A stretch of DNA of 37,639 nucleotides. It comes from a virus. The translations under genes and the position numbers were made by a program. Positions 1 through 37,639 of the stretch are shown here, piece by piece; position 1 is the first letter of the stretch, and every line of letters starts with the position of its first letter. The notes beneath the pieces are model-generated. The model was not told where the DNA came from. It worked only from the letters and a program-made list of their open reading frames with translations, and did no database searches. Location: the IMG/VR virus record IMGVR_UViG_3300029624_000222, positions 1 to 37,639 of that record; one strand, written 5' to 3'.

Positions 1-246
1 TTAGCTGGTGATGTCCTTGCAGCCCCACATTACGGCTTCCTCGACCTTCGTCTTGGCGATCGAGATCTCACGCGACGAGCCCAGGCCTTCAAGCTTGTCC
101 AGCAGGGCCTGGCCCAGCGCCTTCACATCGCCCATGTCAGCCTTTTCCTTTTCGGTCAGCACCCGGTAACTGTGCCGCAGCGTGTTGTTCTGGGTACGCC
201 GGTCATCGGTCGAGGCAATCTTCTGTTCGCTGGTCGTGTCTTCCAT
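1..246 (-). CDS. Acb2/Tad1-like hairpin-domain protein (probable anti-CBASS sponge)
   Basis: This 81-residue protein resembles the Acb2/Tad1 hairpin family: a polar N-terminus, then a core containing RHSYRVLTEKEKADM and SSREISIAKTKVEEAVMW. Known Acb2 proteins bind cyclic oligonucleotide signals and so block CBASS; related Tad1 proteins sequester Thoeris signals. The ATG at 246 is preferred over an upstream TTG at 258 because GGAG lies 6-7 nt before it. It is the last gene of the late operon, after the holin. The ligand cannot be read from sequence. Family assignment rests on remembered sequence resemblance and is fairly confident; the function is inference. Confidence 0.68.
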   Translation of the reverse strand: MEDTTSEQKIASTDDRRTQNNTLRHSYRVLTEKEKADMGDVKALGQALLDKLEGLGSSREISIAKTKVEEAVMWGCKDITS

Positions 247-293
247 TCTGGTCTCCAATCGTCATGCCCGGATCCGCCGGACGCGGGTGCGCG

Positions 294-695
294 TCAGGTG
301 CGCGTGCCCTTGAGCAGGTCGTGCGCGCGAATGCCGGCAAGCCCGAGCATTCCGGTCAGCATCGCGTATTGCTCTGTGACAGGAATATTGGGCGGCGGCG
401 GCACGTCAGGCGCAACGATGAGCAACAGCCAGGCCATGAGCGGATGGATGACCCAGGCAAAGCCGAGTGACACCACGCACAGCCATCCCGCCCCCCAGCG
501 ATAGCCGCCCTTCCCGCTCTTGGCGTCTTCCTTGGCCAGCTCCAGGGTCGCCTTGTGAAGCTCCGCAGAAAGGGCCTGCTGCTTGATCGCCACATCTGCC
601 TTGATGCGCGCCGCTTCGGCCTTGTCCGGCACCAGGCGATCAATCAGCGTGTCCGCCAGCGAAGCAATCCCGTCGAAGAGTGGTAGTCCAACCAT
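294..695 (-). CDS. 3TM-type holin
   Basis: The 133-residue protein has an amphipathic N-terminal part (MVGLPLFDGIASLADTLIDR), a charged helical stretch, and then hydrophobic segments around residues 67-95 and 108-125, with a PPPPNIP turn between them. This matches the three-TM holin family first described in gene transfer agents and common in alphaproteobacterial phages. Holins form lesions in the inner membrane and release or trigger the endolysin. TAGGAGG lies 5 nt upstream of the ATG, an unusually strong ribosome-binding site. It follows the endolysin gene by only 9 nt, making a lysis cassette. Confidence 0.85.
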   Translation of the reverse strand: MVGLPLFDGIASLADTLIDRLVPDKAEAARIKADVAIKQQALSAELHKATLELAKEDAKSGKGGYRWGAGWLCVVSLGFAWVIHPLMAWLLLIVAPDVPPPPNIPVTEQYAMLTGMLGLAGIRAHDLLKGTRT

Positions 696-704
696 GACAG
701 CCTC

Positions 705-1154
705 CTAGTAGCTGAACCGGGCCTGGCGAAAGCCCAGCACATGCGTCCGTCGATCAAGATGGATGAAGCCACGGTGCCGGCCGTCGCCAATCGACCAGCC
801 CCGATCCCAGGCCACCTTTGCCAGGGCCTCGAAGTAATCCTCAGCGCGCCGGCCCCAGCGCGCGAGATTGATGTCGATCGAGCAGCACCCCTCGGTCGGC
901 CAGTGCGGCTTGTCGTAGACATGAAGCGATCGAGGGTGTCCGCCGACAATCCGATTGCGTTCGGCCGAGCGGCAGCAGCTCGTCGGGAACATCTTCTCGC
1001 CGAAGTCCAGACGAAGCGCGAGCAACGCGGCCGAGAAGCCCGGTGCCAAACGCCCCTCGCCAGTGCTCCGGTCCATCAGCTCCGCGTGCCCGAAGTACAC
1101 CCGTCCTGAGATTGGATCCCGGATATCGAGCCGGGCCGGAAAATTCTGGGTCAT
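705..1154 (-). CDS. Peptidase M15-like endolysin
   Basis: This 149-residue protein shows the pattern of M15 D-Ala-D-Ala carboxypeptidase-type endolysins. Candidate zinc ligands are the His of SLHVYD, the Asp of GCCSIDI and the His of FIHLDRR near the C-terminus. Such enzymes cleave peptide cross-links of peptidoglycan at the end of the lytic cycle. There is no signal peptide, which fits holin-dependent release. The start overlaps the stop of the upstream gene as ATGA. Several cysteines (TSCCRS, EGCCSI) are unusual for a cytoplasmic lysin. Sub-family and substrate are not certain. Confidence 0.72.
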   Translation of the reverse strand: MTQNFPARLDIRDPISGRVYFGHAELMDRSTGEGRLAPGFSAALLALRLDFGEKMFPTSCCRSAERNRIVGGHPRSLHVYDKPHWPTEGCCSIDINLARWGRRAEDYFEALAKVAWDRGWSIGDGRHRGFIHLDRRTHVLGFRQARFSY

Positions 1155-1477
1155 GACCCACCCTCCCCCGACCGGTGGCGGAAGATCTCGGCCAGCTGGC
1201 GGGGCTGATCCTGGATTGTCTCGCGCAACTGGCGCAGCTCCTCCGTCAACCGCTCCTCGACCTTTTGCAGCCGGTGGATGGAAACGAAGCGCTCCGCCGC
1301 ATAAAGCTTGTGTTCGGCCAGCTGCTTGGCGAGGGCCTGGGCCGAACTCTCCAGATCCTCGATACGCTTGAAAAGCTGTCGGATCAGGACAAGAGCCAGC
1401 CCGCCGACACAGGCCAGGAGCAGCTGCACGAAGAGTTCAGCCAGGTTGATCGCGGTCGCATCAATTGCCGGTGCCAT
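1151..1477 (-). CDS. Small membrane/coiled-coil protein of the lysis region
   Basis: The 108-residue product starts with a single membrane segment around residues 11-31 (LFVQLLLACVGGLALVLIRQ) followed by a long heptad-rich helix up to the C-terminus. The ATG at 1477, 4 nt after the tail-fibre stop, is preferred over a TTG at 1510 that would overlap the upstream gene. Position before endolysin and holin, plus the TM and coiled-coil architecture, suggests an i-spanin (Rz-like) or holin-accessory role. No o-spanin partner was seen, so this remains inference. A virion-attachment function linked to the tail fibre is an alternative. Confidence 0.6.
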   Translation of the reverse strand: MAPAIDATAINLAELFVQLLLACVGGLALVLIRQLFKRIEDLESSAQALAKQLAEHKLYAAERFVSIHRLQKVEERLTEELRQLRETIQDQPRQLAEIFRHRSGEGGS

Positions 1478-1481
1478 CGTG

Positions 1482-3434
1482 TCAGACCATTGTTCGCCGG
1501 GGGTGGACAAAGGAAATCGGGACGACGCGAACCACGCTGGCTGACGTAGCCGATGTCAGCACCTGGATCCGCGCTTGAGCGTCCGTGCTCACGATGGTCG
1601 TGTTGCCGGTCTCGGTCCCGGCGCTTGGATATGTCGTTCCGAGCGGAAAGCCACCGGTGCCGGGCACGGCCGATGCATCCTGATCCGGATGAAGCAACGC
1701 CAGCCGCGCGAAGGTGCCCGATGCGCTTGGGCTGTAATAGTTCACGAGCGCGTCAACCTCGATACCGGTGGGAATGAAGAGAGATCCCAGAAGAGCCCCG
1801 GCGCCCGAAAAATTGAACGCGGTGACCGGTGGCACGCCACACCAGATATTGCGATCCCCCTGCTGCCGGAATTTGGCCAGATCCGAGCTGGCGTCTGTCA
1901 GGATTGACCAGAGACAGCGAAAGGCAGTCCATCCGGCCGGCAATGAGACTGTCTGGCTGAATGCCGCTACAGCGGATCCGCCGGAGATCCCGACAAGAAG
2001 GTGATAGGTGCTGGAAGCTGCCAGGGCTCCGCCGTTCACGAAGTGGCCAGCATTGAGCAGCGACAGCGTTGTTGCGGCGAGCTCGATGACGGCCGCAGAA
2101 TTAGCTGCCCGGATCCGGCCGGCAGTAATGTCGACCGTATGCGCCACATCTCCGGCCCCCGGCGACACTTTCAGCCCTTCGATGCTCTCAGCCGGCATGG
2201 GCGTCAGGGTCTGGATATAGTCGTAGGTTGATTGCGCCAGTTTTTCCGGGCCCAGAGTACCGTCACCGGGCACCCCCTGCGCCAGCGGGGCCATCCACTT
2301 GGCTTCGATCTTCGACACGTTCGCCGGAATAGCCGAGAGGAAGGTCACAACCCCGGTCGCAGCGGTGTAGCCCCATTGGTCAGCCTGCACGTAAGCGCCG
2401 TCGAAATAGATATCCAGGGCAGCTGCACCGGCAGGCCGGCCGGAAGGCAGAGTGATCTGTGTCGAACTTCCAGCTGTGAAATCAGTCCCCGCAACGAAGA
2501 ACACACGCCGGCGGTCCACGGCCGTCTGCCCGAACGGGATATCCACCCAGGCATTTGGCGTCACACCGGCATTGGCCAGCAGGCGCACACCACGCGCGAC
2601 CGCCAGGCCGAACGTGGTCGCACCACCAAAAAACACATCCGTCCCGCTCCGCTGAGCGGTGACGGTATTTGCATCCGCCGTGCGCTTCTGGATTCCGATA
2701 TCGAAGCCGGCCGGCATCGCTGATACTTCCGGCAGGGTGATCGAGATGTCCCCGGCGGATGTGTCACAAACGAGTAAACACCCGGCATCGCCGGAATTGA
2801 CGGCGTAGGGACTGTCAGCGACCGTCAGCACTTTCGCAGCCGCAAAGCCGACGCTGCTCAAGGCCTGTTCCGTTGCTGTCGCTGCGCTGGCTTCCGCCTC
2901 ATCGGCAAGCGCCTGCACGGCTGCGGTCTGGTTGACGTAATGGTCCGGACTGACGCCAACGTCGCCAGTGTTCGGATCGAACACGAGCGCGCGGCCCAGG
3001 CGGCTTGCTCGCGCCGGCAAGACCTGCACCGCGCCGTCGCCATCAGATGACGGCAGCTGGATCCCACGGGCCGCAGACGCGGCAACCTGCTGGAGCGCCA
3101 TTGTCTGGCGGTCCATCTGGGCCTCGTGCGCCTGGGCCGGGAAGCCTCCGCCACGGGGATACTTCGCCCGCTGGACCAGCGGGACAACCCGCTCAATGTC
3201 CACCTGGCCGGTCGGCGGAGTTGCAAGTAGCGTGACCTGCCCGCCCTCCGGCGCACCTGCCCCGCTGACTGTGTAATCCGTATTCAGATCAAGAACAGTC
3301 TCGGCACCGCTGGCGTCATAGAGACGAACGGTCAGATCAGAATTTTCCAGAAAGTAAAACGGGACAACAAGGGGCGGGTTACTGATCCCGTCCACCGTGT
3401 AGATCTTGCGCCGCAGCTCCGTTTCAACGGGCAT
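1482..3434 (-). CDS. Tail fibre protein with T7-like N-terminal attachment domain
   Basis: The 650-residue protein begins with a domain typical of podoviral tail-fibre N-termini: YTVDG near residue 12, FYFLENSDLTVRLYD near residue 27, DYTVSGAG, VDIERVVPLVQ, then a helical linker with QMDRQTMALQQ around residue 107. In T7 gp17 this part anchors the fibre to the tail. The remaining 500 residues are small-residue-rich beta-type sequence, consistent with a trimeric fibre that contacts the host receptor. GGAAG lies 6 nt before the ATG. It is the last structural gene before lysis. The receptor cannot be predicted. Confidence 0.8.
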   Translation of the reverse strand: MPVETELRRKIYTVDGISNPPLVVPFYFLENSDLTVRLYDASGAETVLDLNTDYTVSGAGAPEGGQVTLLATPPTGQVDIERVVPLVQRAKYPRGGGFPAQAHEAQMDRQTMALQQVAASAARGIQLPSSDGDGAVQVLPARASRLGRALVFDPNTGDVGVSPDHYVNQTAAVQALADEAEASAATATEQALSSVGFAAAKVLTVADSPYAVNSGDAGCLLVCDTSAGDISITLPEVSAMPAGFDIGIQKRTADANTVTAQRSGTDVFFGGATTFGLAVARGVRLLANAGVTPNAWVDIPFGQTAVDRRRVFFVAGTDFTAGSSTQITLPSGRPAGAAALDIYFDGAYVQADQWGYTAATGVVTFLSAIPANVSKIEAKWMAPLAQGVPGDGTLGPEKLAQSTYDYIQTLTPMPAESIEGLKVSPGAGDVAHTVDITAGRIRAANSAAVIELAATTLSLLNAGHFVNGGALAASSTYHLLVGISGGSAVAAFSQTVSLPAGWTAFRCLWSILTDASSDLAKFRQQGDRNIWCGVPPVTAFNFSGAGALLGSLFIPTGIEVDALVNYYSPSASGTFARLALLHPDQDASAVPGTGGFPLGTTYPSAGTETGNTTIVSTDAQARIQVLTSATSASVVRVVPISFVHPRRTMV

Positions 3435-3447
3435 CGCACTTCCGCCA

Positions 3448-5937
3448 TTACTGCGGAAGCCTTACAGGGGCAGGTTCACCGGGAGGCCAATAATATTCCT
3501 GGCCCGTGTCCTTCTCAAATCGGCGCTCAAGCCGTCTATACCGTGCTTTTGCGTCCGGGTCTACGGCCATCTCCACCTGGTCGAGGAACATCCGTTCATA
3601 GGCCAGCCGCAGATACCAGATCGACGCGCCAGGAGTATAACGGCGCGCGAAATTGACGAGATCCCCACCAAGCGACAGATCCTCACCGGCCGCAAGATCC
3701 GTGGCCAGGCGCTGGCCTATGCCGATCGCATCGCCAGCGAGACCGACCACCGGCCCGGCAACCGTATCGCCAAAGGAACGCCCGAAGCGGTTCACGTCCG
3801 AGAACAGAAAATCGCCAAAGATACCGAGGCCACCGCCTTGCAGCATCGAGGCCAGCACAAAGGCCTCTGGCGCTTCGGTTACGCTCCGCGGATCCCTCCC
3901 CTTTGCGATTTCCTTGAGCTGGAGGCTGAGGCCGCCAAGCACCGTGGCTCCAATCGCCAGATTGGCTGCATAGGCAAGTTTGCCCATGACGCCCCGTTGC
4001 TCGATCAGACGGCGACCATGCAGAAACGTGACCGACACGGCAAAGTTCTTGTACATCGCTACAGACCGGATCAGCTCACCGGCGACGGTGCCGGCTTTGG
4101 GAACGCCGAACGTGGCGGCCCGGCCGCGCAGTGACACGGAAGGCACCGCAAATTCGGTTTCGCTCTGCACCATGGCAAGAAAGCGTGTTGTCAGGTCATC
4201 GCGAACGGCTGCACTCAGATCCGACCGGTCGGCAAAATCAGCAGGGCGGAGGAAGGACGCACCGGGCTCAGGCTCGTATAGCTTCGTAGCCCGCGCCAGA
4301 TCCCAGGTGTCCGCCCCAATGTGGTAACGCTCCATCGTGCGCCGCAACGGGCCGGGGAGGTCTGCAAATGCGACGTGGGCGTTGTCGGCGAGCAACCCAA
4401 GAAACTCCATACCGAAGGCATGACGGCCGGCCTGGGTCCATGCAGACAACCCGGAGGCCCGGAGTGTGAAGTCCGCAAGCCTTGAAGCAATCTCTCCGCC
4501 CATCGCGTCACCAACGTAGCGCTGCTGCGCGACAGATCGCCGGGAAGCATCGTCGGCAATCAGCCCCAGCCGAACCGCGATTTGCCGGTCGCCCGCGTCG
4601 GCCGGATTAAGCAGCTGCACCTGGCGGCTTACGACCCGCCAATGCGGCAACCCAACCTGGGCGGCCGCCATCCGCTGAAAGGCGATATCCGAGACGGCAG
4701 ACAGGGCAGCGGAGCCAAGCTGCGCCGCCGTGAGCAGGTCGCGCGTGGACGCAAGAAGTTGCGCGCCGGTCCCTTCGATCGGCGCGTTGTGAGTGCCCAT
4801 ATAGAGCTCGTAAAGGGTATTAAGCTTCGCCGACGCCCGGCGGGCCGCATCCCGCTCTGCTTTTCCTTTCTTTCCCTTGATCTCGCTCTCAACCGCCCGC
4901 TTCTGCAAAAACGTATCGACATAGCGGAGCGTGGCTGTCGGGTTCGGGCCCATCGCCTCCATGATCGCTATGTCGCGCGACATGCTGTCGATGTGCCCCA
5001 TCATCGTGTTGAAGGGGTCGGGCTCGCCGAAGCGCTCCTGATATTCGAGCCATCCTTCCGCGTCCCGGAACACAAGAAAACGGTGATCGGACCTGCGGTT
5101 TGCCATGGCCACGCCTCGCGCCTGGCCGGAGGGCGTCACCCTGGATAGCCCGTTTGTCCGGATAGCCTCATAGGTCTCGCGCAGGGCACGTTCTGCTGCT
5201 TCCGGTGTGAACGCGCGTCCTGTTGTGTCGTCTACCATCCTGCTCAGATCAAGCCGGGGAAGTATGTAGTCCCGCCACTCGGCAAACGTCACTTCTCGCA
5301 CCCGCAGCCAGTCGTGGCTTTGCGGCAAGCCCCAATCCTTCCGCTTGGCAATGTGCCCGCCTGCGGCGTTATACCGGACACGGAGCATTTCAGCCGCTTC
5401 GCCCCAAGCCTGCGCAATTTCGCCGGCGGCCCTGTCACCGCTGGTTTCCCCAAAGAGCTCCCTCACGACATTGACCAGGCTGGCCTTGTTGCGGGTTGCG
5501 CCCAGGAGATTGCGACTGTGTTTTCTCAACGCAGCCTCGATCTTGGCATGTGCAAGGCCACGGATGACATTGCGGCGCTGCTGTGCCGAAGCCGAACGGA
5601 CCGAAAGCCCCGTCCCGTCAATGAGCCCCGCAATAACATCCTCCAGAGCGGAGCCGGTCAGCCGCCCCGAGGGGTCACGGGCAATGTACTCGTCTAGGTC
5701 CGTGGTGATCCGTTTCCAGACAGTTGCTTGCAACGCAGTCTGTCGGCGCCGCTGCGCGGCCTCCATTTTCAATCGCGCCAGGGTCTCACGGGTGGCAAAC
5801 TCGGCCGCAGCCTCCGGGCCGAGGCTTTCCAGATACGAGGCTTCCACCTCATCGAAGAGTTCTTCTGCCCTGGCCGCTCGATTCGCGTCGATCGTGCCGG
5901 CGGCAACAAGGTCCGCGATACAGTTTCGGAGTGACAT
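3448..5937 (-). CDS. Large internal virion (DNA ejection) protein, gp16-like position
   Basis: This 829-residue, largely helical protein occupies the position of T7 gp16. Its C-terminus (RYTPGASIWYLRLAYERM and the final WPPGEPAPVRLPQ) resembles the ends of large ejection proteins of alphaproteobacterial podoviruses as I remember them. A hydrophobic stretch near residues 645-670 could enter the inner membrane. The ATG at 5937 overlaps the upstream stop as TGATG and has GGAAGG 7 nt upstream; the longer GTG reading at 5955 is rejected. No lytic transglycosylase motif was recognised, unlike T7 gp16. The role in forming a trans-envelope DNA channel is inferred from position and size. Confidence 0.68.
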   Translation of the reverse strand: MSLRNCIADLVAAGTIDANRAARAEELFDEVEASYLESLGPEAAAEFATRETLARLKMEAAQRRRQTALQATVWKRITTDLDEYIARDPSGRLTGSALEDVIAGLIDGTGLSVRSASAQQRRNVIRGLAHAKIEAALRKHSRNLLGATRNKASLVNVVRELFGETSGDRAAGEIAQAWGEAAEMLRVRYNAAGGHIAKRKDWGLPQSHDWLRVREVTFAEWRDYILPRLDLSRMVDDTTGRAFTPEAAERALRETYEAIRTNGLSRVTPSGQARGVAMANRRSDHRFLVFRDAEGWLEYQERFGEPDPFNTMMGHIDSMSRDIAIMEAMGPNPTATLRYVDTFLQKRAVESEIKGKKGKAERDAARRASAKLNTLYELYMGTHNAPIEGTGAQLLASTRDLLTAAQLGSAALSAVSDIAFQRMAAAQVGLPHWRVVSRQVQLLNPADAGDRQIAVRLGLIADDASRRSVAQQRYVGDAMGGEIASRLADFTLRASGLSAWTQAGRHAFGMEFLGLLADNAHVAFADLPGPLRRTMERYHIGADTWDLARATKLYEPEPGASFLRPADFADRSDLSAAVRDDLTTRFLAMVQSETEFAVPSVSLRGRAATFGVPKAGTVAGELIRSVAMYKNFAVSVTFLHGRRLIEQRGVMGKLAYAANLAIGATVLGGLSLQLKEIAKGRDPRSVTEAPEAFVLASMLQGGGLGIFGDFLFSDVNRFGRSFGDTVAGPVVGLAGDAIGIGQRLATDLAAGEDLSLGGDLVNFARRYTPGASIWYLRLAYERMFLDQVEMAVDPDAKARYRRLERRFEKDTGQEYYWPPGEPAPVRLPQ

Positions 5938-8327
5938 CAGCCCGCCTTCCCGCACACTTCGAGTTGAAACAGAAACTCCTTCTCCGCCGCCGCTTCATCG
6001 AGAATGGATTGCGCCGTCCGCGCGTCTCCATCGAACAGGTCAGGGAGCTCAAAGTTTCCATCGGTACGGATTTCGCGCTCCAGCTCTACTTCAAGCCGCC
6101 TCGCTTCGGTGTCGATCGCCTGCACGTCTGGGTCATCAAAGATCCGCTCAACATGTTCGGTCGCCTCTGCCGAGGCCGCAGGAGCGCGCCCTTGCGCTAG
6201 GCGTTCCGGTCGTCCTGTCCCGGGCCCCGCTGGCTCCGGACGGCTTCCGCTCTTGCCTCCGCCAGCTTCCCGATCTGCGCCAGCGCCACGCCCAGCATTC
6301 CCGCCTGGCTCAAGCTCATCGGGAGCCTTTCGGATTGTGTCGATGAAGGACGCGGCGGCGTCACCTGGGCGCTTGCCTGCCCGGACCTGGTTGGCTGCTT
6401 CGGCGAGGGCGTCCGCGATGGGCCCTTTCCGCCGGGCAAGCCGCTGGATTTTCTCGATTGCTTTTGCATCTTCCTCCGCTCTCTGTCTGTTGCGGTCGCC
6501 GGCAAGGACGTTGCCCTCTTCTGTCAGTCGGTTCTCTTCACGCACCAACGTCCCGAAGGCCTGGCGATCCTTGCGCAATTGCCGCTCGGCGGCGGCGATG
6601 ACCTTGGCCCGCTCCGCGTAGAGCGGCTGATTTACTTCCTGCTCGCCGAACAGGGATGACTGTGTTTCCCGGACGGCGGGCGCGTCGATCACGTCGCGGA
6701 TGATGCTTTCCGCCTCCACCAGTGATGCGGGCTTGTGACGGGCCACCACAGCCAGGATCTCTGGATGCAGATCCGGAGAGCCCCCAGCAAGCCGCCCTGC
6801 CAATGCGGCATGTGCGGGGTCGACCACCTTGTTGACCACCATCCCAAAGGCATCGTCGGACAAAGCAGCCAACCCGCGCGCATCGCGCACAAGCGCCGAA
6901 CGCGGCGGCAGGCTCACGCCAATCTCCGGGGCATCACGGAGCACCTTGGCGGCATCAATCGCGGTCCCTGTCCCTTCGGCAATGTTCTTCGTCGCTGCAA
7001 TCGCGCGCGCGCCTTCGGCCGAGATCCCGTCTCCTTCCCGCAGCAGATACCCCGGCAGCTGCGGGGCCTCCGCTCCGGTCGCCTTTATTCGCGACGCCAA
7101 CCCCCGGCGCTGATGACCATCCACGATGAACCGAGCGCCGCTCTCATCTTCCCAGACAAGCGCAACGCCCGCCCGCAATGGATCCCATTCTTCGACACCG
7201 GCCAGGCGGTCAGTGACGCCTGCATCGTCGCCGCCGTCCTTGAATTGAAAGCGTTGGGCGTCAACGATCAGCTCGTCCGGATCAAACGAAAGAATGCCCG
7301 CAACAGGCTCCCCCGGCTTGGGTGCTGGCAGGCCCGCAATCCCGTCCGGAATGATGTCAGCTCTCATCGGCGCCGGGGGTGTCGTCAGCGCCTCACCGCT
7401 CTCCAGCGCCGCCCTGGCCGCCGCCATGTTCTCCCGGTGCGCCGACCGGCCGGCCGGCGTGTCTTCGTAGGGGTTGTCGATACCGTCCAGGACAGCCTTT
7501 TCGCCAAGTGTCTCCGCCGTCCGGGCCTCTCCTTCACGCCCCAGCAAACGGAGCTGTCGGGCCAGCGCACGAGCACCAACACGGCTGGCTTCAATTGCCT
7601 TGGGTGCCGCTTTGCCGCCCGCTCTCACGGCTCCCGTGAAAAGCCCCGCGCCGGCGGTAGCGACCGCAACATTGGTTGCGGCCTGACCGAACCCGGAAGG
7701 CAGCCCGAGATCCGCGCGATATGCCTGCACTGCCGGTTGAATGGCAGCCTCGGACCCGGCTGCAATTGCCATTTCCGTTCCGACCGCCCGCAGCGCCGAC
7801 CCGCTGCCACCGCCGAACGCCATCGACAAAAGAATGACGGGATCCGTCAGATACCCCGCCATGCCACCGGCAAGTGCAGCGGCACTTGCGCCTGTCGAGC
7901 GCGTGCGCCCCTCGACAGCGGCCGAGGCCTCAACCTTCTCAAGAGCAAGCTCTTCGCCACGGCGCGCCAGCATGGAGCTGGGCAGGATTGCGGCACCCTT
8001 GTCGCCAAGGTCACGGCGGAGCGCATCCACCGCATCGTTTGTTCCCTTCAGCAGCTGCTCCGGGGTCACAGCCTCCCCAACTCGGCGTGGCGGCAAGTAT
8101 GGCGCGACAGCTTCGTCGTAGTCCTTCCCCGTAATTCGCTCGATCGCCTCCCGGCGCTCAACGATTGCCCGCTTGACGTTGCGACCGCGCGATACCGAAA
8201 GATCCGTCGCACGTACCTCGTTGAATGCAGCGGAGAAGGCCTCCCCGGCAGTTGCGTTGGGGCCGCGGCTAACTTCGTCCGGCCGCACGCTTATCCTGTT
8301 GCCGGCCGGAGCCTCGAAGAAGGTCAC
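5937..8327 (-). CDS. Large internal virion protein with ParB/DdrB-like domain
   Basis: The 796-residue protein has a helical N-terminus, hydrophobic helices around residues 148-180 and 215-235, and a ParB-superfamily (DdrB-like) region at roughly 345-465. That region carries FDPDELIVDAQRFQFK, GVTDRL, and FIVDGHQRRGLA with the GHQR motif at 404-407. The rest is alanine- and charge-rich helix. Position between two other ejection proteins implies packaging in the capsid and delivery with the DNA. The start is GTG, overlapping the upstream stop as GTGA, with a G-rich SD upstream. Whether the ParB-like domain is enzymatic or structural is unknown. Confidence 0.65.
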   Translation of the reverse strand: MTFFEAPAGNRISVRPDEVSRGPNATAGEAFSAAFNEVRATDLSVSRGRNVKRAIVERREAIERITGKDYDEAVAPYLPPRRVGEAVTPEQLLKGTNDAVDALRRDLGDKGAAILPSSMLARRGEELALEKVEASAAVEGRTRSTGASAAALAGGMAGYLTDPVILLSMAFGGGSGSALRAVGTEMAIAAGSEAAIQPAVQAYRADLGLPSGFGQAATNVAVATAGAGLFTGAVRAGGKAAPKAIEASRVGARALARQLRLLGREGEARTAETLGEKAVLDGIDNPYEDTPAGRSAHRENMAAARAALESGEALTTPPAPMRADIIPDGIAGLPAPKPGEPVAGILSFDPDELIVDAQRFQFKDGGDDAGVTDRLAGVEEWDPLRAGVALVWEDESGARFIVDGHQRRGLASRIKATGAEAPQLPGYLLREGDGISAEGARAIAATKNIAEGTGTAIDAAKVLRDAPEIGVSLPPRSALVRDARGLAALSDDAFGMVVNKVVDPAHAALAGRLAGGSPDLHPEILAVVARHKPASLVEAESIIRDVIDAPAVRETQSSLFGEQEVNQPLYAERAKVIAAAERQLRKDRQAFGTLVREENRLTEEGNVLAGDRNRQRAEEDAKAIEKIQRLARRKGPIADALAEAANQVRAGKRPGDAAASFIDTIRKAPDELEPGGNAGRGAGADREAGGGKSGSRPEPAGPGTGRPERLAQGRAPAASAEATEHVERIFDDPDVQAIDTEARRLEVELEREIRTDGNFELPDLFDGDARTAQSILDEAAAEKEFLFQLEVCGKAG

Positions 8328-10345
8328 AACGCGCCCCCAAAGTCTTCCCGGTCGACCTCGCGAAGAGCAGATGCGCCAGGTCGAGCCGCCTGACCGGTCA
8401 AGTCGAAAATGACCGCAGCCGCGCCATCGCGGGTCACCAGATATTCTGCCCCGTTCTCCGGCCGCGTCATCGAAACGCGATAGCGCCCAGGCGATACAGT
8501 CACCAGATATCCCTCGCGCAGATCGCTCGCCGTCGCCGGCGTCCCATCACCGTGAAATGCGCCCACGTCGCCCGTCAACGTCTTGAGATCCGCGTCTTCC
8601 AGGGATGCAATCACGTCCTCCAGATCGTCAGCGCTGCGCCCCGGAGGCAGAGCAACCATCTGCCCATTGATCTGATCAAAACCGCCGGTGCCATCAATCT
8701 CGCCGCTCACGGCGCGGAGAGATTTCTCATAGAGCCTGGCGTCAAAGGCTGACACGCCCTGGATCACGGCTTGAGCTGTATAGTGCGCGTCAGCCGCCTC
8801 CTGGATCCGGGCACGGACAGCGCCGTATTGTGGTCCAAGAGCGTTGCCGATGACATCCGCCATGATCGCCTCCCGGTCGACAGGCCGGATAGAGACATCC
8901 GCCCCGTCGGCCATTGCCTTCCGTCCGGCAAGGATCTCAGACGCTACTCGGTGATAGGCGGGCGATTGCGCCATAAGCCCCCCTGCGTGGGCCAGGGTGC
9001 CTTCCCCGGCGTCCGCAAGCTGCGCCAGGCCAGCCGGCGCGTGGGGGCCCAGGGTTTGCGTGAGCGCACCAATAGCCTCGGCCTGGCTGTCAGGTTCCAG
9101 CTGATCGAGCTGACGGCCGACAGCACCTGCCTCGGCTTGCGTGAAGAACTTAAACTCGGTCCCATAGCGCTCGCTGACACGCACCGCCGCTGACATGCGC
9201 GCTTCAACGCTTTCTGGGTCAGAGAAATCGACGGGCTCGATGGGAACAACTGCGTTGCGGCGGGCATGAGCGAGGGGATCTGAGGCCACGGCGCGGCGGG
9301 TTTCGGCGAAGATCGAGCGCGCGGACTTCAACCGTGCGGCCCGGTCAGCGTCAGACGCCATGCCCGGCCGTTCGAGGGCCGCAATATGGGCCTCTTGCTC
9401 GGCAGGCGTCATGCCTCGCATTTCTCGCGCCTGCGTCAACACACCCGCAAGCGTGTCAAGGCGCTCGCGGAGCGCTGGGTCACCACTGGCTGCCGTGGTG
9501 GCAGCAATGCGGTCTACCAGGTCCGCCTCCGGCTCCAGGCCTTGTGCGATGATCTTGTCAGCCTGCCCCATCAGATACCGGGCTTCCGAGCCGGCCTCTC
9601 TGGCCCGCGCGCGCGCCTCCCGCTCCGCAGCGCGGATATCTGCATCCGCACTGTCACGCAGCCGGATCCGCAACACTGGGTCCAGATGCTCAAATCGACT
9701 GTCATCCCCCAGCGCCTGCCGGGCCTCATAGGGATTTGACTGGATCAGCTGCCGAGCCGCGACCTCATCTATGTCGCGCCTGAACTGTTCAGAGCGCGCC
9801 ACCGCATCTTGCTGGGTGATGAAACCAGATTGGGCCATCCGGACAATGGCTTCGTCACCCATCTGCACGAAAGCCTGCCGCTCCGCTGCATTTCCGGCCG
9901 CGCCCTGGGAAAACTGGGTCAGCTGTTCATCAAGCCCCGCAATTGCTGCATCCGCTTCCCGGCGGAACACCTGCTGGTCAAGACGGATCCGGGCTGAATG
10001 GCTTGCCTGCCGCAAGCGCTGTTCCATTAAGGCGCGGGTCTGCTCATTGCTGATACCGGACAGGGCCTGATTGACGAGAGCGGAGCTCTGCTCATCGTAC
10101 CGCTCAAGCGCTGTCCCATAGTCTGGGTCTTGCTCCAGATCGCTCGCAAGTGTCGAAATCCCGATTGCTGCGTCAGCTTGTGCCTTGGAAACTTCCACGG
10201 CTTCTCGGGCCTTGCGGCGCTTCTCGGCAACGTCGAGCAAAGTCGCCGACAGCTGGCTGGCCGACCTGTCCGGTGCGGGGACACGGGCCTGGACATTCTG
10301 AACGGAAGCCGGAGCCCGGAGACCGGTGAGTACGCGATCAGCCAT
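8324..10345 (-). CDS. Internal virion (ejection) protein, gp15-like position
   Basis: This 673-residue protein is almost wholly predicted helix, rich in Ala, Glu, Arg and Gln, without signal peptide or membrane segment. It opens with a small-residue, Pro-containing N-terminus (MADRVLTGLRAPASVQNVQ). Size, composition and place after a gp14-like gene match T7 gp15-type ejection proteins, which build the periplasmic part of the DNA-ejection tube. Its ATG immediately follows the TAA of the gp14-like gene, and its stop overlaps the next start as GTGA. No enzymatic motif was found. Confidence 0.65.
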   Translation of the reverse strand: MADRVLTGLRAPASVQNVQARVPAPDRSASQLSATLLDVAEKRRKAREAVEVSKAQADAAIGISTLASDLEQDPDYGTALERYDEQSSALVNQALSGISNEQTRALMEQRLRQASHSARIRLDQQVFRREADAAIAGLDEQLTQFSQGAAGNAAERQAFVQMGDEAIVRMAQSGFITQQDAVARSEQFRRDIDEVAARQLIQSNPYEARQALGDDSRFEHLDPVLRIRLRDSADADIRAAEREARARAREAGSEARYLMGQADKIIAQGLEPEADLVDRIAATTAASGDPALRERLDTLAGVLTQAREMRGMTPAEQEAHIAALERPGMASDADRAARLKSARSIFAETRRAVASDPLAHARRNAVVPIEPVDFSDPESVEARMSAAVRVSERYGTEFKFFTQAEAGAVGRQLDQLEPDSQAEAIGALTQTLGPHAPAGLAQLADAGEGTLAHAGGLMAQSPAYHRVASEILAGRKAMADGADVSIRPVDREAIMADVIGNALGPQYGAVRARIQEAADAHYTAQAVIQGVSAFDARLYEKSLRAVSGEIDGTGGFDQINGQMVALPPGRSADDLEDVIASLEDADLKTLTGDVGAFHGDGTPATASDLREGYLVTVSPGRYRVSMTRPENGAEYLVTRDGAAAVIFDLTGQAARPGASALREVDREDFGGAL

Positions 10346-10795
10346 TTATGCCCCCATCGTGGCAAAGCGGCTGCCGGTCGAAATGATGATGTTGGAGACC
10401 GCGTTTCGGACACCCGCACGCTTGGCCCGCTTTGCCTCAAAACCCTCGAGCGATGCGCGCGCATCGAGCTCGGCCGCATTTGCCAAGCCCGGTATGCCGG
10501 CAAGCAGGGCTTCGTACTCGGCATTTCCGGCCGCCTCGACTTGTAGCGCCAGGGGTGATCCCTCATCGAGCCGCGCACCCTGCTTGGCGAGCTGGGCCCG
10601 CTGCGTAGCCTTGCGCCGTTCTCCTTCCCGCGCTGTCAGTTGCTCGTCAATCGAAGCGCGCCGGCGCTCCGCAGCCGCGTTCTGTTCGAGGATCCGTTGG
10701 TTGTACTTGTGGATCTCGGAGGCTTCGCGCCCGGCCTGAATGTCAGAAACCGCGCTCATGGCCGTTGCACCAAGCAGCAGCGTTGCATCACACAT
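10346..10795 (-). CDS. gp14-like small internal virion protein
   Basis: The true start is the ATG at 10795, overlapping the upstream TAA as TAATG; a longer reading from 10897 would run through the preceding gene. The 149-residue product begins MCDATLLLGATAMSAVSD, a short hydrophobic start. It continues as a helix with N/E/A repeats and the RAQLAKQGARLDEGSPL pattern, typical of gp14-like internal virion proteins of podoviruses. In T7, gp14 is ejected first and forms the outer-membrane part of the DNA channel. Order gp12-, gp14-, gp15-, gp16-like here agrees. Confidence 0.68.
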   Translation of the reverse strand: MCDATLLLGATAMSAVSDIQAGREASEIHKYNQRILEQNAAAERRRASIDEQLTAREGERRKATQRAQLAKQGARLDEGSPLALQVEAAGNAEYEALLAGIPGLANAAELDARASLEGFEAKRAKRAGVRNAVSNIIISTGSRFATMGA

Positions 10796-12987
10796 TAGCG
10801 GTCCCCTTCTCCGATCGAATAGTGAGTGGCTATGCCCAGCGTGGTCATCGGCAGCGGTTCCGACTGGATCACCGACACCATCCCGTCCGTGTTCCATGAT
10901 CCTCTTGAGCCCACTGTCTTTGAGGTTGTCATGAGCGGGACGGCAGAGCTCATCGGGCCGACCGCCGCCATGTTCAGCACCGGCTCCGGTTGAGCGCCAC
11001 TGCCGGCAACCTCCACCCCCGCCGACGCCAGCAGGTCGACGGTCACCCTGGCCGGGCGAACCGGGCGCCCTGCCCCGCTCGTGTCCTGGATACTTCGCAG
11101 CGGCAGCGTTTTCAGTTCGGACTGGTAGCCATATCCCACCAGCGCGTGCGTGACAGGCTCTTGCAGCTGCACCTGCCCACCAGAAACCACACCCTGTTGC
11201 AAAACGCGGCCGCTTGAGAAAACGGTCACTGTCTCACCTTCGAGGTGATCCAGCCCGGACAGGACAGATGTCTCGCTGCCGTTGTACTCAATAGCGCTGT
11301 CGAGGAACCATGCTCCGGTCGCGTCTTCGCGGCCAACGAAGTCGGAGAGCTGCGTCATTTTTTCGATGTAGCGCTTCGTTTCGCCGTTGATTTCGCGCCT
11401 TATGGCAAGCCACAACTCCTGCTCCCGCCCATCAGTGGAGGGAATAACAGCGATGCTCTCGATAAAGGCGTTGGTGAGTTCGTGGCGCGCCCATGCATAG
11501 AGCTGCTGGCGGCGGCGCAGGGTCAACGAACGCAGCTTGCCATCGGTGGTGATGCACCACACAACGCGCCACCGGCCGCGCTGGAACACCACCCGCTTGA
11601 AGCCTTCGCCGGCGATTTCCGGATTGAACTCGGCCAGGTCATCGGCGACGTAATTGTCTATCTCGAAGGAGTAGACGAAGTGATGCAGCGTGCGCCGATC
11701 GCCACTGATGTAGAGCGGGTGCCCATCGGCAAAAAGAGCTGGCTCCGGCGCAGACCCCTCGTCCGTGCGCGGCTTGATGGTCAAGGAGCTGGGGGTTAGC
11801 GGGGCCTCTCGCCCGCTCGCCGTTGCCACAAACTCTTCGCCAGCTGTGCCCAGGAAGAAGATCCCGCCCGAAACCATGCTGTGCACACTGTTGACACGCT
11901 CGCTCTCACTCAGCAGCGGCCAAACGATCGCCTGGTCATCTTCCGTACCGGCTTCCATGTTGTCGAAGTCATCGATCTGCGAAGCCCAGACAGTCGCCGG
12001 GGCATTCTTGCTGTTAGCGAGCCACATGCGCTGCTCATGGAAAGCAATGGCTGACGGGTATCCCTCCTGCCAGGCCGGCAGATAGAATTTCCAGGTGTAG
12101 GAACCGGCAGGGGTCACCTGTTTCGGCAATTCAGTTAGAACAACTGCGCCGAGCTGGGTCGCGGAAACCCGGGACGTGACCCGCACGAAGCCATATCCCG
12201 AATGCTTGTAGCGCCAAACGATCCCGTTGGGGTGCGACAGCACCTGGCCGTCGCTGTGACGCGGTGCATTTGTTCCCGCCTGCCCGCCCGTGGCGGCTTC
12301 ATACACCCGGCCGTTGACCTCGACCTCATCCCCTTGGTTATAGGTGGTGTTGCCAACCCATGTCGGGATCGTCGCATAGTCGATCAGGTCAATACGCATG
12401 ATCCGCCCGACGAGGTTCGGGCTGAAATTCGTCGCATTGCCGTCGATCGTGATCGCGCCGGTCGTTGCAGATGCGCGCACTGTGGCGTTGCCGTTTTCAT
12501 TTCGCTTCGCCAGCGGGCCGTTGCGAAAACTCACATCGCTGATGGTCCAATTGGTATGCCCGAAGCGCTTGAGGATCTTGGGCGGGTGGTCCGGGTGAAC
12601 AATCCAGACAGTGTCGGCGGTTTGCGCCCAGCGGAGGCCATCCAGCTCGTCGGCCGCATAAGGGGTCGCGAGCTCGAAGGGTTGCCCGCCATCGAGAACG
12701 ATCCCCCCATCCCGAAACACCCGCATCACGTTATCGGCAAATTCCAGCACATAGGCGTCACCGCTGGAATAAACGAAGGGCACCAGCAAGCTTTGTTTCG
12801 CATGGTCGTAAGCGTCACGAATGTAGGCCGTGCCGGGGCGGCGGACTGTGATTGCCTGAACAGTCGGCACCTGGTTGACGCACTTTGCGAGCCCGACCGC
12901 GTGTTGTGACAGGTCCGCACGAGAACGAACGGTTTCACCAACCTCCCCACGACCGAAGCTGAGCTGAACACGCCGAAGGTCAGCCAT
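10795..12987 (-). CDS. Tail tubular protein B (gp12-like tail nozzle)
   Basis: The 730-residue protein starts with LSFGRGEVGETVRSRADLSQ, then CVNQVPTVQAITVRRPGTAY, the hallmark opening of podoviral gp12-like nozzle proteins. It is beta-rich, with repeated WRYKHSGYGFVRVT- and FHEQRMWLANS-type strands that suggest a propeller. In the virion it forms the distal tail tube beneath the gp11-like ring. It overlaps the upstream gp11-like gene by 8 nt and ends in a TAATG overlap with the gp14-like gene, so co-translation in virion stoichiometry is likely. Confidence 0.85.
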   Translation of the reverse strand: MADLRRVQLSFGRGEVGETVRSRADLSQHAVGLAKCVNQVPTVQAITVRRPGTAYIRDAYDHAKQSLLVPFVYSSGDAYVLEFADNVMRVFRDGGIVLDGGQPFELATPYAADELDGLRWAQTADTVWIVHPDHPPKILKRFGHTNWTISDVSFRNGPLAKRNENGNATVRASATTGAITIDGNATNFSPNLVGRIMRIDLIDYATIPTWVGNTTYNQGDEVEVNGRVYEAATGGQAGTNAPRHSDGQVLSHPNGIVWRYKHSGYGFVRVTSRVSATQLGAVVLTELPKQVTPAGSYTWKFYLPAWQEGYPSAIAFHEQRMWLANSKNAPATVWASQIDDFDNMEAGTEDDQAIVWPLLSESERVNSVHSMVSGGIFFLGTAGEEFVATASGREAPLTPSSLTIKPRTDEGSAPEPALFADGHPLYISGDRRTLHHFVYSFEIDNYVADDLAEFNPEIAGEGFKRVVFQRGRWRVVWCITTDGKLRSLTLRRRQQLYAWARHELTNAFIESIAVIPSTDGREQELWLAIRREINGETKRYIEKMTQLSDFVGREDATGAWFLDSAIEYNGSETSVLSGLDHLEGETVTVFSSGRVLQQGVVSGGQVQLQEPVTHALVGYGYQSELKTLPLRSIQDTSGAGRPVRPARVTVDLLASAGVEVAGSGAQPEPVLNMAAVGPMSSAVPLMTTSKTVGSRGSWNTDGMVSVIQSEPLPMTTLGIATHYSIGEGDR

Positions 12988-13567
12988 GGGCGCGCCTCGT
13001 GGTCACATAGGGACCGTCCTGCATATCCTTGGCAGGTTTGGCGACAGCGTTTGCCCGATAAGCCATGGAGAGGGCAACCCGGAGATCCTTTTCGTTTGCA
13101 TCGCGCAGCCTCTTCGACCCGGTAAGCTGCGGGGCGAGGCCGGCCGCTACTGCATGGCCCACTGCTTTGACGAAAAGTGGATCCCACGCCGTCACCGGCA
13201 GGGAGTTTGACGTGTACACCAGACGAAGCGGGCCGGTGACATTCACGAGCAGATCCTGGCCGCTGACCTCCCAGGCATTTTGATCAACCAGGCCAGACAC
13301 CTTCCGGAATGCGATGTAATCGGCCGGCAATGCGTAGGCCGCAGACCAGTCAAATTCGGGCGGCTCGGCATTGGGCGTCAGTACCTTGCGGCGGCGCGCG
13401 AAGTTCCAGTCATGACTTTGCAGCAAAGCATCGCGCTCAAGGCGCAGCCGGTCAGCAACCAGCTGCGCCTTTTCGGTCGCATCATCAATCGAAAGGAGCG
13501 GGCCTTCCTCGATGTTGGACAGGGCCAGATTGGCGACCCCGGTTTCGCTAGGCTGCCAGGTCGACAA
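12980..13567 (-). CDS. Tail tubular protein A (gp11-like, head-tail adaptor)
   Basis: The 195-residue protein has the gp11-like signature: GVANLALSNIEEGPLLSIDD, then LERDALLQSHDWNFARRRK and WSAAYALPADYIAFRKV. gp11-like proteins form the dodecameric adaptor ring between portal and nozzle. The start is a TTG at 13567, two bases after the upstream TAG, supported by GGAGG 9 nt upstream; there is no early ATG. It overlaps the gp12-like gene by 8 nt. Confidence 0.83.
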   Translation of the reverse strand: MSTWQPSETGVANLALSNIEEGPLLSIDDATEKAQLVADRLRLERDALLQSHDWNFARRRKVLTPNAEPPEFDWSAAYALPADYIAFRKVSGLVDQNAWEVSGQDLLVNVTGPLRLVYTSNSLPVTAWDPLFVKAVGHAVAAGLAPQLTGSKRLRDANEKDLRVALSMAYRANAVAKPAKDMQDGPYVTTRRAHG

Positions 13568-13569
13568 GA

Positions 13570-14049
13570 CTAAGCCCCTCCGGCCTCAGATCCCATCAGC
13601 CCTGCACGTGCGGCATCAAGGACCGCCCGCTCTTCGCCAAGACCGACAAGAGCTTTCTCGGCCATGTCGCGCTCACCACGATCACCCGCCAGGACAGCCG
13701 CCCGGAGCTCTGCTGTCGCTTCATCCATGTGCGCATCGAGCGCGGCAATTTCCGCGTCGATCTCCTGGATCTTGTCCTCGGCTGTCAGGCGTTGCTGGCG
13801 CTCCTTTTCGGCCGCGGCTTGGGCTGCCTCTGCATCCGCTGCACGGCGCGCGGCCTGGCCTTCCGTTTCAGGCGGGAAGTCGCCCACGGCAATCCGGGAA
13901 GTCATGGCCTTCGCAATCTTGACGGCGCGGAGGCGGGGAAGATCAGCCCGCAGCACGAGCATGGCTTCAACGCCATTGGGAAGCTTGTGGCCGTCCAGGA
14001 TGCGGATCCCTTTCGGGCCACCGGAATGAGTGAGTTTGATCGTCGACAT
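13570..14049 (-). CDS. Hypothetical coiled-coil structural protein
   Basis: The start is taken as the ATG at 14047-14049 (MSTIKLTHSGGPKGIRILDG), giving 159 residues; a longer reading to 14223 would invade the preceding gene. The first 75 residues look beta-rich. Residues 80-150 are a strongly charged Ala/Glu/Arg coiled coil. Position between capsid and tail genes suggests a virion or assembly role. No family was recognised. Confidence 0.62.
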   Translation of the reverse strand: MSTIKLTHSGGPKGIRILDGHKLPNGVEAMLVLRADLPRLRAVKIAKAMTSRIAVGDFPPETEGQAARRAADAEAAQAAAEKERQQRLTAEDKIQEIDAEIAALDAHMDEATAELRAAVLAGDRGERDMAEKALVGLGEERAVLDAARAGLMGSEAGGA

Positions 14050-14188
14050 GGAGTGACCCCGTATCAGATGATGATTGGCAGGTAGGCCGGCGGCGTCATT
14101 TGTTGCCACACAAACAGGCTTCCTCGTTGCATTTGAGCGCCGCAATGAGAAAAGCGTTCCCGTCGCCGCCGGCCGTCTCGTATCGCCG

Positions 14189-14662
14189 CTAGCCGGCGAC
14201 GATGTAGCGAAGGTCGACGGCAATCGTGCCGCCGGTTGTCGCAGCCGCGTTGAGCGTCACGAAGAGCTCGATGTCGCCACCGGGGTCCGAGGCCATGCCA
14301 AGCAACTCCCAGAGCGGCTTGTCGTAGTCGGTGAAGGCCACCGCCTTGATGGCGCTGTCGCTGCCGGCGCTGACACAGGAAATCCCATCAACCAGCCCGT
14401 CCGGGTTGGTCGCATCGCCGAAGTCGAGATCATTCAGTCCGGTGATGGCGGAATGGTAGATCTTGCTCTCCGGCAACATGATCGCCTTGCTCGGCACGAT
14501 CGCCATGAGGGCGGTCGAGTTCGCGCTGTCGCCATTGGCGATGGCCACATCGTCCAGCTGGCGCTGGATGTTGGACGCGCCGCCGGCCAGGGCAGCGGAG
14601 ACGGGCTTGCGCGGCATTCCCGGCACACGCATCCGGCTTGCATACTTGTTCACTACGGCCAT
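14189..14662 (-). CDS. Hypothetical capsid-associated protein (possible decoration protein)
   Basis: This 157-residue, beta-rich, mostly neutral protein follows the major capsid gene. It has MAVVNKYASRMRVPGM at the start and a Gly/Ala/Thr-rich C-terminus ending TIAVDLRYIVAG. AGGA lies about 8 nt before the ATG. Location just downstream of the capsid gene and small beta-rich composition are typical of head-decoration or stabilising proteins, but no motif proves this. A 139-nt gap with no recognisable content separates it from the next gene. Confidence 0.6.
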   Translation of the reverse strand: MAVVNKYASRMRVPGMPRKPVSAALAGGASNIQRQLDDVAIANGDSANSTALMAIVPSKAIMLPESKIYHSAITGLNDLDFGDATNPDGLVDGISCVSAGSDSAIKAVAFTDYDKPLWELLGMASDPGGDIELFVTLNAAATTGGTIAVDLRYIVAG

Positions 14663-14715
14663 GAGGTAATCCTTTCAGCCTTGGTGGGTTTGACGTTCAG
14701 ACCAGAGCTCCACGC

Positions 14716-14754
14716 ACTGGCGAAAGCCGGCCCGGCGAGGAGTGCCGGGCCGGC
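14716..14754 (-). terminator. Strong hairpin just after the capsid gene, possible partial terminator
   Basis: Arms GCCGGCCCGGC (14726-14736) and GCCGGGCCGGC (14744-14754) form a perfect 11-bp stem with a 7-nt loop, seven bases after the capsid stop. On the minus-strand transcript it is followed by UUUCGCC, a short U-run, so termination would be leaky. T7 has its partial terminator at the same place, after gene 10. An RNA-stability role is the alternative. Confidence 0.5.
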
Positions 14755-14760
14755 AGGCCG

Positions 14761-15648
14761 CTAGGCCTCCTTGCAGGGGATCTCGACGACGAGCTTGTCT
14801 TCGTTGCGCGCGGCTCCGACTGCCTGCTCCAGGAACAGGTGCGGCCGGAACTTCTTCTGCGGGTTCGGCGCGACGTTGACCGCGATCTCATCCCAGACGC
14901 CAAGGCTCAGCCCCTGCTTGGCGAACAGCGCGCAGCGCCGGTTGGCTGAAGCCTTTTCCAGCTTGTTGGAAAGGATGCAGGGGATGCCGTCATACTCGAC
15001 GATCTGGCCATGCTTGATGACGACGTTGTGGCGGTACTCAGTACCGAGAATTTCAGCCTCGGCCATGAGTTCCCGGTTCTGCTTCGGCCCGAAGGCAAGG
15101 CAGATGTCCGCCATGTCCATGTCCACATCATTGGCGTGGAAGATCTCAAGGCCCGCGCGGATCTTCTCCGCGTTCATGCCCTGGTCGCCGGTGCCGCCGA
15201 TATCCGCAGCCAATTTCTGCTCGGCGGGGAAAGCCGTCACCACACGGTTATCGTTCTCGCCTCGCATCACATCGGCGAACAGGGCTGGAATGGCCACTTT
15301 GTCGATTGTCCGGCCCATTGCCATGCGGGCAGCTTCAACAAGCGGCCCCTGCGGATCGATCAGGGAGCGGATCTTGTCCTGCTTGTCCAGCAGCGTGCCC
15401 CACTCAAACATGCGCGGGAAGATCCACGTCGCGTTGAGATCGTGGCCCATGATCGGCGTGTCGCCGTAGCGCTCGGTAGTTTCCCGAGCTTCGACCATCT
15501 CCAGGTCCATGGTGGTCTGTGCATCTTCCCCGGTGAATCTGCCTTCCGTCATGTGGGGCCGGAAGCGGCTGCCCTTCTGCTGCGGGCGGTGGCGAAGATT
15601 CTGGGTAAACTGGGTCACATACCCAGTGGGGATCGTGAGGTCGGGCAT
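14761..15648 (-). CDS. Major capsid protein
   Basis: The 295-residue protein (PDLTIPTGYVTQFTQNLRHR onward, with AARMAMGRTIDKVAIPALFA and DADICLAF-like core strands) resembles the HK97-fold capsid family common in alphaproteobacterial podoviruses. It lies directly downstream of the scaffold gene. The ATG at 15648 is chosen over the ATG at 15654 because AGGAG ends immediately before 15654, leaving normal spacing only for 15648. Hairpins flank the gene on both sides, which could insulate its high expression. Confidence 0.82.
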   Translation of the reverse strand: MPDLTIPTGYVTQFTQNLRHRPQQKGSRFRPHMTEGRFTGEDAQTTMDLEMVEARETTERYGDTPIMGHDLNATWIFPRMFEWGTLLDKQDKIRSLIDPQGPLVEAARMAMGRTIDKVAIPALFADVMRGENDNRVVTAFPAEQKLAADIGGTGDQGMNAEKIRAGLEIFHANDVDMDMADICLAFGPKQNRELMAEAEILGTEYRHNVVIKHGQIVEYDGIPCILSNKLEKASANRRCALFAKQGLSLGVWDEIAVNVAPNPQKKFRPHLFLEQAVGAARNEDKLVVEIPCKEA

Positions 15649-15654
15649 TCCCAT

Positions 15655-15915
15655 CTCCTGTCACGAAAAGAAACGTGGTTTCAGGGGAAGGGATACCCGC
15701 ATCTAGACAGCCAGGTAGCAGCTGTCACGGACCCGTCAGCGTGACTTACGGCCACGAGGCGACCAGTCTTTCCTGGTGGTCACGGACGGCGCAGCGTCAA
15801 CGCCGATACCCGGTTGGCGGGACTGGCAGCCCGGTCGACCATCGCGATGGACCGGGCTGCCAACTCGCCCAGAATGACACTGTGTGTCGAAACTGCCGAA
15901 CACGGGACTCCCGTG
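15655..15915 (-). promoter_or_regulatory. Structured leader between scaffold and capsid genes
   Basis: This non-coding stretch of about 260 nt precedes the capsid gene. It holds three inverted repeats: TGGCAGCCCGGT with ACCGGGCTGCCA (15824-15835 and 15851-15862), enclosing the palindrome CCATCGCGATGG; GTCACG with CGTGAC (15724-15745); and a short ACCAG/CTGGT pair near 15768. No T-run follows the large stem on either strand, so an RNA-processing or mRNA-stability element is more likely than a terminator. No convincing sigma-70 promoter was seen. Confidence 0.55.
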
Positions 15916-16866
15916 TCAAGCAGTCTTTTGAGCCTCTTCGATGATGACGTTGAGGTTCAGCATTGTCTGCATGGCCTCCTTGTCGCCGCCGTTGTAGCGC
16001 TCCATGAAGCCCTTGTCGTTTTGCAGCTCTTCGCGGCGGGCCTTGGCCTGGTTGGGCGTCATCGCCCCCATCTGTACGGGGTCGATTGCGCCGTCTTCCG
16101 ACAGTGCCTGACCGGCATCCGCAAGCAGCTTGATGAGCTTGGCACTGCCCAAGACAGCCGCCAGCGCATCACCTTCTGGGCCGGCGATGTCAACGCCGTA
16201 GTGTTTGAGCGTTGCATTAGCGCGCTCCTTTGCCGCCGCCAGGCCCTGGCCGAACTCCTTTTGCAGCTCTGCCTTGGCGGATGCTTCATCTGCATCTCGG
16301 GCAGCCACGAAATCATCGTGCATCTGGGTTTCATTCGCGGCCAGCTCATCAACGATGATCTGCACCTGTTGCGGATGGAGCCTTGCCTTGGCTGCCACGC
16401 CCTTGAACCACGCTTCTCGGTCCTCGGAATAGGGCACACCTTCCGGCAACTTGGGCTGGGTAATCTCATACCCGCCCGCATCATCCGGCACGCCGAGCTG
16501 CTTGAAACCATCCCACTCCAGCACCTTGTCGGGGTCCGGCATGGGCAATGACTTCCCGCCAATCAGCTTCTCGGCACCCTGCCACCCTTCGATCGCCGCT
16601 CGTGCCAGATCTTCGGCAGAGCCGTTCTCCATGCCTTTGCCTGCCAAGAAGACCTGACTGTCTTCACCCAGGCCGGCGAAGAAACTGTCACCAGCTCCCT
16701 TTGACGGGTCGCTCCCGGCCGCATCGCCACCATCGGTTGCTCCGGTGCCGGTGCCTGCCGGATCAGCCGGGGTGGCAGATGCGCCGCCGGGGTTTTCTGT
16801 GGTAGCGGCACCCGCCGCATTGCCGGCAGCCCCATCAGCTGCGGGGGATCCTGCTTCGGTTGTCAT
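15916..16866 (-). CDS. Capsid scaffolding protein
   Basis: The 316-residue acidic protein has a low-complexity Ala/Gly/Thr/Asp-rich N-terminus (about 60 residues). A helical, Gln- and Glu-rich body follows, with MQTMLNLNVIIEEAQKTA at the C-terminus. Composition, size, and location between the portal/Bbp19 genes and the capsid gene fit an internal scaffolding protein that guides procapsid assembly and is then lost. Its start overlaps the stop of the preceding gene as ATGA. Confidence 0.75.
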   Translation of the reverse strand: MTTEAGSPAADGAAGNAAGAATTENPGGASATPADPAGTGTGATDGGDAAGSDPSKGAGDSFFAGLGEDSQVFLAGKGMENGSAEDLARAAIEGWQGAEKLIGGKSLPMPDPDKVLEWDGFKQLGVPDDAGGYEITQPKLPEGVPYSEDREAWFKGVAAKARLHPQQVQIIVDELAANETQMHDDFVAARDADEASAKAELQKEFGQGLAAAKERANATLKHYGVDIAGPEGDALAAVLGSAKLIKLLADAGQALSEDGAIDPVQMGAMTPNQAKARREELQNDKGFMERYNGGDKEAMQTMLNLNVIIEEAQKTA

Positions 16867-17156
16867 ATCGCGTTGCGTCCTTCTGCCAAGATGCGCTCAA
16901 TCTGAGCATCGGTTAACTCGGCCATCTCCAGGATGGCCAGATAGGCCTGCCGCTGCCCCTCATTGAAGGCACTGGCGGCAGGATCACCGGGGACATGGGT
17001 AGAGCTGTACATGAAGCACCGCCTGGCCATGTCCTCGATAAATTCGGGGTGGTCGCGGATGACATTGCGATAGCTGTTGCGAACCGCCCGCACGCGGTCG
17101 CCACCACCCTGCTTGAGACGGGCGAGCTTCCGCAGATATGCGCCTAGGTTTTTCAT
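16863..17156 (-). CDS. Bbp19-like phage protein
   Basis: This 97-residue protein carries the conserved core HPEFIEDMARRCFMYSST, then VPGDPAASAFNEGQRQAYLA, resembling the Bbp19 domain seen beside portal genes of podoviruses (named from the Bordetella phage BPP-1 protein). The exact role is unknown; its place between portal and scaffold suggests a head-assembly function. It starts 4 nt after the portal stop and overlaps the scaffold start as ATGA. Confidence 0.68.
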   Translation of the reverse strand: MKNLGAYLRKLARLKQGGGDRVRAVRNSYRNVIRDHPEFIEDMARRCFMYSSTHVPGDPAASAFNEGQRQAYLAILEMAELTDAQIERILAEGRNAI

Positions 17157-17160
17157 CAGA

Positions 17161-18774
17161 TCACCGTGCGGTTGGCCGGACAGCGCTGCCTATCTTGGCA
17201 ATTGCGTCCGCGCCGTCCTTGGCCACTGCCACGGCCTGCTGCTGCGCCTGGGCTTCCGCTTCCGCGTCCGCTAGGGCATCGGCTTCCTCGTCGCCGCGGA
17301 TCAGATCCGCAGGCGCACCGAAGCTCTCGCCGAGAATGTCCGCATACGCGCTTGAGTTGATCTTGTGCAGCGGGCGGTTGTCACCGGACTGCCGGGCATA
17401 ATCCAGTAGGTTTTGCACCACACGAATGGCACTCGCGCCCTCGGCCGAGCGCTGTGCCTTTGCCATTGGGCTGATGTAGCGGACCTTCAACGGGGCCGAT
17501 GCGAGACGATCCGGCGGCGGAGGAAATGCGCCGGCGCGGTCCAGCATGGCCACTCGCCGCGCGAGGCTGGCACTCAAGCCCTGGCTTTCCACGTTCCCGA
17601 CATTAGGCCCCATGAGCCGCAACCGCTCTTCGGACCGCTCCAGCACCTCCGTTGCGGTCATGCCGGTGCGGCTGATGACCTGCATCAATGAGAAGAAGAA
17701 ATACTCCTGAACAACGGCCCGCAGCTGCTGATATTCCTCGTCTGCAATGGCCAGATTGCCGCCAGCCGAGAGAGTGGAGAGACGCGGGTTGCCCCTGTCA
17801 TCCAGCGCTCCATAGATGATCTTCGCCGGGGCGACTTCGATGCTGTCAAACCAAGTTTCATCGGCCGCCATGATCGCCGGCCGCGCGTTCCATGCAGCGG
17901 CTTCGAGCTTGTCCAGCCGCATCTGGTTGAGGGTCCGTGTGTCAGGCAGAGCCACGTGGCCTGGCCCCTGCCCGTACTGATCGCCGGAGCGCCGGGACCA
18001 TCGCGTCACGAAATACGGGAACTCGCGGAAGCCGCGCACCTGGACAGGCGCGCCGCCTTCCGCGCAGTGATAGGTGACCGATGCGAAGCGGAACCCCCGA
18101 AAGCCGAACGAGCCGGCCTCATATTCGCGATTGGGCATAACCACGCGCGCGAAATCGGTCATGTCATCTGGCGAGCTTTGCAGCTTTGATTGCAAGGCAT
18201 CGGGCAGCTTATTGCCGAACTCCTGCGCTGCTTGGCGCACAGTCATCGGTCGCGCCTGGAACATCGTGTCGACTTCGCCCAGATCGTTCTCGTACCAGTG
18301 GCACTGCGAAAGAGGGAGCGTCCGGTCAAGGAACCGCTTTTCGGTGGGATGGGTGACCGAGAATTGAACTGCGTTCCCGAAGGCTCCAATCTGTTTGAAA
18401 TAGGGCTCCATCTCCGAATAGAACGACGAAACTGCGGGCCCATAGCTGGCATAGGTAATCCGCGTCATGTCGGCCATGTAGCGCTTCACATCGTCGAACC
18501 GCATGAGCCCGTCATCCTCCGGCTCAAGCACGAACCACTTCGTGGCCGGGTTGGTCATCATCCCGTACATGCCCGCCGCAAAGTTTCGCAGCGCCTGGAA
18601 GGCAGTGCCGTCAAACATCCGCAGATTGCGCCGGTTCCCCTGCGCCCCACGGCCGAGAAAATCTGCCTGGTCCGGATACATCAGGCTCGCGATATCCTGG
18701 AACACAGTGTCATGCGTTGAGCGATCAGCCTTTGCCCGCTCGTGGCGCTTCCGCAGGGCTCGAACATCAAGCAT
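17161..18774 (-). CDS. Portal protein (podoviral head-tail connector)
   Basis: The 537-residue protein has the podoviral connector pattern: an N-terminal helical part with FQDIASLMYPDQADF, FDGTAFQALRNFAAGMYGMM, TNPATKWFVLEPED, and a later region with ATEVLERSEERLRLMGPNVG. The C-terminus is an Ala/Glu helix. Portals form the dodecameric vertex ring through which DNA is packaged and ejected and to which the gp11-like adaptor binds. Length agrees with T7 gp8-type connectors (about 530-560 residues). Confidence 0.9.
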   Translation of the reverse strand: MLDVRALRKRHERAKADRSTHDTVFQDIASLMYPDQADFLGRGAQGNRRNLRMFDGTAFQALRNFAAGMYGMMTNPATKWFVLEPEDDGLMRFDDVKRYMADMTRITYASYGPAVSSFYSEMEPYFKQIGAFGNAVQFSVTHPTEKRFLDRTLPLSQCHWYENDLGEVDTMFQARPMTVRQAAQEFGNKLPDALQSKLQSSPDDMTDFARVVMPNREYEAGSFGFRGFRFASVTYHCAEGGAPVQVRGFREFPYFVTRWSRRSGDQYGQGPGHVALPDTRTLNQMRLDKLEAAAWNARPAIMAADETWFDSIEVAPAKIIYGALDDRGNPRLSTLSAGGNLAIADEEYQQLRAVVQEYFFFSLMQVISRTGMTATEVLERSEERLRLMGPNVGNVESQGLSASLARRVAMLDRAGAFPPPPDRLASAPLKVRYISPMAKAQRSAEGASAIRVVQNLLDYARQSGDNRPLHKINSSAYADILGESFGAPADLIRGDEEADALADAEAEAQAQQQAVAVAKDGADAIAKIGSAVRPTAR

Positions 18775-18777
18775 TGG

Positions 18778-19002
18778 TCACTCCCCAGTTAGGATTTTCC
18801 GGGCAACATTTGCCGGCGACGCATCCAGACCCTCGGTGAGGATCTGTTCGGAGAAGCCGCGCCGGCGGCGGGCCTTGTTTCGCGCCGCGTCCTCGGCAGC
18901 CGTCACCCGCTCGTCACTCGGCGCGGGGATGAGGGGCGCCGGCGCAGGGGTTTCCGGCCTGGAGCTCTTGCCGCCGGAAAAAAGGTTCTTAAGCACGCAC
19001 AT
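18778..19002 (-). CDS. Small Pro-rich hypothetical protein before portal
   Basis: The ATG at 19002 has GGAGG 6-7 nt upstream; the longer open frame to 19158 lies inside the preceding gene. The 74-residue product starts MCVLKNLFSGGK, has a Pro-rich middle (PETPAPAPLIPAPSD) and a basic helix, and ends ASPANVARKILTGE. Similar short proteins sit upstream of portal genes in other podoviruses, but no function is established. Confidence 0.62.
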   Translation of the reverse strand: MCVLKNLFSGGKSSRPETPAPAPLIPAPSDERVTAAEDAARNKARRRRGFSEQILTEGLDASPANVARKILTGE

Positions 19003-19498
19003 GGCTATCCTCCGATGCCCATTGGCTCTGCCAGGCGCAGAGCAGATATTGCTGTCCGTCACGTCCCAACGGGTGAGGCGCACCGATTTCCCTAAATCCG
19101 ATTGCTTGAAGCCAGCGGCGTGCGACAGCGTTCTCGACCGTTGGCCGGCATTCCACACGCTTAATTCCGATCGCTTCCACCAGCGGGGTTACGTCTTGGC
19201 GGATATGGATGGTCAGCCGCATGGCTATTTCCCGCCAACGATCCGTTGCCACCATGTTGGCCATGGCGAAGACAGGCGTGGCGCGGGCGATGGAAAGCAG
19301 AGCTATCGGTTCCATATCGTCCGCACACGCCACAATGCTGACGACGAACTCCCTGGCCTTCTCGGATAACCATATTTCCCGGACCAGATCAGCCTTGTTA
19401 TCACTCCACCTTGCCGCGAAGACCTCGCGCTCATCTTCCGGTCGCAGGTTGTGGATAACGTGGGCCACGGCATCAGGGCTGTAGGGCGTGATAATCAT
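18989..19498 (-). CDS. gp13-like protein with GNAT fold
   Basis: The 169-residue protein has a layout typical of phage gp13-like/GNAT proteins: LRPEDEREVFAARW near residue 18, RATPVFAMANMVATDRWRE in the middle, then VENAVARRWLQAIGFRE and HPLGRDGQQYLL toward the end. T7 gp13 is needed for virion morphogenesis, and whether the family acetylates a substrate is not established. Here the gene lies between terminase and portal rather than next to the gp14-like gene as in T7. Its end overlaps the next gene by 14 nt. Confidence 0.6.
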   Translation of the reverse strand: MIITPYSPDAVAHVIHNLRPEDEREVFAARWSDNKADLVREIWLSEKAREFVVSIVACADDMEPIALLSIARATPVFAMANMVATDRWREIAMRLTIHIRQDVTPLVEAIGIKRVECRPTVENAVARRWLQAIGFREIGAPHPLGRDGQQYLLCAWQSQWASEDSHVRA

Positions 19499-19504
19499 CG
19501 ATCC

Positions 19505-20998
19505 CTACCTGAACGGATTGAACATGGAAGTGGCTGGCAGGCGAACCTTCCGCTTAGGGCGCGCGCGGTCTCGCCTGCCCTCGAAATCGCGCCGGTCGGC
19601 CGTGCCGAGCAGCCCGTACCCCCCCGCATCTATCGGGTGGCTGTACTCGTTTTTCTCCGGCCGGTCGTAGTTGACCTTCCCCTGGCTGTTGCGGGCGTAC
19701 CTGTAGCCGTGATTGAGCCCGGCACGGACCATCCGGCAATCAGCACTGACCGACAGCGCGGGCTTTCCGTTCTCCAGGATCGTCGACAGCGGCTGCTTCC
19801 ACGCCTCCAGGCGCGGCGGGACGGCGTTGGTGTAGGTCGGGCGAACCGGCACCCCTATCTGGCTTGCAACGATATCGAGCCAGGGGTCGGGCGACGTATC
19901 GCTTTGATAGGCGGCGGACGGATCCCCCCACGCTTGAATCCGAAGCCCGGAAAATTCCTGTTGAAGGATCCGGCTTACCTCTTCGCCAAATGCCCTGGCG
20001 TGGGTCGATTCCGTGTAGAGCTCTTTGAGGATCTGCACGGCGCGGCCCTGACGCTGCATGAATACGCAGGCCGGTGTGGCCCCGGCATCGAAACCGAGTA
20101 TCAGGCCGGCACCAGGCCAGGGCTGGAGGATCCTGCCCCCACAGTGCAGGGCGTCGTTGTAGGCAGTGAAGACAGGCTGACCGGCCCTGCTAAAGCCAGG
20201 CTTGTTATCGATCAGCCGGGCAACTTCCCATGCCTCAGCACCATCGTCCGGATCGTAGTACCCGTTTGGCAGGTTCTCGACGTTCTCCGCTTCCGGCGTG
20301 CGCCCGCCCGGCTGGATGAACAGCTCCCAATTCCTTGGCTTACGCTCGAAAAATCGCTGATATAGCCAATTGTCATGGTTCGGAGCATTGAAGCACATCC
20401 AAAGCCCGTACCAGCTTGGACCGTCGAAGCCGTTGGGCAGATCCTTCTTCGGGTAGCGGCCGAGGCGCTTGATGAGGTAGCCAACGACATCCGGTGACAG
20501 GAGATCTGCTTCGTCGAGAAATGCGAAAGTGGCCTCATAGCCACGTAGCGCATCTTCCGCCGCTTGGTCGCCGATGGCCACAAACTGCACGGTAATCTGG
20601 ATCTCACGATTGCCGATCTGAAAACGAAGCCGGTGCTCCGCGGGCTGATCTTTGCCGCCTATCCAGGTGCCCAGATTGCGGGGCACCCACTCGACCCACG
20701 AGGCAATTGTCGACCGCCACAAATCACGGTAGGTTCGCCGAATGACTAGGAACCTGGCCCGTGCCACACCGTCAGGCCCTGGGACTTGTAGCGCCGTCCG
20801 CCGTATCCCCTCCAGCAATGCCTTGGTTGTTTTACCGGACCCGACAGGCCCCATGATGCCCCGGACGCGAGCATTCGACCGCTCGAAGCGCCGCAATGTG
20901 TGCGCGCTTGCCGGCGTCACATACATGCGCCAGGCCCGCGCGCCTTCATCCTCAAACGAAACGTGTCCGCCGGCTGGCGTATCTTCGTAGTTGCTCAT
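19505..20998 (-). CDS. Terminase large subunit
   Basis: The 497-residue protein has an ATPase half with Walker A GPVGSGKTT at 50-58 and Walker B FAFLDEAD at 158-165. The RNase H-like nuclease half has candidate metal ligands D304 (LILGFDAGATP), D359 (WGDPSAA) and D457 (HPIDAGGYG). It cuts and pumps phage DNA through the portal using ATP. The ATG overlaps the stop of the 91-residue upstream frame as ATGA, and its stop lies 6 nt before the gp13-like gene. Confidence 0.93.
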   Translation of the reverse strand: MSNYEDTPAGGHVSFEDEGARAWRMYVTPASAHTLRRFERSNARVRGIMGPVGSGKTTKALLEGIRRTALQVPGPDGVARARFLVIRRTYRDLWRSTIASWVEWVPRNLGTWIGGKDQPAEHRLRFQIGNREIQITVQFVAIGDQAAEDALRGYEATFAFLDEADLLSPDVVGYLIKRLGRYPKKDLPNGFDGPSWYGLWMCFNAPNHDNWLYQRFFERKPRNWELFIQPGGRTPEAENVENLPNGYYDPDDGAEAWEVARLIDNKPGFSRAGQPVFTAYNDALHCGGRILQPWPGAGLILGFDAGATPACVFMQRQGRAVQILKELYTESTHARAFGEEVSRILQQEFSGLRIQAWGDPSAAYQSDTSPDPWLDIVASQIGVPVRPTYTNAVPPRLEAWKQPLSTILENGKPALSVSADCRMVRAGLNHGYRYARNSQGKVNYDRPEKNEYSHPIDAGGYGLLGTADRRDFEGRRDRARPKRKVRLPATSMFNPFR

Positions 20999-21270
20999 TG
21001 CCCCCGCACCCGGACCCCTGGGACGGGCCGCTTCTGTTCCGATTTTTTCGCTTCGCCGGGGCTCCAGATCTTCCGAATGCTCAGAGGCAGGGACACTGGC
21101 AGAGGCGCGCGGGGCACCCCGGGGGGGTCAATCGCAGAAAAATTGGGACGGGCCATATCCGCGAGGCCGCGTCCGTCCACTGATCTGCAATCAGTCGGCG
21201 CAACATCCGATAGCCCATTGAAATCAATGGCTTGACGGGTGGCGGGTGACTGCAAGGCGGGTGACTTCAT
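20995..21270 (-). CDS. Hypothetical protein between terminase subunits
   Basis: This 91-residue frame overlaps the small terminase stop as ATGA at one end and the large terminase start as ATGA at the other, which favours a real, translationally coupled gene. The sequence (MKSPALQSPATRQAIDFNGL at the start, many Pro and Arg later) resembles nothing I know. It contains seven consecutive C on the coding strand (codons for Asp-Pro-Pro-Gly), a possible slippage point. A non-coding spacer that happens to stay open is the alternative. Confidence 0.45.
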   Translation of the reverse strand: MKSPALQSPATRQAIDFNGLSDVAPTDCRSVDGRGLADMARPNFSAIDPPGVPRAPLPVSLPLSIRKIWSPGEAKKSEQKRPVPGVRVRGQ

Positions 21271-21794
21271 TCGCCGCCTTCCTCGTAAGTGCCTGATTTA
21301 TCAGGGTTTTCCACCATGTCTATGATCTCTGCCTCAAGCGTGCTCATGGCCTCCTGATCGCCACCGCTCGCCGCCTGCATCACGCCGGGGTCAGCCAGCA
21401 CCAAGGGGATAGGCGCATCGACCTGCACAGAGACCGGCTTCTTGGCGTGGTGGTAGGGCATGGCGGCCGTTGCCGCGTTGCGGATCGCACTCAGGGCCTC
21501 GTCAGCGCTGATGCCCAGCGTTGACCGGAGCTCCGCGACCTTATCGGCCAGGCGTTCCGTTGGCGTCCGGGGCTCTCCGCCTTCCGGATCAACTGGCAGG
21601 CTGTAGATAGCCGCCAGCGCCTCAGCCGGATCTGAATAGCCCTTGGCCGCAAGCCACTTGCCCAGCTGCCGCGACCGCCGGTTGATCGCACCAGGTGGCC
21701 GGCCCGGCGCGCGAGCTGGTGCCTGCGCTGGCGCCGCCTCCGGCATGAGCGCGAGTTGGTGACCACGCTCGATGCTGCTTGCGTCATCGGCCAT
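21267..21794 (-). CDS. Probable terminase small subunit
   Basis: The 175-residue protein has a flexible Ala/Pro N-terminus, then GRPPGAINRRSRQLGKWLAA and an AEALAAIYSLPVD helix. AIRNAATAAMPYHHAKKP follows, and the tail is acidic. This pattern is common in proteins encoded directly upstream of large terminases in podoviruses, where the small subunit recognises the packaging site. AAGGGGG lies about 9 nt before the ATG. It is the first gene of the late operon. Confidence 0.72.
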   Translation of the reverse strand: MADDASSIERGHQLALMPEAAPAQAPARAPGRPPGAINRRSRQLGKWLAAKGYSDPAEALAAIYSLPVDPEGGEPRTPTERLADKVAELRSTLGISADEALSAIRNAATAAMPYHHAKKPVSVQVDAPIPLVLADPGVMQAASGGDQEAMSTLEAEIIDMVENPDKSGTYEEGGE

Positions 21795-21893
21795 GGATTT
21801 CTGCCCCCTTTTTTATTCCGTCACCCGGCAGCGGCGCTGCGGTGACAGGAAGGTGACGGCCTGAAATCCAATGGGCCCAACGACTTAAACCAT

Positions 21894-22065
21894 TTGTAAC
21901 CTTGTAACCTGTGTCACTTGCGCTGCCGCTGCGCGCGCGCCCGCGTGAGAGCGCACACACGTAAGGCGCTGGGCGGGTGACAGGGGTTACAAGGTGACGC
22001 GCCCGGAAAAACGAATGAAAACAATGGCCTAGCTGTAACCTGTGCCGTAACCGTGCCGTTACACC
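21894..22065. repeat. TGTAACC repeat cluster (iteron-like)
   Basis: Copies of [TC]GTAACC occur at 21894-21901 and 21902-21909 (tandem TTGTAACC, 8-bp period), inverted at 21985-21992 (GGTTACAA), and again at 22033-22040 and 22045-22052. A further inverted variant lies near 22055-22064. The 22-bp block 21896-21917 and the inverted block 21977-21998 match at 19 of 22 positions. The arrangement suggests multiple binding sites for one protein, for example the small terminase, a late activator or a replication initiator. Confidence 0.6.
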
Positions 22066-22120
22066 CCGGACCCGAAAGGGACAAACAGCCCGGCCCCGCG
22101 CGGCTGCTAGCCACAGCCTT

Positions 22121-22166
22121 GGGGTGCGGGTGCGGGTCTGCGCGCACAAAAGGGGTGCGGGTGCGG
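22121..22166. repeat. Direct repeat GGGGTGCGGGTGCGG, two copies
   Basis: The 15-mer GGGGTGCGGGTGCGG occurs exactly at 22121-22135 and 22152-22166. GGTCTGCGC (22135-22143) and GCGCAGACC (22175-22183) form an inverted repeat around the second copy. The role is unknown. Confidence 0.6.
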
Positions 22167-22210
22167 AGTGACGTGCGCAGACCAGCGCGCGCCGGGGGCG
22201 CGCGAAAGGT

Positions 22211-22238
22211 GCGCCGCTCGCGCGGCGCGCTTTGTTTT
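22211..22238 (+). terminator. Possible intrinsic terminator
   Basis: GCGCCGC (22211-22217), loop TCGC, GCGGCGC (22222-22228), then GC and TTTGTTTT. The interrupted T-run makes this weaker than the terminator at 22384-22409. No gene on the plus strand upstream needs it, so it could end a short leader or antisense RNA. Confidence 0.4.
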
Positions 22239-22313
22239 GCTGGGTGCATCCATCGACCATGGGCCAAGCCTCACCCGCAGCGCGTGCGGCCCGTCAATCC
22301 GCATCATTCGTTA

Positions 22314-22331
22314 TGCATGGTTCACCCTGCA
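22314..22331. promoter_or_regulatory. Operator-like site A
   Basis: TGCATGGTTCACCCTGCA is an 18-bp imperfect palindrome. It matches the site at 22358-22375 in 16 of 18 positions and the inverted site in the immunity region (29960-29977) in 15 of 18. It is likely bound by the CI-like repressor or the HTH regulator encoded at 29625-29915. Confidence 0.6.
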
Positions 22332-22357
22332 CGGCCTCTTTCACGCGGCGGCGAGAA

Positions 22358-22375
22358 TGCATGGTTAGCCCTGCA
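22358..22375. promoter_or_regulatory. Operator-like site B
   Basis: TGCATGGTTAGCCCTGCA lies 44 bp (about four helical turns) from site A, in the same orientation. Flanking identity extends by one base on each side (ATGCATGG...CTGCAC). Equal phasing suggests cooperative binding of the same regulator at both sites. Confidence 0.6.
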
Positions 22376-22383
22376 CTCATGGA

Positions 22384-22409
22384 GTTGCGCGCCGCGCAAC
22401 ACTTTTTTT
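22384..22409 (+). terminator. Intrinsic terminator upstream of ardC
   Basis: GTTGCGC and GCGCAAC (22384-22400) form a GC-rich stem with a 3-nt loop, followed by AC and seven T residues (22403-22409). This is a textbook plus-strand Rho-independent terminator. It would stop transcription that enters from the left, so ardC depends on a promoter downstream of it, or on antitermination. Confidence 0.75.
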
Positions 22410-22419
22410 CGATTGGGGC

Positions 22420-22448
22420 TTGAACCGGCAACCATTGCCGGTTATCTC
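22420..22448 (+). promoter_or_regulatory. Putative ardC promoter overlapped by a palindrome
   Basis: TTGAAC (22420-22425) and TATCTC (22443-22448) are separated by 17 bp, each matching the sigma-70 consensus at 4 of 6 bases. The spacer is filled by the first palindrome of the nested pair, so binding there would block RNA polymerase. Confidence 0.45.
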
Positions 22449-22479
22449 TACCAACACAAACCGGCAATGGTTGCCGGTT
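22423..22479. repeat. Nested palindrome pair upstream of ardC
   Basis: Two 21-bp palindromes, 22423-22443 and 22459-22479, each have arms AACCGGCAA and TTGCCGGTT with a 3-bp centre (CCA or TGG). They are exact reverse complements of each other, separated by 15 bp, with centres 36 bp apart. The DNA reads as a pair of dimer operators; as RNA the whole could form one long hairpin. They sit between the terminator and the ardC start. Confidence 0.75.
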
Positions 22480-22544
22480 TTCGCCGCGGCCTTCCGGCAA
22501 GTTGTTCCCGCGCCACCGCCCACCAGCAGACAGGAGAGACGGCA

Positions 22545-23435
22545 ATGTCAGCCAAGATTTACAAGGAAGTCACCGACCGCATTTGCGCGGCGTTGGAAGC
22601 CGGGGTTAACCCGTGGTCATGCCCATGGAATGCAGCGGGCACCGACGCCCTGCCCCGCAACGCCGTAAGCGAGCGGGCCTATAGCGGCATCAACACAATG
22701 CTGTTGTGGATCGAGGCCTCATGCCGCAACTGGACGGATCAGCGCTTTCTGACATTCAAGCAAGCCAAGGAGTTGGGCGGCACCGTCCGCAAGGGCGAAC
22801 GCGGCACCCGGATTGTCTTCTGGGGCACCGGCAAGGGCACCAAAATTGACAAGAAATCCGGCGAGGAGGTCGCTGCGTCCTACAAGTTCTTGCGGGCCTA
22901 CACCGTCTTTAACGTCGCGCAGTGCGACGGGCTGGGCCAGGCCTACCAGCCGCAGCCGCTAGCGGACCCATCCGAAGACGCCCGCCGCCATGCCTACGCG
23001 GCCGCTGATCGCTTCCTGACGGGTACGGGTGCGGAGTTCAAGCACCACTCCTCTGAGGCCTACTATGTGCCGTCGACGGATGAAATCTACCTCCCCCGGT
23101 CTGATCAGTTCGAGGACATAGAACGGTTCTACACCGTCGCCTTTCATGAGCTCGGGCACTGGACCGGGCACCAGTCCCGGCTGGATCGCGACCTGTCCAA
23201 GCGCTTCAAACTCAATCAGCGCGCGGCTGAGGAATTGATTGCGGAAATGACCGCCGCCTATGTGGCCGGGCGCTTCGGCATGTCCACGGAAATACGCCAT
23301 GCCGAGTATCTCGCCACATGGCTGGAAGTCCTGCGCGATGACAACAGCGCTATCGTGACCGCAGCGTCCAAAGCATCCAAGGCAGCCGACTTCCTTTTCG
23401 ACATTCAGCCGCAAGAGGCACGCAAGGCCGCGTGA
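22545..23435 (+). CDS. ardC: ArdC family anti-restriction protein
   Basis: The 296-residue protein has the two-part ArdC layout. An N-terminal ssDNA-binding domain (residues 1-125) includes NPWSCPWN, SGINTMLLW and RKGERGTRIVFWG. A C-terminal zincin-like metallopeptidase domain has HELGHWTGH at 201-209 and a downstream Glu-rich helix (AAEELIAEM) supplying the third ligand. Known ArdC proteins bind single-stranded DNA and protect incoming DNA from type I and some type II restriction. CAGGAGAGACGGCA precedes the ATG; upstream in-frame codons to 22053 are rejected as they cross the control region. It heads the operon. Confidence 0.9.
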   Translation: MSAKIYKEVTDRICAALEAGVNPWSCPWNAAGTDALPRNAVSERAYSGINTMLLWIEASCRNWTDQRFLTFKQAKELGGTVRKGERGTRIVFWGTGKGTKIDKKSGEEVAASYKFLRAYTVFNVAQCDGLGQAYQPQPLADPSEDARRHAYAAADRFLTGTGAEFKHHSSEAYYVPSTDEIYLPRSDQFEDIERFYTVAFHELGHWTGHQSRLDRDLSKRFKLNQRAAEELIAEMTAAYVAGRFGMSTEIRHAEYLATWLEVLRDDNSAIVTAASKASKAADFLFDIQPQEARKAA

Positions 23436-23444
23436 CGCGTCGCT

Positions 23445-23475
23445 CATCCGTGTCCGGAATATCTGGGCACGGATG
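23445..23475 (+). promoter_or_regulatory. Intergenic hairpin between ardC and the next gene
   Basis: CATCCGTGTCC (23445-23455) pairs with GGGCACGGATG (23465-23475), 11 bp with one G-U pair and a 9-nt loop. No T-run follows, so it is more likely an mRNA-stability or processing element than a terminator. Confidence 0.5.
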
Positions 23476-23522
23476 CACCGCGCGCCATGGTGGCGGCAGC
23501 AAGCAGAGAAGGAGTTGAGCAA

Positions 23523-24266
23523 ATGGGTGATCGCACTGATTGCACGCTTGAATTGGGCGGCAAGACCACGGCAGAGCTATGGGCTGCCATAGAGGAACAG
23601 GTCAGGGCACTGCACGGCACCCCATCTGACCGGGGCATCTGGGCCAACATCGAGTTTGAAGGCGTCAATTATGGCGAAATGCCGGACGGGCTTCAGAAGG
23701 CGATCGAGAACGCCGGGCTTTCCTATGTCTGGCGATACGCCCCCGGCGGCTGCTATGACGGCGGCACCCAGTGGCGGATTGCCGAGGGGCAAGCTGTTGT
23801 CGGCAACGGGCTGCTGCATGAAGGCGAGGACGTGATCCCGATCAGCCTTCTTGCCGACAAAATCCGCGCCGCAAAGCATTACATTTGCAGAGAAGAAGCC
23901 TTCCGCCAGATCGCGCAGCTTGTAACGCAGCACACGCCCCCGGCACTTCCCAAGCTCGTCATTGAGGCCGCGCAGCAGCCCACGGAAGCCAGGGGGATTG
24001 GGGCCGTTCTTTTCAATTGCTGGCACCGTGAGGAACAGCCGGACTGGAGCGATTATTGCGGCTTGGAAATCGGCGGTTGCCGTCTCCGGGGCGACACGGT
24101 GGAAGGCTTCCACGACGCCGACACAGCCGAGTTTTTCACCGTATACGGACGGAACCGGGAGAACCTGGCCGAAGCCATCACCGACTGCCCGACCCTCGAT
24201 CACGCCCGCCGGGTGTGCGCCTTGCTGGCGCACATGTCTGGCCTGCCCGTCCACACCTACCTTTGA
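23523..24266 (+). CDS. Hypothetical protein of ardC operon
   Basis: The ATG at 23523 follows AAGGAG at 8-nt spacing, giving 247 residues. Two halves can be seen: residues 1-110, with GIWANIEFEGVNYGEMPDGL and YVWRYAPGGCYDGGTQWRI, and residues 140-247, with CGLEIGGCRLRGDTVEGFHD and an Ala/Leu helix at the end. There is no signal peptide, membrane segment or known catalytic motif. Position directly after ardC suggests an early, perhaps anti-defence or plasmid-type function. I do not recognise the family. Confidence 0.68.
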   Translation: MGDRTDCTLELGGKTTAELWAAIEEQVRALHGTPSDRGIWANIEFEGVNYGEMPDGLQKAIENAGLSYVWRYAPGGCYDGGTQWRIAEGQAVVGNGLLHEGEDVIPISLLADKIRAAKHYICREEAFRQIAQLVTQHTPPALPKLVIEAAQQPTEARGIGAVLFNCWHREEQPDWSDYCGLEIGGCRLRGDTVEGFHDADTAEFFTVYGRNRENLAEAITDCPTLDHARRVCALLAHMSGLPVHTYL

Positions 24267-24271
24267 CAACT

Positions 24272-24314
24272 GCCCGCCGCCACGCCTTCCGGCAAGAACG
24301 TCGCAGCGGCGGGC
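24272..24314 (+). promoter_or_regulatory. Intergenic hairpin before the 102-residue protein gene
   Basis: GCCCGCCGC (24272-24280) and GCGGCGGGC (24306-24314) form a perfect 9-bp stem with a 25-nt loop. The loop shares GCCTTCCGGCAAG with the ardC leader. A pyrimidine-rich stretch and GAGG follow before the ATG at 24347. Confidence 0.5.
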
Positions 24315-24346
24315 CCTTCCCCACCAGCAAGCGAGGAAAGTTCAAG

Positions 24347-24655
24347 ATGTCTATCACACTGCTCAGACAGGGCGAAATTGAGCTCATGCCCTGCACCGTC
24401 CCCGATCCGGAACAGATGAACGATGACCGGGCTGCTTGGGCGCTGCACGCCCTGCTTGCCTTCGTCGACTTGACCAATGTCGAAGCCGACGACGCGCTGG
24501 CCGACCTCCTGTCAGACCTGATGCACCTTTCCGACAGGGCCCGGGCCGACACCGACCGGGATGATGCATTCGACTTTGAGGCCTGCCTGGCGCGGGCGCG
24601 CAGTAACTATCAGGCCGAAACGCTTGCACAGCCGAACACAGGGGGCTCGTTATGA
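24347..24655 (+). CDS. Hypothetical protein of ardC operon (102 aa)
   Basis: The start ATG at 24347 has GAGGAAAG upstream; a longer reading overlaps the previous gene and is rejected. The acidic, helical protein has ADDALADLLSDLMHLSDRAR and FEACLARARSNYQAE, a pattern I associate with short proteins of plasmid and phage early regions. The stop overlaps the next start as ATGA. Function unknown. Confidence 0.65.
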   Translation: MSITLLRQGEIELMPCTVPDPEQMNDDRAAWALHALLAFVDLTNVEADDALADLLSDLMHLSDRARADTDRDDAFDFEACLARARSNYQAETLAQPNTGGSL

Positions 24656-25191
24656 CCATTCCTTCCGTCTGGGACTGGGACGCCCCAAGCCAGCAAGCCA
24701 TCCTGTTGCCGCCTGAGTACCAGACTACAGCCCGGACGCCGACGCCCTACCCGGCCGACTTCGACGGCACGCACCCGGTCATGGCCGTAGCCTGCCCCGC
24801 TTGCCGCGCGCGGCCGGGGAGCCCGTGCAAGCGGCCATCAGGGCACCGGGCCAGCGACTTCCACAGGGACCGGAAGGCCTATGCCGACATGGTGTGGCTG
24901 GCCCAGGGCGAAGCACACACCGCGCCGTTCGTGGTGCCGGTCATGGATTGCTATGGGATGGTCTGTTATGTGCGCCGGGCCGCACTCAACGATCCTCGTC
25001 AGCAGATGCTTGTTCTGGTCGAACCGGAGACAGGTGAGGCCATCAGCGATGCGCCGGGGTTCAGGCCCGGCACGGCCGCCCTTTTGCACCGGGGCAACAT
25101 CGTCCGGGAGCTCAAGCCCAAGCGCCACATGACCGCTGACCCGGCTGCCGAGGGCCGCACAGTTGCTGGCCAGATGGAGATGGACCTATGA
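24652..25191 (+). CDS. Hypothetical protein with zinc-binding motif
   Basis: The 179-residue protein carries a compact Cys/His cluster at residues 48-71 (CPACRARPGSPC, then GHRASDFHRD; C48, C51, C59, H65, H71). Phage and actinobacterial proteins with this CPxC-GxPC-H pattern are thought to bind zinc and perhaps DNA. The remainder includes YGMVCYVRRAALND and a basic tail. It is coupled by ATGA to both neighbours. The precise role is unknown. Confidence 0.65.
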   Translation: MTIPSVWDWDAPSQQAILLPPEYQTTARTPTPYPADFDGTHPVMAVACPACRARPGSPCKRPSGHRASDFHRDRKAYADMVWLAQGEAHTAPFVVPVMDCYGMVCYVRRAALNDPRQQMLVLVEPETGEAISDAPGFRPGTAALLHRGNIVRELKPKRHMTADPAAEGRTVAGQMEMDL

Positions 25192-25427
25192 GCGGCAGCC
25201 GCATCAGCATCAGATCCGCGTGGATCCGCCGCGAGCAAGCCGCGCATCTCCGCGCCTTGGAGCAGCCAATGCAGCCGTCGACGCGCTACACTGACGGCAC
25301 GACGGCCGGGGCCATGCGCGCCGCCTTCTCGAATCACAACGCCGCGGCTACAACAGCGGCCGACCCTCGGAGCCTGCCGCCCGAAGGCCTGCCGCTATTC
25401 AGCACGGAGACATGCACCGATGAATGA
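25188..25427 (+). CDS. Hypothetical protein (79 aa)
   Basis: This short protein starts MSGSRISIRSAWIRREQAAH and has a low-complexity middle and an acidic end. It is coupled by ATGA to the gene before it and overlaps the XRE-type gene after it by 8 nt, which supports translation. No motif was found. Confidence 0.55.
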   Translation: MSGSRISIRSAWIRREQAAHLRALEQPMQPSTRYTDGTTAGAMRAAFSNHNAAATTAADPRSLPPEGLPLFSTETCTDE

Positions 25428-25635
25428 CGAAGCACTGACACCTGGCCAGGTGAAGGCATGGCGCCAGCGCCTCGGGTGGACCCAGGCGGAGGCCTGCGCA
25501 GAGCTCGGCAAGAGCGAGCGGGCCTATCGTGGGTATGAGAAGGGAGCCACCCTGCCCGCCAGCACAGTCAAACTCATGCGGGAAATCTGGCGGCGGCGGC
25601 GCATCTTCCAGTGGCCACCAGCGCCGCAGGATTAA
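25420..25635 (+). CDS. XRE-type helix-turn-helix regulator (71 aa)
   Basis: The protein is almost entirely one HTH_3 fold: TPGQVKAWRQRLGWTQAEAC, then AELGKSERAYRGYEKGATLP, ending with a basic helix. Single-domain XRE proteins act as dimeric DNA-binding repressors. Being the last gene of the ardC operon, it is a candidate to bind the palindromes at 22423-22479 and shut the operon down. Its stop lies 3 nt from the stop of the convergent 74-residue gene. Confidence 0.78.
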   Translation: MNDEALTPGQVKAWRQRLGWTQAEACAELGKSERAYRGYEKGATLPASTVKLMREIWRRRRIFQWPPAPQD

Positions 25636-25638
25636 GGG

Positions 25639-25863
25639 TTACTCGCCTTGCGTGTTGAGGCGCTGGACGAGACGCACCAGGGCCAGCAGGGCCAGGCCAG
25701 CCGCCGCGCCCAGCATGGACCATTGAAGCCCGCCATAGAGGAAGTCGCGCAGATACACATCCACGCCTCGCCCCTGCTCGAACAGCCCAAGCGTGAACCC
25801 AGCGGCCGCGCCGAGAAGCATAGCCAAACCGATGATGGCGGAAAGGTGCAAATTCTGGTTCAT
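25639..25863 (-). CDS. Small two-TM membrane protein
   Basis: This 74-residue protein has hydrophobic segments at about residues 8-28 (SAIIGLAMLLGAAAGFTLGL) and 44-66 (GLQWSMLGAAAGLALLALVR). It is the last gene of the minus-strand early operon, 40 nt after the helicase stop. Size and topology would also suit a holin- or superinfection-exclusion-type protein, but nothing confirms that. Confidence 0.6.
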   Translation of the reverse strand: MNQNLHLSAIIGLAMLLGAAAGFTLGLFEQGRGVDVYLRDFLYGGLQWSMLGAAAGLALLALVRLVQRLNTQGE

Positions 25864-25903
25864 GCGCAGAATATGGCATCGGCCGGGCCGGATTTGAAGT
25901 GGC

Positions 25904-27796
25904 CTAGTCAGCGTCGTGCTGGTCCCTCAAGGGCTTGCCATCCTCGGTCCCGAACAGCACCGGCGTCGGGATCATGACGCATTTGGGGGATCTGCCCTGA
26001 AAGCGGACATTGTGATCCGTGATCCCGCCGTCTTCCTTGAACCGTGACAGGCTGGCCACATACCCGCCGGTATAGCCTTGCCGCGCCTCCCAGTCGGTGC
26101 CCTCAAACATTCTGCTCAACATCGGATGCCGCTTCTGCACCGCAAGGAACGGGAACGGATGATCCTTGACCGGCTGCATTTTCATGCCGCCGACCATCAG
26201 GAGCTCGTTGGCCTCCCGCCGCTCGTTGTCCGTGCTCTCGTCCTTGCACCAGACCCTCACAAGCTCCGCCACCGTCCGCCGTGATCCGCCGCTATAGGCG
26301 TCAGGCCGCGAGTTGAGCAAATGATCAAGGCACCGCTCCGCATCGGTGGCCTGGTCGAGGTTCTGTTTCCACTCCCGTGCGGCTAGGCGATCCTTCCAGA
26401 TTTCTAGGTCTTCTTCGTCGGGCAGGTGATCGAATAGCACCAGGTGCCGGGCCGCGAGCATCGTTCCCAGCTGATCCGCGCCGCGCGCATCATGACCTGC
26501 GTCCATCAAAGCCACGGCATAGGCATCAAGGGTTTGGGAAAAACGCGGCCACTGATCGATGATCCGCCGCAGCATCATCCGCCCAGCCGCTTTTACAGCA
26601 TCCTCGTCGAGCGTGAACGGAACCCTGTCCGTCAGCCGGTTAAGAGAGAGGATCGCAGACCGGGAAAGCTCCGCGTCCGTCATATCGGGGATCCGGATCG
26701 CGGCAAACAGGAATGACGAGCGACACTGAAACTCCACGCCCTTGTGATCCTGCCCGCCGCGCAGCATCAGATCCCCGTCATAGGCTGTTCGGGCGAGCCG
26801 CAACAACGCTTTCATGCGCGCCGAGTTTTCCCCGCGCTCGGCTTCGTCAACCATGATTGGCAGGGCCGATTGCCCCAGCCGCTGATAAAGACCGGCCGCA
26901 GTCGTGTCCTTCGTCTTGATAAGCCCCGGACCAATCAGCGCCTGCATAACGTCCTGCAAGGTGGATTTGCCCGTGCCCCTGTCGCCAGTCAGCCAGATGA
27001 TGGGGCGCACTTCCAATGCGCCGCAAACCATCGCACTGCACACCCAGGCAAAGGCCAGGTGGGGGTCAACCTCCGGCCGCTCCCAATTCCACGTCTGAAA
27101 CAACTGGATGATTTCGGAAATCGGGCCATCTGAGCATTCGTCGCCGCCCTCTGCCGCCACTGCCGCCTTGGACGGCTCCGGCAACGCATACCCTCGCGGA
27201 TAGATATGGTCGCCGAGTGGCCCCGCAGGCAGGGTGGACAGGTGAGCAGGCTTGCCCGTCCCGACCGGCCGCGCATGGATCAGCCGGTCGCCCAGATGCA
27301 GGATCATGCCATTGGCGTCGTCCCGCCAGGCACCGCGACCCCGCATCTTTTCCGAAGCGTCCCAGATCCCCGCACGCGTGCACGCGCGCATGAGGCTCGT
27401 GCGTACATCGCCGGAGTTGAAGCCTGTTATCAGCCAGTCGGTCCCGATCTTGTTACCCTCGGCATCCCGGACCACGACCTCCTTTTTCTGAGGGTAATTC
27501 TCGATCAGCCATTCGTCGTCGCCACACATCGATACGAATTGATTGTGCCCGTGATCCGTCTCGTTGTAGCGCACCACAACATTGATGCTGTTCAGGTAGT
27601 AGAACCCCTTGCCGTCACCGTCCCGGCCCAGCGGCAGCACCGGCGCGTCGGGCCCTAGGCCCAGTTGCTCCGCCCGGCGCGACTGAGTGACCTGCGCCTC
27701 AATCTCAAGCTCCGAGAGATCCTGTCCCATGTCATCGGGATCGACCGCGTCGTTGAGGATGCTGGTCAGGTTCGGGCCTTTCGCGTTACCGGCCAT
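25904..27796 (-). CDS. Phage replicative helicase-like ATPase
   Basis: The 630-residue protein has a P-loop ATPase core: Walker A GDRGTGKST at 271-279 and Walker B LPIMVDEAE at 312-320. A long N-terminal domain and a C-terminal helical region flank it. Together with the upstream Toprim primase it likely forms the replication module. The ATG at 27796 overlaps the previous stop as TGATG; an upstream non-ATG start at 27850 is rejected. No DnaB-type motif set was recognised, so SF3-like or ring-ATPase membership is open. Confidence 0.75.
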   Translation of the reverse strand: MAGNAKGPNLTSILNDAVDPDDMGQDLSELEIEAQVTQSRRAEQLGLGPDAPVLPLGRDGDGKGFYYLNSINVVVRYNETDHGHNQFVSMCGDDEWLIENYPQKKEVVVRDAEGNKIGTDWLITGFNSGDVRTSLMRACTRAGIWDASEKMRGRGAWRDDANGMILHLGDRLIHARPVGTGKPAHLSTLPAGPLGDHIYPRGYALPEPSKAAVAAEGGDECSDGPISEIIQLFQTWNWERPEVDPHLAFAWVCSAMVCGALEVRPIIWLTGDRGTGKSTLQDVMQALIGPGLIKTKDTTAAGLYQRLGQSALPIMVDEAERGENSARMKALLRLARTAYDGDLMLRGGQDHKGVEFQCRSSFLFAAIRIPDMTDAELSRSAILSLNRLTDRVPFTLDEDAVKAAGRMMLRRIIDQWPRFSQTLDAYAVALMDAGHDARGADQLGTMLAARHLVLFDHLPDEEDLEIWKDRLAAREWKQNLDQATDAERCLDHLLNSRPDAYSGGSRRTVAELVRVWCKDESTDNERREANELLMVGGMKMQPVKDHPFPFLAVQKRHPMLSRMFEGTDWEARQGYTGGYVASLSRFKEDGGITDHNVRFQGRSPKCVMIPTPVLFGTEDGKPLRDQHDAD

Positions 27797-28053
27797 CAGA
27801 TTAGCCCCCCAGTCACAAACACCAGCACGCCAGCAACCCAGGCCTGCCACGTTGCCCGCGTCATGCTTTCACGGCCCTTGCCTGCATCTTCGACTGCGAA
27901 GTAGACGGCCATGAAGTAAAAGGCGCTGCCCGCCGCCCGCTCCAAAAGTGCGAAACCTGCATTTGCATTGAAGCCCGGCAGCACCGTGGCTGCACCGGCC
28001 GCGATCAGTGTCCACGCCGTCACCCAGCACATAGCTCTAACTGCGCCCTGCAT
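27796..28053 (-). CDS. Three-TM membrane protein between primase and helicase genes
   Basis: The 85-residue protein starts at the ATG overlapping the primase stop (TGATG). Hydrophobic segments lie at about residues 7-27 (WVTAWTLIAAGAATVLPGF), 36-53 (AGSAFYFMAVYFAV) and 67-85 (AWVAGVLVFVTGGLI). It is translationally coupled to both replication genes. A role tethering replication to the membrane, or in exclusion, is speculative. Confidence 0.65.
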   Translation of the reverse strand: MQGAVRAMCWVTAWTLIAAGAATVLPGFNANAGFALLERAAGSAFYFMAVYFAVEDAGKGRESMTRATWQAWVAGVLVFVTGGLI

Positions 28054-29138
28054 CAGGCCCCCTCTTTCATAAGCATGTCGTTGATGTCGCCGGCATCCGG
28101 CCACCACCGGCTCGCAATAACGCCGCGTTTCTTGTGCGTCCGGACGGCCGCATCTACCAGGTCGGACACCGCCTCGTTCGGGCGTCCGTCCTTTTTGAGC
28201 GGCGCGTCACCGACAATCACCAGCCGCGCACCCGCCGGTACGGGCAGATTGGCAAAGTTGGACACGCCAACCGCTGCCGCGATGATTGGATCCAGCTGCT
28301 CATTGGCCGCGTCCAGGCGGCGCAAGGTCAAAGCGTTCTCGATCCCCTCGGTCGCAAGGACCAGATCACCCGGCCGTGCCCGGTGCATCGGCCGGTTCCC
28401 ATGCCCGCGCGAGATCGAAATGTAGCCGCCCTTGTAAAGCCCCAGCGTCTTCTTCGGCTGCTCAAGCCGGGCCTTGCTGACTGACCCGTCCGGGCGGCGT
28501 TCCAGATAGGTACGGTGGACACTGATTATCCGCCCGTCGCCGTTGACGATCTGGGTCAGCATGGCAGGCAGCGCGCGCCGCGCTTCGCTGCAATAGCAGG
28601 CGTCGATATGCCGGATGGCACCGCCAACCAGCTTGACCCCATTCTCACCCACCAGGGGAAGCCCCCTGCCCGCCAGGTAGTCAGCGGTCAGCGTGCCGTT
28701 TAGATCCGCCTGCGCTTCATGCAGCCACATATGACGGGCCTGGCCGCGTAGTTTGCGCGCCTCGGCCTCGGCCTGCTCACGGGCCTTGCGGCGTTTCTCC
28801 TGTGCCTCCCTTCGGCGGAGGCGCAGGCTGTTGGGATCCAGGTCTGACAGCCCAGTCTCCGCCTTGATCCAGGCCAGTGCTTCTTTCAGGTCGCCACGGA
28901 ACAGGACTTCCGCGACGAGACTGATCGCGTCGCCGCCCTCCCCGCTCGAAAAGTCTCGCCAGACGCCAGCCTTCGCGCCACGCAGGCAAACCGACATCGA
29001 GCCGCCGGGTTCACCGGCCGGAGATCCACAGACCCATTCCCGGCCACGTCGCTTGCCGCCGGGCAGGTGCTGATGGCAGAAGCCTTCAAGGTGAGGCAGG
29101 AACTCGGCTTTGATGGTTGCGATATCAATCGGTGCCAT
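28053..29138 (-). CDS. DNA primase, zinc-binding and Toprim domains
   Basis: The 361-residue protein has an N-terminal primase-type zinc region: residues about 21-71, with C21, C37 and C51, WVCGSPAGEPGGSMSV, VWRDFSSGEGGDAISL. A charged linker and a Toprim-like domain follow, with LVLATEGIENALTL near residue 265 and LVIVGDA near 310, followed by SRWWPDAGDINDML. Such proteins make RNA primers for phage replication. The ATG overlaps the preceding gene by 14 nt, and GGGGCTGACCG precedes it. Confidence 0.82.
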   Translation of the reverse strand: MAPIDIATIKAEFLPHLEGFCHQHLPGGKRRGREWVCGSPAGEPGGSMSVCLRGAKAGVWRDFSSGEGGDAISLVAEVLFRGDLKEALAWIKAETGLSDLDPNSLRLRRREAQEKRRKAREQAEAEARKLRGQARHMWLHEAQADLNGTLTADYLAGRGLPLVGENGVKLVGGAIRHIDACYCSEARRALPAMLTQIVNGDGRIISVHRTYLERRPDGSVSKARLEQPKKTLGLYKGGYISISRGHGNRPMHRARPGDLVLATEGIENALTLRRLDAANEQLDPIIAAAVGVSNFANLPVPAGARLVIVGDAPLKKDGRPNEAVSDLVDAAVRTHKKRGVIASRWWPDAGDINDMLMKEGA

Positions 29139-29322
29139 CGGTCAGCCCCTTGGCCCATTCGCCGAACAGCTTGCTTGCCTCCCGCAACAGCCCGGCAAGG
29201 TGCCCGATGGTCAGCGGGATAACGCGCACATCGTCACCGCAGCCGACGACGAGCTCCGCGACAGCTGCGCCAGGCAGTTCAGAGGGGCGCAGATAGACCA
29301 GGACTTTGCTTTGAATCGCCAT
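29125..29322 (-). CDS. Hypothetical protein (65 aa)
   Basis: This small protein (MAIQSKVLVYLRPSELPGAA at the start, IGHLAGLLREASKLFGEWAK near the end) starts 3 nt after the previous stop and overlaps the primase start by 14 nt, consistent with operonic translation. No known motif. Confidence 0.55.
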   Translation of the reverse strand: MAIQSKVLVYLRPSELPGAAVAELVVGCGDDVRVIPLTIGHLAGLLREASKLFGEWAKGLTDGTD

Positions 29323-29325
29323 GGG

Positions 29326-29619
29326 TCAGCCGCCAATATCCGCCCTGGCCTGCCAGGCGTGCCGCTTCACCTTGCTTTGCGCGCCGATGGTCGAGAGCAA
29401 GGGCTGCATGGCCTGAGCAAGATCCTCCCGCAGCGTCTCCGCCGCGAACACGAGCGCGATCTGTGCCAGCAACTCAACCCGGGGCGACCGCGTTCGGCCG
29501 GCCGCCAGAACAGCCCGCGCGGAGGCGCGCAACCGCTCCACCAGATCCGCCCCGGCAGAGCTGCCCGCCGTGGCCGCTGCATTACAGTCCATCAGGAAGG
29601 CGATTTCCGGATCCGGCAT
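29326..29619 (-). CDS. Hypothetical helical protein (97 aa)
   Basis: The ATG at 29619 is chosen because GGAG lies 8 nt upstream; longer frames overlap the HTH gene. The product is Ala- and Leu-rich helix (ADLVERLRASARAVLAAGRT, QIALVFAAETLREDLAQAM) with a basic end. It lies in the early operon directly after the HTH regulator. Function unknown. Confidence 0.55.
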   Translation of the reverse strand: MPDPEIAFLMDCNAAATAGSSAGADLVERLRASARAVLAAGRTRSPRVELLAQIALVFAAETLREDLAQAMQPLLSTIGAQSKVKRHAWQARADIGG

Positions 29620-29624
29620 AGCGG

Positions 29625-29915
29625 TCACTCCGCTGCCTGAACGGATGCGCTTTGCCGATGCCGCGAAAGGATCGTCAAGGCGTCGACCGGATACCGCTTG
29701 ATGAGCTCTTCGAGCCGGGCTTTTTCCTCTTCCTGGATCACCCGCTCGACCGCGTTGTACGTCGAGGCGTGCGGCTTGCCCCCCGTCTTTTCCCAGCGGA
29801 AGAAGGTCGTGGTGTGGACCTGCGCGCGGTCGCAGACCTCCTGCCGCGTCAGCCCGACCGCCAGAAGACGGCGCACCAGATTTGAAAATGACCCCTGCAT
29901 TTGCATAATTAGCAT
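29625..29915 (-). CDS. Helix-turn-helix regulator, Cro-like position
   Basis: The 96-residue protein has an HTH at about residues 20-45 (GLTRQEVCDRAQVHTTTFFR, then WEKTGGKP) followed by a charged helix. It is the first gene of the early minus-strand operon, divergent from the CI-like repressor, which is the classical place of a Cro-type regulator. Three in-frame ATGs (29915, 29906, 29900) are possible. None has a clear SD, and an operator half-site lies under them. Confidence 0.7.
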   Translation of the reverse strand: MLIMQMQGSFSNLVRRLLAVGLTRQEVCDRAQVHTTTFFRWEKTGGKPHASTYNAVERVIQEEEKARLEELIKRYPVDALTILSRHRQSASVQAAE

Positions 29916-29948
29916 ACGCAGGTGATTTGCGAATTAAGTCAAGTCGCC

Positions 29949-29978
29949 GAGATACAAAATGCAGGGTCCACAATGCAA
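29949..29978 (-). promoter_or_regulatory. Putative early promoter with operator in its spacer
   Basis: On the minus strand, TTGCAT (plus 29973-29978) and TATCTC (plus 29949-29954) are separated by 18 bp. The operator-like site 29960-29977 fills the spacer. The -10 hexamer equals that proposed for ardC. Transcription would start near 29942, about 27 nt before the first ATG of the HTH gene. Confidence 0.45.
29960..29977. promoter_or_regulatory. Operator-like site in the immunity region
   Basis: TGCAGGGTCCACAATGCA is an 18-bp imperfect palindrome. Its reverse complement matches the sites at 22314-22331 (15/18) and 22358-22375 (14/18). A half-site, CCCCTGCA, lies at 29892-29899. TGCATTTGCAT (29896-29906) and ATGCAAACGCA (29973-29983) are additional related motifs. 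Confidence 0.6.
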
Positions 29979-30023
29979 ACGCATACTAGCTTTAGTGTTT
30001 CGCCGCTAAGAGGCAGTTTGCAT

Positions 30024-30614
30024 ATGTCATCAGACGATCTGAAAGACGCGAAGCTTCGCTGGCTCCGCAACAATCTGGCGCGCGCCAAGCGCACACCGAC
30101 CCAGATCGCCAATGACGCGGGCCTCTCGCCGTCCACATTGCTCCGGTATTTAAAGCCTGACTACAACCGCAACGTGAACGATGCTACCATCGTCAAGGTT
30201 GCTATCGCGCTGGGCGTAGCCCCTCCCGAGGAAATGGGGATCGAAGACAGCGGCTTTGCCACGCAGGACGTAGAACCCTTTGACCACGCGGCTAAGAGCG
30301 CCCCAACCTTGAGCCAGACGGCCAGCAACACTGCTACTGAGTACCAGGTGAAATCCGAGAGCCTGTCACTGGCGGGCTTTATGCCTGGCGACATCTTGGC
30401 CGTCGAGCATGACGCCGCCCTTAGTCGCGGCGACATCGTACTAGCTGAATTTCACAACCGCGCCGGGAAAACCGAAACGGTGCTGCGTGTATATGAGGGG
30501 CCCTATCTGACGGCGCGGTGCCTGCATCCGCCGGCACCCATCCTGATCGACGGGGAGAACACCCGCGTCATTGGCAAGGTGGTGCAGTGCCACAGATATC
30601 ACTGCGCCGTCTGA
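30024..30614 (+). CDS. CI-like repressor with S24-like domain lacking the catalytic dyad
   Basis: The 196-residue protein has an N-terminal HTH (TPTQIANDAGLSPSTLLRYL at about 24-43) and a C-terminal LexA/S24-like fold from about residue 105 (SLAGFMPGDILAVEHDAALS, then RGDIVLAEF and TETVLRVYEGPYL). The canonical catalytic Ser before Met-x-Pro and the Lys partner are not seen: the sequence has GFMPGD and TVLRVY. Similar alphaproteobacterial repressors exist. The ATG at 30024 follows AGAGG at 10-nt spacing; upstream ATGs at 29922 and 29973 are less likely. It presumably maintains lysogeny. Confidence 0.8.
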   Translation: MSSDDLKDAKLRWLRNNLARAKRTPTQIANDAGLSPSTLLRYLKPDYNRNVNDATIVKVAIALGVAPPEEMGIEDSGFATQDVEPFDHAAKSAPTLSQTASNTATEYQVKSESLSLAGFMPGDILAVEHDAALSRGDIVLAEFHNRAGKTETVLRVYEGPYLTARCLHPPAPILIDGENTRVIGKVVQCHRYHCAV

Positions 30615-30705
30615 TAGCCTGTAACGATTTGCACGCAGGCTAACGGCAAGCTAACGAAAACAAACTGCTTGCAAAAAATGCAAATCATGCGTAACGCTGT
30701 TGCGC

Positions 30706-31032
30706 ATGACCGAACACGCGCAAGCAACAGCAAGCAATTCCAGCACACAGGTTTCCCGTGAAACGCCCGGCAGCGATGCTGCCGGGCGCAAGACCTCGTG
30801 GAACACCCCCATTCGGCCAGGCCCGCACAATCGCTACTACCTGGCCCAGCACATCGCCTGGATCTACGAGTTTCCCACAGTCGAGGCGTTGAACCATCGC
30901 CTCGCTGCGATGACGACTGCCGGCGAGATCCCACCCCCGGAAAAAAGCTCGAAGAGGCCGAGGCGCTGGCTTGCCTGGCCGATCAAGGAACGGTTCGGCC
31001 TCGGCACTGGTGATCCGTGGCCGGACAGGTAG
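30706..31032 (+). CDS. Hypothetical protein (108 aa)
   Basis: The ATG at 30706 follows a weak leader without a clear SD. The N-terminal 35 residues are low complexity, while residues 45-75 look folded (RYYLAQHIAWIYEFPTVEAL). A basic Pro/Arg tail follows. Its coding DNA contains the perfect hairpin 30764-30788. ATGCAAATCATGCG at 30678-30691 recalls motifs of the immunity region and may be an operator for this gene. Function unknown. Confidence 0.55.
   Translation: MTEHAQATASNSSTQVSRETPGSDAAGRKTSWNTPIRPGPHNRYYLAQHIAWIYEFPTVEALNHRLAAMTTAGEIPPPEKSSKRPRRWLAWPIKERFGLGTGDPWPDR
30764..30788. repeat. Perfect hairpin inside the start of the 108-aa gene
   Basis: CGCCCGGCAGC (30764-30774) and GCTGCCGGGCG (30778-30788) form an 11-bp stem with a 3-nt GAT loop. 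There is no T-run on either side. It encodes TPGSDAAGR in the reading frame, so it may only be incidental, or it may slow translation. Confidence 0.5.
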
Positions 31033-31060
31033 CGCCCGAACACCGGCAGCCGGGCGCCGG

Positions 31061-31085
31061 GCGCTGCCTCCCCCTCCGGCAGCGC
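31061..31085 (+). promoter_or_regulatory. Hairpin in leader of the 143-aa gene
   Basis: GCGCTGCC (31061-31068) and GGCAGCGC (31078-31085) form a perfect 8-bp stem with a 9-nt pyrimidine loop. It lies 37 nt before the ATG at 31122, upstream of the repeated SD-containing 19-mer. Confidence 0.5.
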
Positions 31086-31094
31086 AAAGCCCGG

Positions 31095-31113
31095 CCTCCC
31101 CGCCACACAGGAG
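31095..31113 (+). repeat. Leader repeat with Shine-Dalgarno, copy 1
   Basis: CCTCCCCGCCACACAGGAG occurs here and exactly again at 36235-36253 before the integrase. The terminal GGAG is the ribosome-binding site of the gene starting at 31122. The upstream C-rich part is unusual for a plain SD and may be a shared translation-control element. Confidence 0.65.
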
Positions 31114-31121
31114 ACCGAACC

Positions 31122-31553
31122 ATGCAAGACCCTAGAGACGAACTCGCCCGATTTGTGATCCGGCAAGCCCGCTGGCTTGTCGACGAGATGCGCCGCCGAG
31201 GCCACCTGCCGGATTGCTTCAAACTCCAGGGCGTTGACCAGCTGGAAGCGCTGCTGGGCGACCCGGACGCTTCCCGGATCTATGGCGAGTGCATGTCAAT
31301 GCGTGTCGCGCACCATCCCGCCCCGCCTATGCTCGGCAGCCCGGCCGAAATCGCGGAGGCGATTGGGAAGGCCGGGCTCCTGCTCTTGCCCTACCAGACA
31401 GCGCAGCGCGGCGGCGACTGGGCTGCCCTGCGCAAGGCCATCATGGTCGCCATAAATACGCATGTGCGCCTGATCGAGCGCCTTGACCAGGACTACCTGG
31501 CCGAGGCCAGACCGCCCGCGCCGACACACGCAGCGCCGGAGCGCCAACAATGA
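31122..31553 (+). CDS. Hypothetical helical protein (143 aa)
   Basis: The ATG at 31122 follows AGGAG at 8-nt spacing; a longer frame from 31017 crosses the leader hairpin and is rejected. The product is helical with DELARFVIRQARWLVDEMRR, LPYQTAQRGGDWAALRKAIM and a Pro/Ala tail. The stop overlaps the next start as ATGA. No known motif. Confidence 0.62.
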   Translation: MQDPRDELARFVIRQARWLVDEMRRRGHLPDCFKLQGVDQLEALLGDPDASRIYGECMSMRVAHHPAPPMLGSPAEIAEAIGKAGLLLLPYQTAQRGGDWAALRKAIMVAINTHVRLIERLDQDYLAEARPPAPTHAAPERQQ

Positions 31554-31843
31554 GGCGCAGCAGCTTCATGGACGCGCGAGAGATTGCCCGCCGGTTGGGC
31601 TGCCACGTCGACACGTTTCTTTCCAAGCGCAGGGAACTGGAGAGCGAAGGGTTCCCGAAGCCGGTTTCTTCCTTCCGCCGCCCCCTGCGCTGGCGCCGCG
31701 CTCAGGTCCGCGCGTGGCTGGACGGCGAAGTCCCGGCGACCACCCATGCGGACGAACCAACGGCGGGAAACATCCACAGCAGCCCCGGCACCGTTGTCAG
31801 CTTCGCCGAAATCCTCCGCCAGCGCAGCAGCGCCGGCCTTTGA
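31550..31843 (+). CDS. AlpA/excisionase-type DNA-binding protein
   Basis: This 97-residue protein has a MerR/AlpA-type winged helix: MDAREIARRLGCHVDTFLSK at residues 7-26, then ELESEGFPKPV and RPLRWRRAQVRAWLDG. AlpA-like proteins serve as excisionases or transcription activators of phage integrases. A directionality factor for the integrase at 36260 is a reasonable guess, but a transcription regulator of the early genes is as likely. It overlaps the previous stop as ATGA. Confidence 0.72.
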   Translation: MRRSSFMDAREIARRLGCHVDTFLSKRRELESEGFPKPVSSFRRPLRWRRAQVRAWLDGEVPATTHADEPTAGNIHSSPGTVVSFAEILRQRSSAGL

Positions 31844-31861
31844 CCCGAAGGAGTTACCAAC

Positions 31862-32107
31862 GTGAGCACCCCCACAATCATCCGGCAGGTTCACCGCTTC
31901 CGCAGCATCTGGCGGGGCGGGTCAGCGAATGGTGACGGCATCAACATCAGTGCCGCCAGCGCAGACGAAGCCTTCAATCAGGCAGAGGGGCGAGCCCCGG
32001 CCGACTGCGCCCATATCGACCTTTACGCCCTTGTTCATATCGGACATCGGGCGGGCCCGGCCGGCACGACAGCCGACGAAACAGACCACAAGGAGAGCCG
32101 GGCATGA
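31862..32107 (+). CDS. Hypothetical protein (81 aa), GTG start
   Basis: The GTG at 31862 has GAAGGAG at 8-9 nt upstream. The product starts MSTPTIIRQVHRFRSIWRGG and is soluble, with an Asp/Glu-rich end. The stop overlaps the next gene as ATGA. No family recognised. Confidence 0.55.
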   Translation: MSTPTIIRQVHRFRSIWRGGSANGDGINISAASADEAFNQAEGRAPADCAHIDLYALVHIGHRAGPAGTTADETDHKESRA

Positions 32108-32241
32108 CACGCATCGGGAGCGGACGCATCGACACACCGCGCGGGGCGCGCCGCCCGGCGGGATTTTCCTCCGGCTTTATCGCCGGCTTTGCCCTGGCCG
32201 TCATCGTTGCCGTCGCCTTCTTCGTGACGACCACACCCTGA
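32104..32241 (+). CDS. Small single-TM protein (45 aa)
   Basis: The frame starts with the ATG overlapping the previous TGA as ATGA and ends at TGA 32239-32241. The product has a basic N-terminus (about 20 residues, several Arg) and one hydrophobic segment, FSSGFIAGFALAVIVAVAFF, then VTTTP. Positive-inside charge suggests the N-terminus is cytoplasmic. Function unknown; short TM proteins are common in phage early regions. Confidence 0.5.
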   Translation: MTRIGSGRIDTPRGARRPAGFSSGFIAGFALAVIVAVAFFVTTTP

Positions 32242-32242
32242 C

Positions 32243-32497
32243 ATGGCCCGCGCCCAGGACGCATTCCCGGTTCAGGCGATGCCGGCGGAACTCCAGCGCC
32301 AGGCAGACATCCTCGTCAACAACAGCCTGGCAGAACTCATACGAGAGGCCGGCGGCACGATCACTCTTCCGGCGCACCGCCTCAACTGTCGCCGGCAACC
32401 CATCACCTTCTCGTTCGACGGCCGCAACATCACATTTTCAATTCCGGAGAGCCCTGACCATGACCAGCCAGATCGACAAGATCATCAAGGCACGTGA
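32243..32497 (+). CDS. Hypothetical protein (84 aa)
   Basis: Residues 1-70 look folded (AMPAELQRQADILVNNSLAE, then FSFDGRNITFSIPESP). The tail overlaps the next gene by 38 nt and is low complexity. It starts 2 nt after the preceding stop. No family recognised. Confidence 0.5.
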   Translation: MARAQDAFPVQAMPAELQRQADILVNNSLAELIREAGGTITLPAHRLNCRRQPITFSFDGRNITFSIPESPDHDQPDRQDHQGT

Positions 32498-32723
32498 GGC
32501 CGTCCACGAGGCCAAGGCCAGGCTCCACTCAGCCATCCGCTGCCTGCCGGTCGGGGTGGTGGTCTCGTTTTCTGTCGCGGACGGACAGCGCTGCCAGCGC
32601 GGCGAAATCATCCGCCACGGCTATGGCGACCGCATTCGCATCCGGAATGTGAAGACCGGCACCGAATATTGGATCTGCTCGGACGCTCTTGTCCGGGCCT
32701 ACAGCAAGGAGCTGACCACATGA
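32460..32723 (+). CDS. Hypothetical protein (87 aa)
   Basis: The ATG at 32460 opens a frame beginning with a helix (MTSQIDKIIKAREAVHEAKA). A beta-rich part follows that looks like an SH3-like or small barrel fold (VVVSFSVADGQRCQRGEI, RIRIRNVKTGTEYWI). The long frame running in from 31929 crosses several genes and is rejected. The stop overlaps the GapR gene as ATGA. Confidence 0.6.
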   Translation: MTSQIDKIIKAREAVHEAKARLHSAIRCLPVGVVVSFSVADGQRCQRGEIIRHGYGDRIRIRNVKTGTEYWICSDALVRAYSKELTT

Positions 32724-32965
32724 CCAGCAGCACAGTCGCACGCGATCAGATCAAGGCCATTGTCGAGCGCATTGAGCGCCTGGAAGAAGAAAAGGCTGCA
32801 CTGACCGCTGACATTCGGGAGGTGTACGCCGAAGCCAAGGCCAACGGCTATGACGTGAAGGCCCTGCGCCGCGTCGTGCGCGAGCGCAAGCTGGATCGGG
32901 GCGAGTTTCAGGAGCAGGAGGCGATCATTGACCTCTACCGGCACGCCCTGGGGCTCGAAGTCTGA
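32720..32965 (+). CDS. gapR: GapR/DUF2312 family nucleoid-associated protein
   Basis: The 81-residue protein has the GapR pattern: a long coiled-coil helix (IKAIVERIERLEEEKAALTA, then DIREVYAEAKANGYDVKALR) followed by RRVVRERKLDRGEFQEQEAI and LYRHALGLEV. Caulobacter GapR is a tetrameric clamp that binds overtwisted AT-rich DNA ahead of polymerases and helps type II topoisomerases. A phage copy may support phage replication or transcription. It overlaps the next gene as TGATG and is coupled to the previous one by ATGA. Confidence 0.85.
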   Translation: MTSSTVARDQIKAIVERIERLEEEKAALTADIREVYAEAKANGYDVKALRRVVRERKLDRGEFQEQEAIIDLYRHALGLEV

Positions 32966-34662
32966 TGCGGGGCCTGGTCGTTGATTGCTTTGCCGGTGGA
33001 GGCGGTGCCTCCACCGGCCTGCGTAGGGCCTTTGGCCGTGATCCGGATATTGCCATCAACCATGACCCCGATGCGCTGGCGATGCACGCTGCCAATCATC
33101 CGGCAACGGAGCACCTGATAAACGATGTCTGGAAGGTGGACCCGGTTGTAGCCACGCGCTGCCAGCCCGTTGCCTTCGCATGGTTCTCGCCCGACTGCAC
33201 GCATCACTCCAAGGCCAAGGGCGGCAAGCCGCGCAGGGACGGCAAGGGGTCGCGGGATCTTGGCTGGGTGGTGGTTCACTGGGCCAGGCGCGTGCGCCCG
33301 TCCGTCATCAGCGTTGAGAACGTCGAGGAGTACCAGGACTGGGGCCCTCTTGATATCAACGGCCAGCCCTGCCCGCATCGCAAGGGGCAGATCTTCAAGC
33401 GCTGGGTGCGCGAACTGCGCCGCCTGGGCTACCGCGTTGAGTGGCGTGAGCTCCGGGCGTGCGACTTCGGCGCGCCGACCATCCGGAAGCGGCTCATTGT
33501 TGTCGCGCGGTGTGATGGTGCCCCCATCGTATGGCCCGAGCCGACCCACGCGCCAGCGAACGATCCGCGCGTCCTGTCCGGTGAGCTCAAGCCTTACCGG
33601 CCCGCGGCGGACATCATCGACTGGTCGATCCCCTGCCCGTCAATCTTCATGACGCGGGAAGAAGCGCGGGACCTGCGTCAGAGCACCGGCATCCTCTGCA
33701 ATCGTCCGCTAGCAGATAACACCATGAAGCGCATTGCCAAGGGCGTGGTGCGCTACGTGCTTGAGAACCCGGATCCGTTTCTTGTCGTCTGCAACCACAG
33801 CGGCGACGGATTTCGCGGACAGAGCCTCGACGATCCGATGGCTACTGTTGCCGCCAGTCGGGATGCGCACGGCTTGGTGGTGCCAGTAGTCACATATGCC
33901 CAGCAAGGCGGCGGCAACAGGAACGTGGCCGAACCGCTGCACACGATCTGCGCCTCATCCAAGGATCAGAACGCCCTGGCCGTGCCCTTCTTTGTCCCGC
34001 GCTACGGTGAACGCCCAGGACAAGAACCGCGCACCCGCCCCGTCACGCAACCGGCCCCGGTCATCGTACCCACGGGCAACGGCGCAAGCCTCATCGCGCC
34101 GTTCCTCGCCCAGCACAACACCGGCGTCGTCGGGCACGATGCGCGCAAACCGGTCAGCACGATCATTCAGCGCGCCACCACCCAGGCCGAGGTCGCGCCG
34201 CATCTTCTCAATCTCAAGGGTTCGGACCGCCGTGCATCAAGCGCAAGCGAGCCACACCCGACCATTTGCGCCGGAGGTGGCCATGCGGCGCAGGTTTCGG
34301 CCTTTCTGGTCAAGTATTACGGCACGGCTCAAGGGCAGGCGCTGACCGCCCCGTTGCACACGGCCACGTCCAAGGGCCGCTTTGGCCTGGTCACGGTACA
34401 GATCGGCGGCGAGCCCTATGCACTTGTTGATATCGGAATGCGGATGCTGACGCCGCGCGAGCTCTTCCGCGCCCAGGGCTTCCCGGACGACTACGACATT
34501 ACCAGCGGCCGCGACGGCCGCTCGCTCACCTTAACTGCCCAGCGCCGCATGTGTGGCAACTCGGTGTGCCCCGACCTTGCCGCCGCCGTCGCTGCCGCCA
34601 ACCGGCCCAACGGCTTCGCTGCACGGGACACGGAGCGTCAGTTGGAGCTCGCAGTCGCATGA
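32965..34662 (+). CDS. C5-cytosine DNA methyltransferase with repeat-containing target region
   Basis: The 565-residue enzyme has motif I VVDCFAGGGGASTGL (5-19) for SAM and the catalytic loop FSPDCTHHS (74-82) with C78 as likely nucleophile, PDC replacing the usual PC. Motif VI is ENV (118-120), motif VIII IRKRLIVVAR (173-182), then RMLTPRELFRAQGFP (493-507) and GNSVCP (531-536). Between motifs VIII and IX lie about 300 residues, with about six related repeats at 271-478. It would methylate phage or host cytosines; no endonuclease is adjacent, so it is solitary. The recognition sequence is unknown. Confidence 0.88.
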   Translation: MRGLVVDCFAGGGGASTGLRRAFGRDPDIAINHDPDALAMHAANHPATEHLINDVWKVDPVVATRCQPVAFAWFSPDCTHHSKAKGGKPRRDGKGSRDLGWVVVHWARRVRPSVISVENVEEYQDWGPLDINGQPCPHRKGQIFKRWVRELRRLGYRVEWRELRACDFGAPTIRKRLIVVARCDGAPIVWPEPTHAPANDPRVLSGELKPYRPAADIIDWSIPCPSIFMTREEARDLRQSTGILCNRPLADNTMKRIAKGVVRYVLENPDPFLVVCNHSGDGFRGQSLDDPMATVAASRDAHGLVVPVVTYAQQGGGNRNVAEPLHTICASSKDQNALAVPFFVPRYGERPGQEPRTRPVTQPAPVIVPTGNGASLIAPFLAQHNTGVVGHDARKPVSTIIQRATTQAEVAPHLLNLKGSDRRASSASEPHPTICAGGGHAAQVSAFLVKYYGTAQGQALTAPLHTATSKGRFGLVTVQIGGEPYALVDIGMRMLTPRELFRAQGFPDDYDITSGRDGRSLTLTAQRRMCGNSVCPDLAAAVAAANRPNGFAARDTERQLELAVA

Positions 34663-34820
34663 CGCACACGCCCGGCTCGATCTTCAACGCACTCCCGCCC
34701 AAGGAGCAACAGCGGATCCGGCGCGGCCTCACACGCTGCCGGCGATTCATTCTCGCGGACATGGCCACGAGGGATCCGGAGCTCGCAAGGATCTATGGCT
34801 GGCAGCCGGAAAGGGACTGA
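34659..34820 (+). CDS. Small hypothetical protein (53 aa)
   Basis: The frame begins at the ATG overlapping the methyltransferase stop (ATGA). It encodes a basic helical protein with LPPKEQQRIRRGLTRCRRFI and DPELARIYGWQPERD. The stop precedes the next ATG by 2 nt. A real gene is supported by coupling, but nothing is known of its role. Confidence 0.55.
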   Translation: MTHTPGSIFNALPPKEQQRIRRGLTRCRRFILADMATRDPELARIYGWQPERD

Positions 34821-34822
34821 CC

Positions 34823-35272
34823 ATGAAACGCACACATCGCAAGCTCGTCACCAAACTACGCCTGGCAAGACACGGCAGCCGCGACCTGGATGCAGATATC
34901 CTCGAAGCCCTGGGGGCCAGCGTCAAACGCGGACCGGTGCGGCGGGAAAACAGATGGGGAGTTGTCCGGACAAGCCAGGCCTGGAAGCACCGCTGGGGCG
35001 ATCGGGGTGCCTGGCGCAGCAACCCGCGCCTCACCACTTCGCTGGATAGCGCCCTCAGCTTCGAACCTAGCTGGCGCGTGTTCGACATCGCAGCAGAACG
35101 GCGAGCAAAGGACATCGTTTATCACGCGCGTATCCATGTGTACCGCGCACGGCCCCACGCGGACGCCGAAATCTACGAAGCACATGGGTTTCAGCCGGAG
35201 ACGGCCATGGCCGGGGCGCTCTTCGCAGTCCACCTGGCTTACCCTCCTTTCTCAGATGACGTGCCATTCTGA
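34823..35272 (+). CDS. Conserved phage hypothetical protein (149 aa)
   Basis: The protein contains RDLDADILEALG at the N-terminal side, NPRLTTSLDSALSFEPSWRV in the middle, and a C-terminal HGFQPETAMAGALFAVHLAY. This order matches a family of phage proteins usually unnamed, with the SLDAAL motif. No catalytic residues are evident. The stop overlaps the next start as TGATG. Confidence 0.65.
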   Translation: MKRTHRKLVTKLRLARHGSRDLDADILEALGASVKRGPVRRENRWGVVRTSQAWKHRWGDRGAWRSNPRLTTSLDSALSFEPSWRVFDIAAERRAKDIVYHARIHVYRARPHADAEIYEAHGFQPETAMAGALFAVHLAYPPFSDDVPF

Positions 35273-35529
35273 TGGGTACGGACAATAAGCACCTGAGCCT
35301 GATCCCCATCAAACCGGCCGGCTACTGCATGCCATGGCACGCCCGAGCATACAGCCCCGCTCCTTATCGGGGCACAACATGCTGCTTCTGTGGCAGGGAG
35401 ATTGCAGCGCCCGCCCGACACAAGGCTCTTCACTGGGCTTGCATCTATTGCGGACTGGAGAGCGGGAGTGTCGCCCCCGTTGAGATTGAACCAGACCAGA
35501 GTGGAGGATTAGAACATGAGCGAGACTAG
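35272..35529 (+). CDS. Zinc-ribbon-like hypothetical protein (85 aa)
   Basis: Two CxxC pairs, C37-C40 (CCFCGRE) and C57-C60 (WACIYCGLES), are spaced like a small zinc ribbon. The N-terminus has GYCMPWHARAYSP. It may bind DNA or RNA. It overlaps both neighbours (TGATG before, 14 nt after). Confidence 0.6.
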   Translation: MGTDNKHLSLIPIKPAGYCMPWHARAYSPAPYRGTTCCFCGREIAAPARHKALHWACIYCGLESGSVAPVEIEPDQSGGLEHERD

Positions 35530-35869
35530 AAAGCAGACGGGGACGACTGAGCTGTTGGCGCAGTCACAGAGCTGTCGGGATGTCGCCGCCGAACGGTATC
35601 GCCAACTCTACGAAGAAGGTTGGACGCCCAAGCATGACGATGCTCACACTGACCGCGCAATTGCTAAGGCCGCAGCCTGCTATGCCTTAGCCGCAGCAGG
35701 AACAGACACCAACTATCTTCCCGCCTTATGGCCGTGGGACAGCGGCTGGTGGAAGCCGCGCGGCGCACGAGAAAACCTTGTCCGCGCTGCCGCACTGATC
35801 CTAGCTGAGATAGACCGCATTGATCGCGTCGCCAAGCGCGCCGAACCGGGAAAGAGTAGTCATGCTTGA
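35516..35869 (+). CDS. Conserved phage hypothetical protein (117 aa)
   Basis: GGAGG lies 8 nt before the ATG. The protein has a pattern known from many phages: AAERYRQLYEEGWTPKHDDA, AAACYALAAAG, LWPWDSGWWKP, and LVRAAALILAEIDRIDR. The family has no established function. The invariant Trp/Pro/Asp residues suggest a conserved binding surface. It overlaps the next gene by 8 nt. Confidence 0.68.
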   Translation: MSETRKQTGTTELLAQSQSCRDVAAERYRQLYEEGWTPKHDDAHTDRAIAKAAACYALAAAGTDTNYLPALWPWDSGWWKPRGARENLVRAAALILAEIDRIDRVAKRAEPGKSSHA

Positions 35870-36176
35870 GGTTGAACGGATTAGGCAACTCTTGAAGAAC
35901 GTCGATTTAGACGAGTGGCGCGCCGAAACTGAGGGAAGCGAAGACCCCGAGGCGCACGCGTTCGGTGAACTTGTGACGGTCGGGATCCGCACTCTCCCGG
36001 CCATCATCTCCCAACTCGATGAGATGCACGAGATGTTGGAAGAAGTTCGAGACCACGGTTTGGTCTACTGGGAGCCAAACACCCAACGCGGACACATCCG
36101 CAAGACAGAGATGCTGGGCCGCATCAACACCCTTCTTTCACGGATCTCGGGTGAAGCGCATCGGCAAGCCCGATAG
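35862..36176 (+). CDS. Hypothetical helical protein (104 aa)
   Basis: The ATG at 35862 has GGGAAAGAG upstream. The acidic protein is mostly helix: MLEVERIRQLLKNVDLDEWR, LPAIISQLDEMHEMLEEVRD, MLGRINTLLSRISGEA. Its stop TAG lies inside the 14-bp palindrome CCGATAGCTATCGG (36170-36183). No family recognised. Confidence 0.6.
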   Translation: MLEVERIRQLLKNVDLDEWRAETEGSEDPEAHAFGELVTVGIRTLPAIISQLDEMHEMLEEVRDHGLVYWEPNTQRGHIRKTEMLGRINTLLSRISGEAHRQAR

Positions 36177-36259
36177 CTATCGGCCGCGCAACTCTATTGA
36201 CAATTCGCCGGGCTCACCCTGAGGCTTGCGCTTCCCTCCCCGCCACACAGGAGGCAATC
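36177..36259 (+). promoter_or_regulatory. Integrase leader: palindrome, -35-like box and leader repeat
   Basis: The palindrome CCGATAGCTATCGG (36170-36183) spans the previous stop. A consensus -35 box TTGACA lies at 36197-36202, but the hexamer 17 bp later (TGAGGC) is a poor -10, so a promoter is only possible. CCTCCCCGCCACACAGGAG (36235-36253) repeats the leader at 31095-31113 and supplies the integrase SD, 6 nt before the ATG. Confidence 0.4.
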
Positions 36260-37639
36260 ATGCGAAAGAAGATCCCACATCTGACCGCCATCCCTCGCGC
36301 CGATGGATCGACCCGGTATCGCTGGCACGCAGCGCCGGGCCTTAGATCTGTCGGGTTCAAGCATGTCCGCCTGAGCGATGACAGCGCCGAGGCGCAGGCA
36401 CAGGCTGAATGGATCAACAAGGCAGTCGCCGCATGGAAGACCGGCACAGACGACGCCGTGACAGCCGTGCTCGACGCCTGGCAGCAAGGACAAAGGCCAC
36501 GCGCACCGTTCTTGCCGGTCGTGTTGCCCGGCCATGGGGCTTCCGCCGGCGCGGGCGGAAAGCACAGCATCAGCGCCATGATCGACGGTTACAAAGATTC
36601 GCGGCTATTCAAGGAATTGGCCCCGGCCACGCGCCGGGACTATGCGAACTATTTGGAGACGTGGCGGGCGTTCATGGGTGATCTGCCGGCAGGCGCAGTC
36701 AGCCGCGACATGATCGAAGAACGGTACACAACCCTTCTTTCGCGCGGGAAGCACCACGCGGCCAATGGTGCCATGCGGGCCCTGTCGATCGTATTCTCAT
36801 ACGGTCGGGGCCGTTTCTGGCAGGGCGATGATCCGACCAAGGGCGTGCGGTTGAAGGAGGCCCCGCCCCGCCTTCGATTGATTACCTTCGCCGAAGAGGA
36901 CGCCATCCTCTCAGCGTGCCGGCAACTCGGCTTGCTCGACATCGCGGCCGTGTTCATGACCGCCGTGTATCATGGTCAGCGAAAAGTGGACATCTTGCAG
37001 CTGCCCGCAAACCGCTGGCGCACCATGCCCGGCGAACTGCCGACGCTCACCTATGACCACAGCAAGACGGGCGCGGTTGTGTCAGCGCCTGTGATCCAGC
37101 CGCATTCGGCCGTCCTGGCTGCCCACATGAGTGATATCGAGGCGCGATATCCCGACGCCACCGCACGCTTGGCCAAGGCACAGCAGGCAGACCGGCACCG
37201 GTGGGGAGCCACCCCGGCACGTACCTTGATTGTCGATCAGACCACCGGCCTGCCCTTCGACACCGTTGCCGGTCATTTCGACAAGCGATGGCGCCAGGTT
37301 CGAGCGTTGGCCGGTAAGGCCTGCCCCTCGATTATCGGAGAAGGTCCGGACGCGCCACGGCGCAGCATCAAGGATCCGCGCACCGGGCGGATGGTCGCTG
37401 CCGGCGATCCGATGGAGGTCAAGTTTCTCGACACGCGCGACACGGCCGTAACCCGTCTAGGCCGCGTGCCAGGCAGCACCGATGCGTGGATATCATCCAT
37501 CACCGGGCACTCACTGACCCAGATCCGCAACATCATGAAGCACTACATGGTGGTTGATACGGTCATGGCAGAGGCAGCAATGGAAGGCTTGAGCAACGAC
37601 CTGGAGCGCCAGCGCATAGCGGAGCAGCGCAAAGCCTGA
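36260..37639 (+). CDS. int: Tyrosine recombinase integrase
   Basis: The 459-residue protein has an N-terminal DNA-binding region and a SAM-like core-binding domain at about 105-195 (ISAMIDGYKDSRLFKELAPA onward). The catalytic domain starts near 205. Candidate catalytic residues are R241 (VYHGQRKVDIL), K269 (HSKTG), R393 (LDTRDTAVTRL), H417 (ITGHS) and Y429 (KHYMVVD). The usual His of the HxxR box is absent (Leu390), a variation seen in other members. It integrates and, with a directionality factor, excises the phage. The ATG at 36260 is chosen by its AGGAGG SD; the frame open from 36197 is rejected. Confidence 0.92.
   Translation: MRKKIPHLTAIPRADGSTRYRWHAAPGLRSVGFKHVRLSDDSAEAQAQAEWINKAVAAWKTGTDDAVTAVLDAWQQGQRPRAPFLPVVLPGHGASAGAGGKHSISAMIDGYKDSRLFKELAPATRRDYANYLETWRAFMGDLPAGAVSRDMIEERYTTLLSRGKHHAANGAMRALSIVFSYGRGRFWQGDDPTKGVRLKEAPPRLRLITFAEEDAILSACRQLGLLDIAAVFMTAVYHGQRKVDILQLPANRWRTMPGELPTLTYDHSKTGAVVSAPVIQPHSAVLAAHMSDIEARYPDATARLAKAQQADRHRWGATPARTLIVDQTTGLPFDTVAGHFDKRWRQVRALAGKACPSIIGEGPDAPRRSIKDPRTGRMVAAGDPMEVKFLDTRDTAVTRLGRVPGSTDAWISSITGHSLTQIRNIMKHYMVVDTVMAEAAMEGLSNDLERQRIAEQRKA

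Follow-up and report, generated by a model that had tools for sequence, protein, structure and literature searches.

Operator-like palindromes shared by the immunity and late control regions of a temperate podovirus suggest a two-locus phage regulon

The window, by which we mean the whole 37,639-base stretch of DNA that was analysed, belongs to a large family of temperate podoviruses found mostly in Alphaproteobacteria. Its late operon starts with terS and continues leftward through terL, portal and the genes for head and tail until the left end of the window is reached, and helicase, primase and a small HTH gene are all leftward as well. 3′ of the rightward CI-like gene lie a weak excisionase-like match, a cytosine methylase and, extending to the right end, an integrase-like gene. 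The features discussed below are collected in Table 1.

The intergenic region between CI and the HTH gene measures 108 bp. Between terS and ardC, an ORF on the minus strand (21784–22260) has no family match and an Arg-rich composition, and is therefore probably non-coding; treated as such, it leaves an intergenic region of ~750 bp (21795–22544). Three 18-bp near-palindromes, sites A, B and C, occur only in these two divergent control regions, with A and B located ~520–580 bp upstream of terS. The initial annotation had reported that A and B, whose starts are 44 bp apart, match site C, 7.6 kb away, at 15/18 and 14/18, and its sequences and counts proved correct. Moreover, a motif scan of all 37,639 bases found TGCA-N10-TGCA exactly three times, at A, B and C. 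Equally good matches in coding DNA, which would have spoken against the proposal if frequent, are absent, the best other 18-mer anywhere in the window reaching 13/18. The immunity region and a distant lytic locus of the window carry the same site sequence, the pattern of a multi-locus repressor regulon.

Table 1. Positions of genes and candidate regulatory features in the window.
Feature	Coordinates	Strand	Remarks
terL	19505–20998	-	
terS-like, late operon gene 1	21267–21794	-	precedes terL; weak homologues occupy the same position
TTGAC, possible late -35	22293–22297	-	16 bp from site A; suggestive only
Operator-like site A, TGCAGGGTGAACCATGCA	22314–22331	-	14/18 palindromic; one of three TGCA-N10-TGCA in the window
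Operator-like site B, TGCAGGGCTAACCATGCA	22358–22375	-	matches A at 16/18 and C at 14/18
Hairpin and T tract resembling an intrinsic terminator, between site B and ardC	22384–22400	+	
Palindrome upstream of ardC, AACCGGCAACCATTGCCGGTT	22423–22443		none in shuffles
Second palindrome copy upstream of ardC, AACCGGCAATGGTTGCCGGTT	22459–22479		none in shuffles
ardC	22545–23435	+	ArdcN 2e-39, MPTase-PolyVal 2e-44
Small HTH protein, early operon gene 1 (Cro position)	29625–29915	-	weak HTH matches
Possible half-site AAATGCAGGG, at HTH start codon	29893–29902	-	perfect 10-bp inverted repeat with 29957–29966 (part of C); weak
Early promoter core TTGAC-N7-GCAAATCA, leftward	29923–29942	-	N8 version in CI-side region of ~10 relatives
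Operator-like site C, between HTH and CI, TGCAGGGTCCACAATGCA	29960–29977	+	15/18 to A
CI-like repressor, HTH + S24-like domain	30024–30614	+	

Dinucleotide shuffles of the window yielded 0.025–0.05 matches of at least 15/18 per query. A palindromic 18-mer common to both intergenic regions at ≥15/18 arose in none of 2000 such shuffles and, among 1904 region pairs of matching size sampled from the real window, in 0.05%, and a near-palindromic pair of the A/B type (≥16/18 within 200 bp) was likewise seen in 0 of 2000 shuffles. Once the palindrome requirement is dropped, the 15/18 match between early and late regions is not exceptional, being equalled in 4% of shuffles and 9% of control pairs; the case thus rests on symmetry, the A/B pair and placement. 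Local alignment of the early with the late region of the window gave p=0.17–0.51. Among other words, a GCATA near CI was examined, and GCATAC is present at background frequency. TTTGCATA was rejected as a switch word: it occurs twice, both times by the switch, but 7 of 100 shuffles equal that.

The CI-like protein combines an N-terminal HTH with a C-terminal S24-like domain, as CI/LexA-type repressors do and as is also seen in the family alignment. The Peptidase_S24 match (4e-5) is just over the curated cut-off, accompanied by several weak HTH matches. As in a lambda-type switch, operator-like dyads lie between CI and the divergently oriented HTH gene. In a CI alignment compared by eye with LexA, the window protein keeps a Ser, but the aligned members have a hydrophobic residue where self-cleaving S24 repressors have the catalytic Lys; induction in this phage family may not proceed by repressor self-cleavage.

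The putative early promoter core belongs to a wider set. TTGAC-N8-GCAAATCA, with a spacer one base longer than that of the window, is found in the CI-side intergenic region of ~10 family phages, directed into the early operon; carriers of the N7 or N8 form besides the window are L129, L135, L146, L150, L152, L156, L193, L194 and G001. Three further exact N8 matches elsewhere in other loci look like coding DNA. By eye, no evident -10 hexamer is seen at the usual distance from the early core. Site C lies 17 bp from the TTGAC of this core. On the same leftward strand, another TTGAC occurs 16 bp from site A, and a search of the window's late region found no GCAAATCA and no good -10.

The ardC side of the late control region carries signals of its own. 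Between site B and ardC stands the terminator-like hairpin, followed by a pair of 21-bp palindromes, AACCGGCAA(CCA/TGG)TTGCCGGTT, found nowhere else in the window, the first of which occupies the spacer of a promoter-like sequence, TTGAAC-N17-TATCTC, recognised by eye. This pair probably represents operators for a regulator of ardC other than that of A, B and C. The promoter-like region of ardC in a relative, G001, also holds a palindrome (TTTTGGGACATGTCCTAAAA, 18/20), and ardC may be under its own regulator in both phages. In the terS leader of the window (21896–22062), GTAAC-type words reach 8 per kb, against 0.3 elsewhere in the window. A GTTGCA/TGCAAC cluster marks the ardC–terS intergenic region of L210, G001 (L011), L194, L134, L183 and L035, with 5–11 per kb against 0.1–0.4 elsewhere. 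These short-word clusters of terS leaders are possibly packaging-recognition or replication-origin repeats.

Two distant relatives repeat the three-site layout with a different operator sequence. G001 has the layout of the window, with proteins that are mostly 27–46% identical, and L194 is a prophage in a Bosea genome with an LPD29-domain gene at the place of ardC; LPD29 is a domain associated with large polyvalent proteins. In both, the palindrome is TGTGAA-NN-TTCACA, with one copy between CI and HTH and two between terS and the opposite-strand ardC or LPD29 gene, the latter spaced by 144 bp in G001 and 145 bp in L194. In G001, GTGAASTTTCACA stands between CI and HTH; the terS side has it again, and the copy that precedes ardC differs by one mismatch. 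On the terS side of both relatives, the operator is part of a 29–31 bp duplicate that takes in GCAAATCAGAT of the early core together with the operator, in which the operator sits just downstream of the core; among all carriers, only these two have a second copy of TTGAC-N8-GCAAATCA, upstream of terS. At the anti-restriction gene, the operator adjoins a -35-like element (GTGAAAAGTCAC-TTGACT and GTGAAAATTCAC-TTGCAC). The Bosea genome has two copies of the core and operator block; in the 396 other genomes of its order, none was found. Between G001 and L194, the recognition regions of CI are nearly identical, as are the operators, and the HTH proteins are alike too, being conserved as much as CI.

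We assembled a sample of ~200 loci of the family from helicase and terminase alignments; the named hosts of the helicase matches are mostly Alphaproteobacteria. In the usual layout, int, xis and CI share one strand, and the opposite one carries HTH, primase, helicase, terS, terL and portal, whereas a minority that includes the window and G001 carries ardC between helicase and terS on the opposite strand. In a blind palindrome test of 75 relatives, the window ranked second (z=4.0). For the 75 members with both regions in hand, counts by gap class, made post hoc, gave an accepted duplicate or shared palindrome in 3 of 16 with a helicase–terL gap above 3 kb against 0 of 59 with a shorter one (Fisher p=0.008 with the window and 0.043 without it). 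Segment comparison and local alignment detected no duplicate in most other members with a long gap, and the three-site arrangement is not universal in the family. Some short-gap phages (L112, L175, L103 and L123) rank high in the segment and palindrome tests; their matches look like GC-rich coding DNA and are unlikely to be operators, and an ORF-coverage check does not discriminate them. In L320 and L210 (record G405, around 27868–27900 and 39791–39823), an inverted 70-bp segment with 66 of 70 positions identical has one copy near CI and a second between ardC and terS, the only two in the 41-kb record; L210 is outside the 75. No close relative of the window was returned by a CI query of viral contigs and phages, a TerL query or a DNA search of phages. 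The site pattern TGCAGGGTNAACCATGCA matched no contig, and TGCAKGGTNNACCMTGCA matched 23, with one exact palindrome each, none of which encodes a relative of the window's proteins; by a rough estimate, 23 is about the chance expectation.

Because the statistics of A, B and C are joined by two relatives that keep the topology with a different operator sequence, a two-locus regulon is well supported, and one phage regulator probably governs both early and late genes. The initial annotation had proposed that a single regulator controls the lysis–lysogeny switch together with a late and anti-restriction block. Site statistics and the topology of G001 and L194 uphold its two loci, and its extension to ardC is rendered doubtful in the window by the terminator-like hairpin after B and the separate palindrome pair; the late operon is the better-supported target. 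On balance, we favour a single phage regulator, most likely CI, with A, B and C as its operators; it would shut off the early and late operons in the lysogen. Judging from the sequence, we infer CI as the binder, repression as its action and the late promoter, not ardC, as the object of A and B. In this mechanism, a CI dimer would bind C in the lysogen, and perhaps also the half-site over the HTH start. C and the half-site flank the early core, and the leftward early operon would be turned off. CI would also bind A and B upstream of terS and turn off the leftward late operon jointly with the early one. Separate operators would be required for the late operon, since the ardC block, on the opposite strand, stands between it and the early operon. 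More tentatively, the late operon may need no dedicated activator in this phage family: where an opposite-strand anti-restriction cassette splits the operons, some lineages may have copied the early promoter-operator to a place in front of terS and put an operator before the cassette. The lysogenic repressor would then directly gate early, virion and anti-restriction genes.

The strongest competitor, to which we give a minor but real chance, keeps the regulon and makes the small HTH protein the binder, tuning early and late transcription in lytic growth. Site C lies in the promoter region of the HTH gene itself, a half-site overlaps its start codon, and the HTH protein is conserved between G001 and L194 as much as CI is, although the sequence does not separate the HTH protein from CI as binder. 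Since CI and Cro of better-known phages generally bind common operators, the two proteins may both be binders here. We consider it improbable that the regulator is instead an activator of the leftward early and late promoters acting from about -61. Such a role would agree with the like spacing of C and A, 17 and 16 bp upstream of a same-strand TTGAC, and the early core without an evident -10 would fit an activated promoter, but the operator of G001 and L194 sits in a repressor position and the late promoter at A is only putative. It is very unlikely that the sites serve a host regulator or DNA processing such as packaging or replication, even though the terS leader with A and B also holds the cluster of another short repeat: site C is 7.6 kb away between CI and HTH, and relatives with another sequence in the same places suggest a phage-specific binder. 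A chance likeness of short palindromes is scarcely credible. Ungapped 15/18 matches free of the palindrome requirement do appear in 4–9% of controls, but 2000 shuffles never yielded the palindromic match, nor did 2000 yield the A/B pair, and the topology recurs in two relatives.

With CI as the favoured binder, the predicted system resembles lambdoid CI/Cro in having an operator between divergent CI and HTH genes. The late genes of lambda are expressed via Q and not through CI operators at the late promoter; here, unlike in lambda, operator-like sites also precede the late operon. In coliphage 186, CI acts at the promoter of the late activator gene B, and the system proposed here is similar in that its lysogenic repressor would act on a second locus through which late expression is gated. 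However, 186 represses an activator gene, and no separate late activator was recognised here. Phage P1 has 22 C1 operators, which are asymmetric and 17 bp long, and its late control operates via the activator Lpa (PMC8546580). Similar to P1 C1, one lysogenic repressor with dispersed operators would gate late and early expression (PMC8546580), with binding being predicted in our case; unlike P1, there are three near-palindromic sites and no recognised late activator. Rep of L5 and Cluster A phages uses up to ~30 short asymmetric sites (operators and stoperators), most of them outside promoters, where they block elongation (PMC6550527). Shared with Rep are a single repressor, predicted here, and repeated sites whose sequence varies between heteroimmune relatives (PMC6550527), whereas the sites described here are few and all lie within divergent control regions.

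Dispersed repressor operators are thus already established by P1 C1 and L5 Rep. What sets the present case apart is the small number of near-palindromic candidate sites and, in relatives, a putative duplicate early promoter placed in front of the terminase operon; in the open-access literature, we found no paper describing the switch of this podovirus family. Our findings suggest a simple way for the virion genes of a temperate phage to stay under immunity control once a cassette has split the lytic transcript, namely by copying the early promoter together with its operator. They also offer an operator code that can be tested across this large family of temperate podoviruses, whose hosts are mostly Alphaproteobacteria.
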